From Vulcanimicrobium alpinum (GTDB lineage Bacteria > Vulcanimicrobiota > Vulcanimicrobiia > Vulcanimicrobiales > Vulcanimicrobiaceae): a stretch of DNA of 64,000 bases. Below, in pieces: positions 1-64,000 of this stretch. The notes under the pieces were generated by a model. That model did not search any database and had not been told where the DNA came from. It saw only the letters and a list, made by a program, of their open reading frames with translations. Made by a program: the position numbers and the translations under genes. Location of the stretch: positions 496,001-560,000 of the forward strand of contig NZ_AP025523.1 in the NCBI RefSeq assembly GCF_027923555.1, written 5' to 3'. The number at the start of each line of letters is the position of its first letter. Position 1 is the stretch's first letter.

Positions 1-1467
1 GCGCCGTCCGGGCGCAACGAGGCTGTTGATCGCCGCAAGTTCCGCTCCGACGAGCGAGGCGCTCTCGCTGGTGCCGCCGACGCCGCCCAAGCCGTAGCCG
101 TGCCAGTAGACGCGCAGGTGGCCGGCAGCGTCGCCGGCGACGTCGGGGACGATGCGGTTCTTCACGTACGCGGTCGAGAAGATGAAGTCGCCCGGCGCGT
201 TCTGCCAGGCCGGGCGCGGTTCGCGCGAGATCCCGCCGCCGGTCGCGTGGTCGTCGTCGTTCCACGGACCTTCGTCGGCGACGCCGTCGCGATCGCCGAG
301 CTGCGTCCCGCCCGCGCAGATCACGTACGGCGAAACGCAGGGCCACGCCACGCGCGGGCGTTCGATCCCGGCTTCGCGATAGCCGTAGGCCCCGTCGTCG
401 CCGGCGGGAACGACGAGCGGGATTCCGCGCACGATCGCCTCGAGCTGCGGGATCGTCGTCTGTCCGTAGCGCGACGCGATCGATCCGTCGACCGGTCCGA
501 CGGTGAACGGAAAGACGATGACGGTGGGATCGAGATCGAGCGCGCGCGCCAGCGCGAGCGTGCCGTCGTTGCCGGCCGAGCAGACGTCGTCGTACGCGGC
601 GATCGTCTCGGCGAGCGGGGCCATCGTCAGCGACGCGTCGACGTCGAGCGCCCCTTCCTGACCGCGATCGTCGCGGCCGCAGTCGCTCGACGGTGATTTG
701 AACGCGAAGCTGCGCTCGCTCACGCTGCGCTCGGTCGCGCCCGGCGGCGGTCCTTCGGCGGTGAGAAACTTGCGCACGTCGTTCGTATCGAAGCGGTCGG
801 ACGCGTCCTCGACGACGACGATGCGCTGACCGCTCCCGCCGCCGTCGACCGCGTCGGTCATCGAACGGAATCGCGCGGGTTCGTACCAATCGCCGCGGAA
901 GTACGTGAACGACGGACGGGTGTCGTTGAGCCGCGGCGTCGTCGCGACCACCACGCCGCGCACGTCGCGCACGTTGGGCGCTGGGACGGTCAGCGGTCCC
1001 GCCGGCGCGAGCGCGGTACGCGTGCCGTCGGTCCATTTCGACCACGTTGCATGGAAGAGGTGCTCGGCTTGCTCGACGGTCAAGATGCCGCCGACGACGA
1101 GCCCGTCGCCCGCCGTCGCAATGTCGCTGACGCTGTTCGCCTTGAGCAGGGTGTTGAGCGCACGCGCGTCCGGCGCCCGGCCGAACCGCTCGACGAACGC
1201 ATCGCGGGTGAGCGTCATGCGATGCCCCGGCGACGCCGGATCCGACATCGCCGCCGCGAGCGCGTCGAGGTCGGCTTTGGGCTGCAGTTCGATCGCGATG
1301 TGCAGCAGCGTTTTCGGGTTCGCGGCCCCGTCGGGATGCATCCCGGCCAGCGAACCCGTGGGGGCGCTGAAGCGCGACGTTGCGGGCGCGGCGTCTCCGG
1401 GCGCCGCGCACAGGAGCAGTGCGCCGTACGCGCAACCGACGAGGAGCAGGGACCGTTGTAGCGTCAA
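1..1467 (-). CDS. S53 (sedolisin/kumamolisin) peptidase, 3' end cut by window edge
   Basis: Secreted serine-carboxyl peptidase, normally active at acid pH. The reading frame is open for 489 codons and runs off the left edge. It starts at TTG (1467) behind AAAGGA at 5-nt spacing; no closer ATG is present. Residues 1-26 form a signal peptide (hydrophobic core ending near AAPGDAA). Residues about 45-190 resemble the pro-kumamolisin activation domain. The catalytic set is visible: E271 and D275 in EGALD, the oxyanion Asp 357 in PAGDDG, and the nucleophile Ser 467 in GGTSES. The spacing Glu-x3-Asp matches the family. It is divergent from the M48 gene, 27 bp away. The C-terminal end, including the calcium site, lies outside the window. 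The family call is firm; substrate unknown. Confidence 0.9.
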   Translation of the reverse strand, partial: MTLQRSLLLVGCAYGALLLCAAPGDAAPATSRFSAPTGSLAGMHPDGAANPKTLLHIAIELQPKADLDALAAAMSDPASPGHRMTLTRDAFVERFGRAPDARALNTLLKANSVSDIATAGDGLVVGGILTVEQAEHLFHATWSKWTDGTRTALAPAGPLTVPAPNVRDVRGVVVATTPRLNDTRPSFTYFRGDWYEPARFRSMTDAVDGGGSGQRIVVVEDASDRFDTNDVRKFLTAEGPPPGATERSVSERSFAFKSPSSDCGRDDRGQEGALDVDASLTMAPLAETIAAYDDVCSAGNDGTLALARALDLDPTVIVFPFTVGPVDGSIASRYGQTTIPQLEAIVRGIPLVVPAGDDGAYGYREAGIERPRVAWPCVSPYVICAGGTQLGDRDGVADEGPWNDDDHATGGGISREPRPAWQNAPGDFIFSTAYVKNRIVPDVAGDAAGHLRVYWHGYGLGGVGGTSESASLVGAELAAINSLVAPGRR

Positions 1468-1494
1468 CCGAGTCCTTTCCGAGGGGATAGTTCC

Positions 1495-2280
1495 ATGCAA
1501 CGCAGCGCGTTCGTCCGCAGTCTCATCGCCGCCGTCGGCATCACCGAGCTGACGCACGTGATGCCGGCGGTCGCGGGGATCGACGAACCGTCGGTGGGCC
1601 GCGAGGTGTTCGGTCAGCTTCGCGACGACGGCGATCTGCTGTTCGACTCGTCGTTCTACGAACATCTCAACGAGATCGGCTCGGTGATCGCCGAGACCGT
1701 GCGGACCCGGTATCCGTATCCGATCCGGTACTACATCGTCCGCGGCGACTCCGCGAACGCCTTCTCCGTCCCCGGCGGGAACATCTACGTCAACGAGCCG
1801 CTGCTGCGGCTGGCGAAGAACCGCGACGAACTCGCCGGGGTGCTCGCGCACGAGACCGGCCACATGGTCCTGCACCACGTCGCCCAGCGCATGTCGTCGC
1901 TGCAGAAGAAAGGGACGGCCGCATCGGTCGTTTCGGTGTTGTCGCAGGTCGTGCTGGGGCCGCTGGCCGGGGCGGCGATCGACTACGGTTCGCAGTATGC
2001 GGTCGCAGGTTCCGACGCCGCGCAATCGCGGCACATCGAGGCGCAGGCCGACGAAGAAGGCGCCCGGATCATGGCTGCGACGAACCAGTTCAATCCCTGG
2101 GGGATGGTGTGGTTCTTCCAGATCATGACCGAGTCGTACGGCCCCGGCCAGAACACGTGGCTGCGCGATCACCCGCTCGACACCGCGCGCATCGACGATC
2201 TGCAGAACGAGTTCCGCACCAATGCCGAACTCTTCGGCAAGTGGAAAGACACCAAACAAAAGGACGCCGCCTACTGGTAG
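1495..2280 (+). CDS. M48 family zinc metallopeptidase
   Basis: Zinc-dependent endopeptidase of the Oma1/BepA-like M48 group, 261 residues. HETGH at 119-123 gives the two zinc histidines and the catalytic Glu; the third ligand is Glu182 in the downstream ExxAD motif (IEAQADEEG). The N-terminus (about 1-28) is moderately hydrophobic and could be an export signal, fitting a role in envelope protein quality control. The start is supported by GAGGGG ending 8 nt before ATG. The gene is single and divergent from the sedolisin gene; its stop codon abuts one arm of an inverted repeat pair that probably ends transcription. No TPR domain follows, unlike BepA. Confidence 0.9.
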   Translation: MQRSAFVRSLIAAVGITELTHVMPAVAGIDEPSVGREVFGQLRDDGDLLFDSSFYEHLNEIGSVIAETVRTRYPYPIRYYIVRGDSANAFSVPGGNIYVNEPLLRLAKNRDELAGVLAHETGHMVLHHVAQRMSSLQKKGTAASVVSVLSQVVLGPLAGAAIDYGSQYAVAGSDAAQSRHIEAQADEEGARIMAATNQFNPWGMVWFFQIMTESYGPGQNTWLRDHPLDTARIDDLQNEFRTNAELFGKWKDTKQKDAAYW

Positions 2281-2379
2281 TCACGCTGAGCTTGTCGAAG
2301 CGCAGCCCCGATCGCGTACGGCAGAGGTGCGTTTCTCAATTGCATGATTGGGGCGTCCCTTCGACAGGCTCAGGGTGAC
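2280..2379. repeat. Inverted pair of the CTTCGACAAGCTCAGC-type repeat between convergent genes
   Basis: Arm 1 (2280-2302) reads GTCACGCTGAGCTTGTCGAA and on; arm 2 (2357-2379) is the reverse complement with three differences. The arms could pair as a roughly 23-bp stem around a 54-nt loop. The M48 stop codon touches arm 1 and the stop of the leftward membrane gene lies inside arm 2, so both convergent genes end in the element. It is likely a bidirectional terminator or REP/BIME-like unit; further copies occur at 7957, 11665, 41593 and 57142. Confidence 0.85.
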
Positions 2380-3056
2380 AGGGCGCGGGCCATCCAGGCT
2401 TGGACGAAGATCGTTGCGACCGAGGTGTAGGCGATGATCTTCTGGCCGGTGACTTGGATCTTCGCGCCCTGGGGCGTCGCCAGGGTCGGGCCGAACGCGA
2501 GCAGCGCGACGTATGCGGCGAGCACCACGGCGAATGCAGCGAACACCCAGGCGAACCGCTTCGGGAATCCCCGCTCGATTGCGATCGCGACGATCATCAG
2601 CACGACCGCGAGGAGAAACGACCGGAACGCCCACGTCACGAACTCGTTGTGCGCGCGCAGGTAGAGATTCCACGGCGTGAACGCCACGCCGGCGAAGCTC
2701 ACCGCGGAGATCACCCCGGCGAACGCAGCGATCCGCGCGAGCAGTATCGCCCGGCCCGATTCGGTGAACAGCCGCGTGAAGCCGACGAAGAAGATCGCCA
2801 GCCCGATCGCGAGCGCGTTGAGCGCGATCGTGAAGAGCACGAGCGACGGCAGGTTCGACGCGCCCGAGTGCGTGTGCGTCTGCCCCAGATCGCTGAAGAA
2901 GTTCTCGAAAAATGCGTAGCCCGTCCCGTTGCGCTGTACGAGGCTGCCGCCGGGATAGAGGAGCATCGCCGCGATCGTCAGCACGAAGAACGCCGCGCAC
3001 ATCGCCATGACGAACGCGAACGTCCCGCGCGATCGCTCGGCGATGCGGTAGATCAC
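2370..3056 (-). CDS. Multi-pass membrane protein, DUF998-like
   Basis: 228 residues with about six hydrophobic segments. The segment with FFSDLGQTHTHSG just after the first membrane helix resembles the SDLG signature of DUF998 proteins. The function of that family is not established. The GTG start at 3056 overlaps the SDR stop as GTGA, implying translational coupling with the upstream dehydrogenase. It is the last gene of a leftward run; the stop codon sits inside a repeat arm. No charged or catalytic motif beyond the membrane helices is recognisable. Confidence 0.65.
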   Translation of the reverse strand: MIYRIAERSRGTFAFVMAMCAAFFVLTIAAMLLYPGGSLVQRNGTGYAFFENFFSDLGQTHTHSGASNLPSLVLFTIALNALAIGLAIFFVGFTRLFTESGRAILLARIAAFAGVISAVSFAGVAFTPWNLYLRAHNEFVTWAFRSFLLAVVLMIVAIAIERGFPKRFAWVFAAFAVVLAAYVALLAFGPTLATPQGAKIQVTGQKIIAYTSVATIFVQAWMARALSP

Positions 3057-4162
3057 GGGGCCCGCAGTACCCGGTACGCCTCGCCGTCGCGCGCGAGAAA
3101 GCCGGCGGCATGAAGCGCGTCGAGCACTTCGACGGTCGCGGCGCGCTCGTTCTTGTTGGGCATCCCGGCCCACCGCAGCGCGACCTCGTCGGGTTCGAGG
3201 AACGCGTCGGGCTGCAGCAGACCGCGCACGAACGGCTCGCTCAGCCGCACGCGCTCCATCCGCCGCCGCACCGGCTCGATCGCCGCGTCGAAGGAGCCAG
3301 CCTCGGCCGGCGTGTGCAGCGACGCTTCGGCTTCGTCCGGCGCAGGCGGCAGCGCGACGGGTGCGGCGCTTGCGGCGAGTGCAGGCTCCGGCGAGGATTG
3401 CGTGCCGACGAGCGTGGGATTCCGCTCGAGCACGAAATCGGTGACGTGCGGAAAAAACTCGGCGAGGCCGACGAACGCCGTCTGCCACGGCACCGCGTTG
3501 AGCACGCGCGGACGCCGTGCAACCGCGAGCAGAATCTTGCGCGCGACGGTCTCAGGCGTCGCCATGATCGCGGCGGGCGCACCCGGCATCCCGGCGCGGC
3601 TCATGAACGCGGTGTCGACGACGCCCGGGTCGACGTACGTCACCGCGATCCCGTCAGTTTTGAGTTCGCGGCGCAAGATCGCGGCGATCGAACGGGTCGC
3701 GGCCTTCGACGGCGCATATGCGCCCAGCCCGTGCACCGGCACGCGCGCGACCCCGCTTCCGACCAGGAACACCTGTCCGCGCGACGCGCGCAGCAGCGGG
3801 AGCGCTTCGCGCACGAGCGCGATCGGGCCGATCGCGTGGGTGCCGAATTGCGCGCGCAGCGCGTCATCGCTCTGTTCGACCAGCGCGCCGACGGCGACGT
3901 GCCCGGCGTTGTTCACCAGGACGTCGATGCTCCCGAACGCGCGGTGCGCGAGGTCGACGACGCGTTTTGCGTTCGCGGGATCGGCGACGTCGAGCGCCTC
4001 GACCGCGATCCGTCCGCCCTCCGACCGCACGCGTTCGGCGAGCGCGTCGAGTGCGATGCGGTTGCGCCCGATCCCGACCACGTCGTACCCGGCGCGCGCG
4101 GCCCGCAGAGCGAGGGCGCGTCCGATCCCCGACGACGCGCCGGTAATCACGATGACGCTCAT
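3053..4162 (-). CDS. Short-chain dehydrogenase/reductase with C-terminal extension
   Basis: Classical SDR, 369 residues. Residues 1-250 hold the Rossmann fold: TGASSGIG at 7-14, NNAG at 84-87, catalytic Ser136, Tyr149 and Lys153 (YAPSK), and the PG motif after strand 6. About 110 residues follow that ordinary SDRs (about 250 aa) lack: an Ala/Pro-rich linker and a compact, Leu/Arg-rich C-terminal region of unknown fold. ATG 4162 overlaps the aldolase stop (ATGA) and its own stop overlaps the next start (GTGA), so it is the middle of a coupled three-gene unit. Substrate unknown; NADP preference is plausible. Confidence 0.85.
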   Translation of the reverse strand: MSVIVITGASSGIGRALALRAARAGYDVVGIGRNRIALDALAERVRSEGGRIAVEALDVADPANAKRVVDLAHRAFGSIDVLVNNAGHVAVGALVEQSDDALRAQFGTHAIGPIALVREALPLLRASRGQVFLVGSGVARVPVHGLGAYAPSKAATRSIAAILRRELKTDGIAVTYVDPGVVDTAFMSRAGMPGAPAAIMATPETVARKILLAVARRPRVLNAVPWQTAFVGLAEFFPHVTDFVLERNPTLVGTQSSPEPALAASAAPVALPPAPDEAEASLHTPAEAGSFDAAIEPVRRRMERVRLSEPFVRGLLQPDAFLEPDEVALRWAGMPNKNERAATVEVLDALHAAGFLARDGEAYRVLRAP

Positions 4163-4938
4163 CGAACCGCGCCGCGCACCTCGCGCAGCGCCGCCGCGGC
4201 GCCGGTGGTCAAGCACGACATGTCGCTGATCACCCCGACGAAGCGATAGCCGAGCGCGAGCATCTCTTTCGCCTGCGCCGCGTCGCGCGCCAGGATCCCC
4301 GCTACTTTTCCGGCGTCGCGGCACTGCTGCGGGATGCGGCGCACGGCGTCCATGTACGGGCCGTCGCTGTTCCACGCATCCGGATAGCGCATCCCGTAGG
4401 ATGCGGCGAGGTCGTTGGGGCCGACGAAGAGCCCATCGACGCCGTCTACGGCGAGGATCGCAACGGCGTTCTCGGCTGCTTCGCGGGTCTCGGTCTGCAC
4501 GAAGACACTGACGGTGTCGTTCGCGCGCTCGCTGTACGTGTTCGGATCGGTGCGGAAAGCGAGGTTTGCGCGGACGCCGCCGCGGCTGCGTTCGCCCAGC
4601 GGCGGGAAGCGCGCGTCGCGCACGACCGCGCGCGCCGCGTCGACGTCGTTGACCACCGGCACGATGATCCCGTACGCGCCCAGATCGAGAACGCGCTGGA
4701 TCTGCGCGCTCTCGTTCCATGCGGGGCGCACGAACGGCGTCGCGCCGCCGGCGCGGATCGCGGTCACCATCGTCGCCGCGTCGGAGAGCGGGACGGGACC
4801 GTGCTCCATGTCGATGAGGAGCCAATCCCAGCCGCCGATCGCAAGCATCTCGACGGCGAGCGGGTCGGCGATGCTCACCCAGATGCCGAGCGCCGCTTCG
4901 CCGGCAGCGAGTTTCTTCCGGACGTCGTTATCGCGCAC
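4159..4938 (-). CDS. HpcH/HpaI family aldolase
   Basis: Class II, metal-dependent pyruvate aldolase of the HpaI/GarL type, 259 residues. The family signature is clear: GIWVSIADP near the N-terminus, the general-base His46 in LIDMEHGP, ETREAAENA with a metal Glu, and DGLFVGPNDLA carrying the metal Asp. It would cleave or form a 2-keto-3-deoxy acid with release of pyruvate; the actual substrate cannot be read. The start is GTG 4938, the only start-type codon after the upstream stop. It overlaps the SDR start by ATGA and lies 8 bp downstream of the GH5-like gene, suggesting one sugar-acid catabolic operon. Confidence 0.88.
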   Translation of the reverse strand: MRDNDVRKKLAAGEAALGIWVSIADPLAVEMLAIGGWDWLLIDMEHGPVPLSDAATMVTAIRAGGATPFVRPAWNESAQIQRVLDLGAYGIIVPVVNDVDAARAVVRDARFPPLGERSRGGVRANLAFRTDPNTYSERANDTVSVFVQTETREAAENAVAILAVDGVDGLFVGPNDLAASYGMRYPDAWNSDGPYMDAVRRIPQQCRDAGKVAGILARDAAQAKEMLALGYRFVGVISDMSCLTTGAAAALREVRGAVR

Positions 4939-4946
4939 GAAGCGGC

Positions 4947-6200
4947 TTACCCCGCCCGGCCGCCGCGTTCCTCGACCGCGCGCAGGAAGCCGTCGTAGAG
5001 CGTCAGCGTGCTCTGCGGCAGCGTGCGGTAGTAGTAGGTGTCGGCGATCAGCGGGATATCGTTCGTCGGCAGCACCGAGCGACGTTGACGGGCGAAGGCA
5101 GCCAGCGCATCGGCGACGGGCTTGGACGTGCCGTCGCTGCGGATGATCCCGAACGACCGCTCGTGCGGCGCGCGATCGAAGGGCGGCTCGTCGCGCAGCG
5201 CGTCGGCGTAATCTGCCCAGCACCACCACCACGCGCCGAGGCGGCCGTCGGCGTGAAGACGTTCGAGCACGGCGGTGCAGTAGTCGGCAGTTTCGGTTTC
5301 CGTCAGACACGCATACGTCGCGAGTACCGGATCGTCGGGTGAGATCGTCGGCGTCGGCGGTTCGTCGGGGAGGGCGATGCGATCGAACGGCGAGAGCTTG
5401 CGTCCCGGACACGTCGGCGCTCCGAGCTCGCTGAAGAGGATGGGCTTGCGGGAGAATCCCGCGGTGAGATGCGCGAGAAACGGCACCACTTCGGGATCGA
5501 GCCGATTGCGCGCGAATGCGCTGTACACCGGATAGCCGTGCATCGTCGCGTAGGCGAACGACGCGCACAGCGAGCCGAGGCGCAGGTTGCGATCGCGGGT
5601 GAGGTCCTCACCGTGCGTCCCGGCGGTCACCGGAATTCCCGATGTCTCCTCGAGCGCTTTCGTCAAGCGGCGCGACCAGTCGGCGGCGACGTACTCGTCG
5701 TCGGGTTCGCGCAAGTTGGTGAACTCGTTACCGAGATCCCACGCGCAGACTGCGGGATGCGCGCGCAGCCGCTCGCCGGCGGCACGAGCGAACACGAGCT
5801 GTGCGCCGAGCAGCGCGCCGCGATAGAAATCGCCGATTCCGCGATTGGATTCTCCGCGCTCGGTGATGGTGCGGAAGCGCCCGGCAGGCGTTGCCGGATC
5901 GAGCGACCACGACGGCAGCCAGTTCACTCCGCTCATGTGGCCGCAGAAGAGCGTCGGCATCGTGCGCAGGCCGGCCTCCGCAGCGAGATCGGCGAACGCC
6001 TCGAGCCGGGCAAGCATCGTCGGTTCGACCGTGTCGGGCTGCGGCTGAAAGTCGGCCCAACGCAGGAAGAATCGCACGGTGTCGAGCCCGAGCGCCGCGA
6101 TCCGCGCGAAGTCCTCGCGGATCTCGCCCGCGTCGAACCGCTCCCACATCGCCATCGCACTGCGATTGGGCCAGTAGTTGATCCCGACAGAGAAGCGCAC
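4947..6200 (-). CDS. GH5-like (cellulase/mannanase superfamily) glycoside hydrolase
   Basis: 417-residue TIM-barrel glycosidase of clan GH-A. The acid/base sits in WDLGNEF (Glu159) and the probable nucleophile in ILFSELGAP (Glu258), at strands 4 and 7. FSVGINYWP at the start is typical of the beginning of such barrels. No signal peptide, so the substrate would be intracellular. GTG 6200 is the only plausible start: the frame remains open upstream but has no other start codon close to the conserved region. It is divergent from purE with a 106-bp gap and heads the leftward aldolase-SDR operon. The subfamily cannot be fixed. Confidence 0.8.
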   Translation of the reverse strand: MRFSVGINYWPNRSAMAMWERFDAGEIREDFARIAALGLDTVRFFLRWADFQPQPDTVEPTMLARLEAFADLAAEAGLRTMPTLFCGHMSGVNWLPSWSLDPATPAGRFRTITERGESNRGIGDFYRGALLGAQLVFARAAGERLRAHPAVCAWDLGNEFTNLREPDDEYVAADWSRRLTKALEETSGIPVTAGTHGEDLTRDRNLRLGSLCASFAYATMHGYPVYSAFARNRLDPEVVPFLAHLTAGFSRKPILFSELGAPTCPGRKLSPFDRIALPDEPPTPTISPDDPVLATYACLTETETADYCTAVLERLHADGRLGAWWWCWADYADALRDEPPFDRAPHERSFGIIRSDGTSKPVADALAAFARQRRSVLPTNDIPLIADTYYYRTLPQSTLTLYDGFLRAVEERGGRAG

Positions 6201-6306
6201 GTTGCCTAGTACCCGCCCAACGACGCAGCCGCCTGGACGGCGACGCGCAGCATGACCGCGCAACGAAGCGAGGGCGGCCGCCGGAGCGGCCCGAACGCCG
6301 TCGGCG

Positions 6307-6786
6307 ATGAGTGAATCGCCCCGGGTCGGGATCGTCATGGGATCCACCTCCGACCTCGACACGATGCGCGCGGCCGCGACGATGCTCCAGGAACTCGGCG
6401 TCGCGTTCGAGCTGAAGGTCGTCTCCGCGCATCGCACGCCGGACTTGATGTTTCGCTACGCGAGCGAGGCAGCGGGTCGTGGGCTTGCGGTGATCATCGC
6501 GGGCGCGGGCGGCGCGGCGCACTTGCCGGGGATGATCGCCACCAAGACCAACCTGCCGGTCATCGGGGTCCCGGTGCAGTCGAAGGCGCTCAACGGCCTC
6601 GATTCGCTGCTCTCGATCGCGCAGATGCCGGCCGGCGTTCCCGTCGCCGCGATGGCGATCGGCGGTGCGGCGAACGCGGCGCTGTTCGCGGCGCGGATCC
6701 TCGCCCTGCAGGATGCGGCGCTCGCGCAGCGCCTCGCCGAACGGGTCGCGAAGATCACGGCCGAGGTCGAGGCGATCGAGCTGTGA
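6307..6786 (+). CDS. purE: N5-carboxyaminoimidazole ribonucleotide mutase
   Basis: De novo purine synthesis: converts N5-CAIR to CAIR. 159 residues, the usual class I length. Diagnostic motifs are visible: MGSTSD in the phosphate-binding loop, VSAHRTP with the catalytic His, and [12 protein letters not shown] in the active-site loop. Followed directly by purK with a GTGA overlap, the standard PurE/PurK pair. No strong Shine-Dalgarno is seen before ATG 6307. Confidence 0.97.
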
Positions 6787-7934
6787 GCGCGATTCACACG
6801 ATCGGCATCCTCGGGGGCGGTCAGCTCGGGCGGATGCTGACGCTCGAGGCGAAGCGGATGGGGTACCGCATCGTGACGCTTGAGCCGTTTCCGAATTCCC
6901 CGACCGGACAGATCGCCGACGAGCAGATCGTCGCGGCCTACGACGATCTGCGCGCGATCGGCGAGCTCGGCGCGCGTTGCGACGTCGTCACCTACGAGTT
7001 CGAAAACATTCCGCTGGAGTCGGTGCTCGCGCTCGAACACGATCGCCGGATCGTCCATCCCGGTTCGACGGCCCTGCGGATCACGCAGGAGCGCATCCTC
7101 GAGAAGACGTTCGTACGCGAGTGCGGGATCCCGACCGCCGACTTCGCGCCGGTCCGTTCGCACGACGAACTCGAGGCCGCCGAACGCGCGATCGGCTATC
7201 CCGGCGTCGTGAAAACGACGATGGGCGGCTACGACGGGAAAGGGCAATGGGTCGTGCGCTCGCGCGAGGACGCCGAGCGTGCGTGGACGCAGGCGAAGGG
7301 CGCGGCGCTCATCTGGGAGCGGATGATCCCGTTCGACTGCGAGCTTTCGATCATCGCGGCGCGCAACGCGCACGGCGAAGTGATCGCGTTTCCGACGTCG
7401 GAGAATCAGCACGATCACGGCGTGCTGGCGACGACGATCGTTCCCGGAAGGATCGCTCCGGCGCTCGCCGAGCGCGCAAGGCGCTACGCGACCACGATCG
7501 CCGAGCGGCTGGAGATCGTGGGGACGTTCTGCGTGGAGTTCTTCGCCGCGGGTGACGATCTGCTCGTTAACGAGATCGCGCCGCGCGTGCACAATAGCGG
7601 GCACTATTCGCTCGACGCGATGTCGCTCTCGCAGTACGAGGCGCACGTGCGCGCGATCTGCGGGTTGCCGCTTGTCGAGCCGCGCCAGTTCCTTCCGGCG
7701 GTGATGGTGAACATTCTCGGCGCCGGCGCCGGCGATACGCTCGGCGGGATCGACGTGATCCTGCGCGAGCCGCTGCTGAAGCTTCACGTCTACGGCAAAG
7801 CCCACGCCGCGCTGCGTCGCAAGATGGGCCATTTCACCGTCCTGGGCGAGACGGTCGAGGACGCGCTGGCGACGGCGGAACGCTCCCGCGCGTCCCTGCA
7901 CTGGATCGACAACCGCGCCGCCGCATTGCGATGA
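6783..7934 (+). CDS. purK: N5-carboxyaminoimidazole ribonucleotide synthase
   Basis: ATP-grasp ligase converting AIR, bicarbonate and ATP to N5-CAIR, which PurE then uses. 383 residues. [12 protein letters not shown] at the N-terminus is the PurK preATP-grasp signature; [13 protein letters not shown] is the ATP-binding loop; [15 protein letters not shown] carries the metal- and substrate-binding residues. The GTG start at 6783 overlaps the purE stop (GTGA). Downstream is a single repeat arm and then an IS5-like element. Confidence 0.97.
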
Positions 7935-7956
7935 CCCCCTTGCGCGGCGGCGGCTG

Positions 7957-7979
7957 CGCTTCGACAGGCTCAGCGTGAC
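7957..7979. repeat. Single copy of the CTTCGACAGGCTCAGC-type repeat after purK
   Basis: CGCTTCGACAGGCTCAGCGT followed by GAC, 23 bases beginning 22 bp after the purK stop. No opposite arm is found before the IS5-like element starts at 7992. Either a lone unit, or a partner was lost when this region was rearranged. The CTAG target site of the element is 8 bp further on. Confidence 0.75.
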
Positions 7980-8127
7980 GAGGGGTGCTAGCAGCCCCGT
8001 GAAAAAATCGGCGCGTGGTTCGCGAACTGCCCGTTCAGCACGGTTTTCGGGACGTCGGCGGACCTCTCGAAGCCCGTTGCCGAGCGGTTCATCTCGAAAA
8101 CGCCCCTCGGGTCAGCATCACTTCGCA

Positions 8128-9210
8128 TCATGTCGCGGCCCTCAGATTGCGTATCCTGATCAAGTTGTACGCCGCGGCCGTCCAGCGCACAATGTCGCCG
8201 ACCAGATCAAGCCCGCGGAAATGCACCTTGCGCAATCGGCCGATCGTCTTGCCCCACCCGAAGCTCTCCTCGATCAACTTGCGCCTGCGTTGACTCACCG
8301 TGTAGCCCGGATGGCGGACGGTTCGGCGGTCGATCGCGCTGCGGCGACGGGTCGTATTTTGAGCAACGTGCGGCGTCACGTTGAGCGCTCGCAACGCCTC
8401 GACAAAGTCTTTGGTATCGTACGCCTTGTCGGCGCCGAGCGTGATTCGGTTGCTTCCGCTGACCCCGCGAATCAATTCCAGCGCTGCTTCGCGTTCGGCG
8501 ATCCCGGTCGCGCGAGTGGTCTTTACGCCGACGATCAAGCCGTTGCGATTCTCCATCAGAGCATGTCCGAGATAGCCGAGAATCGCCGGCGCGCCGCTGC
8601 TCTTGCGGTACAACCGCGCGTCCGGATCGGTACTCGAGACGTGCGTCTCGTTGCTGCGCGGCCGGCCACGAAAGTTCACGCCCTCGTTGCGACCGCCGCT
8701 CGAGGTCGGCGGTTCGTCGTCCGACTTGGGCCGAAAGCTCTTGTGGCTGGCCCACGCCTCGATTAGCGTCCCATCGACGGTGAAATGCTCGTTCGAGAGC
8801 AGTTCGTCGGCACGCGCCCGCTCGACCACGGCGGCGAAGAACCGCTCGGAGATTTCGCCATTCAAGAACCGATCGCGGTTCTTGCTGAACGTCGAGGGGT
8901 CCCAGATCTTGTCGTCCATGCTCAAGCCCACGAACCAACGAAAGAGCAAATTGTAACGCAACTGCTCCAGCAGCATCGGCTCGCTGCGGATCGAGTAGAA
9001 CATTTGCAACAGCAAGGCTCGCAGCAGCTTCTCCGGCGCGATCGATGGCCGGCCCCGTCGGGAGTAGAGCTTGGAAAACTCCGGCGAGAGTTCGCGCAGA
9101 ATTTCGTTGACCATCACGCGCATCGGGCGCAACGGATGATCGCCGGGCACGGTGTCTTCCGGCTGCAACGTCGTCCAAACGGATGCACGCTGCTCATCAT
9201 GAGTCCGCAT
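8128..9210 (-). CDS. IS5/IS1182-like family transposase (DDE)
   Basis: 360-residue DDE transposase. The N-terminal DUF772-like region carries RRGRPSIAPEKLLRALLLQM. The DDE triad is visible as Asp in FTVDGTLIEAWAS, Asp in LGADKAYDT and Glu in LIEESFGWGKT. The frame is open to GTG 9273, but a TTGGCG-N17-TATTAT promoter lies between that codon and ATG 9210, and GAGG precedes 9210, so 9210 is preferred. It appears full length and probably active. Confidence 0.92.
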   Translation of the reverse strand: MRTHDEQRASVWTTLQPEDTVPGDHPLRPMRVMVNEILRELSPEFSKLYSRRGRPSIAPEKLLRALLLQMFYSIRSEPMLLEQLRYNLLFRWFVGLSMDDKIWDPSTFSKNRDRFLNGEISERFFAAVVERARADELLSNEHFTVDGTLIEAWASHKSFRPKSDDEPPTSSGGRNEGVNFRGRPRSNETHVSSTDPDARLYRKSSGAPAILGYLGHALMENRNGLIVGVKTTRATGIAEREAALELIRGVSGSNRITLGADKAYDTKDFVEALRALNVTPHVAQNTTRRRSAIDRRTVRHPGYTVSQRRRKLIEESFGWGKTIGRLRKVHFRGLDLVGDIVRWTAAAYNLIRIRNLRAAT

Positions 9211-9249
9211 CGGCCGCAACCTCACCAAGGTATGAGGAGACTTGCTCTT

Positions 9250-9278
9250 ATAATACGCGAAAAACGCCGTCACGCCAA
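9250..9278 (-). promoter_or_regulatory. Promoter of the IS5-like transposase
   Basis: On the minus strand, TTGGCG (9273-9278) and TATTAT (9250-9255) are separated by exactly 17 bp, just inside the right terminal repeat. Predicted transcription would begin near 9243, about 30 nt before ATG 9210. Confidence 0.6.
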
Positions 9279-9308
9279 CATCAACTCGGCCGATTTTTCA
9301 TCGGCCTG

Positions 9309-10463
9309 CTAGGCGAAGGGCGAGAGATCGATTGCGTGGGCCGGGCGTTCGGGAAGGTCGGTGAAGGCCATCGGGCGGTCCCACCAATCGTGCGCCCGCC
9401 AGCGGAGGTGCTCCGCGGTTGGGGGCGGCGGGGTGCGCATCTGCAGCGCTTCGCGATAGGCGTCGAGATAGCGGTCGATCATCCGTTCGCGTGAGAACGT
9501 GGTTTCGACGTGGGCGCGGCAGGCGGCTCGCGAGAGCGAGGCGAGGCGCGGCACCGTCGCAACGGCATCGTCGATGCCGTCGCACAGCAGCCCGGTCTCG
9601 CCGTCGACGACGATCTCGGGGATCGAGCCCATGCGCGCGCCGAGCACCGGCGTGCCGCAGGCCATCGCTTCGATCAGCGTGAGTCCGAAGCGCTCCGGAC
9701 GCGTCGTCAGGTGCACGAGCGCGAGCGCGTTGCCGATCACCTCGTCGCGCGCGGCGCCTTGGACGTGGCCGAGCATCTGCACGGCGTCGCCGTCGACGTG
9801 CGGCAGGATCTGCTCGCGATAGTACGCGTCGTCGTGCGGGATCCCGGCCATCTTCAGCCGTACGCCGGCGCGGCGCGCGACCGCGATCGCGTTGTGTGCG
9901 CCTTTCTCCGGGTGGAAGCGCGCGAAGAAGAGGAGATAGTCGCCCGGACGATCGCGATACGTCCATACCGACGGGTCGATTCCGTTGTACGTCGTCGCCA
10001 GATACGAGAGACCCGGATCGCGATCGGCGTCGCTGATCGAACAGTAGAATGAGCGTGACGCGCCGGCATAGTAGGCGCCGAGGATCGGCGGCGAAGAAAA
10101 CCCGTGGACGGTCGTCAGCAGCGGCGGCGCGGGCGTCGCGAGCGCGTGCAGCAGGGGCTTCCAGTCGAGGCTGTTGTGGATCACGTCGAACTCATGCGCG
10201 CGAGCGAAGCACGATGCGACGTGCAGTTCGGTGCAGAGCTCACCGTTGAGGTTCGCGTCCTCGTTCAGACCGACGGGGACGACGGAAATGAGGCGGCCGG
10301 GATTCGTCGAGTTCGCGGTCGCGAACAAGGTGACGTCGAGGCCGCGCTGCGCCATCCCGTGCGCAATGTCGTACGCCACCTGCTCCCACGGACCGTAGCC
10401 CGGCGGCGGCGACGGCCACGAGATCGGGCCGAGAACCGCAACCCGCAGGCCCGCGAGATCCAC
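9309..10463 (-). CDS. Glycosyltransferase family 4
   Basis: GT-B retaining glycosyltransferase, 384 residues. The N-terminus (VAVLGPISWPSPPPGYGPWE) holds the acceptor-domain loop; LLFFARFHPEKGAHNAI begins the donor domain, and ERFGLTLIEAMACGTPVLG is the E-x7-E motif that binds the nucleotide sugar. The GTG start at 10463 is 4 nt after the amidohydrolase stop. The TAG stop is part of the CTAG target site of the IS5-like element, so the insertion leaves the protein intact but removes its native downstream sequence. Sugar and acceptor unknown. Confidence 0.9.
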   Translation of the reverse strand: MDLAGLRVAVLGPISWPSPPPGYGPWEQVAYDIAHGMAQRGLDVTLFATANSTNPGRLISVVPVGLNEDANLNGELCTELHVASCFARAHEFDVIHNSLDWKPLLHALATPAPPLLTTVHGFSSPPILGAYYAGASRSFYCSISDADRDPGLSYLATTYNGIDPSVWTYRDRPGDYLLFFARFHPEKGAHNAIAVARRAGVRLKMAGIPHDDAYYREQILPHVDGDAVQMLGHVQGAARDEVIGNALALVHLTTRPERFGLTLIEAMACGTPVLGARMGSIPEIVVDGETGLLCDGIDDAVATVPRLASLSRAACRAHVETTFSRERMIDRYLDAYREALQMRTPPPPTAEHLRWRAHDWWDRPMAFTDLPERPAHAIDLSPFA

Positions 10464-10467
10464 CGCG

Positions 10468-11643
10468 CTAGGCGCGTTCGTGGGCGACGGCGCCGCGCTT
10501 GATCACGACGCGCGGATCGCGCAGCGCGCGCACGTCCTGCGCGACGTCGCCGCGCAGGAGCAGCAGGTCGGCCGGTGCGCCCTCAGCGAGCGTCCCGGCG
10601 TCGACCGCGAGCAGCGCGGCGGAGGTCGAATTTGCCGCGGTGAGCGCCTGCTGCGGCGTCATCCCGATCTGCGTCACCATCAGCTCGACTTCATAGGCGT
10701 AGTTCTGGTGGAAGTTGTACGGCGTCCCGGCGTCGCTGCCGCCCGCGATCGGCACGCCGGCGCGCCATGCGCGGCCGATGTTCTCGCGGGATTTGTCGTA
10801 GAGCTCGGTCGCCTTACGAACGACATAGTCGGGCTGGGCGCCGTTCTTCGCGTTTTCGTAAATGCACGAAACCGCTGCGAGCGTCGGCACGACGCACGCG
10901 CCGCGCTCTTTGAACAGTTCGATCGCTTCGTCGTCGAGCAGATGGCCGTGTTCGATCGAGTCGACGCCGGCGCGCAGCGCGTTCTTGATCCCGTTGGTCC
11001 CGATCGCGTGCGCCGCGACGCGCATTCCATGCGTGCGCGCCTCGAGGATCGCCGCGCGCATCTCCTCTTCGGTGAGCTGGTCGAGCCCCGGGACGGCGCC
11101 CTTCGTCAGCACGCCGCCGGTGGCGATCAGCTTGATGCAGTCGGCGCCGGCTTTGCGCTGCTCGCGGACGGCTTTGCGCGCATCCCACGGGCCGTCGGTC
11201 TCGCGGCCGACGAACCAGCCGTGACCGCCGGTCATGCAGAGCGCGCGCCCCGCGGCGACGATCGTCGGACCAGGATGATCGCCTTTCGCGATCGCGTCGC
11301 GCAGCGCGATCGCGTTCGACTCGGCACCGCCGAGGTCGCGCACCGTCGTCACGCCGGCTTCGAGCGCCAGCCGCGCGTTGCGCACGGCGTCGAGCGTCCG
11401 TTCCAGCGGTGTCTTCAGGATGAACAGCGACGTGATGTCGGGCTCGCCGTTCGCTTCGAGGTGGACGTGCGCGTTGATCAGCCCCGGAACGACGCATGCC
11501 GCTTCGTAGCGGCGATCGACCGTCCCGGGATCGCCGTCGCCGATTCTCGCGACGCGGCCGTCCTCCACGAGGAGCGTGACGTTCGTCCGCGGTGGCGCCG
11601 CGGTCCCGTCGAAGAACGTCCCGGCCTGAATCGCGATTCGCAT
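10468..11643 (-). CDS. Amidohydrolase family protein (prolidase/imidazolonepropionase-like)
   Basis: Metal-dependent hydrolase with the composite beta-sandwich plus TIM barrel, 391 residues. Metal ligands are visible: HVH in GLINAHVHLE, the carbamylated Lys candidate in CIKLIATGG, His in VAAHAIGTNG, His in SIEHGH and Asp in GGSDAGTPY. This set matches the subgroup of amidohydrolases annotated as Xaa-Pro dipeptidases or imidazolonepropionase-related enzymes. Substrate not assignable. It is followed by the glycosyltransferase after 4 nt and preceded by an inverted repeat pair that likely separates it from the upstream operon. Confidence 0.88.
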   Translation of the reverse strand: MRIAIQAGTFFDGTAAPPRTNVTLLVEDGRVARIGDGDPGTVDRRYEAACVVPGLINAHVHLEANGEPDITSLFILKTPLERTLDAVRNARLALEAGVTTVRDLGGAESNAIALRDAIAKGDHPGPTIVAAGRALCMTGGHGWFVGRETDGPWDARKAVREQRKAGADCIKLIATGGVLTKGAVPGLDQLTEEEMRAAILEARTHGMRVAAHAIGTNGIKNALRAGVDSIEHGHLLDDEAIELFKERGACVVPTLAAVSCIYENAKNGAQPDYVVRKATELYDKSRENIGRAWRAGVPIAGGSDAGTPYNFHQNYAYEVELMVTQIGMTPQQALTAANSTSAALLAVDAGTLAEGAPADLLLLRGDVAQDVRALRDPRVVIKRGAVAHERA

Positions 11644-11664
11644 CAGGTCCTTCTACGAAGAAGC

Positions 11665-11738
11665 GTCACGCTGAGCCTGTCGAAGCGTCGCCCGCTTCGT
11701 GCACGTCAGGAACTGCGCTTCGACAAGCTCAGCGTGAC
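11665..11738. repeat. Inverted pair of the CTTCGACAAGCTCAGC-type repeat
   Basis: Arms at 11665-11687 and 11716-11738 are reverse complements apart from one C/T difference, separated by 28 nt. The pair lies between two genes of the same (leftward) direction, just after the stop of the aminotransferase, so it would act as a terminator or mRNA-stabilising hairpin there. Confidence 0.85.
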
Positions 11739-11743
11739 AGGGT

Positions 11744-12934
11744 TCAGGCGGCGATGCCGATCACGGCGTCGATTGCGCGGAAGGCCTGGTCGATGTCGGC
11801 GGTGTCGTTGTAGTGCGCGAAGGAGAGGCGCACCGCGACGCCGTTCGTCTCCGGCGCGAGCGTGCGCATCAGGCGGGGCGTGTAGTAGTCGCCGAGCGCC
11901 GCTTCCACGCCGTGAGCTTCGAGCGTTTCCGCGAGCGTTTGCGGTGCGACGCCGCGGACGTTGAACGCGAAGACCGGCAAACGCTCCTCCTTTGCGGGGC
12001 GTCCGTAGAGCGTCACGGCGTCGGCGCGCTCGGCGAAGCGGGCGCGCGCATACGCCGCGAGCTCGCGCTCGTAGGCGTCGATCCGCGCGATCGCGGTGCG
12101 GACGCTGCCGTCGCCGATGCCGCGCAGATACTCCGCGGTGCCGAGCCAGCCGGCCAGCGTTTCGTGGCTCTGCGTCCCGGTCTCCATCGACCAGTGCACG
12201 CCGGAACTCGGCAGCGCGTCCTCGTCGGCGGTGAAGAAGCGTTCGGCGAGTTCCGGCCGCGCGTACCACACGCCGAGGTGCGGGCCGTAAACTTTGTACG
12301 TCGAGAAGAACAGCGCGTCGAGCGTGTCGGGGATCGTGAGCGAGACGTGCGGCGCCGCCTGCACCGCATCGGCGATCACGAGCGCGCCCGCGTCCTGCGC
12401 TGCCGCGGAGAGCCGCGCGACGTCGAAGACGTTGCCGGTCCCGTTCGATGCCCACGGCAGCGCCACGAGCACCGGCTCGCGCGCCAGCGCCTGCGCGAAC
12501 GCGCGCTCGTCGAGTTCGCCGCGCGCGTCGACCGGGATGCGGTCGACCTCGGCGCCGAAACGGCGCAGCGACGTCCACGGCACGACGTTGGCGTAGTGGT
12601 CGCTGTCGGTGACGACGATCCGGTCGCCGGGCCGGATCGAGGATGCCAGCGCGCGCGACATTGCCAGCGCGATCGTGGTGGAGTTGGCGCCCAAACCGAT
12701 CGTCTCGGGCGGCACGCCGGCGAGCTCCGCGTACGCCGCACGCGCGCGCTCGACCGTCTCCGTCGTGCGGATCTTGCGCGCGAACGTTCCGCCTTTCTGC
12801 GCGTTGTCCCGCGCGAGATAGGCGCCGACCGCCTCGACGCATTCGCGCGGCACCTGCGTCCCGCCGGCGTTGTCGGCGATGACGCGACCGTCGGCGCGAG
12901 CGGCGGCGACGGCGGGGAAACGGTCGATGTGCAA
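11744..12934 (-). CDS. Class V aminotransferase, cysteine desulfurase-like (VC1184/TIGR01976 type)
   Basis: PLP fold type I enzyme, 396 residues. DNAGGTQVP near the N-terminus and FFSTYKVYGPHLGVWY with the PLP lysine are typical of the TIGR01976 cysteine-desulfurase-like family, which lacks a proven substrate. ADAVQAAPH contains the Asp that contacts the PLP nitrogen. The start is TTG 12934, preceded by AGAGG at 5-nt spacing; the codon before is GTC, not a start. It begins 8 nt after the HMG-CoA lyase stop. A kynureninase- or desulfurase-type reaction is possible but not shown. Confidence 0.82.
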   Translation of the reverse strand: MHIDRFPAVAAARADGRVIADNAGGTQVPRECVEAVGAYLARDNAQKGGTFARKIRTTETVERARAAYAELAGVPPETIGLGANSTTIALAMSRALASSIRPGDRIVVTDSDHYANVVPWTSLRRFGAEVDRIPVDARGELDERAFAQALAREPVLVALPWASNGTGNVFDVARLSAAAQDAGALVIADAVQAAPHVSLTIPDTLDALFFSTYKVYGPHLGVWYARPELAERFFTADEDALPSSGVHWSMETGTQSHETLAGWLGTAEYLRGIGDGSVRTAIARIDAYERELAAYARARFAERADAVTLYGRPAKEERLPVFAFNVRGVAPQTLAETLEAHGVEAALGDYYTPRLMRTLAPETNGVAVRLSFAHYNDTADIDQAFRAIDAVIGIAA

Positions 12935-12942
12935 GCGGACCT

Positions 12943-13890
12943 CTATCCGGCGACGGCGATGCGGGCGGCGCGCGCGTCGGCCGCTTCGAGCGCGGTGTAC
13001 GCGCGCGACGCGAGTGGACGCCCGAGCTTCCCTTGAATGAAGCGCGACGCCGCGCGCAGTTTGTCCAAGTCGATCCCGGTCGCGATCCCCATCTTGTGCA
13101 GCATGTAGACGAGGTCTTCGGTCGCGCAGTTTCCGGTCGCGCCGGGCGCGAACGGACAGCCGCCCAGGCCGCCCGACGACGTGTCGAAGATCCGCACGCC
13201 GAGTTCGAGCGCGGCCAGCGTGTTGGCCATCGCGGTGCCGCGCGTGTCGTGAAAGTGCAGGCCGAGCCGTTCGGGCGGGACGGCCGACGCGAGCGCGCCG
13301 ACGACCTCGACGACCTGGTTGGGCGTCGCCACGCCGATCGTGTCGGCGACACTCAGCTCGTCGACGCCGAGCGCCAGCAGCCGCTCGCAGACGCGCACGA
13401 CGGCGGCGACGGGGACGTCGCCTTGAAACGGGCAGCCGAACGCGGTCGAAACCGCAGCGCGCACCCACATCCCGTCAGCTTTCGCGCGCTGCACGACGCC
13501 GGCGAACGTCGCGACCGACTCGTCGACCGACATGCGGATGTTCGCTTGCGCGAACGCCTCCGACGCCGCAGTGAACACCCCGATCGCGCGCACGCCGGCG
13601 GCGACGGCACGGTCGAGCCCGCGCTCGTTGGGGCACAGCACGAGGTAGATGCGGCCCGGGTCTTTGCGGATGCGGCGGAAGACGTCGTCGGCATCGGCCA
13701 TCTGCGGGACGGCCTTCGGGCTGACGAACGAGGTCGCTTCGAGGATCGGCACGCCGGCGTCGGAGAGCAGGTCGCAGTAGTGGACCTTGTCGTCGGCGGA
13801 GATCGGGACGGCCTCGTTCTGCAGACCGTCGCGCGGGCCGACCTCGCAGATGGTGACGCGGTCGGGTGCGTGGGCGAGCGGATCGATCAT
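12943..13890 (-). CDS. mvaB: Hydroxymethylglutaryl-CoA lyase
   Basis: HMG-CoA lyase, final step of leucine degradation: HMG-CoA to acetoacetate and acetyl-CoA. 315 residues. CEVGPRDGLQNE is the N-terminal metal/substrate motif; SVADTIGVATPNQV and HFHDTRGTAMAN supply the strand-5 and metal-binding residues; the catalytic Cys loop is GGLGGCPFAPGATGN. ATG 13890 overlaps the upstream lipase stop (ATGA). Together with MccA and the crotonase upstream it forms a leucine/isovalerate catabolic operon; acetoacetate disposal is not encoded here. Confidence 0.95.
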   Translation of the reverse strand: MIDPLAHAPDRVTICEVGPRDGLQNEAVPISADDKVHYCDLLSDAGVPILEATSFVSPKAVPQMADADDVFRRIRKDPGRIYLVLCPNERGLDRAVAAGVRAIGVFTAASEAFAQANIRMSVDESVATFAGVVQRAKADGMWVRAAVSTAFGCPFQGDVPVAAVVRVCERLLALGVDELSVADTIGVATPNQVVEVVGALASAVPPERLGLHFHDTRGTAMANTLAALELGVRIFDTSSGGLGGCPFAPGATGNCATEDLVYMLHKMGIATGIDLDKLRAASRFIQGKLGRPLASRAYTALEAADARAARIAVAG

Positions 13891-14660
13891 GGCACGGCCT
13901 CCGAACGGAGAAACTTCGCGGTCAGCTCGACGCAGCGCGGCCAGATGCGGTCGTCGCTGCGGAAGCCGCGGGCGAGAAACGCCAACGGGTTCGAGACCGC
14001 GCCGAGGTTGAGATGGTTTGCACGATCGTCCTCGATCCAGGTGGTCGGCAGGCGGTTGTGCAGCGAGGCGGACTCCACCATCACCACGCCGTCGCTCTGG
14101 TCGTGGTAGCGCGGCATGCGGCCGCCGATCTGGAGGATGCGATGATCCGGCGGCGCGATCCACGCGCCGTCGTCGACGATCCAGCGCTTTTTCTTGGGGT
14201 TGTCCCAGTCTTTCACCCAGCGTCCGCCGATGTCGTTGAGCCAGCGCATGTAATCGGATTCGACGTCCATGTCGAACAGGACGTGATTCGGGATGAACGC
14301 CAGCTTCAGCGGCATCGCGACGTAGCGCGTCATCAGCCCGCCGTTCGGCGCCGCGATCTGCACGGTGGCGGCGATTTCTCGCGCGCGGTGTGGATACGCG
14401 CGCAGGAAGCCGCGGTTTACCAGGCCGCCCGCGCTGTAGCCGATCGTTGCGATCGGGAACGCGCCGGGTTCCCGGATGTAGAGCGCGTCGAGGAACGACG
14501 CGAAGCGGTCGACGCGATCGCGCAGGCTGTCATGCCCGTCGGGAAAGACGGTGCAGTCGAAGCCCAGACCGGCGAGTCCCTTGTTCCCGTTGCGTCCGTC
14601 GATCAGCGTGCGCATGTATTTCGCGGCCTCGTTCCAGCCTGCGATCAGCACCACGCGCAA
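13887..14660 (-). CDS. Alpha/beta hydrolase (lipase/esterase-like)
   Basis: About 257 residues. The nucleophile elbow is GYSAGG, followed by a region rich in aromatic residues, and VVLIAGWNEA at the N-terminus is the first strand with an oxyanion-type loop. No signal peptide. The start is uncertain: TTG 14660, or GTG 14654 or 14651, all just after the MccA stop. It lies inside the leucine-catabolism operon between MccA and HMG-CoA lyase, where a thioesterase-like role could be imagined, but the sequence does not show it. Confidence 0.7.
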   Translation of the reverse strand: MRVVLIAGWNEAAKYMRTLIDGRNGNKGLAGLGFDCTVFPDGHDSLRDRVDRFASFLDALYIREPGAFPIATIGYSAGGLVNRGFLRAYPHRAREIAATVQIAAPNGGLMTRYVAMPLKLAFIPNHVLFDMDVESDYMRWLNDIGGRWVKDWDNPKKKRWIVDDGAWIAPPDHRILQIGGRMPRYHDQSDGVVMVESASLHNRLPTTWIEDDRANHLNLGAVSNPLAFLARGFRSDDRIWPRCVELTAKFLRSEAVP

Positions 14661-14662
14661 CG

Positions 14663-16546
14663 TTACGCTCCGATCGTCAGCAGCGTCGCGCCGCTCGTCA
14701 CCAGATCGCCGGCCTTCACCCGCACGTCGGTCACCGTGCCGGCCAGCGGCGCCTCGATGCGATGCTCCATCTTCATCGCCTCGAGCACCACGAGCAGGGC
14801 GCGCTGCTCCACGGCAGCGCCGGCGACGACCTCGACGGCGATGATCTTGCCGGGCATCGGCGAGGTGACCTCGCCCGACGCGGCGGCGTGCGCGGAATGC
14901 TCCGCATCGGGGCTCGGCGGCGCGGCGCGCGTCCAGCGCACGACGCGGCCGTCGATCGCGACGCTGCCGCCCGCGGCGTCGAAGGTCGCGCCGCGATCGT
15001 CGGGCGCGATCGTCCCCTGCACGTCGCCGTCGAGCGTCCAGCCCGCCGCCGCAAACGTCGCGTGCGCGCGCACCGGCTCGCCGTCGACGACGAACGCGAG
15101 CGGGATCCCGACGCGCCCCAGCCGCCATCCGTCGCCGTGGGCGAGGACCGCGGCGGCGACGCGCCGCTTCGTCGCATCGTCGACGGCGGGCGCGCCGAGC
15201 GCGAAGCCCGCCATGCGTTCGTCGAGGAAACGCGTCGTCGTGTCGCCGGCGCGATACGCGTCGTCGGCCACGATCGCCCGCAGCAGCAGCAGGTTCGTCG
15301 CGATCCCCGACACCTCGGTCTGCGCGAGCGTCTGCGCCATCCGCGCGATCGCGGCGGGACGGTCGGTGCCCCACACGATGATCTTCGCGAGCATCGAGTC
15401 GTAGTACACCGGGACCTCGTCGCCGGCGCGAAACCCCGTGTCGAGCCGCACGCCCGGCGCGCGCGGCACGTCGAACGACGCCAGCCGCCCCGACTGCGGC
15501 AGAAAGTCGTGCGCGGGATCTTCCGCGTTGAACCGCACTTCGATCGCCCAGCCGCGCGGCGTGAGATCCGCCTGCGAGAAGCGCAGCGCCTCGCCGTTGG
15601 CGATGCGCAGTTGCTCGTGCACGAGATCGACATCGTACACGAGCTCGGTGACCGGATGCTCGACCTGGAGGCGCGCGTTCATCTCGAGAAAGTAGAAGCG
15701 GCCGTCGTCGTCGAGCATGAACTCCGCGGTCCCGGCGTTCGTGTAGCCGACGCTGCGCGCGGCGTTCACAGCCGCCTCGCCCATCGTCGCGCGCAGCCCG
15801 GGATCGAGCGCGACGCTTGGGGCTTCTTCGACGACTTTCTGGTGCCGCCGCTGGATCGAGCACTCGCGTTCGCCCAGATGCACCGTCGTGCCGTGCACGT
15901 CGGCGAGGATCTGAAACTCGATGTGCCGCGGACGGCGCAAATAGCGTTCGAGCAGGACGGTGCCGTCGCCGAACGCGGCGATCGCCTCGCGGCGCGCGCT
16001 CGCCAGCGCTTCGTCGAACCGCGCGAGATCGTCGACCACGCGCATCCCGCGGCCGCCGCCGCCGGCGCTCGCTTTGATCAGCACCGGCGTGCCGATCGCC
16101 TCGGCTTGGGCACGCAGCGCCGCGTCGGATTGATCGTCTCCGTCGTAGCCCGGGACGACCGGAACGCCGAACGCGCGCACGCGCCGCTTCGCGTCGATCT
16201 TCGATCCCATCGCGGCGATCGCGTCCGGCGTCGGTCCCACGAAGATCAAGCCGCTCTCGACGACGAGCCGCGCGAACGGCTCGCGTTCGCTCAAGAAACC
16301 GTACCCCGGATGGATCGCATCCGCGCCCAGCGTCTTCGCCGCCGCGACGATCCGTTCGCCGTCGAGATACGATTCCGTCGCGGGGCCGTGGCCGATCCGG
16401 ATCGTCTCGTCCATCACGGTGCGAAAGAGCGCGCCCGCATCCGCATCCGAATAGACGCCGACCGGCGAGATCCCCATCTCGCGCGCGCCGCGCGCGATGC
16501 GCACGGCGATCTCGCCGCGGTTCGCGATCAGCAGGCGGCGGATCAC
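14663..16546 (-). CDS. mccA: Biotin-carrying acyl-CoA carboxylase alpha subunit, probably 3-methylcrotonyl-CoA carboxylase
   Basis: Biotin carboxylase plus biotin carrier in one 627-residue chain. LLIANRGEIAVRI opens the biotin carboxylase domain; KASAGGGGRGM is the ATP loop; EMNARLQVEHP and the biotin-carboxylase C-domain follow; the carrier domain at the C-terminus has EAMKMEH with biotinylated Lys592. GTG 16546 overlaps the crotonase stop as GTGA and places the conserved start at residue 3; GTG 16558 is an alternative. Specificity for methylcrotonyl-CoA is inferred from flanking HMG-CoA lyase and enoyl-CoA hydratase genes and the MccB-type subunit at 36373; propionyl- or geranyl-CoA remain possible. 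Confidence 0.9.
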   Translation of the reverse strand: MIRRLLIANRGEIAVRIARGAREMGISPVGVYSDADAGALFRTVMDETIRIGHGPATESYLDGERIVAAAKTLGADAIHPGYGFLSEREPFARLVVESGLIFVGPTPDAIAAMGSKIDAKRRVRAFGVPVVPGYDGDDQSDAALRAQAEAIGTPVLIKASAGGGGRGMRVVDDLARFDEALASARREAIAAFGDGTVLLERYLRRPRHIEFQILADVHGTTVHLGERECSIQRRHQKVVEEAPSVALDPGLRATMGEAAVNAARSVGYTNAGTAEFMLDDDGRFYFLEMNARLQVEHPVTELVYDVDLVHEQLRIANGEALRFSQADLTPRGWAIEVRFNAEDPAHDFLPQSGRLASFDVPRAPGVRLDTGFRAGDEVPVYYDSMLAKIIVWGTDRPAAIARMAQTLAQTEVSGIATNLLLLRAIVADDAYRAGDTTTRFLDERMAGFALGAPAVDDATKRRVAAAVLAHGDGWRLGRVGIPLAFVVDGEPVRAHATFAAAGWTLDGDVQGTIAPDDRGATFDAAGGSVAIDGRVVRWTRAAPPSPDAEHSAHAAASGEVTSPMPGKIIAVEVVAGAAVEQRALLVVLEAMKMEHRIEAPLAGTVTDVRVKAGDLVTSGATLLTIGA

Positions 16547-17328
16547 GGGGCGATCCACGCGGCGCGCCGGCGTTCGAGGAAGGCGCGCAGGCCTTCCTGA
16601 CCTTCAGCGCTGGTGCGCTGCCGCGCGATCGCGCGCGCGGTGAGCGCGCGCGTCTCGTCGTAGGTCGCCGCAGTGACGTCGGCGATGAGCGCTTTCGCCG
16701 CGGCGATCGCCGACGGGCCCGCCGTTTCGAGCTCGCGTACGATCGCCTCGACGGGCGCGTCGCGTTGGCCGGCCGGCACCACCTCGTGCACCAGGCCGAT
16801 TTCGCGGGCGAGGGCGGCATCGAAGCGCTCGCCGCTCAAGAACAGCCGGCGCGCGTGCGAGACGCCGATCTTCGCGAGCACGAACGGAGAGATCACCGCG
16901 GGGATGATCCCCAGCTTCGTTTCGGTGAAACCGAAGAGCGTGTCGTCTTCCGCGACGACCGCATCGCACACCGCGCACAGTCCCGCGCCGCCGCCGAGCG
17001 CCGCCCCGTGGACCGACGCGATCACGGGTTTGGGGCAGCGGTCGATCGCGCGGAACATCTCCGACATCGCCTCGGCGTCGCGGACGTTCTCCTCTTCGCT
17101 CAGGTCGAGCGATCCGCGCATCCAGTGGACGTCCGCGCCGCCGCAGAACGTTTTCCCCTCGCCGTCCAGCACGACGATGCGCACGCCGTCGTCGGCCGCC
17201 AGCGTCGCGAACGCGTCGCGCATCTGCGCGATCACCTCGGCGTTGAAGGCGTTGCGTACCTCGGGGCGGGTCAGCGTGACACGGGCACGCCCGCCTTCCC
17301 GGATGACGCGCAGTACGGTTTCGGGCAC
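16543..17328 (-). CDS. Enoyl-CoA hydratase/isomerase, probable methylglutaconyl-CoA hydratase
   Basis: Crotonase-fold enzyme of about 261 residues. The CoA-binding and oxyanion-hole motifs are GKTFCGGADVHWM and VHGAALGGGAGL; FTETKLGIIPAVISPF is the second catalytic segment with the conserved Glu. Start GTG 17328 (or GTG 17346); no clear ribosome site, and the divergent M16 gene begins close upstream at 17366. First gene of the MccA/lipase/HMG-CoA lyase operon, so hydration of 3-methylglutaconyl-CoA in leucine breakdown is the most likely role. Confidence 0.85.
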   Translation of the reverse strand: MPETVLRVIREGGRARVTLTRPEVRNAFNAEVIAQMRDAFATLAADDGVRIVVLDGEGKTFCGGADVHWMRGSLDLSEEENVRDAEAMSEMFRAIDRCPKPVIASVHGAALGGGAGLCAVCDAVVAEDDTLFGFTETKLGIIPAVISPFVLAKIGVSHARRLFLSGERFDAALAREIGLVHEVVPAGQRDAPVEAIVRELETAGPSAIAAAKALIADVTAATYDETRALTARAIARQRTSAEGQEGLRAFLERRRAAWIAP

Positions 17329-17365
17329 GGAGCCAGCGCGTTCCACGGCGAACGGGGGGCGCCCT

Positions 17366-20032
17366 ATGATCCGCGTCCGTACCCTCGTCTGCGCCGCGCT
17401 CGCCGCCGCGCTTGCCGCCGCCCCGTTCGCGCCGGTGCGCGCGCAGTCGCCCCAGCCCGCCGCGCAGGTCGACGTCACCCGCGCGACCCTCCCCAACGGG
17501 ATGGAAGTGGTCGTGCTGCGCGATACGCTCGCGCCGGTCGTCGCGACCTGGATGAACTACCGCGTCGGCGCCGACGACGAGCCGATCACCGGGCTCGCGC
17601 ACGCGCAGGAGCACATGCTCTTCCGCGGCAGCAAAACGCTGACGGCCTCGCAATTCGCCGACACCACGGCGATCACCGGCGGCAACTTCAACGCCGACAC
17701 GCAGAACGAGATCACCCAGTACTTCTTCGAGATGCCGTCGCAGTATCTCAACATCGCGCTCAACCTCGAGCGCTCGCGCGCGACGGGCGCGCTCGACGAT
17801 CAGAAGCTGTGGGATCAGGAACGCGGCGCGATCACGCAGGAGGTCACCGGCGACAACTCCAGCGCAACCTATCGTCTCTACGCGAAGACCGTCGAGCACA
17901 TGTTCGCGGGCACTCCGTACGCCGACGTCGGGCTCGGGACGGTCGCCAGCTTCAAGCAGATTCAGGCGCCCGACCTCAAGGCGTTCTACGCGAAGTGGTA
18001 CCACCCCAACAACGCGATCTACGTGATCGCCGGAAACGTCGACCCGCAGGCGACGATCGCCAAGGTCCGCGCGCTGTACGCCGACGTTCCGTCGGCGCCG
18101 CTGCCGCCGCGCAAGCCGGTGCGCCTCGCAGCGCCGACCGCGCTCACCCTGCGCGACAACAGCTCCGATCCGATCACCGTCGCGTTCGTCGCGTATCGCG
18201 TCCCGGGCTACACCAGCCCCGACTACTTCGCGTCGGAGATCCTCAACGACGTGCTCAATAGCCAGCGCGGCGCGCTCTTCGAACTGCAGGCGAGCGGGAA
18301 GGCGCTGGGAACGTTCGCGCAGTCGCAGACCTACCCCGAAGCCGGACTCTCACTGGTCGGCTCGGCGGTTCCGGTCGCGACGAGCGGCGACACCGCCGTC
18401 ACGGACATCAAGAACGTCATCGAGAACTACAAGAAGAACGGCTTGCCGGCCGATCTCGTCGAGGTCGCCAAACAGCGCGAGGTCGCGCAGGCGCAGTTTG
18501 CGCTCAACTCGATCAGCAACCTCGCATCGACGTGGAGCCAGACGCTCGCGATCGAACACCGCACGCCCGACGAGGACCTCGCCGGCCTGCAGAAGGTGAC
18601 GCTCGACGACGTCAACCGCGTCCTGCGCACGTGGTACGATAATACCACCGCGACGGTTGCGATCGCGACGCCGAAGGAAGCCGCGGGCTCGGCGTTCGGC
18701 GCGAAGGTCGGCGAAGACAACACGGTGATCCCGACCGAGCACACCGCGCTGCCGGCATTCGCGCGCAACGTCCTCAAGCAGCTGCGCGTGCCGGAGCAGA
18801 CGATTGCGCCGGTCCAACAGACGCTTCCGAACGGGCTCAAGCTCGTCGTCGTCCCGACGAAGCTGACGCCGACGGTCACCTTGCGCGGCGTCGTTGCCGG
18901 GAATCCCGGCGTGCAGGAACCGCCCGGGAAAGATGGGTTGAGCGGGATCGTCGACGGCCTCTTCGCGTACGGCACCGCGACGTACGACCGCATCGCGTTC
19001 CAAACCGAGCTCGATAAGATCGCCGCGACGGAGAGCGCCGGACGCAGCTTCTCGCTCGACGTGCTCTCGAGCGCGTTCGACCGCGGCGTCGCCCTGCTCG
19101 CCGACAACGAACTCCATCCCGCATTTCCGGCCGATGCGTTCGCGATCGTGAAGCAGCAGACGGCCGGATCGCTGGCGGGTCAGCTCAAAAGCCCCGATTA
19201 CAAGGCGCAGCGCGCGCTCGTGAACGCGCTCTACCCGGCCGGCGATCCGTCACGGCGAGCGGCGACGCCGCAGACCGTCGGGGCGGTCGCGCTCGACGAC
19301 GTGAAGTCGTATTACGCCGCCGCGTTCCGGCCCGACCTCACGACGATCGTGGTCGTCGGCGACGTGACGCCGGAGCACGCGCGCGCGGCCGTTGACGGCG
19401 CGTTCGGCGCCTGGAAAGCGACCGGCCCGACGCCCGATCTCTATCCGAAAGCGGTGCCGGCGAACAAGCCCGCGCGCGCGGTGATCCCGGCGACGGGGCG
19501 GATCCAGGCCGACGTCCGCCTCGGCGAGACGATCGCGCTCGGGTACAACGACCCCGATTATCCGCTGCTCGATCTCGCGAACACCGTACTCACCGGCGGC
19601 TTCTACGCCTCGCTGCTCTTCCACGATTTGCGCGAACTGCACGGCTACGTGTATACGGTCGGCTCGACGTTCAACGCCGGGCGCAACCGCAGCACGTTCT
19701 TCGTCAATTACGGATGCGATCCGCAGAACATCGACCGCGCCGCGCGGCTCGTGGTCGACGATCTGCGCAGCCTGCAGTCGAAGCCGATCGATGCCGGGCG
19801 CCTGATCAAGGCGAAGGCGCTCGTGCTCGGTCAACTCCCGGTGAGTCAGGAGTCCACCGGTCAGCTCGCTTCCGGGATCCTCGAGTACGTCTCGACCGGA
19901 CGGTCGCCCGATCAGGACCGGATCGAAGCGCGGGCGCAGCTGGCGGCGTCGGCCGCTGCCGTCCGCGCGGCGCTCAAACGCTGGATCCGCCCCGACGGCT
20001 TCGTGCGCGTCGTCCAGGGCCCGGCAAAGTAA
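17366..20032 (+). CDS. M16 (pitrilysin/insulinase) family zinc peptidase, two-domain
   Basis: 888 residues, secreted: residues 1-26 form a signal peptide ending PVRAQ. The N-terminal M16 unit carries the inverted zinc motif HAQEH (79-83) with Glu82 as base and Glu159, 76 residues on, as third ligand. A second M16 unit (about 470-880) lacks the zinc motif and contains the R/Y region (LRELHGYVYTVGS), as in active/inactive two-unit peptidases. The frame remains open upstream, but that part is antisense to the crotonase; the signal peptide fixes the start at ATG 17366. It probably degrades peptides in the periplasm. Single gene; Crp/Fnr regulator follows. Confidence 0.92.
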   Translation: MIRVRTLVCAALAAALAAAPFAPVRAQSPQPAAQVDVTRATLPNGMEVVVLRDTLAPVVATWMNYRVGADDEPITGLAHAQEHMLFRGSKTLTASQFADTTAITGGNFNADTQNEITQYFFEMPSQYLNIALNLERSRATGALDDQKLWDQERGAITQEVTGDNSSATYRLYAKTVEHMFAGTPYADVGLGTVASFKQIQAPDLKAFYAKWYHPNNAIYVIAGNVDPQATIAKVRALYADVPSAPLPPRKPVRLAAPTALTLRDNSSDPITVAFVAYRVPGYTSPDYFASEILNDVLNSQRGALFELQASGKALGTFAQSQTYPEAGLSLVGSAVPVATSGDTAVTDIKNVIENYKKNGLPADLVEVAKQREVAQAQFALNSISNLASTWSQTLAIEHRTPDEDLAGLQKVTLDDVNRVLRTWYDNTTATVAIATPKEAAGSAFGAKVGEDNTVIPTEHTALPAFARNVLKQLRVPEQTIAPVQQTLPNGLKLVVVPTKLTPTVTLRGVVAGNPGVQEPPGKDGLSGIVDGLFAYGTATYDRIAFQTELDKIAATESAGRSFSLDVLSSAFDRGVALLADNELHPAFPADAFAIVKQQTAGSLAGQLKSPDYKAQRALVNALYPAGDPSRRAATPQTVGAVALDDVKSYYAAAFRPDLTTIVVVGDVTPEHARAAVDGAFGAWKATGPTPDLYPKAVPANKPARAVIPATGRIQADVRLGETIALGYNDPDYPLLDLANTVLTGGFYASLLFHDLRELHGYVYTVGSTFNAGRNRSTFFVNYGCDPQNIDRAARLVVDDLRSLQSKPIDAGRLIKAKALVLGQLPVSQESTGQLASGILEYVSTGRSPDQDRIEARAQLAASAAAVRAALKRWIRPDGFVRVVQGPAK

Positions 20033-20034
20033 TG

Positions 20035-20084
20035 CGTAACCGTCCTTACAGTCCGCAGGCCGCCGCGCATGGTAGCCTGCGGAC
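20035..20084 (+). promoter_or_regulatory. GTAA-N6-TTAC operator and 10-bp inverted repeat before the Crp/Fnr gene
   Basis: GTAACCGTCCTTAC (20036-20049) matches the GTAA-N6-TTAC pattern seen at three other promoters nearby. GTCCGCAGGC (20051-20060) and GCCTGCGGAC (20075-20084) then form a perfect 10-bp inverted repeat with a 14-nt spacer that ends immediately before ATG 20085. A TAGCCT hexamer (20073-20078) could be the -10, which would make the mRNA nearly leaderless. Autoregulation by the encoded regulator is likely but inferred. Confidence 0.55.
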
Positions 20085-20819
20085 ATGAGCGGACTCGGTG
20101 CGGCGATCGAAACGCTTGCCGCACTCCGGAAAGAACGGCCCGTGGACGACGACGCCAACAAGGTGTGGTACCTGCGTCAAAACCGCCTCTTCGCCGAAGC
20201 GACGGAAGAGGGGATCGTGGAACACCAGCACCTCTTCACGATGTGCGAGATGTCCCGCGGCACCCTCGTGTTCGACGTCGGCAACTCCGAGCGCGTGATC
20301 TACTTCGTCAAGCGCGGCGCGGTGCGCATCGTGCGCCAGACGCCCGACGGCAAAGACGTGACAGTCGCGCTGCTCGGCCCGGGTGACCTGTTCGGCGAAG
20401 AGAGCCTGTTCGACCGCAAGGAACGCACGACGCACGCCGTCGTCGTCGAGGACGCGCTGCTGTGCACCTCGCGCGCCGACGACCTGTTTACACTGCTCTC
20501 GCGCGACCCGGCGCTCGCGCTCAACGTCGCCAAGGTGCTCAGCGAGCGGCTCGGCGATGCGCAGTCGACGATGGAAGACCTCGCCTACGCGAAGGTCGGC
20601 GACCGCATCGAGCACGTGCTGCGGCGGCTCGCGACCGAACACGGCGTGCCGATCAAAGGCGGCCTGCGGATCGACGTGCGTCTCACCCACGCCGACATCG
20701 CTTCCTTGGTCGGGAGTACGCGAGAAACCGTCAGCGTCGAGATCGGTAAGCTGATCGACGCCGGCCGCCTCAGCCTCGACGGACGTTCGTTCGTCATCCC
20801 TCGGGAGATGCTCTCATGA
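20085..20819 (+). CDS. Crp/Fnr family transcriptional regulator
   Basis: 244 residues. Residues about 45-150 form the cyclic-nucleotide-type sensor beta-barrel (YFVKRGAVRIVRQTPDGKDVTV, GDLFGEESL), followed by a dimer helix and a winged helix with LTHADIASLVGSTRETVSVEI as the HTH. No N-terminal Cys cluster, so it is not a classical Fe-S Fnr. It is a close paralogue of the regulator at 26971. First gene of a redox operon with which it overlaps by ATGA. Its effector is unknown; the GTAA-N6-TTAC palindromes in this region are candidate binding sites. Confidence 0.92.
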   Translation: MSGLGAAIETLAALRKERPVDDDANKVWYLRQNRLFAEATEEGIVEHQHLFTMCEMSRGTLVFDVGNSERVIYFVKRGAVRIVRQTPDGKDVTVALLGPGDLFGEESLFDRKERTTHAVVVEDALLCTSRADDLFTLLSRDPALALNVAKVLSERLGDAQSTMEDLAYAKVGDRIEHVLRRLATEHGVPIKGGLRIDVRLTHADIASLVGSTRETVSVEIGKLIDAGRLSLDGRSFVIPREMLS

Positions 20820-21277
20820 TCGTTCCGCTGCTGCTCGCCGCCGCGACCTCTCTCGCGCCCGTGCTCTCCGCCGGGAGCTGGGCCAACGCTGCCGGCCCGC
20901 CGCCGACCGAGAACCGTGTCACGATCGTCGACGTGTTCACCTTCAGCTGCATCAACTGCAAGCACGTCACGCCCGAACTGCAGCGCCTGCGAGCGTCGTA
21001 CCCGTCGCGCGAACTTGCGATCGTCGGCGTGCACGCGCCGGAGACCGCCGAAGAGCACGTCCACGCGAACGTCGTGCAGGCCCTGCGGGCGCAGGACATC
21101 ACCTGGCCGGTGCGCTTCGACGACGGCTTCGGGGTATGGAATGCGTACGGCGTCAATGCCTGGCCGACGCAGCTCGTGTTCGACCGTCACGGCCGCCTGC
21201 GCGCGACCTACGTCGGCGAAGGCTACGACGCCGAACTGGAGCGCACCGTGAAGTCGCTTATCGCCGAGCGAACGTGA
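20816..21277 (+). CDS. TlpA/DipZ-like thioredoxin-fold protein, exported
   Basis: 153 residues with a short N-terminal signal (cleavage near NAAG). FTFSCINCKHVTPEL contains the redox pair Cys45/Cys48 in a CINC active site of the type found in DipZ and related membrane-side thioredoxins; NAWPTQLVFDRHG carries the cis-Pro. It starts by ATGA overlap with the Crp/Fnr gene and ends by GTGA at a possible start of the cytochrome gene, so the products are probably made together. A role in reducing or assembling periplasmic redox proteins fits the neighbours. Confidence 0.88.
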   Translation: MIVPLLLAAATSLAPVLSAGSWANAAGPPPTENRVTIVDVFTFSCINCKHVTPELQRLRASYPSRELAIVGVHAPETAEEHVHANVVQALRAQDITWPVRFDDGFGVWNAYGVNAWPTQLVFDRHGRLRATYVGEGYDAELERTVKSLIAERT

Positions 21278-21321
21278 CGTCCGACGCCGCCGCGCCCGCG
21301 TTCTCTTCGGGGAGAACTGCG

Positions 21322-22131
21322 GTGAGCGGAGAGCGAGTCTATCGGCACGGCGTCGCGGAGCGCGTGACGCACTGGTTGTGGGCGCTCGCGATGCTCGTGC
21401 TCGTGATGAGCGGGCTGCAGATCTTCAACGCGGCGCCGTACCTCGATGCCTCCGACAAGAGCAACCCGCAGCGGCGCGTGCTCGCCATCGACGCCGAGAT
21501 GCGCAACGGGGTCCCGGTCGGGACGACGCGCGTCTTCGGGCTGACGTTCAACACGACGCACCTGCTCGGCTACACCAACGACGGGATGAACGGTGAGAGC
21601 CCGCGCGCGTTCCCGGCCTGGCTCACGCTCCCCGGACCGCAGGACCTCGCCGACGGCCGCCGCTGGCACCTCTTCTTCGCGTGGGCGCTGTTCGTCGCGC
21701 TGGTCGTGTACCTGATCTCGGCAGCGATGCGCGGAACCTTGCGCGAGCTGGTCCTGCGCCCGTCGGATCTGCCCAAACTGTTGCCGATGCAGGCATACTA
21801 TTTCCGCCTGCGTCGCGAGCCTCCGCCGCACGGCACGTACAACCCGCTGCAGAAAGCCGCGTACACCGTGGTGCTGTTCGTGTTCTTCCCGCTCATCATC
21901 GTCACCGGATTGGCGCTCTCGCCGGGCGTCGACGCCGCCATGCCGTGGCTGACGCCTCTGCTGGGCGGCCGCCAATTCGCGCGGGCGTGGCATTTCGTGC
22001 TGATGGCGCTGCTGGTCGGGTACTTCGCGACGCATATGGTGCTCGTACTGAGCACCGGACTTTGGAACAACATGGTGTCGATGATCACCGGTTGGTATCG
22101 GCTCAAAGACCACGACGGAGTCGGACCGTGA
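21322..22131 (+). CDS. Cytochrome b561-type membrane subunit (Ni-hydrogenase/thiosulfate reductase cytochrome b family)
   Basis: About 269 residues with four to five transmembrane helices. Histidines suited to binding two b haems occur in RVTHWLWAL, RRWHLFFAW, RAWHFVLMA and FATHMVL, as in PF01292 proteins that pass electrons between quinone and a periplasmic redox enzyme. GTG 21322 is chosen because GGGGAGA precedes it by 8 nt; GTG 21274, overlapping the thioredoxin stop (GTGA), is the alternative. The next gene, a molybdopterin oxidoreductase, overlaps by GTGA and is the likely partner. Confidence 0.85.
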   Translation: MSGERVYRHGVAERVTHWLWALAMLVLVMSGLQIFNAAPYLDASDKSNPQRRVLAIDAEMRNGVPVGTTRVFGLTFNTTHLLGYTNDGMNGESPRAFPAWLTLPGPQDLADGRRWHLFFAWALFVALVVYLISAAMRGTLRELVLRPSDLPKLLPMQAYYFRLRREPPPHGTYNPLQKAAYTVVLFVFFPLIIVTGLALSPGVDAAMPWLTPLLGGRQFARAWHFVLMALLVGYFATHMVLVLSTGLWNNMVSMITGWYRLKDHDGVGP

Positions 22132-22868
22132 ACCGCAGGATCTTCATCGCCTCATCGCTCGCGTCGTTGGGTTTGACGGCATGCGGGCCGGTGAAGGAGG
22201 GGCTGACCAACGGTCCGTTCCGCGGCGCGCTGCTCTCCGCCGAAAACCTCAATCACGCGGTCTTCGGAACGCACGGGACGGCGCGCGAGTACGCCGACGC
22301 CGACGTCGATCGTGATTTTCGCGTCAACGGACTCGACACGCCGAGCGACAGCCGCTACGCGGGATTGGCGAAGGCGCAGTTCGCCGAGTATCGGCTCGCC
22401 GTCGACGGCCTCGTCGACCGGCCGCAGCAGTTCACGCTCGCCCAGCTGCGCGCTGCCGGCGACCGCACGCAGATCACGCGGCACGACTGCGTCGAAGGCT
22501 GGAGCGCGATCGGCAAGTGGCGCGGCACGCCGCTCGCGAGGGTGCTCGCGATGGCCCAGCCCAAAGCGAACGCGCGTTACTGCGTGTTCCACTGCTTCGA
22601 CGTCGATCAGAGCGGGACGCCGTACTACGAATCGCTCGATCTGCACCAAGCCGCCCATCCGCAGACGCTGCTCGCGCTCGATCTCAACGACAAGCCGCTC
22701 GACGCCGATCACGGCGCGCCGGTGCGTCTGCGCGTCCCTACCCAGCTCGGCTACAAGAGCGCGAAGTGGGTGAGCCGGATCGAACTCGTCGCCGGCTACG
22801 AAAACATCGGCAGCGGCAGCGGCGGCTATTGGGAAGATCAGGGCTACGAATGGTACGCCGGAATTTGA
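22128..22868 (+). CDS. Molybdopterin-dependent oxidoreductase (sulfite oxidase/YedY-like), lipoprotein
   Basis: 246 residues. The N-terminus MNRRIFIASS...LTACG combines a twin-Arg-like start with a lipobox, so the protein is probably exported folded and lipid-anchored. RHDCVEGWSAIGKW contains the Cys that would bind molybdenum in the sulfite-oxidase fold; DHGAPVRLRVPTQLGYKSAKW is the conserved second half. GTG 22128 overlaps the cytochrome stop. With the cytochrome b it would form a quinone-linked periplasmic redox enzyme, comparable to MsrPQ but with a b561-type subunit. Substrate unknown. Confidence 0.87.
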   Translation: MNRRIFIASSLASLGLTACGPVKEGLTNGPFRGALLSAENLNHAVFGTHGTAREYADADVDRDFRVNGLDTPSDSRYAGLAKAQFAEYRLAVDGLVDRPQQFTLAQLRAAGDRTQITRHDCVEGWSAIGKWRGTPLARVLAMAQPKANARYCVFHCFDVDQSGTPYYESLDLHQAAHPQTLLALDLNDKPLDADHGAPVRLRVPTQLGYKSAKWVSRIELVAGYENIGSGSGGYWEDQGYEWYAGI

Positions 22869-22874
22869 TGCACC

Positions 22875-22917
22875 GGTAAGGTCGCTTACCGCGCGCTCGC
22901 GCGCATCGCGCTACGGT
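22875..22917 (+). promoter_or_regulatory. Class II Crp/Fnr-type promoter of the GMC oxidoreductase gene
   Basis: A perfect palindrome GGTAAGGTCGCTTACC (22875-22890) is followed after 21 bp by TACGGT (22912-22917). Taking TACGGT as the -10, the palindrome is centred at -41.5, the canonical class II activator position, and no -35 is needed. AAGGAG (22926-22931) and ATG 22942 follow. The same layout recurs at 27662 and 31531. Confidence 0.8.
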
Positions 22918-22941
22918 GGCGCGAGAAGGAGCGCGAGCGAC

Positions 22942-24501
22942 ATGACCTACGACCTGATCATCATCGGAACCGGTGCGGGCGGAGGCACCCTGCTCCATGC
23001 GCTCGCGCCGACCGGCCTGCGCATGCTGGTGCTCGAACGCGGAGGGCATCTCCCCCGCGAGAAAGAGAACTGGAATCCCGCCTCGCTGTTCGTGGACGAG
23101 CGGTACACCGCCGACGAACGCTGGATCGACGCCGACGGAAAGCCGTTCCGGCCCGGCATCCACTACTACGTTGGCGGCAACACGAAGTTCTACGGCGCGG
23201 CGCTGCTGCGCATGCGCGCCCGCGATTTCGAACGCGTCGAGCACGCCGGCGGCGTCTCCCCGGCGTGGCCGATCGGCTACGACGAGCTCGAGCCGTACTA
23301 CACGCGGGCGGAGCATCTCTACCGCGTGCACGGCGAACGTGGCGCCGACCCGACGGAATCACCGGCGAGCGCGCCGTACGCGCACCCGCCGGTCAGCGAC
23401 GAACCGCGCGTCGCCGAATTCCGCGCCGATCTTCGCGCGCAGGGCCTGCATCCGTTTCCGCTGCCGATGGCGATCATGCTCGACGAAGCGCGGCCCGAAC
23501 GCAGCGCGTGCATCCGGTGCGACACGTGCGACGGCTTTCCGTGCCTGGTCGAGGCGAAGGCCGATGCCGACGTGATCGCGGTGCGCCCCTCGTTCGCCTA
23601 CGATAACGTCACCCTGCTCACCGGCGCCTACGCGGCGCGGCTGCTCACGTCGCCGTCGGGGCGCGAGATCGCCGGCGTCGTCGTCGAGCGCGGCGGCGCG
23701 ACGGAAACCTATGCGGCGCACGTCGTCGTCGTCGCGGCGGGTGCGGTCAATTCCGCGGCGCTCCTGCTGCGCTCGGCCGACGAGCGCCATCCCGCCGGGA
23801 TCGCGAACGGTTCGGGCGTCGTCGGCCGCCACTACATGTGCCACAACAACAGCGCGTTCGTCGCGATCTCGAAGAAGCGCAACCCGACGAAGTTTCAGAA
23901 GACGCTCGGGCTCAACGACTTCTATTGGGGATCGCCGGAGTTCCCGCATCCGATGGGTCACATCCAGATGCTCGGCAAGTCGCACGCGGCGGAGTTTCGC
24001 GGCGATGCACCCGCGTTCGCTCCGGGGATCGCGCTCGCGCAGCTCGCCGAGCACGCGCTCGATCTGTGGATCACCTCGGAGGATCTGCCCGAGCCGCAGA
24101 ATCGCGTCACCGTCGCGCGCGATGGTACGATCGGCCTGCACTATAGCGCCAACAACGTCGACGCGCACCAGCGGCTCATCGCAAAGCTCAAGGAACTGCT
24201 CGAACGGGCCGGCTGCGAGCGGCACCTACTGCCCAACGCGCTCTATCTCGGCAAGAAGATCCCGATCGCCGGCGTCGCGCACCAGAACGGAACGGTCCGC
24301 TTCGGAACCGATCCGGCGACCTCGGCGCTCGACGTCAACTGCAAGGCGCACGAACTCGACAACCTCTACGTCGTCGACGGAAGCTTCTTCGTCTCGAGCA
24401 GCGCGGTGAATCCGGCGCTGACGATCATGGCCAACGCGCTGCGCGTCGGCGCGCACCTCGCCGCGCGCTTCGGCGCGGCGGAGACGGCCCATGCTGCCTG
24501 A
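22942..24501 (+). CDS. GMC-family FAD oxidoreductase
   Basis: 519 residues. IIGTGAGGGTLL is the FAD dinucleotide motif; YYVGGNTKFYGAALLRMR is the second GMC signature; VNPALTIMANALRVG is the C-terminal active-site region. An unusual Cys-rich stretch, CIRCDTCDGFPC (about 190-201), occurs in the middle and is also seen in some sugar/alcohol oxidoreductases of this family. AAGGAG lies 10 nt before ATG 22942. It overlaps the debranching-enzyme gene by 11 nt. A sugar or sugar-alcohol substrate fits the surrounding glucose and glucan genes, but this is inferred. Confidence 0.9.
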   Translation: MTYDLIIIGTGAGGGTLLHALAPTGLRMLVLERGGHLPREKENWNPASLFVDERYTADERWIDADGKPFRPGIHYYVGGNTKFYGAALLRMRARDFERVEHAGGVSPAWPIGYDELEPYYTRAEHLYRVHGERGADPTESPASAPYAHPPVSDEPRVAEFRADLRAQGLHPFPLPMAIMLDEARPERSACIRCDTCDGFPCLVEAKADADVIAVRPSFAYDNVTLLTGAYAARLLTSPSGREIAGVVVERGGATETYAAHVVVVAAGAVNSAALLLRSADERHPAGIANGSGVVGRHYMCHNNSAFVAISKKRNPTKFQKTLGLNDFYWGSPEFPHPMGHIQMLGKSHAAEFRGDAPAFAPGIALAQLAEHALDLWITSEDLPEPQNRVTVARDGTIGLHYSANNVDAHQRLIAKLKELLERAGCERHLLPNALYLGKKIPIAGVAHQNGTVRFGTDPATSALDVNCKAHELDNLYVVDGSFFVSSSAVNPALTIMANALRVGAHLAARFGAAETAHAA

Positions 24502-26533
24502 ACTCGATCGCGCTGCGTGCGCGGAGCCGGCCGTCGCCGAGGCGCGCGAATGGATCGTCACCAACGGATTGGGCGGATTTGCGTCGGGGACCGTCGCCGG
24601 GACGCTGACGCGGCGCTATCACGGTCTGCTGTTCGCGGCGCGCACGCCGCCGGTCGGGCGCACCCTGCTGTGCCCGAAGATCGACGTCGACCTCGAATAC
24701 GACGGCGCGACGTATGCGCTCGCCAACGACCGCTGGGCGAGCGGTGCGCTCGCACCCGCAGGCGCGGTGCACCTCATCGGGTTTCGGCTCGACGGCGCGA
24801 TGCCGGTGTGGACCTACGCGTGCGGCGACGCCGTCCTCGAACGCGGCATATGGATGGAACATGACACGAACCGGACGTACGTCGCGCATCGCGTCGTCCG
24901 CGCGCGCAAGCCGCTGCGGATCATGGCGCACGCCTTCGCGAACCATCGCGACCTGCACGGCACGACGCACGCGGGCGACTGGCGGATGCGGGTCGAGACC
25001 ACCGCCGACGGGATCACGGTGACCCCCTTTGCCGGCGCCGCCGTCCTGCGGCTCCGCAGTGACCGCGGCACGTTCTGCGCGGAGCACTCGTGGTATCGCG
25101 ACTTCGCGTACGCGTGCGAGCGCGAACGCGGCCTCGACGACCGCGAAGACCATCTGCGCGTCGCCACCTTCGACGCGATTGTCGCCGCGGGCGAGTGGTT
25201 CACCATCGCGATCGCCGACCATGCGTTGCCGCCGGTCGACGCCGCCGACGCGCTCGCGCGCGCCGCTAACCGCACGCAGATGCTGGCCGGCGCGTGGCGG
25301 GCGGAACACGGCGCGGCGGCCGAAGAAGCGCCCCCGTGGGTCGCGCCGCTCGTCCTCGCGGCCGATCAGTTCGTCGTGCGGCGGCCTTTGCCCGACGATC
25401 CCGAGGCGCTCTCGCTGATCGCCGGCTATCCCTGGTTCGGAGACTGGGGCCGCGACACCGCGATCGCTCTCCCGGGGATCGCGCTGGCGACGGGACGCCC
25501 CGCGATCGCGCGGACGATCCTGCACACGTTCGGGCGCTTCGTCGACGGCGGGATGCTGCCCAACTTCTTCCCCGACGGCGGCGAGGCGGCGGAGTACAAC
25601 ACCGTCGACGCGGCACTCTGGTACGTCGAAGCGCTGCGCCGCTGCGTGCTCGCCTGCGGCGACGCCGCCACGCTGACATCGCTCTTTCCGGTCGTCCGTT
25701 TGATCGTCGCGCACTACACCGCGGGCACGCGTTACGGGATCGCCGTCGACCCGCGCGACGGCCTCTTGCGCGCGGGTGAGCGGGGCGTGCAGCTGACGTG
25801 GATGGATGCGAAAGTCGGCGAGTGGGTGGTCACGCCGCGCATCGGCAAGCCCGTCGAAGTGAACGCGCTGTGGATCAACGCGCTGCGTGCGTGCGCGTAC
25901 TTCGCGCAATTGCTCGGCGAGGATCCGATGCCGTTCGCCGAGGCGGCGACGCAGGCTGAAGCGAGCTTCGAGCGTTTTTGGGATGAGGAGCGCGGCTGGT
26001 GCCGCGACGTCATCGACGGCCCCGGCGGCGACGATCCGGCGCTGCGCCCCAACCAGCTCTTCGCCGTCGCTCTGCCGATCGACGTCCTCGACGCGCGCCG
26101 CCGGCGCGCGATCGTCGACGCCTGCGCCGCGCACCTGTGGACGCCGGAGGGTCTGCGGAGCCTCGACCCGCGCGATCCCGCCTATCAGGGCCGCTACGGC
26201 GGCGACCAGCGGGCGCGCGACGGCGCGTACCATCAGGGAACCGTGTGGCGCTGGCTCGCCGGCCCGTTCGCGATCGCGCACCTGCGCGCGTACGGCGACC
26301 CCGCTGCGGCCGAAGCGCTGCTCGCGATCGCGGCGGAGGGGTTGACCGCCGGTGCGATCGGGACGCTCGGCGAGATCGCCGACGGCGATCCGCCGTTTGC
26401 GGCGCGCGGGGCGATCGCGCAGGCCTGGAGCGTCGCGGCGCTGCTCGACGCCTGGCAGACGATCGCGGAGACGCGCCGCGCGCCAGGGTACGTTTCGAGC
26501 CCGAGCGTACTCGTCGGAACCGACCGGCGATGA
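24491..26533 (+). CDS. Glycogen debranching enzyme-like protein (GDE N- and C-domains)
   Basis: 680 residues. Residues about 15-230 match the bacterial GDE N-terminal domain (WIVTNGLGGFASGTV, TRRYHGLL), and 290-660 the (alpha/alpha)6 amylo-1,6-glucosidase barrel: WFGDWGRDTAIALPG, LTWMDAKVG with a catalytic acid, LRPNQLFAV, and YHQGTVWRW. It would hydrolyse alpha-1,6 branches in glycogen or related glucans. No signal peptide, cytoplasmic. The start lies 11 nt inside the GMC gene, so translation is coupled; HAD-like and Crp/Fnr genes follow in the same direction. Confidence 0.92.
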   Translation: MLPELDRAACAEPAVAEAREWIVTNGLGGFASGTVAGTLTRRYHGLLFAARTPPVGRTLLCPKIDVDLEYDGATYALANDRWASGALAPAGAVHLIGFRLDGAMPVWTYACGDAVLERGIWMEHDTNRTYVAHRVVRARKPLRIMAHAFANHRDLHGTTHAGDWRMRVETTADGITVTPFAGAAVLRLRSDRGTFCAEHSWYRDFAYACERERGLDDREDHLRVATFDAIVAAGEWFTIAIADHALPPVDAADALARAANRTQMLAGAWRAEHGAAAEEAPPWVAPLVLAADQFVVRRPLPDDPEALSLIAGYPWFGDWGRDTAIALPGIALATGRPAIARTILHTFGRFVDGGMLPNFFPDGGEAAEYNTVDAALWYVEALRRCVLACGDAATLTSLFPVVRLIVAHYTAGTRYGIAVDPRDGLLRAGERGVQLTWMDAKVGEWVVTPRIGKPVEVNALWINALRACAYFAQLLGEDPMPFAEAATQAEASFERFWDEERGWCRDVIDGPGGDDPALRPNQLFAVALPIDVLDARRRRAIVDACAAHLWTPEGLRSLDPRDPAYQGRYGGDQRARDGAYHQGTVWRWLAGPFAIAHLRAYGDPAAAEALLAIAAEGLTAGAIGTLGEIADGDPPFAARGAIAQAWSVAALLDAWQTIAETRRAPGYVSSPSVLVGTDRR

Positions 26534-26542
26534 GGATGCTCG

Positions 26543-26968
26543 ATGTTCGCGGTGGCCTTCGCTTTTGACGATACGCTGACGCCGCCCGGCGACGCGCAGC
26601 GCGTCCTGCACGAACTCGACGCGCTCGGCGTCCCGGTCGCGGTGCTCGTGCGCGACGCCGACGAGGCCGCGCGCGCGACCGCGCCGCCGCTCGCGTATGC
26701 CGGCCCCGTCGTCACCGCGCCGCACGACGGCGCCGGAGCCCCGGCCGCCGAGGCGGTGGGCGCGCTCGCGGCGCGCTTCGGCCTGCCGCCGGAGTGCATC
26801 TGGTACCTCACGGGGCGGGAGCGCGGCGACGCGCAGGCCGCGTCGGCGGCCGGCGCGCATGGCGTCTACCTCGAGCGGATCGACGACGCGCTGGAGGCCC
26901 TGCGCGAGCCATACACGCGCTCGGCGCTGAACCTGCGCTACATCATGCGGACCGTGCTAAAGTGGTGA
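26543..26968 (+). CDS. Small HAD-like protein, motif I degenerate
   Basis: 141 residues. FAFDDTLTPPGDAQRVLHEL resembles HAD motif I and its following loop, but the DxDxT pattern is reduced to DDT. AAEAVGALAARFGLPPECIWYLTGRERGDAQAASAAGAHGV (split here only by description) resembles the C-terminal Asp loop in which HAD proteins bind metal, with GRERGD in place of GD. GAGGATG precedes ATG 26543. It is likely a phosphatase-fold protein of altered or lost activity, 9 nt after the debranching enzyme and 2 nt before the second Crp/Fnr gene. Function unknown. Confidence 0.55.
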   Translation: MFAVAFAFDDTLTPPGDAQRVLHELDALGVPVAVLVRDADEAARATAPPLAYAGPVVTAPHDGAGAPAAEAVGALAARFGLPPECIWYLTGRERGDAQAASAAGAHGVYLERIDDALEALREPYTRSALNLRYIMRTVLKW

Positions 26969-26970
26969 CG

Positions 26971-27645
26971 ATGGTCGAGAACACCGTCTGGTATCTCAAG
27001 CGCAATCGGCTGTTCGATCGCATCAGCGACGAGGTCGTCACGGGCTGTTCCGGGCTGTTCGTGCAGCGCACCTTTCCCAAGCGCTCGGTGCTTTTCGAGC
27101 AAGGCGATCCCGCGCGGATGGTCTACCTGCTCAAGCGCGGGAAGGTGCGGATCAGCCGCACCACCCCCGACGGCAAGGAGATCACGATGGCGATCCTGGC
27201 TGACGGCGACCTGTTCGGCGAAGAGATCGTGTTCGGCGAGAACCTGGTGCGCTCGACGCAAGCGACGTGTCTGGAGGAATCGTACCTCTGCATGTCGCGG
27301 ATGCAGGACCTCTACGGGATCATGTCGCGCAACCCGCTGATCGCGCTCAACGTCGCGAAGTACTTGCTAGAGCAGCGCGACGACGCGCTCAACGCGGTCG
27401 GAGAGATCGCCTCGCTCAAGGTGCACGAGCGACTGCTCAAGCTCTTCGAACGGCTCGCCGCCGATCACGGCGTCGCGACCGACGGCGGGACGAAGGTCGA
27501 CGTGCGCTTGACGCACGCGCAGATCGCCTCGCTCGTCGGCAGCACCCGCGAAACGGTGACGCTCGAACTCTCCAACCTCGTGCGCACCGGCCGGCTCGTC
27601 GCCGACGGGCACTTCTTCGTCGTGCCGCACGCCGTCGGCGTGTAA
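26971..27645 (+). CDS. Crp/Fnr family transcriptional regulator, paralogue
   Basis: 224 residues. The sensor barrel (LFEQGDPARMVYLLKRGKVRIS, GDLFGEEIVFG) and winged-helix HTH (LTHAQIASLVGSTRETVTLEL) are near-duplicates of the regulator at 20085; the recognition region GSTRETV is identical, so both probably read the same palindrome. ATG 26971 follows the HAD-like stop by 2 nt; GTG 26965 is an alternative start. It sits directly upstream of a promoter with the GGTAAG-N4-CTTACC site driving glucose dehydrogenase. Effector unknown; no Fe-S cysteines at the N-terminus. Confidence 0.92.
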   Translation: MVENTVWYLKRNRLFDRISDEVVTGCSGLFVQRTFPKRSVLFEQGDPARMVYLLKRGKVRISRTTPDGKEITMAILADGDLFGEEIVFGENLVRSTQATCLEESYLCMSRMQDLYGIMSRNPLIALNVAKYLLEQRDDALNAVGEIASLKVHERLLKLFERLAADHGVATDGGTKVDVRLTHAQIASLVGSTRETVTLELSNLVRTGRLVADGHFFVVPHAVGV

Positions 27646-27661
27646 ACCCTCGTCCCTTTCC

Positions 27662-27704
27662 GGTAAGACGCCTTACCGCGCGCGAGCGCCGCTCCGGGTA
27701 GCGT
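27662..27704 (+). promoter_or_regulatory. Class II Crp/Fnr-type promoter of the glucose dehydrogenase gene
   Basis: Perfect palindrome GGTAAGACGCCTTACC (27662-27677), then 21 bp, then TAGCGT (27699-27704). With TAGCGT as -10 the palindrome centre is at -41.5, identical to the site at 22875. Predicted start is near 27711, just before AAGGAG (27714-27719) and ATG 27732. Confidence 0.8.
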
Positions 27705-27731
27705 GTGGTGCAGAAGGAGACTCGCATCCAC

Positions 27732-28834
27732 ATGCAAGCCGTCGCCGTTTCCCGTAACGGTTCGTCCGGCGTCGCGCTGATCGACGTCGCACCGCCTCGC
27801 CTCGATGAGATTCCCGGCGGACGGGGCGTTCTCGTGCGCGTCGTGCGCGTCGGGGTCGACGGCACCGACAAAGAGATCCTCGCCGGCGAGTACGGCAAGC
27901 CGCCGCCGGGCGAGACGTTTCTTATTACCGGTCACGAGAGTTTCGGCGTCGTCGAGGCGGTCGGTCCGAACGTGCACGAACTCGCGCCGGGCGATCTCGT
28001 GGTAGCCACCGTGCGCCGGCGCGGGTCGAGCCCGTACGACGCGATCGGGACGTACGACATGACGACCGACGACGACTACATCGAGCGCGGGATCAACCTG
28101 CGCCATGGGTTTCTCGCCGAGTACTATGTCGACGACCCGGAGTACACCGTGCGCGTGCCTCCCGAGCTGCGCGACGTCGGCGTCCTGCTCGAGCCGACGA
28201 GCGTCGTCGAAAAGGGGATCGCGCAGGCGTACGAGATTCAGCGCCGCCTGCGCATCTGGAAGCCGCGCACGGCGTTCGTGCTCGGCGCGGGGACGATCGG
28301 ACTGCTCGCCGCGATGGTGCTGCGCCTGCGCGGCCTCGACGTGCACGTCTTTGCGCGCGACGAGGCGCCCAATCGCAACGCCGCGCTGGTCGCGGCGCTC
28401 GGGGCGACGTATCATGCGACGGCGAGCGTCCCGTTCGCGCAGGCCGCGCAATCGCTCGCACCGGCGGATATCATCTTCGAGGCGACGGGGTATTCGCCGT
28501 TCGTCTTCGACGCGATGGACGTGCTCGGGAAGAACGGCGTCCTGGTCCTCTCCAGCGTGACCGGCGGTTCGCGCACGGTCGAAGTGCCGGCCGACCGCAT
28601 CAACCTCGGCTTCGTGCTCGGGAACAAAGTCGTCGTCGGGACCGTGAACGCGAACCGCGAGTACTTCGAACTGGGCGTGCGCGATCACGCGCTCGCGGTT
28701 GCGACCTGGGGCGACTGGGCGCTGCGGCTGATCACGCACCGGGTCAGCGGGCTCGCGCAGCACGCCGAACTGCTCGATCTGCTGACGCACGGCACCGGGA
28801 CGATCAAGGTCGTGTGCGAGGTCTCGGCGCTCGC

Positions 28835-28838
<4 letters not shown>
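27732..28838 (+). CDS. Glucose/aldose 1-dehydrogenase, zinc MDR family (archaeal type)
   Basis: 368 residues, medium-chain dehydrogenase resembling Thermoplasma/Haloferax glucose dehydrogenases: [21 protein letters not shown] in the catalytic domain, [14 protein letters not shown] with zinc-region His-Glu, [13 protein letters not shown], and the Rossmann motif [12 protein letters not shown]. It would oxidise glucose or another aldose to the lactone with NAD(P). ATG 27732 is chosen because AAGGAG at 27714-27719 precedes it; GTG 27705 would place that site inside the gene. GH63 follows with an ATGA overlap, so glucose released by the hydrolase may feed this enzyme. Confidence 0.9.
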
Positions 28839-31525
<2,687 letters not shown>

Positions 31526-31530
31526 CGAAA

Positions 31531-31573
31531 GGTAAGCATCCCCACCGCGCCGGTGCGGAATGGGAAGTACGGT
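31531..31573 (+). promoter_or_regulatory. Class II Crp/Fnr-type promoter with degenerate right half-site
   Basis: GGTAAGCATCCCCACC (31531-31546) keeps the left half-site GGTAAG but has CCCACC instead of CTTACC. TACGGT (31568-31573) lies exactly 21 bp after it, the same distance and hexamer as at 22875. The predicted start is near 31580, only 3 nt before ATG 31583, so the message would be almost leaderless. Confidence 0.65.
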
Positions 31574-31582
31574 GATGGGGTC

Positions 31583-32656
31583 ATGAAGATTCTGGTCCGC
31601 GCGGCGCTCGCCGCCGCACTCATCCTCCCGCTCGCGCCGACGTTCGCGTCGGCGGCGCCGCTCGACCGCGCGAAAGTCGTTCTCCCCTCGGCGATCTCGG
31701 TCGATCTCGCCGCGAACACCGTCACCCTGCCGCTGTATCGCGGTTCGGTGCACGGCAACCCCGTCTGGTACATCAAGACCGACGTCTCCAACGCCGCGGT
31801 CGCGAAGCGCGAAGGTCTGCTGTACGCGCCGCTGCTCGCGAGCTCGGCGAGCGCCGCGCAGCACGCGACCGGCGCGTCGAACGCGTTCGCGTTCGCCGGC
31901 GGCGTCGACTTCACGCCGCAACGCGTCCTCACCACCGCTGCCGACGGCAGCGTCACCGCCGCCAAACCCGGCAGCGTCGGCGACGACGCGTACTCACCGT
32001 TCGTGCACGCGGCTGCCAACGGTGCGATCTACAACGCACCGATCGTCGCGAGCGGCGCGCACCCGTCGGACGTGGCGACGCACAACGACACCCTTGACCG
32101 CGTCGTCGCGATCGATACGCGCGACACCGCGCACGCAAGCGTGACGCTGGTGCTCGCGCGCGGCTTCACCAACGGTCAGCCGATCGCGTACATCTCGACC
32201 GACGCGTCGGCCGACGGCCCCGCAGCGATCGAACGCTCGACGTACGTGCCGCGCCTGGCGAAAGCCGCCGCTGCCGCGATCGCGATCGACGTCCTCTTCA
32301 ACGGCCGGACGGACGGCGAGTCGCAGGGGATCGCCGCCGCCGGTCTCCACGGCAGCCTCGGCGCGGAAGCGACGGTGCAGAACGCCGCCGAGATCGGCTC
32401 GCCGCTCAACGTGCAGGCCACGTTCCCCGCCCCGAACTTCGCCGCCAGCGGCTACTCGCCGCTCTGGCACGTCGCGCCGGCCGTGTGGACCGCGGCGGCC
32501 CTCTCCGGCGGCAAAGCGCATCGGCTGCGCAGCAGCGCGGACTTCGCTGCCGCCGCATCGGCGAACCTGATCACCGCGCCGGACGGCAAGCCATTCGGCC
32601 CCGCGCCGATCTTCGTGAACTGTCCCGTCGTCGGCTTCGAGGCCGCACGGCCGTAG
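31583..32656 (+). CDS. Secreted protein of unknown function
   Basis: 357 residues with a clear signal peptide (about 1-24, LILPLAPTFASAA). The mature part is Ala/Gly/Thr-rich with recurrent short beta-type stretches (VTLPLYRGSVHGNPVWYI, VTLVLARGFTNGQPIAYIS) that look like two related halves. Only one Cys is present, near the C-terminus. No enzyme motif is recognised. ATG 31583 is chosen since it begins the signal peptide and lies just after the predicted transcription start; an open frame from GTG 31553 would cross the promoter. It may be an extracellular or periplasmic protein induced with the sugar genes. Confidence 0.8.
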   Translation: MKILVRAALAAALILPLAPTFASAAPLDRAKVVLPSAISVDLAANTVTLPLYRGSVHGNPVWYIKTDVSNAAVAKREGLLYAPLLASSASAAQHATGASNAFAFAGGVDFTPQRVLTTAADGSVTAAKPGSVGDDAYSPFVHAAANGAIYNAPIVASGAHPSDVATHNDTLDRVVAIDTRDTAHASVTLVLARGFTNGQPIAYISTDASADGPAAIERSTYVPRLAKAAAAAIAIDVLFNGRTDGESQGIAAAGLHGSLGAEATVQNAAEIGSPLNVQATFPAPNFAASGYSPLWHVAPAVWTAAALSGGKAHRLRSSADFAAAASANLITAPDGKPFGPAPIFVNCPVVGFEAARP

Positions 32657-32659
32657 CGG

Positions 32660-33295
32660 TTACGGCGCGTCGATATCGACGACGCGCACCGGGTTGGAAG
32701 GAGCATAGCGCAGCGTGCAGATCGACGCATTGACGAAGATGGTGCCGCTGCGCTCCTCTATGCCGGCCGCCTCGTGAATGTGGCCGAAGCAGTGCACGCG
32801 CGGTCGCACCTCGTGCACGCGCGCGAGCAGGTCGTCGCAGCCGGCGGCGTCGCCGCGCGCAGTGGCGTCGAGAATCCCGCGCGGCGGTCCGTGCGTGATC
32901 AGCACATCGGTGTCGGCCGGAATCTGCGCCCACTTCACGCGCAGCGGTTCACCACGGTCCAGGTTGAACGCCCAGTCGAAGAACCGCGGCTGCCACGGCG
33001 AGCCCCAGAAGCGTAGGCCGCCGATCGTCACGCCGGCATCCTGCAGGTAGATGATCCCCTCGCCGAGCGCGGCGCGCGCAGCCTCGGGCATCCTCTCGAA
33101 CGGAAAATCGTGGTTACCGGCGATGACGATCTTGTGCCGGTGCGGCAGCGCACGCGCCCACTCGCCGAACACGCGAACCTCCTCGAGCGAACTCTGCTTG
33201 CCGCAGAGGTCGCCGCAATGCACGAACACATCTCCGTCCGGTACCGCGACGGCCGCGTGCCGCAGGTGCGTGTCGGATGCGATTGCAAGGCGCAT
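32660..33295 (-). CDS. Calcineurin-like metallophosphoesterase (MPPED/239FB type)
   Basis: 211 residues. The five metallophosphatase blocks are visible in order: SDTHLRH, FVHCGDLCG, IAGNHDFPFE, ITHGPPRG and FGHIHEAAG. The compact length and the THGPP block match the small MPPED1/2-like phosphodiesterases. Dinuclear metal enzyme; substrate unknown, cyclic nucleotides being possible. It starts 31 nt after the threonine dehydratase stop and is likely in its operon. Convergent with the secreted protein gene, 3 nt between stops. Confidence 0.9.
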   Translation of the reverse strand: MRLAIASDTHLRHAAVAVPDGDVFVHCGDLCGKQSSLEEVRVFGEWARALPHRHKIVIAGNHDFPFERMPEAARAALGEGIIYLQDAGVTIGGLRFWGSPWQPRFFDWAFNLDRGEPLRVKWAQIPADTDVLITHGPPRGILDATARGDAAGCDDLLARVHEVRPRVHCFGHIHEAAGIEERSGTIFVNASICTLRYAPSNPVRVVDIDAP

Positions 33296-33326
33296 GCGGC
33301 GTGGCCTTCGCGCCCGCGCGAGCGGT

Positions 33327-34541
33327 TCACTCGCGCACGAGTTCGGCGTCGAAGCCGATCTCGGCGAGCCGGGCGAGAATCGCCGGCAGGTCATCCGAAC
33401 GCTCGATCTCGACGGTGAGGTCGAGCTCGGCGTGTTTTGCGGAGAGGCTGCCGAAGACGCGATGGTGCGCGACGTCGAGGACGTTGGCGCGCGCGTCGGC
33501 GAGCGCGGTCGCGACGCTGGCGAGTTCGCCGGGTTTGTCGACCATGTGCACGCGGATGCGCACCACACGTCCCGAGCGCATTCGATGGCGCACGATCACC
33601 GCCGCCAGCATCCCTAAGTCGATGTTGCCGCCGCAAAGCAGCGTTCCGACGCGCTTCCCCGCGAACCGCTCCGGATCGCTTTGCAACGCCGCGACGCCGG
33701 CGGCCCCGGCACCCTCGACGACGAGCTTCTCGTCTTCAAGCAGCGTTGCGATCGCGGTTTCGATCGCCGCTTCGCTGACCAAGAGCGTCCCGCGCACGTG
33801 TTCGCGGATCAGCGATTCGTTGAGCGTGCCGACACGCGTTACCGCGATCCCCTCCGCGATCGTCGGGCCTCCCGCGACGGGGCGCTCGTCGAGCGCCGCG
33901 CCGACGCTGGGATAGAGCGCGGACTGCACGCCGAAGAGTTCGGCGCGCGAGCCGTACGCCGCGATCGCGAGCGCTGCGCCAGCGATCAAGCCGCCGCCGC
34001 CGACCGGGACCAGGATCACGTCGAGGTCGCCGGCGTCCTCGAGGAGCTCCAGCGTCGCGGTCGCCTGGCCGGCGATCACCTGCGGATCGTCGTAGGGATG
34101 CACCAACGTTGCCCCGGCCGTCGCCGCGAGTTCGCGCGCGTGCGCGGCCGCGTCGGCGAAGGTCGCGCCGGCCAGCACCACCTCGGCGCCGAAGTCGCGC
34201 GTGCGCCGCACTTTGAGCAGCGGCGTCGTTTCCGGCATCACGACGGTCGTGCGCAGGCCGAGCCGCGCGCCGTGATACGCGACGGCCTGCCCGTGATTCC
34301 CGGCCGACATCGTGACGATGCCGCGTGCGCGCTGTTCCGGCGCGAGCGCGAGCATCGCGTTGAGCGCGCCGCGTTCCTTGTACGAGCCGGTGGTCTGCCG
34401 GGTCTCGATCTTCAGGATCACGTCGGCGCCGGCGGCGTCGGAGAGCGTGCGCGATCGGACCGACGGCGTGCGGACGATCCCGGAGGCGATTCGTTCCGCG
34501 GCGAGGCGGACATCGGCGGCTGAAACGTCGAGCGTGGTCAC
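33327..34541 (-). CDS. ilvA: Threonine ammonia-lyase (threonine dehydratase) with ACT domain
   Basis: Converts threonine to 2-oxobutanoate, the entry step to isoleucine. 404 residues. TTGSYKERGALNAM carries the PLP Lys55; SAGNHGQAVAYH and GGGGLIAG are the substrate and phosphate loops. Residues about 328-404 form a single ACT domain, the short form (about 400 aa) often called catabolic. GTG 34541 follows GAGGAG at 8 nt. The upstream leader has an Ile/Val-rich peptide and an intrinsic terminator, so expression responds to branched-chain aminoacyl-tRNA and the role here is biosynthetic. The metallophosphatase gene follows. Confidence 0.95.
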   Translation of the reverse strand: MTTLDVSAADVRLAAERIASGIVRTPSVRSRTLSDAAGADVILKIETRQTTGSYKERGALNAMLALAPEQRARGIVTMSAGNHGQAVAYHGARLGLRTTVVMPETTPLLKVRRTRDFGAEVVLAGATFADAAAHARELAATAGATLVHPYDDPQVIAGQATATLELLEDAGDLDVILVPVGGGGLIAGAALAIAAYGSRAELFGVQSALYPSVGAALDERPVAGGPTIAEGIAVTRVGTLNESLIREHVRGTLLVSEAAIETAIATLLEDEKLVVEGAGAAGVAALQSDPERFAGKRVGTLLCGGNIDLGMLAAVIVRHRMRSGRVVRIRVHMVDKPGELASVATALADARANVLDVAHHRVFGSLSAKHAELDLTVEIERSDDLPAILARLAEIGFDAELVRE

Positions 34542-34562
34542 GGGGCATGCTCCTCGGGTGCG

Positions 34563-34599
34563 AAAAAACGAAAAACCCCTCGCCGCCGGGCGAGGGGTT
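34563..34599 (-). terminator. Intrinsic terminator forming the ilvA attenuator
   Basis: Read leftward, AACCCCTCGCC and GGCGAGGGGTT (34574-34599) form an 11-bp perfect stem with a CGGC loop, followed by TTTTTCGTTTTTT. It lies 21 nt before the ilvA start and after the leader peptide stop (34624). GGCGAG inside the leader peptide region can pair with CTCGCC of the 5' arm, giving a competing antiterminator. Confidence 0.85.
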
Positions 34600-34623
34600 C
34601 GTGCGGTGCGATGCGCGATCGCG

Positions 34624-34701
34624 TTACGCCGAAACGACTCGCCGGCTCGGTGGAGCCGCGATAATCGAACCGGCGATAATCACGAGGGCGCAACGCAACA
34701 T
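34624..34701 (-). CDS. Ile/Val-rich leader peptide of the ilvA attenuator
   Basis: A 25-codon reading frame, ATG 34701 to TAA 34624, beginning MLRCALVIIAGSIIA. It has four Ile, three Val and two Leu codons, in two Ile-Ile pairs and one Val-Val pair, comparable to the E. coli ilv leader. It starts only about 5 nt after the predicted transcription start, so it is nearly leaderless. Stalling at Ile/Val codons would free the antiterminator and allow transcription into ilvA. Its position between a good promoter and an intrinsic terminator supports a regulatory role rather than a protein function. Confidence 0.8.
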   Translation of the reverse strand: MLRCALVIIAGSIIAAPPSRRVVSA

Positions 34702-34712
34702 CGGTAGGGCGA

Positions 34713-34742
34713 TCAATACCACGGACGCTCGGTCGCTGTCAA
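34713..34742 (-). promoter_or_regulatory. Promoter of the ilvA leader
   Basis: On the minus strand, TTGACA (34737-34742) and TATTGA (34713-34718) with an 18-bp spacer. Predicted start is about 34706, a few nt before the leader peptide ATG. Nothing else is recognised between it and the divergent Uma2 gene at 34881. Confidence 0.7.
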
Positions 34743-34880
34743 TTCAGCCGGCGGCATTCCGCGCGAGTGTGCGCTCCGGCCGACGGTGTGCGGGCGGGAA
34801 TTGCGCGATGGCGGGCGCGGTCCATCGTCCGGCGAAATATCCCGGCAATCCCAGGGACACGCCGCGAGGGTCACGCTGCG

Positions 34881-35453
34881 ATGAGTGAGATGGCAGCCCT
34901 TCCGAACGAGATCACACCCTATCGCATGTCGGTCGACGAGTTCTACCGTATCGGCGATCTGCTCGACGAAGACCGCACGGAGTTGCTCGACGGGGTCATC
35001 GTCGCCGTGAGCCCGGTTTCGGTCGCGCATGGCGCGCGGGCGGCCGCGATCACGATCGCGCTCGGCAACGCGTTCGGCAGTCGTGCCGTCGTGATTGCCG
35101 GCGGATCGATGACGGTCGACCGATACGATGCTCCGCTGCCCGACGTCTCGGTTCTTCGGCCGCTTCTGCCGGATGCCGGCACGTATGCGTCCGTCGAGCA
35201 GGCGCTGTGCGTCGTCGAGGTTGCGAAGTCGAGCCTCACCCGGGATCTGCACTACAAAGCCCATCTTTCCGCGCGAGCCGGCGTCGCGGATTATCTCGTC
35301 GCGGACATCGACGGCGACGTCGTGCACCACCACACGGGCCCGTCGCCCGGCGGATACGCAAGCGTAGCCGTGCTGCGGCACGGCGCAACGTTCTCCATCG
35401 CGGCGTTTCCCGACATCGTGCTGCGCGCCGACGCGTTCCTCGCGCCGCGCTGA
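34881..35453 (+). CDS. Uma2/DUF820 family PD-(D/E)XK nuclease-like protein
   Basis: 190 residues. SVDEFYRIGDLLDEDRTELLDG is the typical N-terminus, PDVSVLRP supplies the nuclease Asp, and CVVEVAKSSLTRDLHYKAHL gives the ExxxS...K block of the restriction-endonuclease-like fold. Such genes are abundant in high-GC and cyanobacterial genomes and their function is not settled. ATG 34881 has only a weak GAGG upstream. Convergent with the EamA gene, 8 nt between stops. Confidence 0.88.
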   Translation: MSEMAALPNEITPYRMSVDEFYRIGDLLDEDRTELLDGVIVAVSPVSVAHGARAAAITIALGNAFGSRAVVIAGGSMTVDRYDAPLPDVSVLRPLLPDAGTYASVEQALCVVEVAKSSLTRDLHYKAHLSARAGVADYLVADIDGDVVHHHTGPSPGGYASVAVLRHGATFSIAAFPDIVLRADAFLAPR

Positions 35454-35461
35454 CGCACGGC

Positions 35462-36334
35462 CTAGTTTTCCGGCAGCACCTGACGCTGCGCCGTGCGCAG
35501 GGCGAGCCAGATTCCCGCGATCACGAGCGCGCTGCCGGCAAGCTCGCGCGCACCGAAGTGCTCGCCGCCCAGCAATGCCCCGACGGCGACCGCGAGCACC
35601 GGGATCACGAGCGCGGAGAGGCCGACGACCCAGGTCTGCAGCCGCTGCAGCAGCCAATGGTTGAGATAAAACGCGATCCCGCTGCCGAGTACCGCGAGAT
35701 ACAGTACTGCACCGATCGACGGCGGCGCGAGGGCGCGCTGCCAGTCCGGATGCTCGAACGCGATCCCGGCGAGCGTCATCGCGGCGCCGGCGATCAGCAT
35801 CGCGGGCGGGAGCGTGCGCAGCGGGTTGGTGCCGGCGTGACGCTTGAGTTCGATGTTGGCGTAGGCCGAGATCGCCGCGGCGGCGAGCGTTGCGAGGATG
35901 TACGGGAGCGCACCGTGGACGTCGGGGCCGATCGAGATCGCGGCGACGCCGGCCAGCGCGAGCGCGGCGCCCACGATCGCATTCGCCCCGACGCGTTCGC
36001 CGAACAGCAGCGCGCCCAGCGCGAACACCCAGAACGGCAACGTCCCGAAGAGCACCGCGACGAGACCCGATGCGAGGCCCGTCTCGGCGTAGTACGTCAG
36101 CGCGTAGTTGCCGCCGAAGAGCGTCGCGGCGAGGAGCAGGATCGTCGCCCACGGCGCTTTCGTGCCGCGCTCGGCCGGCACGAGGCGCGCCAGCAGCCAC
36201 AGGAACAGCGCCGCGACGACGAAACGCACGCCCGCTCCCGTCAGCGGCGGGAGGGCCGCGAGGCTGATCTTGATTGCGAGCCAGGTTGTCCCCCAGATCG
36301 CACACATCGCCGCATAGGCCGCCGTCGTGCGCAT
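35462..36334 (-). CDS. EamA/DMT-superfamily transporter
   Basis: 290 residues with ten predicted membrane helices in two EamA halves (about 5-135 and 145-285). The first half starts AIWGTTWLAIK, the usual DMT signature, and the second contains LGSGIAFYLNHWLLQRL. Likely exports or imports a small metabolite such as an amino acid; substrate not predictable. ATG 36334 is chosen; GTG 36340 two codons earlier is an alternative. It follows mccB by 38 nt in the same direction. Confidence 0.9.
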   Translation of the reverse strand: MRTTAAYAAMCAIWGTTWLAIKISLAALPPLTGAGVRFVVAALFLWLLARLVPAERGTKAPWATILLLAATLFGGNYALTYYAETGLASGLVAVLFGTLPFWVFALGALLFGERVGANAIVGAALALAGVAAISIGPDVHGALPYILATLAAAAISAYANIELKRHAGTNPLRTLPPAMLIAGAAMTLAGIAFEHPDWQRALAPPSIGAVLYLAVLGSGIAFYLNHWLLQRLQTWVVGLSALVIPVLAVAVGALLGGEHFGARELAGSALVIAGIWLALRTAQRQVLPEN

Positions 36335-36372
36335 GTCCACGATGCTGTTCGACCCGCCGGGGCGGCGGAGCG

Positions 36373-37983
36373 TTACATCCGGAAAATGCCGAATTCGGTG
36401 TCGCTCGCGGGACAATAACGCGCGGCGCGCAAGCCGATTGCGAGCACGCGACGGGTGTCCATCGGATCGATGATCCCGTCGTCCCAGATGCGCGCGGTCG
36501 AGTGGTACGGGTTACCCTCGTTTTCGTATTTCTGCAGGATCGGCGCTTTGAACGCGTCCTGTTCTTCCTGCGTCAGCGCGGGCTTGTGCTTCTCGGCGTC
36601 GGCGTTCATGCGCACCGTGAGCAGCGTCGACGCCGCCTGCTGGCCGCCCATCACGCTGATCCGCGCGTTGGGCCACATCCAAAGTTGGCGCGGCGCGTAG
36701 GCGCGTCCGCACATCCCGTAGTTGCCCGCGCCGAAACTGCCGCCGATCACGACGGTGAACTTCGGCACCGCGGCGCACGCGACGGCGGTGACGAGCTTCG
36801 CGCCGTCCTTCGCGATCCCGCGGTTTTCATATTCCTTGCCGATCATGAATCCGGTGATGTTCTGCAGAAAGAGCAGCGGAATACCGCGGCGGCAGCAGAG
36901 CTCGATGAAGTGCGCGCCCTTGAGCGCCGACTCGCTGAAAAGAATGCCGTTGTTCGCGAGGATCCCGACCGGATGCCCCTCGAGATGCGCGAACCCGCAG
37001 ACCAGCGTCGCGCCGTAGCGCGCTTTGAACTCCGCGAACTCCGACGCGTCGACGATCCGCGCGATCACTTCGCGCACGTCGAAGGTCTGACGCGGGTCGG
37101 CGGGGACGATCCCGTACAGTTCAGCGGGATCGCGCGCCGGCGGTTTCGTATCGCGCACCGGCCACGGATCGTACGGCCGCCGCTCGAGCCGGCCGACGAT
37201 CTGGCGCACGATCCCGAGCGCGTGTTCGTCGTCGACGGCGTAGTGATCGACGACGCCGCTGATGCGCGTGTGCACGTCGGCGCCGCCGAGTTCTTCGGCG
37301 GTGACGATCTCGCCGGTCGCCGCTTGCACCAACGGCGGACCCCCCAGAAAGATCGTGCCCTGGTCTTTGACGATGATCGACTCGTCGGCCATCGCCGGGA
37401 CATACGCACCGCCCGCGGTGCACGAACCCATCACCGCGGCGATCTGCGGTATTTTCTGCGCCGACATGCGCGCCTGATTGTAAAAGATGCGCCCGAAGTG
37501 ATCGCGGTCCGGAAACACCTCGTCCTGCAACGGCAAGAACGCGCCGCCCGAGTCGACGAGGTAGATGCACGCGAGGCCGTTCTGCTCGGCGATCTCCTGC
37601 GCGCGCAGATGCTTCTTCACCGTCATCGGATAGTAGGTGCCGCCCTTGACGGTCGCGTCGTTCGCGACGATCACGCAGTCGACGCCGTCGATCGTCCCGA
37701 TCCCGGTGACGATCCCGGCTGCCGGCGCGTCACCGCGGTACATCCCGTGTGCGGCGAGCGCGGAGAACTCCAGGAACGGCGTGCCGGGATCGACGAGGCG
37801 GTCGACGCGGTCGCGCGCCGTCAGCTTGCCGCGCTTGCGGTGTCGGGCGACCGCGTCGGGGCCGCCGCCGCCGCGCACCAGCGCGAGCTGCGCGCGCAGA
37901 TCGTCGACGAGCGCCTGCATCGCGCGCGCGTTGATGTCGAAATCGTCGGATCGGGAATCGACCCGGGTCGCCAGAAGGGTCAC
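36373..37983 (-). CDS. mccB: 3-Methylcrotonyl-CoA carboxylase, beta (carboxyltransferase) subunit
   Basis: 536 residues. The match to MCC beta is strong along the whole chain: [97 protein letters not shown], and the terminal FGIFRM. It transfers carboxyl from biotin on MccA to 3-methylcrotonyl-CoA. The first conserved residues follow GTG 37983; no strong ribosome site. It is 20 kb from the mccA gene at 14663, so the holoenzyme is assembled from separated loci. Divergent from the DUF1800 gene. Confidence 0.95.
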
Positions 37984-38060
37984 GCGATGCCGATTTAAGC
38001 CCGTGTGAGAATATCCATCCCGCAGCACGCAAACGGCGGCAGGCGCGCTAGGATGGCATC

Positions 38061-39566
38061 GTGGCCGCCCAGACCAACGCACCCGCTTCGTATCGCCCGC
38101 CCGGCGCGCTTGACGCCGCGACGGCGCTGTTGCCGTATAACGGGCCGTGGAACCGCCGGCTGGCGGCCCACCTGCTGCGGCGCGCCGGTTTCGGCGGCTC
38201 GGCCGCCGACGTGGAACGCGTGGCCGGGATGTCGCCGCGCGCGGCGGTCGCGTCGCTGGTCCAGTTCGCCGATACCGGATCGCTGCCGGCCGCGCCCGCG
38301 CTGCAGACGCCGGCGCTCCCGCCGCGCGGCCTCTTCCGCGGTTTCATGACCGGGATGGCGGCCGACGAGCAGACCGCCGAAGCCCGCAAGGCCTTCGTGA
38401 TGCAGCGCAACCGCGAGCGGCGCGCCAACCTGATCGCGATGCAGACGTGGTGGCTCGAGCGCATGATCGGCTCGCCCGCGCCGCTGCAAGAGAAGATGAC
38501 GCTCTTCTGGCACGGGCACTTCACGAGTTCGCCGGAGAAGGGCACGACGGCGCAGGAACTCTTCAAGCAGAACCAGCTCTTCCGCGAGTACGCGCTCGGC
38601 AACGTGCGCGATCTGACGCTGCACGTCTCGCAGGATCCCGCGATGCTGCGCTATCTCGACAACAACGTCAACCAGCGCTCGCATCCGAACGAGAACTACG
38701 CGCGCGAGCTCATGGAGCTCTTCACGCTGGGGATCGGCAACTACACCGAGCAGGACATTCGCGAGTCGGCGCGCGCCTTCACCGGCTGGACGTTCCGCCG
38801 CGAGCCCGACGGCACCGGCTCGTTCGAGTTCAACCGCAACCAGCACGACGACGGAACGAAGACGTTCCTGGGGCGCACCGGCAATTTCGACGGCGCCGAC
38901 ATCGTGCGGATCATCTTCGAGCAGCCGGCCTCGGCGCGCTGGTTCGCGACGAAGCTGCTCGCCTTCTTCGTCTACATGGAACCCGAACCGCAGCTCGTCG
39001 ATCAGGTCGCCGCGCTGCTGCGCACGCACAACTTCGAGATGCGACCGGTGATGGCGACGCTCTTGGCGAGCAACGTGTTCTTCAGCGATCGCGCCTATCG
39101 CGCGCTGGTGAAGAGTCCGGTGGAGTATGTGGTGGGCACGCACCAGCTCTTCGGCGTTCCCAATGTCGTGCCGGTCGAGCTCGCCGCGCTGCGTGCGATG
39201 GGACAGATGCTGTTCTATCCGCCCAACGTCAAGGGCTGGGACGGCGGCGCGGCGTGGCTGAGCAGCGCGACGCTGCTCACGCGCGAGAACTTCGCCAACG
39301 GCGTCGCGCAGAATCCGAAGATGATGGATCTGGCGACGTGGCTCGGGCCGACGCTGCGAACGATGGATCCCAAACAGATCGCGTACGCGCTGACGCAGAC
39401 GCTGCTGCAGGGCGACGTCTCACCGGCGGCGAGCGCGCAGCTCGTGTCGTATCTGGGCGGTGTGGGTCAAGCCGCGCTGGCCGAACTCTCCGGCGAAAAC
39501 GTCGACGAACGCGTCCGCGGCGCCGCCTACCTCACCATGGCGATGCCCGCCTACCAGCTCGCGTGA
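38061..39566 (+). CDS. DUF1800 domain protein
   Basis: 501 residues. [61 protein letters not shown] and [10 protein letters not shown] are the signature blocks of DUF1800, an alpha-helical family of unknown function. These genes are nearly always paired with DUF1501, as here (15-nt gap). Start GTG 38061 with AGGATGG upstream. No obvious signal peptide, while the DUF1501 partner has one. Confidence 0.93.
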
Positions 39567-39581
39567 CAGGATGATGACTCG

Positions 39582-40802
39582 ATGAAACGTTCCACCTTCT
39601 TGCTCGGTGCGATCTCCGGACTCTCAGTGGTCGGGACGTTCGACAACGTGTTCGCACAGGCGCTCGCGCAGTCGCCGCTTCCGGGACTGCCGGCCGCCGC
39701 CGACCGCGTGCTGCTCGTCATCAATTTCCAAGGCGGCAACGACGGGCTTAACACCGTCGTCCCGTTCGGGATGCCGGAGTACTACCGCTATCGCCCCTCG
39801 ATCGGCATCCCGCAATCGGACGTGCTGCGGATCGACGACACCGTCGGCCTCAACCCGTCCCTCGCACCGTTCAAGAAGATGTACGACGGCGGGAAGGTCG
39901 CGATCGTGCAGGGCGTCGGCTATCCCGACCCTGATCACTCGCATTTCCGCTCGACCGAGATCTGGCAGACCGCCGCGCCGAAAGCGTATGAATCGACCGG
40001 GTGGCTGGGCCGCTACCTCGACGACGCGGGGCTGCCGCCGGACAACCTCTTCAACGCCGTCGCGCTCAACAATATCCTCCCCGAAGTGCTGATCGCAAAG
40101 AAGACCGACGTGCCGGCGATCGACGCGCTGCGCGGCTACGGTCTGCGCAGCGACCGCCGCACCGCCGACCGCGAAGCGTTCCACGAATTCGTCCGCGACC
40201 GCTCCGTCCCGTTCCGCTCGCCGTTCCTCGCGCAGGTCGCGCAGATCGAAGATCACGCCCAGCGCGGCGCCGAGGAACTCCCCAAACTCGTCGCCGGCTA
40301 CAAGACCGAGGCGAACTATCCCGCGACGCCGCTGGGGCGCAGCCTCGCGCTGGCCGCGCAGATCGTCGGCTCGAAACTCGGCACGCGCGTGCTGTACATC
40401 CAGCACGGCTCGTTCGACACGCACGTGACCCAGAAGGCGACGCAGGACCGCCTGCTCGCCGATTTCGCCAACGCGATCACGGCGTTTTATGACGACCTCG
40501 CCGCGCACGGCAACGACGGGCGCGTGCTGACGATGACGTTCAGCGAGTTCGGCCGCCGCGTCGCCGAGAACGCGAGCCGCGGGACCGATCACGGCGAAGC
40601 GGCGCCGGTGTTCCTGATCGGCGGTGGCGTCAAGGGCGGCTTGTACGGACAGCACCCCGATCTGTCCCGTCTCTCGATGGGGAATCTCGCGTACTCGACG
40701 GATTTCCGTTCCGTCTACGCGACCGTCCTCGAACGCTGGCTGGGACGGCCGTCGGTCGCGATCGTCGGCGGCAGTTTCGCGACGCTCCCCGCGCTCGCAT
40801 AG
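39582..40802 (+). CDS. DUF1501 domain protein, exported
   Basis: 406 residues. The N-terminus MKRSTFLLGAISGLSVVGTF is a signal-like hydrophobic stretch. LLVINFQGGNDGLNTVVPFG, HSHFRSTEIWQT, DTHVTQKATQDRLLADF, TFSEFGRRVAENASRGTDHGEA and GGVKGGLYG are DUF1501 blocks; the family belongs to the alkaline phosphatase/sulfatase superfamily by fold, with metal-type His and Asp residues in the TDHG segment. Partner of the DUF1800 gene upstream; role unknown, envelope-associated. Confidence 0.93.
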   Translation: MKRSTFLLGAISGLSVVGTFDNVFAQALAQSPLPGLPAAADRVLLVINFQGGNDGLNTVVPFGMPEYYRYRPSIGIPQSDVLRIDDTVGLNPSLAPFKKMYDGGKVAIVQGVGYPDPDHSHFRSTEIWQTAAPKAYESTGWLGRYLDDAGLPPDNLFNAVALNNILPEVLIAKKTDVPAIDALRGYGLRSDRRTADREAFHEFVRDRSVPFRSPFLAQVAQIEDHAQRGAEELPKLVAGYKTEANYPATPLGRSLALAAQIVGSKLGTRVLYIQHGSFDTHVTQKATQDRLLADFANAITAFYDDLAAHGNDGRVLTMTFSEFGRRVAENASRGTDHGEAAPVFLIGGGVKGGLYGQHPDLSRLSMGNLAYSTDFRSVYATVLERWLGRPSVAIVGGSFATLPALA

Positions 40803-40807
40803 CAAGA

Positions 40808-40832
40808 GGCGCTTCGCCGAGAACGAAGCGCC
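40808..40832 (+). terminator. Hairpin after DUF1501
   Basis: GGCGCTTCG (40808-40816) and CGAAGCGCC (40824-40832) form a perfect 9-bp stem with a 7-nt loop, 5 nt after the DUF1501 stop and ending 4 nt before the next ATG. No T run follows, so it may be a processing or translation-control hairpin rather than a full terminator. Confidence 0.5.
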
Positions 40833-40836
40833 GGGG

Positions 40837-41586
40837 ATGCAAGAGGGGCACGTCGCCGTCGTCACGGGCGCGAGCAGCGGGATCGGCCGGGCGGCCGCGC
40901 TCGCGTTCGCGCGAAAGGGCGCGCGCGTCGTCGCGGGCGACGTGAACGACGAGGGCGGCCGCGAGACGGTCGCGCTGGTCGAGCGCGGCGGCGGCGAAGC
41001 GGAATTCGTTCATACCGACGTCGCCGAGCAGGCGCAGGTCGACGCGCTGGTCGCGCGCGCGGTGGAACGCTTCGGCGCGATCCACGCGATGTTCAACAAC
41101 GCCGGGATCGGCGCGTGGGCGCCCCTGCTCGAGCACACGGCGGAGCAGTTCGACCGCGTCGTGCGGGTGAACCAGCACGGCGTCTTTTACGGGATCGTCG
41201 CGGCGGGGCGCGCGATGCGCGACCTCGGGGTCCACGGAACGATCGTCAACACCGCGTCGGTGTACGGGTTCCTCGCATCGCACGGCGTGATCGGGTATCA
41301 CGCGTCGAAGGGCGCGGTGAAGATGATGACGCAGGCCGCGGCCCTCGAACTCGCGCCGTTCGGGATCCGCGTCGTCGGCATCGCACCCGGTACGGTCGAC
41401 ACGCCGATCATCCAGGGCTATCGCGACCGCGGGCTCGAGCCGGTGCTCGAGCGCGCGCAGATGCGCCGCAAGATCCTCACCCCCGAGGGGATCGCGAACG
41501 TCGTCGTCTGGCTGTGCGAAGACGAAGCCGACGTCGTCAACGGCAGCACCGTGATGTGCGACGACGGGCTGGCCTCGTTCAAGTAG
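40837..41586 (+). CDS. Short-chain dehydrogenase/reductase (classical SDR)
   Basis: 249 residues. VVTGASSGIGRAAAL is the NAD(P) motif; AGDVNDEGG with Asp after strand 2 suggests NAD; NNAG, Ser in NTASVYG, and YHASK give the catalytic tetrad; GIAPGTVDT follows strand 6. Typical 3-oxoacyl or alcohol dehydrogenase size; substrate unknown. A long open frame upstream is antisense/shifted over DUF1501; ATG 40837 begins the conserved fold. Confidence 0.92.
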   Translation: MQEGHVAVVTGASSGIGRAAALAFARKGARVVAGDVNDEGGRETVALVERGGGEAEFVHTDVAEQAQVDALVARAVERFGAIHAMFNNAGIGAWAPLLEHTAEQFDRVVRVNQHGVFYGIVAAGRAMRDLGVHGTIVNTASVYGFLASHGVIGYHASKGAVKMMTQAAALELAPFGIRVVGIAPGTVDTPIIQGYRDRGLEPVLERAQMRRKILTPEGIANVVVWLCEDEADVVNGSTVMCDDGLASFK

Positions 41587-41592
41587 CCCCCC

Positions 41593-41703
41593 GTCACGTT
41601 GCTTGTCGATGCGCCGCCGTCATCGCGCACAAGGGCGGCCGCATGACCGTCGCGATTGCGACTGCCTTCGACAAGCTCAGCGTGACGGAACGCTCAGCGT
41701 GAC
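41593..41703. repeat. Degenerate inverted repeat pair plus partial copy
   Basis: GTCACGTTGCTTGTCGATGC and on (41593-41613) is a decayed copy with a two-base deletion; CCTTCGACAAGCTCAGCGTG and on (41665-41687) is a good copy in opposite orientation; GCTCAGCGTGAC (41692-41703) is a partial third unit. The YceI stop codon lies in the third unit and the SDR stop is 7 nt before the first, so the cluster again separates convergent genes. Confidence 0.75.
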
Positions 41704-42266
41704 TGGGTTTCGACGTCGAGGGTCAATTCGACGTCGGTGCCGATAAGGCCGTCGATCGGCGTGGTGCGCATCCCGAACCCATGGCGATCGAGTTTGCCGA
41801 CCGCGTGATACGACGGACGCGCGCTCGAGCCGCCCGGCGTCACCGTGAGCGCGACGGGCTGCGTCACGCCGTGTACGGTCAGAATGCCGTCGACCACGAA
41901 CGTCCCGCCGCTGCTCCCGCCGCGCACGGCCGTGCTGGCGAACGTCCACACCGGAAACTTCGCCGTGTCGAACCAGTCGGGCCCCTGTAGATCCTCGTCG
42001 CGGTCGGCGTTACCGCTGTCGACGCGGCGCGGATCGAGCGTCGCGGTGATCCGCGCGGGCAGTGCGCCGGAACCGGCCAGGGCGATCGTCCCCGCCACGA
42101 TCGGCACCGTACCGCTCACGTGCGCGAGATAGAGATGCGTCACCGTGAAGCGCGCGCGCGAGTGCGCCGCGTCGATCGCAAGCGCCGTCGCGCCTTGCGC
42201 TCCGGCAGCGCTCTGCACGAGCGCAACGCACGCGATCAGTGCGGCAGCGCGCAGCACGCAGCGCAT
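41694..42266 (-). CDS. YceI family protein, exported
   Basis: 190 residues with a signal peptide (about 1-22, ACVALVQSAAGA). The YceI lipocalin-like beta-barrel is recognisable: IDAAHSRARFTVTHLYLAHVSG, ITATLDPRRVDSGNADRDEDLQGPDWFD split over two strands, and KLDRHGFGM near the end. YceI proteins bind polyprenyl-type lipids in the periplasm. ATG 42266 overlaps the preceding cytochrome stop by one base (TGATG), so it is translationally coupled to that gene. Confidence 0.93.
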   Translation of the reverse strand: MRCVLRAAALIACVALVQSAAGAQGATALAIDAAHSRARFTVTHLYLAHVSGTVPIVAGTIALAGSGALPARITATLDPRRVDSGNADRDEDLQGPDWFDTAKFPVWTFASTAVRGGSSGGTFVVDGILTVHGVTQPVALTVTPGGSSARPSYHAVGKLDRHGFGMRTTPIDGLIGTDVELTLDVETQSR

Positions 42267-43369
42267 CAGTACGCCACCAGGTACTGCGTGTTGAGCGTGT
42301 GCTTCGTCCACGGGACGTGCTGAACCACGTCTTCCACGGTGAGCCGCGAGTTGCGCGTCATCCGATACCCGAGCGTGCCGACGAAATCGCGCGCGATGCC
42401 GTTCACCGGATCGTTCGTCCCTTCGTAGCGCGCGACCGCGAAGACGCGCCGGTTCAATTCGTACCGCAGCTGTGTAAAACCGCCGCTCGACGAGCCCGGC
42501 GTTCCGCCACCGTCGATGCTGCCGTCATGCCCGGTCTGGAGCACCGTCTCGCTCGTCCAGCGCGCGTCGCCCGCCACGATCCCGAACCCTTGGCGCCAGA
42601 AGCGGTTGGTGCCGAGCCCGTCGGGACGCCGGCCGTCGTATCGGTACAGCGAAAGCGTGAGCGGCCCGAACGTCTGTGCAGCCGACGCCATCGTATCCGC
42701 GCCGACCGTCGCGAGCCCACTCTGCTTGTCGTGGCCCTGCAGCACCGCAGCCTGCACCTGCAGCCCCGCGTCGTTGCGTCCCGCACGCAGCAGCACGCCG
42801 CTCTTGGGATCGAAGAAGTTGAACGGATTGCTCCCGACGACTTGATCGAAGACGGCATAATGCTGCGACGTCTCGCGAAACGTCTCCGGTTCGACCGGGA
42901 CCGGGAGCGTGAATGCGCCGGCCTGCAGATACACGGGTACCCGGGCGCCCTCACCGCTCAGCCGCTGCGCGATCCACGCGTCGCGAGTTGCCCCGGGGCG
43001 TCCGCCGTCGACGAGATACTGCTCGACGAAGTAATTCGTGCGGCTCGATGGGGTCCCGGCCAAAAACACTTCCACCTCATCGACGGTCGCCTTCGGCAGC
43101 CCCGAGGGATCCGGCTCGCTGGTATAGGCCAGATTGATCTTGGTCGCCAGCGGAAAGACGCGGTTCCGGGTCGCTCCCGGAAGCTGGTACCCGTGCTCGA
43201 GGAACGCCTCGCCGAAGTCGTTCAGCCGGGGCACGACGGTGTGACATTTTTGGCACGCCAGCCCATATTCGTGCGCAAAATACGGTATCGCCGAGGCCGG
43301 GGAAGCCGCTGCTATAGGCAAAACCGATAGTGTCGCGCAAACCCGCATGGTTATCGCATTCCATCGCAT
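42266..43369 (-). CDS. Monohaem c-type cytochrome with barrel-like C-terminal region
   Basis: About 367 residues. A signal peptide (cleaved after ASPASA) precedes CQKCH, the only haem c site, near the mature N-terminus. The following 300 residues alternate short polar/hydrophobic stretches typical of beta-barrel outer-membrane proteins (VPVYLQAGAFTLPVPVEPE, AVFDQVVGSNPFNFFDPKSG, LRYELNRRVFAVARYEG). This resembles porin-cytochrome proteins or surface cytochromes. ATG 43369 is preferred (GGAAA upstream); TTG 43381 and ATG 43348 are alternatives. Operon with yceI. Confidence 0.75.
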   Translation of the reverse strand: MRWNAITMRVCATLSVLPIAAASPASAIPYFAHEYGLACQKCHTVVPRLNDFGEAFLEHGYQLPGATRNRVFPLATKINLAYTSEPDPSGLPKATVDEVEVFLAGTPSSRTNYFVEQYLVDGGRPGATRDAWIAQRLSGEGARVPVYLQAGAFTLPVPVEPETFRETSQHYAVFDQVVGSNPFNFFDPKSGVLLRAGRNDAGLQVQAAVLQGHDKQSGLATVGADTMASAAQTFGPLTLSLYRYDGRRPDGLGTNRFWRQGFGIVAGDARWTSETVLQTGHDGSIDGGGTPGSSSGGFTQLRYELNRRVFAVARYEGTNDPVNGIARDFVGTLGYRMTRNSRLTVEDVVQHVPWTKHTLNTQYLVAY

Positions 43370-43382
43370 GAGGTTTTCCAAC

Positions 43383-43413
43383 TTAGGAAATCCTAATATA
43401 GGTCCTGCCTATA
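43383..43413. promoter_or_regulatory. Two adjacent palindromes in the divergent cytochrome/MBL intergenic region
   Basis: TTAGGAAATCCTAA (43383-43396) is a perfect palindrome; TATAGG-TCCTG-CCTATA (43397-43413) follows immediately. Both share an AGG/CCT core, so a dimeric regulator could occupy both. TATATT (minus strand, 43395-43400) between them could be the -10 of the cytochrome-yceI operon, which would make the sites repressor operators. No regulator gene is adjacent. Confidence 0.6.
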
Positions 43414-43487
43414 GCGCGAGATTTGCCGAAAAAAGTGCGGTCCGGGGGCGTCGAGGTCGGCGCGGCGGATGGTGCGAACGGCCGCTC

Positions 43488-44264
43488 GTGGTCTCCCTCC
43501 GATTCCTCGGCACCGGCGGCGCGCGGTGGGTCGTTGCCAAGCAGATCCGGTCCTCGGCCGGCTTCTGGCTGCGCACCGGCACGACGAACGTCCACGTCGA
43601 TCCGGGGCCGGGCGCGCTGGTCCGGGCGCTCGCCCTCGTCCCGCCGTGCGACCCCGCGACGCTCGACGCGATCGTGCTCTCGCACAAGCATCTGGATCAC
43701 GCCGGCGACGTCAACGCGATGATCGAGGCGATGTGCCAGGGCGGCTGGCGGCCGCGCGGCGCGCTGTGCGCTCCGCGCGACGCCCTCGACCGCGATGAGG
43801 AGCCCGTGGTGTTCCCGTACGCGCGGCGTTTCGTGCCGGCCGAGTTCGTCGTCGCCGAGCACAGCGGGCCGTTTGCGATCGGCGACGTCGAACTGCGCGC
43901 GTCGATGCGGTTGAAGCATCCGGTCGAAGCGTACGGGCTGCACTTTCGCACGCCGGAGGCGAGGGTGTCGTATCTTCCGTGCACGCGCTACTTCGACGCG
44001 ATCGCCGACGACTTTCGCGCGCACGCGCCCGACGTGCTCGTGCTCAACGTTCTGCGGTATCGCGACACGATGGACGTCGATCACCTCACCTTCGACGACG
44101 CGCGCACGCTCATCGACGCGATTCGACCCGGCGCCGCGATCATGTCGCACTTCGGGACACGCATGCTCGAACGCGATCCCAAGCGGCTCGCGTACGAGAT
44201 CGAAGACGCGACCGGGGTGAAGACGTTCGCCGCGTACGACGGCTGGACGTACGATGCCGCTTGA
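43488..44264 (+). CDS. MBL-fold metallo-hydrolase
   Basis: 258 residues. SHKHLDHAGD is the HxHxDH metal motif; the N-terminal RFLGTGGARWVV and later MSHFGTRM and VLNVLRYRDTMDVDHLT resemble the RNase Z/PhnP-like branch of the metallo-beta-lactamase fold. Start GTG 43488, where the conserved strand begins; earlier codons belong to a low-complexity Arg-rich stretch. The GNAT gene overlaps its 3' end by 11 nt. Substrate unknown. Confidence 0.88.
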   Translation: MVSLRFLGTGGARWVVAKQIRSSAGFWLRTGTTNVHVDPGPGALVRALALVPPCDPATLDAIVLSHKHLDHAGDVNAMIEAMCQGGWRPRGALCAPRDALDRDEEPVVFPYARRFVPAEFVVAEHSGPFAIGDVELRASMRLKHPVEAYGLHFRTPEARVSYLPCTRYFDAIADDFRAHAPDVLVLNVLRYRDTMDVDHLTFDDARTLIDAIRPGAAIMSHFGTRMLERDPKRLAYEIEDATGVKTFAAYDGWTYDAA

Positions 44265-44679
44265 GATCGAACGGGCCAAACCCGGCGCAGCCGATGCGTT
44301 TTGGCGCGAACACGATCGCGACTGGCGGTCGGAGTTATGGAACTTTCGCGTCGTGTGGCACGAGCAGTCGCACGATCTGATGGCACGCGACGGCGACGCG
44401 ATCGCAGGGTCGCTGCGCCTGCGCATCGCGGCGTCGCTGGCGCACGTCGACGCGCTGTACGTCGTCGCCGATCGGCGGCGCGCCGGGATCGGAGGGCTCC
44501 TGCTCGCGCACGCCGAGGAGATCGCGAACTACTACAACTGCCACAAAATGACGGTCGAGGTCTTTCACGACCGCCCCGCGCAGCGCTTTTTCGCTGCTTG
44601 CGGCTACAATGTCGACGCGGTGCTTCCGCAGCACACGTTCAAACTCGACGTTGCCGTCCTGCGAAAATTCCTGCTCTAG
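44254..44679 (+). CDS. GNAT family N-acetyltransferase
   Basis: 141 residues. VDALYVVADRRRAGIGGLLLAHAEEIA is the acetyl-CoA-binding V/RxxGxG/A segment, and VEVFHDRPAQRFFAACGYNV the C-terminal strand-helix typical of the family. Start overlaps the MBL gene by 11 nt. Its 3' end overlaps the convergent envelope protein gene by 41 nt. Acceptor unknown. Confidence 0.88.
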   Translation: MPLEIERAKPGAADAFWREHDRDWRSELWNFRVVWHEQSHDLMARDGDAIAGSLRLRIAASLAHVDALYVVADRRRAGIGGLLLAHAEEIANYYNCHKMTVEVFHDRPAQRFFAACGYNVDAVLPQHTFKLDVAVLRKFLL

Positions 44680-45823
44680 CGCGGATCGCGGCCGCGGCCG
44701 GATGCGGCTCCGAGGCGTGCGGCGCAGACGGACGCGGTGCGGCGGCCGGGCCGCGGCGGTGCGCGTTGAGGATTTGGTGGATCGGCCGCCAATCGGCCGT
44801 CGCGGGAATCCGTCGTGTCGCGAGCGTGCCGTCGTAGAGAAAGACGTTGCCGTGGGTGCTGATCGCGTTCACCAGCGGCCCGCCGTTGCCGCCGACGTTC
44901 GCCGTCGCGCTGCCGTCGGGGTTCTGCTCCACCGGCGTGCGGCGGTCGAATTGCGTGAACACGTGACCGTCCTGCGAGCGCGCGGCGAGCTGCGCCGAGG
45001 ACGTCACGCCGAGTCCGATGCTGCCGCTTTGCGACTCGAAGCGCGCCAACCCCGGATCGAACGACCCGCCGTCGTAGACCACCGACCCGGTGATCGTGGT
45101 GACTTCAATCTGTTTGCTGCGGCAGTGCTCGAAGACGATATGCGCGGCGTTGGAACGCAGGCGCACGCGATCGAACGTGTCGTCCGACGCGTAGACCGCG
45201 CCGTAATTCATCTGCACGAATGCCGTCGTCGCGACTCCGCTCACGTGAACGCGTCCGGCGCCCTGCACCAAGAACAGGTTGGCGCCGCGGTAGCCGTCGA
45301 TCTCCGTCTGCCCTTGCCCGACGCGCGTCTGCAGGATCCCCGTCGTCGCGGGGACGGTGACGGTGACGTGTGAGCCTTCCTCGGCGGTCACGCGGACCCA
45401 ATCGTGAGGGCCCGGGCGAAACGACGCGTAGGGAAAGTCCTCGGGCGGCATGATCCCGGTACCGGTGACCTGCCCGTTCTCGCGGATAGGATACTGCATC
45501 GGCGGGATCGCTGCCGCGAGCGGAACCTTGTCGGTGCCGAAGACGACGGCCCGGCGCTCGACTGCCGGCGTCATGTCCGACGACTCGATCTGCACCGTGG
45601 AGCGGTCCCAGGTGCGCACGGTGAGTTCGTTGCCCTTCCCCGCGACTTGGATGATGACGACCGCCTGGTCGGCGACGTCGAGCGACGTCTCCGCCGACGC
45701 GGGCCCGCCCGGCGCGGCGAACGCCGCGACCAGCGCCGCGAGCCCCGCAGCGATCCACCGCGGGGCTCGAAACCGGAGGAAATCCACGCGGTCAGTGTAT
45801 CCCGGGGGCGTGACGGGGGTCAT
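44639..45823 (-). CDS. Exported DUF4097-like beta-helix/adhesin-type protein
   Basis: 394 residues. ATG 45823 overlaps the kinase stop (ATGA); a signal peptide follows (WIAAGLAALVAAFAAPGGPASA). The body consists of short beta repeats (VQMNYGAVYASDD, IEVTTITGSVVYDGGS, ARFESQSGSIGLGV) like DUF4097/GIN-type putative adhesins, ending in a basic Ala/Pro-rich tail. Its place directly after the sensor kinase suggests it is controlled by, or senses for, that system. A second protein of this type is at 48991. Function unknown. Confidence 0.7.
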   Translation of the reverse strand: MTPVTPPGYTDRVDFLRFRAPRWIAAGLAALVAAFAAPGGPASAETSLDVADQAVVIIQVAGKGNELTVRTWDRSTVQIESSDMTPAVERRAVVFGTDKVPLAAAIPPMQYPIRENGQVTGTGIMPPEDFPYASFRPGPHDWVRVTAEEGSHVTVTVPATTGILQTRVGQGQTEIDGYRGANLFLVQGAGRVHVSGVATTAFVQMNYGAVYASDDTFDRVRLRSNAAHIVFEHCRSKQIEVTTITGSVVYDGGSFDPGLARFESQSGSIGLGVTSSAQLAARSQDGHVFTQFDRRTPVEQNPDGSATANVGGNGGPLVNAISTHGNVFLYDGTLATRRIPATADWRPIHQILNAHRRGPAAAPRPSAPHASEPHPAAAAIRARAGIFAGRQRRV

Positions 45824-47250
45824 TGGGCGGGGGTGAAGGATTCCGGCTCGGCAGGCAAGCTGACGGAGAAGACGGAGCCGCCCTCGGGGCGCCGGGACGC
45901 CGAGACGGTTCCGCCGTGGACGCGCGCGATGCTGCGCACGATCGCGAGTCCGAGTCCCGTCCCCTCGATGTTCCGCGCGTGCGCCGGATCGCCGCGGAAG
46001 AAGCGGTCGAACAGCCGGTCGGCCGCTGCGTCGTCGATCCCGGGTCCGGTGTCGGCGACTTCGACGATCGCGTGGCCGTCGTCACGGCGCACGGCAACCG
46101 CGACCTCTCCCGACTCGGTGAACTTGATCGCGTTGTCGACCAGGTTGGTGATCAGCTGGCGCAGCAGCCCGGCGTCGCCGACGACGACGGTCTGCGCGGC
46201 GACGGGATGACGGGCCTCGAGCCGGAGCCCTTTGACGTGCGCCGGCTCTCGCGCGTGCAGGACCACGTCGTCGACGATGCGCTCAACAACGAGCGGTTCC
46301 TTGGGAATCGCGTCGCCGGACTCGGCTTTCGCCAGCGTCAGCATCCCGGAAACCATCGCTGCGAGCCGGCCGCTCTCGTCGGCGATCGCCTCGAGCGACG
46401 TGCGCAGGACCTGCGGATCGCGGTCGCCCCAGCGCTGCAGCATCTGCGCGTTGGCGTTGATGACGGTGAGCGGCGTGCGCAGTTCGTGCGACGCGTCGCT
46501 GATGAACTGCCGTTCGCGCGCGAAGGCGGACTGCAGGCGGTCGAGCATCGCGTCGAACGCCGCCGCGAGCCGTCCGACTTCATCGCGCCGCTGCCAGCGC
46601 AGCCGCCGGTCGAGCCGCTCGGAGCCGATCTCGGCGACCGCGGCGGTGAGCCGTTCGATCGGATCGGTCGCCGACTGCGCGACGAAGTACGAGGCGCCGG
46701 CGATCATGATCATCGCCGCGATCGTGACGGCGAGCAGAATCGCGCGCGCCCGTCCGGTGAGCTCGTCGACGATGTCGAGCCGCTCGCCGACGTGCGCGAC
46801 CGCCAAGGCCCGGCCTTCCGCGTCGGTGAGGACGCGGTCGAGGACGAGCATCGTCGTCGGACGCACACCGCCGACGCGCATCATCGTGTACTGCCTGTCG
46901 CCGCCCGGCGTCACCGGCGCAAACGCGACGCCGCCCAAATTCGAACTCTTCCCGAGGATCTGGCCCTGCGCGGTGTCGATTTGAATGTACTCGTTCGCCG
47001 ACGCCCAGCGGTCGAGCGTCGCGCGATCGGAGAGGCGGATCAGCACCGGTGCCGCGTCCTCGCTGAAACCGAAACTCGACGCCTCGCGCGCAACCAGCGC
47101 GATCTGATCGGCCGTCTGCGCGATCTGCGCTTTCGCCTGATCGACGAGCAGGGAGCGCAATGCGAAGTCGATCGCGACCGCGCCGAGCGCGATCACGACC
47201 ACGATGAGCGCGGCATAGAGCGCCGCGATGCGCGTGCGTAAGCTGGTCAG
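45820..47250 (-). CDS. HAMP-containing sensor histidine kinase
   Basis: About 476 residues. Two membrane helices (about 8-34 and 168-190) flank a 130-residue periplasmic sensor; HAMP; HisKA with FISDASHELRTPL (His255); HATPase with NLVDNAIKF (N box), DTGPGI (G1) and GTGLGLAIV (G2). The start is odd: the conserved N-terminus follows the response-regulator stop immediately, and the only near-cognate start is CTG 47250, giving a CTGA overlap. Forms a two-component system with the regulator upstream; phospho-partner Asp59. Confidence 0.9.
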   Translation of the reverse strand: MTSLRTRIAALYAALIVVVIALGAVAIDFALRSLLVDQAKAQIAQTADQIALVAREASSFGFSEDAAPVLIRLSDRATLDRWASANEYIQIDTAQGQILGKSSNLGGVAFAPVTPGGDRQYTMMRVGGVRPTTMLVLDRVLTDAEGRALAVAHVGERLDIVDELTGRARAILLAVTIAAMIMIAGASYFVAQSATDPIERLTAAVAEIGSERLDRRLRWQRRDEVGRLAAAFDAMLDRLQSAFARERQFISDASHELRTPLTVINANAQMLQRWGDRDPQVLRTSLEAIADESGRLAAMVSGMLTLAKAESGDAIPKEPLVVERIVDDVVLHAREPAHVKGLRLEARHPVAAQTVVVGDAGLLRQLITNLVDNAIKFTESGEVAVAVRRDDGHAIVEVADTGPGIDDAAADRLFDRFFRGDPAHARNIEGTGLGLAIVRSIARVHGGTVSASRRPEGGSVFSVSLPAEPESFTPAQ

Positions 47251-47933
47251 TCTTTGAGCGCGTATCCGACGCCGCGCACCGTCTGTATGAGCTTGTCGTC
47301 GTAGGGGTCGTCGATCTTGCCGCGCAGGTAACGGATGTAGACGTCGATCAGGTTGGAGTCGCCGAGGAAATCGCTCCCCCACACGCCGTTGAAGAGCTCG
47401 TCGCGCGAGTGCACTTTGTTGCGGTGCAGCAGCAGGTATTCGAGCAGCGCGTACTCTTTGGCGGTGAGGTGGATGGCGGCGCCGCCGCGCGTCACCTCGT
47501 GGCGGTCGCGGTCCATCGTGAGGTCCTTCGCGCGCAGCACGCTGTCGTGCGGTTCGCGCTCGCGCAGGCGGGCCCGGATCCGCGCCAGGAGTTCCTCGAT
47601 CGAAAACGGCTTGACGACGTAGTCGTCGGCGCCTTTGTCGAGCCCCGCCACGCGATCGGGGATGCGGTCTTTCGCGGTCAGCATGATGATTGGGACGCGC
47701 GATTTCGCGCGCACGCGCGCGCAGACTTCGAGCCCGTCGAGCTTCGGCAGCATCAGATCAAGCACCACGAGATCGGGCTCCTTGAGCGCCTTTTCCAAAC
47801 CGGAAAGTCCGTCGGCTGCGGTCTCCACATCGAAGCCCTCGTGTTCGAGCTCGAGCTTGAGGACGCGCAGGATCTGCGCGTCGTCCTCGACGAGCAGCAC
47901 CTTGTACTTGCGATTCTCGCTGACTCCGTTCAT
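47247..47933 (-). CDS. OmpR/PhoB-type response regulator
   Basis: 228 residues. Receiver domain 10-125 with VEDD at 16-19, phospho-acceptor Asp59 in VLDLMLP, Thr and Lys in MLTAKD and VVKPF; winged-helix DNA-binding domain 135-228 with LTAKEYALLEYLLLHRNKV and YIRYLRGKID. ATG 47933. Pairs with the kinase whose gene starts at its stop codon. 20 nt downstream of the small membrane protein gene, so probably transcribed with the sigma factor unit or separately. Confidence 0.95.
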   Translation of the reverse strand: MNGVSENRKYKVLLVEDDAQILRVLKLELEHEGFDVETAADGLSGLEKALKEPDLVVLDLMLPKLDGLEVCARVRAKSRVPIIMLTAKDRIPDRVAGLDKGADDYVVKPFSIEELLARIRARLREREPHDSVLRAKDLTMDRDRHEVTRGGAAIHLTAKEYALLEYLLLHRNKVHSRDELFNGVWGSDFLGDSNLIDVYIRYLRGKIDDPYDDKLIQTVRGVGYALKD

Positions 47934-47953
47934 CGATACTCCCGTTCCGTGGG

Positions 47954-48304
47954 TCAGGGCTGGATGCGGCGTCGCGGCGCTGTCGTGAACACGCTCAGCC
48001 ACCACGCCGCCGATATGCCGGTGCCCAGCCACAAAAGGGTCTGCACCGAGTTGAGGCCGCCGGCGTTGACGACGTCGGTGACCAGGTCGGCAAGCCGGGT
48101 GCTCGCGCTCGGCGCGCTCACGACCGCCCAGCTCAGCCAGACGGCGACCGCGGCCAAGGTCGCGATCAGCCAGACTTCCCACATCGCGACCATCGGGCGC
48201 GGGCGGTAGATCGTCGCCGTCAGGATGCGGGCGTGCAGGGTCGGCGACGGCTCCTCCAGGGGGAGCGACGCGAGTGCGCGGTCGAGTGCGTCGTCGTCCA
48301 TCAT
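47954..48304 (-). CDS. Small membrane protein, possible anti-sigma partner
   Basis: 116 residues: a 36-residue acidic/helical cytoplasmic N-terminus (LDRALASLPLEEPSPTLHAR) and two hydrophobic segments (VWLIATLAAVAVWLSWAVV and TLLWLGTGISAAWWLSVF). ATG 48304 overlaps the ECF sigma stop (ATGA). Position and topology fit an anti-sigma factor, but no zinc-binding HxxxCxxC is present, so the assignment rests on context. Confidence 0.6.
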   Translation of the reverse strand: MMDDDALDRALASLPLEEPSPTLHARILTATIYRPRPMVAMWEVWLIATLAAVAVWLSWAVVSAPSASTRLADLVTDVVNAGGLNSVQTLLWLGTGISAAWWLSVFTTAPRRRIQP

Positions 48305-48870
48305 TCGCTCAGTGCCTTCCGAAGTTGTTCTTTAGCACGAAAGAGGTGCGTTTTCACCGTTCCCAGCGGAAGGTCTAACACGGATGCAATCTCTTCGTAC
48401 TGCTTCCCTTGCAAGTGGTAGAGGGTAATCACCGTACGGTATTTCTCGGGCAGGGCATCGATTGCGGCGCGCAGCCGGGCGGCCTCGTCGCTGCGTTCTG
48501 CGAGGAGTTCGGGGCCGGCCGACGGGTCGGCGCGGTCGGGGAGCTCTTCGCCGGAGAACCGTTTGCGTTTGGCGAGCCGGTCGCAGCACGACCGGTAGCA
48601 GATGGTGAAGATCCAGGTCGAGAACTTCGCGCCGGGCCGGAACGTGTTGAGCGCGCGATAGGCCTTGAAGAACGCTTCCTGGACCGCATCCTCGGCCTCG
48701 GTCCGGTCCCGCAGCGTCCGCAGCGCGAGGTTGAACACCGCCCGCTCGTAGCGGGTCACTAACTCCACGAACGCCTCGCCGCGTCCGGCGAGGGTTGCGG
48801 CGATCAGCGCCTGGTCGTCCTCGACCGGCGCCGCTACGGGCGGAGGTTCCACCGCGAGAGCCGCTCCCAT
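48301..48870 (-). CDS. ECF-type RNA polymerase sigma factor
   Basis: 189 residues. Region 2: VELVTRYERAVFNLALRTLRD and DAVQEAFFKAYRALNTF with FSTWIFTICYRSC; region 4: LPEKYRTVITLYHLQGKQYEEIASVLDLPLGTVKTHL. Typical RpoE-like group IV sigma. ATG 48870 follows GGGGA at about 7 nt. Start of a leftward unit of sigma, membrane protein and two-component genes; divergent from a DUF4097 gene that it may control. Confidence 0.95.
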   Translation of the reverse strand: MGAALAVEPPPVAAPVEDDQALIAATLAGRGEAFVELVTRYERAVFNLALRTLRDRTEAEDAVQEAFFKAYRALNTFRPGAKFSTWIFTICYRSCCDRLAKRKRFSGEELPDRADPSAGPELLAERSDEAARLRAAIDALPEKYRTVITLYHLQGKQYEEIASVLDLPLGTVKTHLFRAKEQLRKALSE

Positions 48871-48990
48871 GCTGATGTCCCCATATACGGGCGAGCGGCA
48901 GCGCGGTTTCGCGCGTCGACGGAAATCATCGCCGGCACCCCTCAACAGCGCCGGAGCGAAACACCGGCGCGGCCCAGCCGTACATGGGGC

Positions 48991-49923
48991 ATGATTTCCC
49001 GCTCGACCCTCATCGGTGCCTTGGTCGTCGTCGAGCTCGCCATCGTCGGAGCTGCGGCCAGCGCGCTCACCGGCGGATCGGTGTTCCCGGTGATGCCCGG
49101 CCTCGCGCACCTGCATGCGAAGAACGCCGGCGCGATCGGGGCGAACGCGCTCGACCGCACCTTCACCACCGGCTATGCGCCTGCGGTGAAGGTCGACGTC
49201 GGCGGCGTCAAGGTGATCGTCGAGACGGCGAACGCGCCGACGGTCCGGGTGATCGAGCGGTTCACGTCGCACGGCTGGCTCTCCGGCAATGCCGCGCCGG
49301 TCGTCGCGGAGCAGACGCCGGAGGGAATCCGCGTGAGCACGCACGGCGACGACGGCGTGCACCTGGTGTTCGGGGAATTCGCGCACGACGTGCGCCTGAT
49401 CGTTCCGCCGAACGCGCGCGTCGAGGTTCGTTCGTCGGATGCGATCGACGCGAGCGGGCTGCGGTCGAAGTTCGTCGGCCGCACCTCCGAAGGACGCGTC
49501 CAGGTGCGCGATCATCGCGGCGATCTCGACGTGAGCAGCGACGACGGCCGCATCTATCTCACCGACGTCGAGGGGAACACGATCGCCGCAAACACGCACT
49601 CCGGCCGGCTCTATTTCGATCGCGTCGCCGCTGCGAAGCTCGATGCGCGCACCGAGTTCGGCAAAGTGTTCGCGTCGGAGGTGCGGGTCGGCGACGGGGC
49701 GCTCAGCACGCACGACGGCGACGTGTTCGTCGGCTTCGCGAGCGACAGCGACGCGACGGCCGTCGCGCATCCCAGCGAGGACAACACCGTCAGCGTGCGC
49801 GACTTCCCGTCGAGTACCGACGGAACGAACGGACGCGCCGTCCGCCTCGGCGGAGGCCGGGGCCGCTTCGCCGTCTCGACCGACGACGGTTCCATTGCCA
49901 TCTCTCAGGGGGCACACGTCTAA
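48991..49923 (+). CDS. DUF4097-domain exported protein
   Basis: 310 residues with an N-terminal membrane/signal segment (LIGALVVVELAIVGAAASALTGG region). The C-terminal two thirds show repeated beta turns with DG and SG (DLDVSSDDGRIYLTDVEG, ANTHSGRLYFDRV, LSTHDGDVFVGF, AVSTDDGSIAIS), the pattern of DUF4097 beta-helix proteins. Role unknown; found often beside sigma/anti-sigma systems. ATG 48991; divergent from the ECF sigma gene with a 120-bp gap that presumably holds both promoters. A second gene follows after 5 nt. Confidence 0.85.
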   Translation: MISRSTLIGALVVVELAIVGAAASALTGGSVFPVMPGLAHLHAKNAGAIGANALDRTFTTGYAPAVKVDVGGVKVIVETANAPTVRVIERFTSHGWLSGNAAPVVAEQTPEGIRVSTHGDDGVHLVFGEFAHDVRLIVPPNARVEVRSSDAIDASGLRSKFVGRTSEGRVQVRDHRGDLDVSSDDGRIYLTDVEGNTIAANTHSGRLYFDRVAAAKLDARTEFGKVFASEVRVGDGALSTHDGDVFVGFASDSDATAVAHPSEDNTVSVRDFPSSTDGTNGRAVRLGGGRGRFAVSTDDGSIAISQGAHV

Positions 49924-49928
49924 CCATC

Positions 49929-50570
49929 ATGCACGACAACGCAGTCGCCGCGCTCGCCATCTTCTGCATCTTCGGATTGCCGGTCGCGGCGTGGATCGTC
50001 GTTCGCGCCATGCGCTTCGTCGAGCGGATGGAGATGATCAAGCGCGGGATCGTCCCGCCGCCGGACGGCGCGTTCGGGCGCGGCCGGGCCTACCGCGAGT
50101 GGGCGCGTCAGCAGCAGCAGCAAGGGCCGTGGGCCGGCGCGCCCTGGCAGCAGCCCGGCGTGACGCCGCCGCCCGTACCGCCGCCGGTCGCCGCGAGCTA
50201 CGGCGACGACGACGCGCAGACGCAGCTCTACAAAGGGATCCGGCTCGCGCTGATCGGCTTCGCGATCCTGATCGGGCTCTCGTTCATCGGCGGCACGCCG
50301 CTGACGGCCGAGTTCCACGGCGGCCCGTGGCTGCTGGGCGGACTGATCCCGATGTTCGTCGGCGTTGCGCAAATCATCATCGCGCTGCTCTCGGGCGCGC
50401 AGTTGCCCAACGTGCAGAGCCGTCCGACGTTCGTCCCGCCGCCGAGCGCCGGACCGCCGCCGCCCGGCTCGCCTCCGCCGGGGCCCACGACGGTCTCAGG
50501 ACCGTGGGAACAGCCGGGCCGCCGGTTCGAAGAACTCTCGAAACCCATCCAGCCTCCCGACGTGCGATAA
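49929..50570 (+). CDS. Pro-rich membrane protein of unknown function
   Basis: 213 residues. One N-terminal membrane helix (AVAALAIFCIFGLPVAAWIVV), a Pro/Gln-rich linker, two further helices (LALIGFAILIGLSFIGG and LLGGLIPMFVGVAQIIIALL), and a Pro-rich C-terminal tail. The layout resembles DUF6249-type proteins that accompany DUF4097 genes. ATG 49929, 5 nt after the DUF4097 stop. Followed by a strong terminator. Confidence 0.65.
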   Translation: MHDNAVAALAIFCIFGLPVAAWIVVRAMRFVERMEMIKRGIVPPPDGAFGRGRAYREWARQQQQQGPWAGAPWQQPGVTPPPVPPPVAASYGDDDAQTQLYKGIRLALIGFAILIGLSFIGGTPLTAEFHGGPWLLGGLIPMFVGVAQIIIALLSGAQLPNVQSRPTFVPPPSAGPPPPGSPPPGPTTVSGPWEQPGRRFEELSKPIQPPDVR

Positions 50571-50592
50571 ACCTCGGGTGAGAAAAAGAGAC

Positions 50593-50629
50593 GGGACGAG
50601 TCGCCTGAGCGGCTCGTCCCTTTCTTCGT
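50593..50629 (+). terminator. Rho-independent terminator
   Basis: GGGACGAGTCGC and GCGGCTCGTCCC (50593-50620) form a 12-bp stem (one G-T pair) with a CTGA loop, followed by TTTCTTCGTT. Ends the DUF4097 operon. Confidence 0.9.
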
Positions 50630-50664
50630 TCCGTTTGGTCTGCGTGTCGTTCGCGCGCGCAGCG

Positions 50665-50805
50665 CTAGTGACAGATCACCAGGGCCATTGCCCACCCATG
50701 GGCGGTGCGGGTGCGAACCAGATAGCCGTCGGAGGTGCGGTCGTAGACGGTGTAGCCCGCTCGGAGCGCGTCGGCTAGCGTCTTGAAGACCTGAATCCCA
50801 GGCAT
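50665..50805 (-). CDS. Small protein, 46 residues, unknown function
   Basis: ATG 50805 to TAG 50665. A perfect AAGGAG ends 8 nt before the ATG, stronger than at most genes here. The product starts MPGIQVFKTLADALRAGYTV and continues with a YDRTSDGYLVRTRT segment and a hydrophobic end (WAMALVICH). It is compact, without a membrane helix or signal. It lies between the terminator of the DUF4097 operon and divergent pyrF. Clean ribosome site and codon use argue for a real gene; no known family is recognised. Confidence 0.7.
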   Translation of the reverse strand: MPGIQVFKTLADALRAGYTVYDRTSDGYLVRTRTAHGWAMALVICH

Positions 50806-50897
50806 CCCGGTTTCTCCTTACTCGGCACCCTCAAGGGCACCGTACTGACTCGACAACGAAAAATGCAGGCGTCTTGTTCTCGCGAAGGACGGCTTTC

Positions 50898-51608
50898 ATG
50901 CCGCCTTCACAGTTGGTTGTCGCTCTGGACGTCCCTGACCCGGCGCGTGCCGTCTCCTTGGTCGAACGCTTGGCCCCGATCGGTGTCATCTTCAAGATCG
51001 GCTACGAAGCGTTCTACACCTATGGTGAGGCCGTCAAGAGTGCGTTACGAGAGCACGAAGTCGGATACGCGCTGGACTTGAAGCTCCATGACATTCCCCG
51101 AACGGTCGAGGCTGCGGTCCGGGCGGTAGTCGAACCCGGGGTGCGTCTGGTCACGATCCACGCCCTCGGCGGCGCGGCGATGATGGAAGCCGCGGTGCGC
51201 TCGGCGGGAGAGCGCGCGGCGGAACTCCGCATTCCGATCCCGGAAGTGTACGCGGTCACGCTGCTGACCAGCCTCGGCAACGAAGATCTGGGCGAGCTCG
51301 GGCTCGCGGGCGGACCGGGCGAAAACGCGATCCGGCTCGCGGCGCTGGCGCGCGATGCGCGCTGCGCCGGCGTCGTGTGCAGCGTGCGCGAAGCCGCCGA
51401 TCTCAAAGCGTTCTTCGGCACCGAGTTCGGGACGTTCTGTCCCGGCATCCGGCCCGCCGGGAGCGCGCACGGCGATCAGAAGCGCGCCGCAACGCCGCGC
51501 GAGGCGCGCGAAGCCGGCGTCGATTACGCCGTCGTCGGGCGGCCGATCGTCGGCGACGCCGATCCGGTCGGCGCGGCGCGCGCGATAATTGCGGAGCTGA
51601 ACGCGTGA
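50898..51608 (+). CDS. pyrF: Orotidine 5'-phosphate decarboxylase
   Basis: Last step of UMP synthesis. 236 residues. LVVALDVPDPARA contains the first catalytic Asp region; LDLKLHDIPRTV is the DxKxxD motif; VGRPIVGDADP is the phosphate-binding loop. ATG 50898 is chosen with GAAGGA 8 nt before; TTG 50874 would add a non-conserved tail. pyrE follows with a GTGA overlap. Confidence 0.96.
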   Translation: MPPSQLVVALDVPDPARAVSLVERLAPIGVIFKIGYEAFYTYGEAVKSALREHEVGYALDLKLHDIPRTVEAAVRAVVEPGVRLVTIHALGGAAMMEAAVRSAGERAAELRIPIPEVYAVTLLTSLGNEDLGELGLAGGPGENAIRLAALARDARCAGVVCSVREAADLKAFFGTEFGTFCPGIRPAGSAHGDQKRAATPREAREAGVDYAVVGRPIVGDADPVGAARAIIAELNA

Positions 51609-52189
51609 CCGCAGCGACGGCCGCCGAGCTGGAACGCGAACTCACCGCGCGCGGCGCGCTGCTGGAAGGGCACTTCCGGCTCTCGTCGGGACGCCATTCG
51701 AACCGCTTCGTGCAGAAGTTCCGCATCCTCGAAGATCCGCGTCTTATGGAACGCGTCGCCGCGTCGCTGGCGGTTCCGGCGCGCGCCTTGGCGCCGACGA
51801 TCGTCGTCAGCGCCGCCGTCGGCGGGATCGTTCTGGGCTACGAGACGGCGCGCCAATTGGGAACCTTCGGAATCTTCGTCGAGAAAGAGAACGGTGCGCC
51901 GGCGCTGCGGCGCGGCTTCGCGCTGGGCCCCGGCGACCGTGCGTTCGTTGTGGAAGACGTCGTGACGACCGGCGGTTCGGTTCGCGAGGTCCTCGACGTC
52001 GTCCGCGCGCACGGCGCCGAGATCGCGGGCGTCGGGATCATCGTGCGCCGCGCGCCCGCCGACTTCCGCGTGCCGACCGTCGCGCTGCTCGACTTGCCGA
52101 TCGAGTCGCACGATCCCGAGGTCTGCCCGCAGTGCGCCGTCGGCGAACCGGTCACGGAACCGGGTTCACGCTATCTCGGTTCGAAGTAA
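51605..52189 (+). CDS. pyrE: Orotate phosphoribosyltransferase
   Basis: Converts orotate and PRPP to OMP. 194 residues, type I PRTase. FVVEDVVTTGGSV is the PRPP-binding loop with two acidic residues; FRLSSGRHSNRFVQK is the OPRTase N-terminal signature; the C-terminal HDPEVCPQCAVGEPV has a Cys pair common in this clade. Start GTG 51605 overlaps the pyrF stop. hisC follows 2 nt later. Confidence 0.96.
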   Translation: MTAATAAELERELTARGALLEGHFRLSSGRHSNRFVQKFRILEDPRLMERVAASLAVPARALAPTIVVSAAVGGIVLGYETARQLGTFGIFVEKENGAPALRRGFALGPGDRAFVVEDVVTTGGSVREVLDVVRAHGAEIAGVGIIVRRAPADFRVPTVALLDLPIESHDPEVCPQCAVGEPVTEPGSRYLGSK

Positions 52190-52191
52190 CG

Positions 52192-53301
52192 ATGCCGGTG
52201 CCGATCGACTACGCCGCGCTGGTGCGGCCGCAGGTTGCAAAACTCAAGCCCTACACGCCCGGCACGACGGTGTCGCAGGCGAAGGCGAAGTACGGGCTCG
52301 AGCATTTCGTGAAGCTCTCGTCCAACGAGAACCCGCTGGGGACGTCGCCGCGAGCGCTCGCCGCGCTGCAGTCGCTCGGCGAACTGCAGATCTACGTCGA
52401 CGACGACCATCACGAGCTCCGCGAACGGCTCGCGGCGCCGCACGGCCTGCAAGCCGCCAACGTGCTGGTCGGGCACGGTTCGAACGACGTCGTGCGCACG
52501 CTCTTCACGGCGCTGCTCGTCCCCGGCGACGAAGTCGTCGTCGCGGACCCCACGTTCTCGCTCTTTCCGAAGGACGCGATGCTCTTCGACGCGACCGCGG
52601 TGAAGGTGCCGCTGCGTGACGGCGTTCACGATCTCGACGCGATGCTCGCGGCCGTGACGCCGAAGACGAAGCTCGTCGTCGTCGTCGATCCCAACAATCC
52701 GACCGCAACCGCGGTCGACCGCGGCGCGTTCGAGCGCTTCGCGCGCGCGCTTCCCGAGCGCGTCGTGCTGATGATCGATCAGGCGTACCGCGAGTACATG
52801 CCGGCCGGGTCGGTCGAAGGCGCCGCGTACGCGGCGTCGCGCCCCGCGACGATCGTGCTGCGCACGATGTCGAAGATCTACGGGTTTGCCTCGTTGCGCT
52901 TCGGCTACGCGCTCGGCGACGCGGCGCTGCTCGCGTACGTCGAACGCGTGCGGGTCCCGTTCGGCGTCTCGCGCCCCGCCGCGGTCGCCGCGCTCGCCGC
53001 GCTCGACGACGACGACTTCCTGCGGCGCTCGGTCGCCAACAACGAGGCCGGGAAAGCGCTGCTGTACCCGGCGTTCGAGCGGCTCGGTCTGCATGCGTAT
53101 ACGACCGCGGCGAACTTCGTCGCGCTCGAGGTCCGCGGCACCGCGACCGAAGCGTACGAAACGCTGCTCGCGCGCGGGATCGTTACCCGCAGCGGCGACG
53201 CGCTCGGGATGCCGGGACGGCTGCGCATCACGATCGGGACGCCGGAAGAGAACGCGCTCCTGCTCGACGCGCTGCGGTCGCTGGCGCCGGCGGCGGCATG
53301 A
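52192..53301 (+). CDS. hisC: Histidinol-phosphate aminotransferase
   Basis: 369 residues, PLP fold type I. KLSSNENPLGTSP is the N-terminal hallmark; VDPNNPTAT the substrate loop; MIDQAYREY the Asp-Tyr pair near PLP; TMSKIYGFASLRFGY the Schiff-base Lys with the conserved Arg. Converts imidazole acetol phosphate to histidinol phosphate in His synthesis; related proteins also act on aromatic amino acids. ATG 52192 is 2 nt after pyrE. No other his gene is in the window. Confidence 0.93.
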   Translation: MPVPIDYAALVRPQVAKLKPYTPGTTVSQAKAKYGLEHFVKLSSNENPLGTSPRALAALQSLGELQIYVDDDHHELRERLAAPHGLQAANVLVGHGSNDVVRTLFTALLVPGDEVVVADPTFSLFPKDAMLFDATAVKVPLRDGVHDLDAMLAAVTPKTKLVVVVDPNNPTATAVDRGAFERFARALPERVVLMIDQAYREYMPAGSVEGAAYAASRPATIVLRTMSKIYGFASLRFGYALGDAALLAYVERVRVPFGVSRPAAVAALAALDDDDFLRRSVANNEAGKALLYPAFERLGLHAYTTAANFVALEVRGTATEAYETLLARGIVTRSGDALGMPGRLRITIGTPEENALLLDALRSLAPAAA

Positions 53302-53765
53302 ACGCGGCGGTCGCGGTGCGCCCGGGCGTCGCTGCAGACCGTGAGTTCGTGCGCGACCTCGGCCGCCGCAGCGCGGCCAGCAGCGTCTCGGCGGTGCGCG
53401 GCGCGCGTCACGCCGACGTCTTGCTCGCCTTCGACCGTCTCCTCCAGTTCGCATTCGAGCGCAAGCACGTCGCGCTCGTCGCCGACGCCGACGGCGAGCG
53501 CGCCGGCTTCCTGCTGCTGCTCTTCGACATCCCCGACGAGGTGACGCTGACGCAGCAGGCGTTCGTGGCGTACACTGCCGTCGAGCCGCATGCCCGCGGA
53601 CGCGGGATCGCGCGTGCGCTCCTCGACGAGGCCGAACGGCGCGCGCGCAGCGCGGGGCTCAAATATCTCACGCTGATGGTCACCGAAGACAACGCCGCGG
53701 CCCGCCGGCTGTACGACGGCGCGGGCTTCGTTACGGAGCGGCGCATGCTGACCAAACCGCTGTGA
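53298..53765 (+). CDS. GNAT family N-acetyltransferase
   Basis: 155 residues. TAVEPHARGRGIARALLDEAERRARSAG is the acetyl-CoA motif, and MVTEDNAAARRLYDGAGFVTERRML the C-terminal motif, both close to RimI-like acetyltransferases. ATG 53298 overlaps hisC (ATGA) and its stop overlaps the transporter start (GTGA). Substrate unknown. Confidence 0.9.
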   Translation: MNAAVAVRPGVAADREFVRDLGRRSAASSVSAVRGARHADVLLAFDRLLQFAFERKHVALVADADGERAGFLLLLFDIPDEVTLTQQAFVAYTAVEPHARGRGIARALLDEAERRARSAGLKYLTLMVTEDNAAARRLYDGAGFVTERRMLTKPL

Positions 53766-54967
53766 ACGCGACGGTGCTGCGGCGGACGCTCGTCACCGTC
53801 ATCACGATCGCCGTCGTCACGATCGCCGTCGTCACCGCCGCGCTGCTGTTCGCGGCCCGCATCCCCAAGACGGTCGCGCTGTTTCTGATCGCGGCGTTCA
53901 TCGCGTTCGGAGCGCACCCGCTGGTGAAGCAGCTCGAACGCTGGATGCCGCGTCCAGCGGTGATCGCGGTCGTCTACCTCGGCCTCATCGGCCTCGTCCT
54001 CTTCGCCCTCGTCGTCGTCCCGGTGACGTACGAGCAGATCGTCGCGCTCGTCGGCAATACGCCGCAGTACGTCGCGGTGATGCACGATCTGTTCGGCCAC
54101 GCCGAACGCGCGCTGCACGCCGTCCTCGGCGACCGCGTCCCGCTCCCGACGTTCAACCAGATGGAAAACGAAGCCGCGTCGCGGATCTCGGCGTTCGCGA
54201 GCGGCGCGATCGCGGAGGTCGGATCGATCGTCGTCGGTGCGGTGAGCGCGGTCATCGTCGGCACGTCGGCGCTCATCCTCTCGGTGTTCTTCCTGCTGCA
54301 AGGGCGCGAGGTGCGCGAAGGCATCCTCGGCTTCGTGCCGCCGGGCCGCCGTGTCAAGGTGGGTGCGCTGCTGCACGAGCTCGCCGAGGTGTTCGGCCAC
54401 TTCGTCGCCGGGCAGGCGCTGCTGTGCGCGATCGTCGGCGCGGCGGTGTGAGTGCTGCTCGCGCCCGCGCACTTCACCTTCGCGCTGCTGGTCGCGGTGA
54501 TCTGCGCGCTCGGCTACGCGGTCCCGTTCGTCGGGATGGTCGTTGCGCAGGTGATCGCGGCGGTGCTCGCCGCCCCGCAAGGGACCGGGATGGTGGTGTG
54601 GGTGACGATCGCGATCTTCGTGATCGCGCGCGTCGCCGACAACGTGCTCGTGCCGCGCATCATGTCGCAGTCGCTCGGCGTCTCGCCGATCACCGTGATG
54701 TTCGCGGTGTTCGCCGGCGGCGAGCTCTTCGGCTTGCCGGGGCTGATCCTCGGCATCCCGGCGGCGGCGCTGCTGCGGGTGCTCTTCGGCTACTTCGTTC
54801 AACCCTACGTCGTGCAGATGCAGACCCGCGCCGAGAATATCGGCGCGGCCAACGTGCACGTCGACGTCGCGATCGACGATCCCGCAGCGGATGCGGGCGA
54901 GAGCGTCGTCGTCGCCGTCAGCCGTCCGTTCGAGCCGGCTCCCGCCGCATCGACTCCGGAGCGCTGA
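53762..54967 (+). pseudogene. AI-2E/PerM-family transporter split by an in-frame TGA
   Basis: The first part (53762-54451) and second part (54452-54967) are in the same frame and together make a normal PerM/AI-2E exporter of about 400 residues with about eight helices. The TGA (54449-54451) interrupts the helical region FGHFVAGQALLCAIVGAAV / VLLAPAHFTFALLV; the GTG right after it could restart translation. A single base change from TGG, CGA or similar would explain it. It is either a recent nonsense mutation or a sequencing error. It starts by GTGA overlap with the GNAT gene; its 3' end overlaps argS (convergent) by 50 nt. Confidence 0.8.
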
Positions 54968-56630
54968 CGCCGCACAGCGCCAGCGTCTGCGCGAGGACCG
55001 TCTTCGTCGCGATGCACAGCGCCAGACGCGCGGTCGTGGCGCCCGCGTCGTCGGTCAGCACGCGGCAGGCGTCGTAGAATGCGTGGAACTCCGCCGCGAC
55101 GTCGCGCGCGTACTTGGTGAGGCGGTGCGGGGCGCGGGCACGCGCCACGCCGGAGACGACTCCTGGAAAATCGGCGAGCCGGCGCGCGAGCGCGAGTTCG
55201 GCCGGGTCGCGCAACGCCTGCAGGCCGCGGCCGTCGCGGGCGGCGGCGAGCGCGTCGGGGTGCGAGTGCTCGGCGTTGCGCAGCACCGACGCGATCCGCG
55301 CGTGGCCGTACTGGACGTAGTAGACGGGATTGTCGTTGGACTGCTTCTTCGCGAGTTCGAGATCGAACGTCAACGGCTGATCGGTCGAGAGCATGACGAA
55401 GAAGAAGCGCGCCGCATCGACGCCGACCTCGTCGATCACTTCTTCCAGCGTGACGACCGTCCCGGCGCGCTTCGACATCGAGAGGATCTCGTCGCCGCGC
55501 TTGAGGGTGATCTGCTGGACGAGGATGACCTCGAACGCGCCCGGGCGGCCGTACGCGTTCGCGAGCGCATCGAGCCGCTTGATGTAGCCGTGATGGTCGG
55601 GTCCGAGGAAGTCGACGACGTGATCGGCGCGCTGCAGCTTCTCGTAGTGGTAGGCGATGTCGTTGGCGAGATACGTCGGGCGGCCGTCGCGGCGCACGAC
55701 GACGCGGTCTTCGTCGTCGCCCGCGTCGGTGGAGCGCAGCCACAGCGCGCCGTCTTTTTCGTAGATCGCACCGAGATCGCGCAGCCGCGCGATCCCCGCC
55801 TCGATCTTGCCGGCGTCGTGCAGCTCCTGCTCCGACTGCCACAGATCGTAGCGGACGCCGAAACGCGCCGCGATCGCCTGCTGCTCGGCGACGATCGTGT
55901 CGCGCGCGAACTTCGCGATCGGTCCGGCCGCCTCGCGCTCGTCGACGGTGCGCCAGCGCTCGCCGTCGCGCGCGCGCAGCGCTTCGGCAACCGGGAGGAG
56001 GTAGTCGCCGGGATAACCGTCGTCGGGGAAGGGGAACGCCGGCTCCCACAACTGACGATAGCGCGCGTAAACTGAGCGGCCCAGCGCCTCGAGCTGCGAG
56101 CCGGCGTCGTTGATGATCCACTCGACGAAGACGTCGTAGCCGGCGTGCCGCATCGCGCGCGCGAGCGTGTCGCCGATCGAGAGCGTGCGGCCCTGCACGA
56201 CGACGAGCGGGCCCGTCGGGTTGGCGCTGCCGAACTCGAGCGAGATGCGCTCGCCGTTCGCGGCCCCGCGCCCGTAGCCGGTCCCCTCGTGCAGGACCTC
56301 GGCGACCGTGCGCTGCCAGAACTCGGGGACGAGGCGCAGGTTGATGAACCCCGCGAGCGGTGTCGCCTCGGCGACGGTCGCGCGCACGCCCTCGTCGGCG
56401 AGCGCCGCCGCGATGATCTCGCCGGCGATCTCCTGCGGCTTCTTGCGGGCGGCCCGCGCCAAGCCGAACGCGACGTTGGTCGCAACGTCGCCGAACTCGG
56501 GATGGCGGGGCGGTTCGAAGGCGACCTCGGGCCGGGCATCCGGCCACAGCGCGCGCGCGGCGGCGGCGAACCGGGCGGCGAGTTCGCCGAGGGAAAGCAG
56601 TGCGGCCTCCTCAGTGGTGGTAGGGTTCAT
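54918..56630 (-). CDS. argS: Arginyl-tRNA synthetase
   Basis: Charges tRNA-Arg. 570 residues. The Arg-tRNA synthetase N-terminal domain (residues 1-100), class I Rossmann core with ISLEFGSANPTGPL, IINDAGSQLEALG, FLGPDHHGYIKRLDAL and LSMSKRAGTVVTL (KMSK-type loop), and the C-terminal anticodon-binding DALR domain are present. Unusual: where the HIGH motif should follow ANPTGPL, the sequence is VVVQGRTLSIGD, with no His. Yet the rest is complete and it is the only argS seen here. Start ATG 56630 overlaps the rlmH stop by 20 nt. Confidence 0.93.
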   Translation of the reverse strand: MNPTTTEEAALLSLGELAARFAAAARALWPDARPEVAFEPPRHPEFGDVATNVAFGLARAARKKPQEIAGEIIAAALADEGVRATVAEATPLAGFINLRLVPEFWQRTVAEVLHEGTGYGRGAANGERISLEFGSANPTGPLVVVQGRTLSIGDTLARAMRHAGYDVFVEWIINDAGSQLEALGRSVYARYRQLWEPAFPFPDDGYPGDYLLPVAEALRARDGERWRTVDEREAAGPIAKFARDTIVAEQQAIAARFGVRYDLWQSEQELHDAGKIEAGIARLRDLGAIYEKDGALWLRSTDAGDDEDRVVVRRDGRPTYLANDIAYHYEKLQRADHVVDFLGPDHHGYIKRLDALANAYGRPGAFEVILVQQITLKRGDEILSMSKRAGTVVTLEEVIDEVGVDAARFFFVMLSTDQPLTFDLELAKKQSNDNPVYYVQYGHARIASVLRNAEHSHPDALAAARDGRGLQALRDPAELALARRLADFPGVVSGVARARAPHRLTKYARDVAAEFHAFYDACRVLTDDAGATTARLALCIATKTVLAQTLALCGVSAPESMRREPARTDG

Positions 56631-57072
56631 CGCGCGCGATCTTCGCCGCGCGGTACAGTTGCTCCAGCACGAGCACGCGCGCCCACTCGTGCAGCAGCGT
56701 CAGCGGCGAGAGCGACCAGCGCACGTCGGCGCGCGCCAGCAGCGCTTCCGACGCGCCGTAGGTCCCGGCGACGACGAGCGTGAGCCGCGCGATCCCGCGG
56801 TGCGGCAACGCCTCGATCCGCCGCGCGAGCTCCTCACTCGAGAACGCCTCGCCGCCGCGCTCGAGCAGCCACACGTAGTCCGAAGGTTCGAGCAGCTTGA
56901 GGATCGCGTCGCCCTCCGCGCGCATCGCACGCTCGGGCTCCGCGCCGTCCGCGGCCCGAACCTCGATCTCCTCGAGTCGATGATAGGGCCGCAGCCGCGC
57001 GCGAAAATCCGCCGCCGCCGCGGCGAGGTACCGCTCGCGCATCTTTCCGACCGCGATCAGCCGCACGTGCAT
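56611..57072 (-). CDS. rlmH: 23S rRNA (pseudouridine-1915-N3)-methyltransferase
   Basis: SPOUT methyltransferase acting on 70S ribosomes. 153 residues, the family length. VRLIAVGKMRERYL at the N-terminus; VWLLERGGEAFSSEELA and LTLVVAGTYGASEAL with the SAM-binding knot; the terminal LLHEWARVLVLEQLYRA and EPYHH tail are diagnostic. Its 3' end overlaps argS by 20 nt. Upstream are a repeat pair and the IS110/IS481 nest. Confidence 0.95.
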   Translation of the reverse strand: MHVRLIAVGKMRERYLAAAAADFRARLRPYHRLEEIEVRAADGAEPERAMRAEGDAILKLLEPSDYVWLLERGGEAFSSEELARRIEALPHRGIARLTLVVAGTYGASEALLARADVRWSLSPLTLLHEWARVLVLEQLYRAAKIARDEPYHH

Positions 57073-57141
57073 CGCGCATCATTCGCCGCGCGACGCGCAG
57101 AAGGCTACGCCGAAGCGTGCGTCGCGTCGTCAACCCACCCC

Positions 57142-57222
57142 GTCACCCTGAGCTTGTCGAAGGGCAGCTCCGATCGAGCCTTCTCCCGGCCGAGATCTCA
57201 GGCGGCGCTTCGACAAGCTCAG
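57142..57222. repeat. Repeat pair whose second unit is interrupted by IS110
   Basis: First unit GTCACCCTGAGCTTGTCGAA and on at 57142-57164. The second unit begins CGCTTCGACAAGCTCAG (57206-57222) and stops there; its remainder AGCGTGACGG resumes at 59582, beyond the IS110 element. The duplicated dinucleotide AG (57221-57222 and 59582-59583) marks the insertion core. Confidence 0.85.
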
Positions 57223-57235
57223 ATTCCGTGTCCGC

Positions 57236-59107
<1,872 letters not shown>

Positions 59108-59391
59108 AATATGCCGTACGCGTCGGGTTCACCACGCTCACCCGGATTTTCGCTTTGTGCAAGTTCGCCGCTAAGTTGCGCCAATACGGCCCGGTTGACT
59201 CCATGCACACATGAACCTCGTGGGCGCGATGCGTGCGCAACCAACTGCGAAGCTTTCTGAAGCCGGTTCGCGTGTTCTCAAAACTCGCCTCACTGCGCTT
59301 CTCGCCGCGTTGCAAGCAGCAGTGGAACGTGTCCTTAGAGATATCGACGCCCAACATGCTCATCGCAGGATTTCCCTCTAGGTTCCGGCGT

Positions 59392-59570
59392 AGCGATCAT
59401 CTTACCAGGCTCATGCATACGGGCTCGTCGCAGACGGCCCACGATTCCGTTCGGCTGATCGCTTGGAGGTTGGTGCGAGCGCCAATCTGAGCTACGGGCT
59501 CTTGGGCCCAGGCGTGACGACGGCGCTCGACACCGCGTAGGGGGATGATTCGTTCGAGTCATCCCCCTAC
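59392..59570 (-). ncRNA. IS110 bridge RNA with readable target and donor guides
   Basis: About 179 nt, upstream of the transposase. Read leftward: a 12-bp 5' hairpin (59570-59537); a target-binding loop (59534-59472) closed by GAGCGCC/GGCGCTC plus GGTG/CACC; and a donor-binding loop (59463-59392) closed by the 8-bp AGCGATCA/TGATCGCT. The target loop holds CGTCACGC (59519-59512), identical to the host left of the CT core, and AGCTCAG (59493-59487), complementary to CTGAGCT on the right. The donor loop holds ACGGAATC (59450-59443), identical to the element's terminal bases plus C, and ATGAG (59414-59410), complementary to CTCAT at the other end. Each loop contains a GGGC/GCCC inner stem. The order matches published IS110 bridge RNAs. 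Confidence 0.85.
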
Positions 59571-59573
59571 CCC

Positions 59574-59579
59574 ATCATA
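59574..59579 (-). promoter_or_regulatory. -10 half of the circle-junction promoter
   Basis: TATGAT on the minus strand, 4 nt inside the element. In the integrated state the host sequence 17 bp upstream (CACGCT) is no -35. On the excised circle TTGACG would be at the right distance, with transcription starting at about 59567-59570, the first bases of the bridge RNA hairpin. Confidence 0.7.
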
Positions 59580-59606
59580 TGAGCGTGACGGGGCTCAGCG
59601 TGCATG

Positions 59607-60497
59607 TCAACGCCGTGTGCAGAGGGCGTAGCCGTCGCGGCCGCTGACGATGCGGCCGCTCAGTTCGAGCTCGGTGAGCAGCGCGAAGAGTTCTGCGGCA
59701 GGAATCGCGATGCGGTCGGCGAGCGTGCCGGCGTCGCTCGCGCCGTCTTCCAGGGCCGCGATCACGCGGCGCACGGGTTCGGGATCGGCGGGATCGGGAC
59801 TCGCGCTGCGCGTTCGTTCGCGAGGCGGAGGCGCGAGCGGGAGCGGGAGCGACGCGAGGACGTCGGCGACGTCGCGCACGAGGGTCGCGCCGTCGCGGAT
59901 GAGCGCATTGCAGCCGGCCGCCTTCGGGCGGTCGACGTCGCCGGGAAACGCGAGGACCGGCGTGCCGCGGTCGGCGGCGTGGCCGGCCGTGTTCAGCGCC
60001 CCGCTTCGCGCGGCGGCCTCGACCACGACCACGGCATCGGCGAGCGCCGCGATCACCGCGTTGCGCGCGAGGAACTGCCAGGGCTCCGGATGGTTCTCCG
60101 GCGGGAACGGCGAGACGACAGCGCCGCCGCCCGCCGCGATCCGCGTACCGAGCTCCCGGTGGCGCGGCGGGAAGAAGTGGTCGTGGCCGCCGCCGAGCAC
60201 GCCGATCGTCGGTGCCCCGGCCGCCAGCGCGCCCTCGTGTGCGGCGCCGTCGATCCCCAGCGCCAGCCCCGAGACCACGCAGACGCCGGCCCGTGCGAGG
60301 GCGGCGGCGAGTTCCCGCGCGCGACGCCGTCCGTCATCCGACGGGGCCCGGGTGCCGACGATCGCGACGCACGGTGCGGCCAATCCGTCGAGCGATCCCG
60401 CGGCCCACAGGCCCGCCAGGGCGTCATCGCGCAGACGCTCCCCGCACAGCGCGTCGAGCTCTGCCCGGGGGACGTAGCGGCGTTTGAGATGGTCCAC
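59607..60497 (-). CDS. dprA: DNA processing protein A
   Basis: RecA loader for incoming single-stranded DNA in natural transformation. 296 residues. The Rossmann core shows VAIVGTRAPSDDG, VVSGLALGIDGAAHEGAL, GVLGGGHDHFFPPRH and the LARNAVIAALADAVVVVEAA segment with SGALNTA; a C-terminal winged-helix domain (VRRVIAALEDGASDAGTLADR) completes it. GTG 60497. Typical N-terminal SAM domain is short or absent. Its 3' side faces the IS110 nest. Confidence 0.93.
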   Translation of the reverse strand: MDHLKRRYVPRAELDALCGERLRDDALAGLWAAGSLDGLAAPCVAIVGTRAPSDDGRRRARELAAALARAGVCVVSGLALGIDGAAHEGALAAGAPTIGVLGGGHDHFFPPRHRELGTRIAAGGGAVVSPFPPENHPEPWQFLARNAVIAALADAVVVVEAAARSGALNTAGHAADRGTPVLAFPGDVDRPKAAGCNALIRDGATLVRDVADVLASLPLPLAPPPRERTRSASPDPADPEPVRRVIAALEDGASDAGTLADRIAIPAAELFALLTELELSGRIVSGRDGYALCTRR

Positions 60498-60631
60498 GCT
60501 GGTCGATCACGTCCGGCTGCCCTCCCGGCAAGGGTTCCGCCCTTCAAGGGATTCCCCGGCGCGCTCCGTAACGGGCCTCGGCGATACCGCCCCAGCAGGG
60601 CCGGTCGCGTCAAGGGAGAGACCGAGTAGCC

Positions 60632-60781
60632 ATGGCAGCCGAAGCGTACTGCGTCAAGTGCAAGACCAAACGTGAGATCAAAGACGCGCAGCAGATCCAG
60701 ATGAAAAACGGCCGTCCGGCGACGGAAGGCAAATGCCCGGTGTGCGGGACGAAGATGTTCAAGATCGGAGCCGCGTCCTAG
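60632..60781 (+). CDS. DUF5679 small zinc-ribbon protein
   Basis: 49 residues. Two Cys pairs, YCVKC and CPVCG, frame the conserved MKNGRPATEG segment, matching the DUF5679 family of 45-60 residue zinc ribbons common in Chloroflexota, Actinomycetota and related groups. ATG 60632; AAGGGAG about 13 nt upstream. Function unknown. Precedes nrdR by 80 nt. Confidence 0.88.
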   Translation: MAAEAYCVKCKTKREIKDAQQIQMKNGRPATEGKCPVCGTKMFKIGAAS

Positions 60782-60861
60782 CGGACGGGGCGCTCCGCGG
60801 GCTATACTGGAACGGCACCACAAGATATAGGGGTGCCGCCCTCTGAGAGGACCTACCGAGC

Positions 60862-61308
60862 CTGCTCTGCCCGCACTGCCGCAAGAACGAGACGCGCGTC
60901 GTCGACTCACGCGACGACGACAACTCCGTCCGCCGACGGCGCGAGTGTCTCGGCTGCAAGCATCGCTTCACCACCTACGAGCGGATGGAAGCGCCGCGCC
61001 TGTTCGTCGTCAAGAAAGACGGCCGTCGGGAACAGTACAACCGCGACAAGGTCCTCTCGGGCCTTCGCCGCGCGTGTGAGAAGAGGCCGGTCTCCGAAGC
61101 GCAGATGGAGGAGATCGTCGCCGGGATCGAGCGCGAGCTTTTCGCGCGCGGCGAGAACGAGGTGCCGGCCTCGCTCGTCGGCGAGAAACTGATGGAGGCG
61201 CTCAAGCGCGTCGACGCGATCGCGTACGTGCGCTTCGCGAGCGTCTATCGCGACTTCCGCGACGTCGCGAGCTTCCGCGCCGAACTGGAAGGCCTGCTCG
61301 CAAAGTGA
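60862..61308 (+). CDS. nrdR: Transcriptional repressor NrdR, CTG start
   Basis: Zinc- and ATP/dATP-binding repressor of ribonucleotide reductase genes. 148 residues. [16 protein letters not shown] is the zinc ribbon N-terminus with [37 protein letters not shown] opens the ATP-cone. The frame has a TGA at 60844-60846 and no ATG, GTG or TTG before the first Cys, so CTG 60862 must initiate, preceded by GAGAGGA. The length then equals that of other NrdR proteins. dut follows with a GTGA overlap. Confidence 0.92.
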
Positions 61309-61754
61309 GCGCCCCGGTCGTCGCCGTCGTGCGCCTCCCCGAGGGCGAGGGGCTCCCGTTGCCCGCGTACATGAGCGCCGGCGCCGCCGGTGCCGACGTC
61401 GTCGCCGCCGTGCGCGAGGACGTCGTGATCGCTCCGGGCGAACGCGCACTCATCCCCACCGGGCTGGCGTTCGAGGTCCCTGCAGGGTACGAGGTGCAGG
61501 TGCGGCCCCGCAGCGGCCTGGCCCTGAAAGCAGGCATCACGTGTCTGAACACGCCCGGCACCATCGACAGCGACTATCGCGGCCCCGTCGGCGTGCTGCT
61601 GATCAATCACGGCAGCGCGCCGTTCGTGGTGCGGCGCGGCGACCGCATCGCGCAGTTGATCGTCGCGCCGGTGGTGCAGGCGGCGTTCACCGAGACGGCC
61701 GCCCTCGCGTCGAGCATGCGCGGCGGCGGCGGCTTCGGCAGCACCGGCCGATGA
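61305..61754 (+). CDS. dut: dUTP diphosphatase
   Basis: Hydrolyses dUTP to dUMP. 149 residues, trimeric type. Five motifs are visible: [11 protein letters not shown] (1), [10 protein letters not shown] (2), [12 protein letters not shown] (3), RGDRIAQLI (4), and [10 protein letters not shown] (5). GTG 61305 overlaps nrdR (GTGA), linking dNTP control genes. Confidence 0.97.
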
Positions 61755-61779
61755 ACTGCATCCGGCTGAGCGCGTAGCG

Positions 61780-62787
61780 ATGCACGTCTACGTGGTCGGA
61801 AAGGGCGCCGTCGGAACGTATCTGGGCGAACTGCTGCGCGGGATCGGCAACGACGTCACCTATGCGCCGCGCGCGCTCGAGGACATCGTCCCGGTCGACG
61901 CCGATCTCGCGGTCGTCGCGGTGAAGTCGTACGACACGCCGGGCGCCATCGCGACGCTGCAGCGTGCGCTGCGCGATCCCGGTGCGACGACGATCCTCAC
62001 GGCGCAGAACGGGATCGGCAACGAAGAAGCACTCGCGGCCGCGTTCGGCGCCGACAACGTCGTCGCGGCGGCCCTGACCGTCCCGGTCGAGATCGACGCT
62101 GCCGGCAAGGGCGTCGCGGCGAAAGGCGGCGGGATCGCGTTCGCACCCGTCGGCACCGCGAGCCCCAACAACTGGCTGCTGGCCGCGTTCGGCGCGACCG
62201 GGCTGCCGACGACCGCCGTGCGCGATTATCGCTCGCTCAAATGGTCGAAGCTCGCGCTCAACCTCGTGGCGAACGCGACCTGCGCGATCCTCGACGTCCT
62301 CCCCGAGCGGCTGGTCCGCGAAGACGAGGTCTTCGCGCTCGAGATCCGCGCGATCCGCGAAGTGCGCCAGACGATGAAGGCGCTGGGGATCGCGCCGATC
62401 GATCTGCCGCGCTACCCGGTGCGCGCGCTGCTCGCGGTTGCGACGATGCCGACGCCGATGGCGCGCGCCGTCCTCGCCGGCCGGATCGCGACCGCCCGCG
62501 GTGAGAAGCCGCCCTCGCTGCTGCTCGACCTGCGCTCGGCCAAGCACCGCACCGAAGTGGACGTCCTCAACGGCGCGGTCGCGCGAGCGGCGCGCGACGC
62601 CGGGATCGAGGCGCCGGTGAACACCGCGATCGCGCGGATCCTCAACGACGTGACGCACATGCCGCAGCTCTGGGCGAAGTACCGCGAACGCCCCGCGGCG
62701 CTGGTCTCCGAGATCAAAGCTGAGAGTGGACGCGCGCCGTCGGCGGCGAATGAGATCGCCGCGGCCGCCGACCGGCGCCGCGCCTGA
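61780..62787 (+). CDS. Ketopantoate reductase family protein
   Basis: 335 residues. VVGKGAVGTYLGELL is the NADP Rossmann motif; AQNGIGNEEAL, the catalytic-type Lys in LKWSKLALNLVANATCAIL, and the C-terminal domain with LLLDLRSAKHRTEVDVLNGAV match PanE/ApbA. Would reduce ketopantoate to pantoate in CoA synthesis, or a related 2-ketoacid; other panto genes are not in the window. ATG 61780. Confidence 0.88.
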   Translation: MHVYVVGKGAVGTYLGELLRGIGNDVTYAPRALEDIVPVDADLAVVAVKSYDTPGAIATLQRALRDPGATTILTAQNGIGNEEALAAAFGADNVVAAALTVPVEIDAAGKGVAAKGGGIAFAPVGTASPNNWLLAAFGATGLPTTAVRDYRSLKWSKLALNLVANATCAILDVLPERLVREDEVFALEIRAIREVRQTMKALGIAPIDLPRYPVRALLAVATMPTPMARAVLAGRIATARGEKPPSLLLDLRSAKHRTEVDVLNGAVARAARDAGIEAPVNTAIARILNDVTHMPQLWAKYRERPAALVSEIKAESGRAPSAANEIAAAADRRRA

Positions 62788-62806
62788 CGAAAGACCGAGA
62801 ACCAGC

Positions 62807-63676
62807 GTGAGACATCCGAACGTCCCCGAGTCGCTCGACGGCTGGGCGATCCTCCACCGCATGTTCCGCCTCGACCGGCGCCGCTGGGATGCGCTCGACG
62901 CACCGCGCCGGGACGCCGTCGAACGCGAAGCCGGTGCGCTGTTCGGCGCGCTCGCGCGCGACGCCGACGCCGATCTGGGGCTCGCGCAGCTCCTCGGCCA
63001 CAAGGGCGACCTGATGCTCACCCACTACGCGCGCGCGTTCGACGCGCTCGGCGACGTGCAGGCGCAGGTCGACAAGCTCGCGCTGCGCGATTTCATCGAA
63101 CCGCTGGAGTCCTACGTCTCGATCCTCGAACTCGGACTCTACGAGCACACGGCGAAGATCCACGCCGAGCTGCGCGACCGCGGACTCAAGGCGCACAGCG
63201 ACGCGTGGAACGCCGCCTTCGACGAACTGCTCGCCGACGCGGAGCGCGAGCCGCGCAACGCGGGCCGGCTGTGGGCGCGCATCCCGCATCGCCGCTACGT
63301 CTGCTTCTATCCGATGAACAAGAAGCGCGACGGCGCCGACAACTGGTACAATACGCCGTACGACGAGCGCGCGAAGCTGATGCTCGAGCACGGCAAGATC
63401 GGGCGCTCGTTCCACGGCCACGTCACGCAGGTGATCTCGGGTTCGATCGGGTTCGACGATTGGGAATGGGGCGTCGATCTCTACGCCGACGACCCGCTCG
63501 TCTTCAAGAAGCTGGTATACACGATGCGCTTCGACGAGGCGTCGTCGCGCTTCGGCGAGTTCGGGCGTTTCTGGACCGGGATGCAGTTCTCGGTCGCGCA
63601 ACTCGGCGTGTTTCTCGCCGGAACCGCGTCGCCGGCGCTGCTGGCCGAGGACGTCGCCGAACCCGCGCTGCGATGA
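62807..63676 (+). CDS. hemQ: Coproheme decarboxylase (HemQ, chlorite dismutase family)
   Basis: Turns coproheme III to haem b using H2O2 in the coproporphyrin-dependent haem pathway. 289 residues. The C-terminal half has the HemQ signature: VCFYPMNKKRDGADNWY with the catalytic Tyr, LMLEHGKIGRSF, VTQVISGSIGFDDWEWGVDL and YTMRFDEASSRFGEFG. GTG 62807 is the best start (weak ribosome site). Argues for a lineage using the coproporphyrin route rather than the classical protoporphyrin one. A VOC protein gene overlaps its stop by ATGA. Confidence 0.95.
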   Translation: MRHPNVPESLDGWAILHRMFRLDRRRWDALDAPRRDAVEREAGALFGALARDADADLGLAQLLGHKGDLMLTHYARAFDALGDVQAQVDKLALRDFIEPLESYVSILELGLYEHTAKIHAELRDRGLKAHSDAWNAAFDELLADAEREPRNAGRLWARIPHRRYVCFYPMNKKRDGADNWYNTPYDERAKLMLEHGKIGRSFHGHVTQVISGSIGFDDWEWGVDLYADDPLVFKKLVYTMRFDEASSRFGEFGRFWTGMQFSVAQLGVFLAGTASPALLAEDVAEPALR

Positions 63677-64000
63677 CGGCGTTCGGCGGTTTCGACCACG
63701 TTGACCTGCGCGTCCCGGTGCTGGGTGTCGTCGAACGTTTCTACGACGTGTTCTTCACGCGGCTCGGGCTGACGCGCAAGTCGTATTCGTGGGTCGAGTT
63801 CGGCGGCTCGTCGTGGAGCGACGCCACGCCCGAACGCTACAATGCGGTCGAATATTACGAAGAAAACGTCAGCGGCCGGCCCGCGCACTTCATCGGGATC
63901 ATCGAGGAAGGGACGGCCCAGCCGGCCCGCGGCCGCATCGCGTTCGCCGTCGACGCCGATACGCTCGAGGAGTGGCACGGCGTGCTGCACGAACTCGGCG
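63673..64000 (+). CDS. VOC (glyoxalase/bleomycin resistance) superfamily protein, cut by window edge
   Basis: ATG 63673 overlaps the hemQ stop. The visible 109 residues begin GGFDHVDLRVPVLGVVERFYD, the betaalphabetabetabeta start of a VOC domain with a metal-type His, and GRPAHFIGIIEEG with a second His, then GRIAFAVDADTLEEWHGVL of the second module. 3' end lies beyond the window. Substrate unknown; coupling to hemQ is by position only. Confidence 0.82.
   Translation, partial: MTAFGGFDHVDLRVPVLGVVERFYDVFFTRLGLTRKSYSWVEFGGSSWSDATPERYNAVEYYEENVSGRPAHFIGIIEEGTAQPARGRIAFAVDADTLEEWHGVLHELG

Follow-up and report, generated by a model that had tools for sequence, protein, structure and literature searches.

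Predicted isoleucine-sensing attenuation of ilvA in Vulcanimicrobium alpinum and candidate near-leaderless attenuators across its family

As of 2010, leader-peptide systems were known only in Proteobacteria and Actinobacteria, to which Naville and Gautheret add the Firmicutes (PMC2965389). Leaders of actinobacterial ilvB, trp and cys genes have been described, the mycobacterial cys leaders being without obvious terminators (PMC1262725). The Mycobacterium tuberculosis ilvB1 leader is 166 nt long and is contrasted with leaderless transcripts, and mycobacterial cysteine biosynthetic genes are under translation attenuation (PMC13236596). The RNA of the Sinorhizobium meliloti trpL attenuator begins at the leader-peptide ATG (PMC7298713), so that a leaderless attenuator is already known. 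For Eremiobacterota, the literature searched holds nothing relevant on attenuation or leader peptides, which is weak evidence given its poor coverage of subscription papers; the same literature, with the same poor coverage, yielded no aroA leader attenuator.

The Vulcanimicrobium alpinum WC8-2 genome is a single contig of 3,508,363 bp (PMC9758169). In the 64-kb window analysed here (the whole stretch of DNA, 64,000 nucleotides), a complete element comprising promoter, leader ORF, hairpins, terminator, Shine-Dalgarno sequence and ilvA start occupies positions 34742-34541 of the minus strand (Table 1). The initial annotation had described a TTGACA-N18-TATTGA promoter, a 25-codon peptide with II, II and VV pairs, an 11-bp terminator and a ribosome site, and all of these are read at ilvA. 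The −10 box is a weak match, with the leader ATG 11 nt downstream of it, and the promoter predicts a +1 near 34705, 4 nt 5′ of that ATG. The 1:2 hairpin is formed by UCGCGGCUC-CACC-GAGCCGGCGA; the last Ile pair, AUUAUC, extends into its 5′ arm, with AUC of codon 14 as the overlap, and its 3′ arm is part of region 2, which ends directly before the UAA and holds the Val pair (codons 22–23) near the stop. The proposed pairing of GGCGAG (34643-34638) with CTCGCC (34594-34589) is possible by complementarity, and the 2:3 fold is common to three species. The anatomy of the element and the conservation of its Ile codons, three pairings and spacing are what the sequences show: an ORF rich in codons for the end product, a terminator between ORF and gene and a mutually exclusive antiterminator are all present, the regulatory codons overlap the 5′ arm of the 1:2 hairpin and the stop codon is placed for masking region 2. 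The ilvA product also scores 368 bits against TIGR01127, slightly under the cut-off of 378.75. Across the intergenic region that it has in common with ilvA lies a divergent ORF (34767-35453, plus strand) with no NCBIfam match, which we take to resemble a Uma2-type protein.

Table 1 Features of the ilvA leader (window positions) and of sibling leaders elsewhere in the V. alpinum genome (G000)
Feature	Position	Strand	Basis or remark
−35 box TTGACA	34737..34742	-	Read from sequence; same offset from leader ATG in G005 (TTGACG) and G007 (TTGACA)
−10 box TATTGA	34713..34718	-	18-nt spacer from −35; prediction from sequence
Leader peptide ORF MLRCALVIIAGSIIAAPPSRRVVSA*, 25 codons, without Shine-Dalgarno, near-leaderless (predicted)	34624..34701	-	ATG 34701, TAA 34624
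First regulatory Ile pair, ATT ATC, codons 8-9	34675..34680	-	Ile in 3/3 species; synonymous in G007 (ATC ATC)
Second regulatory Ile pair, ATT ATC, codons 13-14	34660..34665	-	Invariant in 3/3 ilvA leaders; overlaps 5′ arm of 1:2 hairpin
1:2 (pause/anti-antiterminator) hairpin, UCGCGGCUC-CACC-GAGCC(G)GCGA	34639..34661	-	Folds in 3/3 species, with G-U and U-A/C-G changes; compensatory changes in A4
Region 2, antiterminator 5′ strand, CCGGCGAGUCGUUUCGGCG	34627..34645	-	Folding and alignment
Region 3, antiterminator 3′ strand, overlapping terminator 5′ arm (CGCACGAACCCCUCGCCCGG)	34586..34605	-	Folding and alignment
Intrinsic terminator hairpin 3:4, AACCCCTCGCC-CGGC-GGCGAGGGGTT, 11 bp, 4-nt loop	34574..34599	-	Sequence and folding
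U-rich tract UUUUUCGUUUUUU	34563..34575	-	T-rich tail conserved
Shine-Dalgarno GAGGAG of ilvA	34550..34555	-	Sequence
ilvA, threonine ammonia-lyase, 404 aa, GTG start 34541	33327..34541	-	NF005600 503.5 bits, cut-off 496
ilvC leader MLSRLVVLVSVLLAVLIDGRRDVFA with terminator	G000:C1:2956040-2956196 (L154)	+	Orthologous ilvC leaders in most congeners
aroA (EPSP synthase) leader MLSGAYFYRWYPRCTQVVSVEFGIA with terminator	G000:C1:3082557-3082723 (L155)	+	Phe/Tyr/Trp codons
Prephenate dehydratase-DAHP synthase fusion (pheA) leader MAVTSWFYRYFYAECAALRRGRPLP	G000:C1:860337-860492 (L181)	-	
hom (homoserine dehydrogenase) leader MFAHGVITTTMTTTLGEGGSGSTSA	G000:C1:2679069-2679171 (L262)	-	No clear −35 box
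metY leader MNRRSLAMMMCCCSPRGTV, mixed Met/Cys, terminator	G000:C1:2681661-2681805 (L186)	-	
ssuA leader MPNAASFLAMCMCCLPRPGVG, mixed Met/Cys, terminator	G000:C1:1786787-1786944 (L184)	-	
cysI-like sulfite reductase leader MLLCCCLLMACPASVARRSASS, mixed Met/Cys, terminator	G000:C1:3331120-3331227 (L253)	-	

Taken together with its conservation in congeners, this arrangement very probably represents a ribosome-mediated transcription attenuator that senses charged tRNA-Ile. Transcription would begin some 4 nt upstream of the leader AUG, with immediate ribosome loading on the near-leaderless start. When isoleucine is ample, the ribosome would pass both Ile pairs, reach the UAA and cover region 2, allowing the 3:4 terminator to form and stopping RNA polymerase approximately 135-140 nt from the start. 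When Ile-tRNA is scarce, the ribosome would instead halt at codons 8-9 or 13-14; judging from its position, a ribosome stalled at 13-14 would mask the 5′ arm of the 1:2 hairpin and leave region 2 free for region 3. The resulting 2:3 pairing, of CCGGCGAG..CGUUUCGGCG with CGC.CGAAC..CUCGCCCGG, would block the terminator so that ilvA is transcribed.

A close ilvA orthologue is present in 3/11 genomes of the genus (100, 80 and 70% identity), and the element lies upstream of ilvA in all three, in the same order of promoter, ATG, peptide, hairpin, terminator and ilvA. The leader peptides of the two congeners, MYVWSSPIIAGIIIAVPSGRRAASA and MFASSSIIIASRIIIAAPPGRRAASA, accompany a preserved promoter spacing, start codon, set of Ile codons, hairpins, terminator and distance to ilvA. 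Across the three leaders the four Ile codons are conserved, one of them with a synonymous change, and neighbouring columns vary. RNAs ending at the terminator 5′ arm adopt an identical antiterminator fold in each of the three species, and all 9 modelled terminator pairs are invariant (9/9), a conservation that partly reflects kinship as these are three species of one genus. The initial annotation held that an ilv-type attenuator precedes ilvA, suggested comparing the leaders of relatives, and named a lack of conserved Ile/Val codons or alternative stems as counter-evidence; since both congeners retain Ile codons and alternative stems alike, that counter-evidence did not appear and the attenuator reading gains support. 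The orthologues of ilvA from other genera (47-74% identity, in the genomes searched) are without such a leader; on ilvA the element is therefore limited to the genus Vulcanimicrobium, and the ilvA leaders total three among the genomes searched.

The same alignment bears on the amino acid that is sensed. An ilv-type leader in which the same RNA attenuates transcription and responds to isoleucine and valine jointly would account for the VV pair at codons 22-23 of the V. alpinum leader. However, the initial annotation's Ile/Val codons divide in the comparison: the Ile pairs are kept in all three species, whereas VV is replaced by AA in both congeners. The pair is also inside region 2 and close to the stop codon, so that a ribosome stalled there would mask region 2 rather than free it, and ilvA serves isoleucine. 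Joint Ile and Val sensing was rejected by the comparison with congeners and is very unlikely; as VV is missing from both congeners, the element most likely senses isoleucine and no other amino acid.

How far these features exceed chance depends on the measure. RNA from 34540-34720 is more stably folded than its dinucleotide shuffles (n = 200, z −4.0), and the complete leader RNA folds with the terminator formed. The 2:3 duplex energy of the V. alpinum ilvA leader alone is within chance for this GC-rich DNA (p 0.31); RNAduplex comparisons against shuffles are significant in most ilvC leaders and not in ilvA, and the combined P was set aside because the leaders are related and chosen. The 4 Ile among 24 codons of the V. 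alpinum leader represent a modest enrichment (P = 0.025), and the three orthologous leaders hold 4, 5 and 6 (P = 0.025, 0.0047 and 0.0009). We built two covariance models, R1 of the ilvA leader and R2 without promoter or start codon; inside the window R2 scores 82 bits at the ilvA leader, and the next full-length match scores 10 bits. Covariation counts are uninformative with the three ilvA sequences alone, and an alignment (A4) of 17 ilvA, ilvC and ilvB leaders was used. In A4 the antiterminator is paired in 86.5% of cells, versus 32-48% with one strand slid, and has 10 double-changed cells, and the 1:2 plus terminator set is paired in 92% of cells with 20 double-changed cells, each number of double changes being matched by 0/500 shuffles, counts that are support and not probabilities because the shuffles leave relatedness in place. 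The terminator itself is paired in 98% of cells across the 17 leaders. Since both pairing sets are conserved with compensatory changes, both mutually exclusive conformers appear to be maintained. Conservation in congeners, together with compensatory hairpin changes in the ilvC and ilvB siblings, is the evidence that lifts the predicted attenuator above chance.

Riboswitch-type switches likewise combine a terminator with a competing antiterminator, and the leader might accordingly be a riboswitch, a T-box or a protein-binding RNA that acts independently of small-ORF translation. In the Rfam search no family reaches threshold at the ilvA leader, and the five sub-threshold chance matches include no T-box or amino-acid riboswitch; a riboswitch or T-box was rejected for lack of an Rfam match. 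Moreover, the ORF start, Ile codons and frame are conserved, the hairpins overlap the coding region as ribosome control expects, and in sibling leaders the codon identity changes with the downstream pathway, making translation-independent control extremely unlikely. The least likely account, an ordinary constitutive terminator beside a chance ORF, draws on the ease with which strong hairpins arise in GC-rich DNA and on the unexceptional 2:3 duplex energy, but the ORF on the other side runs divergently on the plus strand (about 34881-35453, counted from an internal ATG), so that there is no upstream minus-strand gene for the terminator to end, and the ORF and both conformers are conserved.

The predicted ilvA attenuator would be one among many near-leaderless attenuators of similar build on amino-acid and sulfur genes in Eremiobacterota. 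Model and pattern searches of the V. alpinum genome, together with selected stretches of it and with products assigned by NCBIfam, place the element of the initial annotation among about ten similar ones, at ilvA, ilvC, ilvE, aroA, pheA-DAHP synthase, hom, metY, ssuA, cysH and cysI, and the leader codons mostly match the downstream pathway. Enrichment of pathway codons in the ilvC, aroA, pheA, hom, metY, ssuA and cysI leaders gives P from 0.013 to 2e-6, and the cysH (P = 0.07) and ilvE (P = 0.41) leaders are weak members, in tests that are post hoc, the amino-acid sets having been picked after the gene was known. The pattern TTGAC..ATG..CCBCGCC gave 14 matches versus 10 for its reversed control, no clear enrichment, and a second pattern was not enriched either (30 versus 29); matches were therefore kept only where peptide and downstream gene agree.

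With R1, related leaders are found in many genomes of Vulcanimicrobium's family; R2, at E<=0.001, matches in 49/121 genomes of the phylum, nearly all of them from the same family. The siblings found by the two models precede ilvC, ilvB and leuA (Leu/Val/Ile), aroA and pheA (Phe/Tyr/Trp), thrC, and hom, metY, cysI and ssuA; ilvB, leuA, thrC (MLFASSVTTTTTTTTTTTTGGRFGVGLT) and further pheA and hom leaders come from elsewhere in the family. The leuA leader of G035 was rejected as a member. Leaders of thrC carry 8-12 consecutive Thr; twelve consecutive Thr codons precede threonine synthase at L137 and L138 (G034 and G035), where the G035 gene is directly assigned and the G034 leader is near-identical to that of G035. 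Phe/Tyr/Trp leaders stand before aroA at L155, L156, L159 and L165, as in MSACAFWYRLYYGYTGFVSVEFGAA. Leader-like ORFs with Cys runs and terminators, at which a promoter was not recognised, were also seen before a peroxiredoxin (L166, G007) and before an ABC permease, presumably of the sulfonate type (L161, G070). A promoter match is absent at ssuC of G070, prx of G007 and hom of G000.

Where a promoter is recognisable (49 leaders), the distance from the −10 box to the start codon is 7-15 nt (median 9) and the predicted 5′ UTRs are 0-8 nt, with the restriction that some leaders were found through the TTGAC pattern or the start-containing model and only those found by R2 are independent of promoter and start. 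A Shine-Dalgarno-like word occurs in 2/52 leaders examined. The "nearly leaderless" peptide of the initial annotation is thus right as a prediction, and a near-leaderless start is predicted to be a general property of these leaders. On these comparisons the ilvA element is to all appearance a real, conserved attenuator; the larger and more interesting claim is that of a family-wide set of near-leaderless attenuators. It is likely that in Vulcanimicrobium's family much of amino-acid synthesis and sulfur assimilation is under dispersed near-leaderless attenuators that follow a single plan. Some of these would be of kinds absent from the literature searched: aroA behind a Phe/Tyr/Trp leader, and metY, ssuA and cysI behind leaders that mix Met and Cys and carry intrinsic terminators.

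Searched against 491 kb of loci from other phyla, R2 has five weak matches, all below 35 bits. Two stand before pheA with Phe-run leaders and one before ilvC with Val/Ile runs, all three plausible attenuators; the remaining two are terminator-like and without a fitting leader (one of the two inspected). As three of the five are plausible attenuators, weak R2 matches (under ~40 bits) are not phylum-specific and need gene context. The similar attenuators before pheA and ilvC are at the gammaproteobacterial loci L085:497-611, L075:2377-2490 and L085:1859-1972, and those of pheA have a TTGACA box shortly before the leader. The attenuator plan is shown to be common to Eremiobacterota and Proteobacteria, by descent or by convergence.

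The distant lineage suspected in the initial annotation is Eremiobacterota, a little-studied phylum without a described cultured member before 2022, in which attenuation would be a recurrent mode of amino-acid feedback. The prediction extends ribosome-mediated transcription attenuation to a phylum without an earlier case in the literature searched. From the leader codons one can read directly which amino acid each gene senses, an aid to annotation in this under-studied group, and, since RNA and leader ORF appear to begin together, these leaders provide natural tests of the speed of leaderless initiation needed for coupling to RNA polymerase.

Like the ilvA element, the ilv, thr, his and trp attenuators of Proteobacteria combine a leader of regulatory codons, 1:2, 2:3 and 3:4 pairing, a terminator and a biosynthetic target; unlike them, the V. 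alpinum element is Ile only, stands on ilvA and has a predicted 5′ UTR of ~4 nt without a Shine-Dalgarno sequence. Branched-chain codons and a terminator before a branched-chain gene are likewise found in actinobacterial ilvB leaders (PMC1262725) and M. tuberculosis ilvB1 (PMC13236596), and, reportedly, in the Corynebacterium ilvBNC leaders (PMC10272879, PMC11857589). In contrast to the actinobacterial ilvB leaders, the V. alpinum target is ilvA, the regulatory codons are all for Ile, and transcript and leader are predicted to begin together. S. meliloti trpL senses Trp and is a single case, whereas the design recurs in Eremiobacterota. Poly-cysteine leaderless short ORFs of mycobacteria were reportedly described by Canestrari in 2020; their Cys runs are reported to lie ahead of operons, as in the cysI, ssuA and metY siblings. 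Unlike mycobacterial cys leaders, these siblings in Eremiobacterota have intrinsic terminators and mixed-in Met codons. The ilvA element would work like classical ilv/thr attenuation, and what is new lies in the phylum, in the repeated use of a near-leaderless design and in the aroA and Met/Cys sulfur targets.
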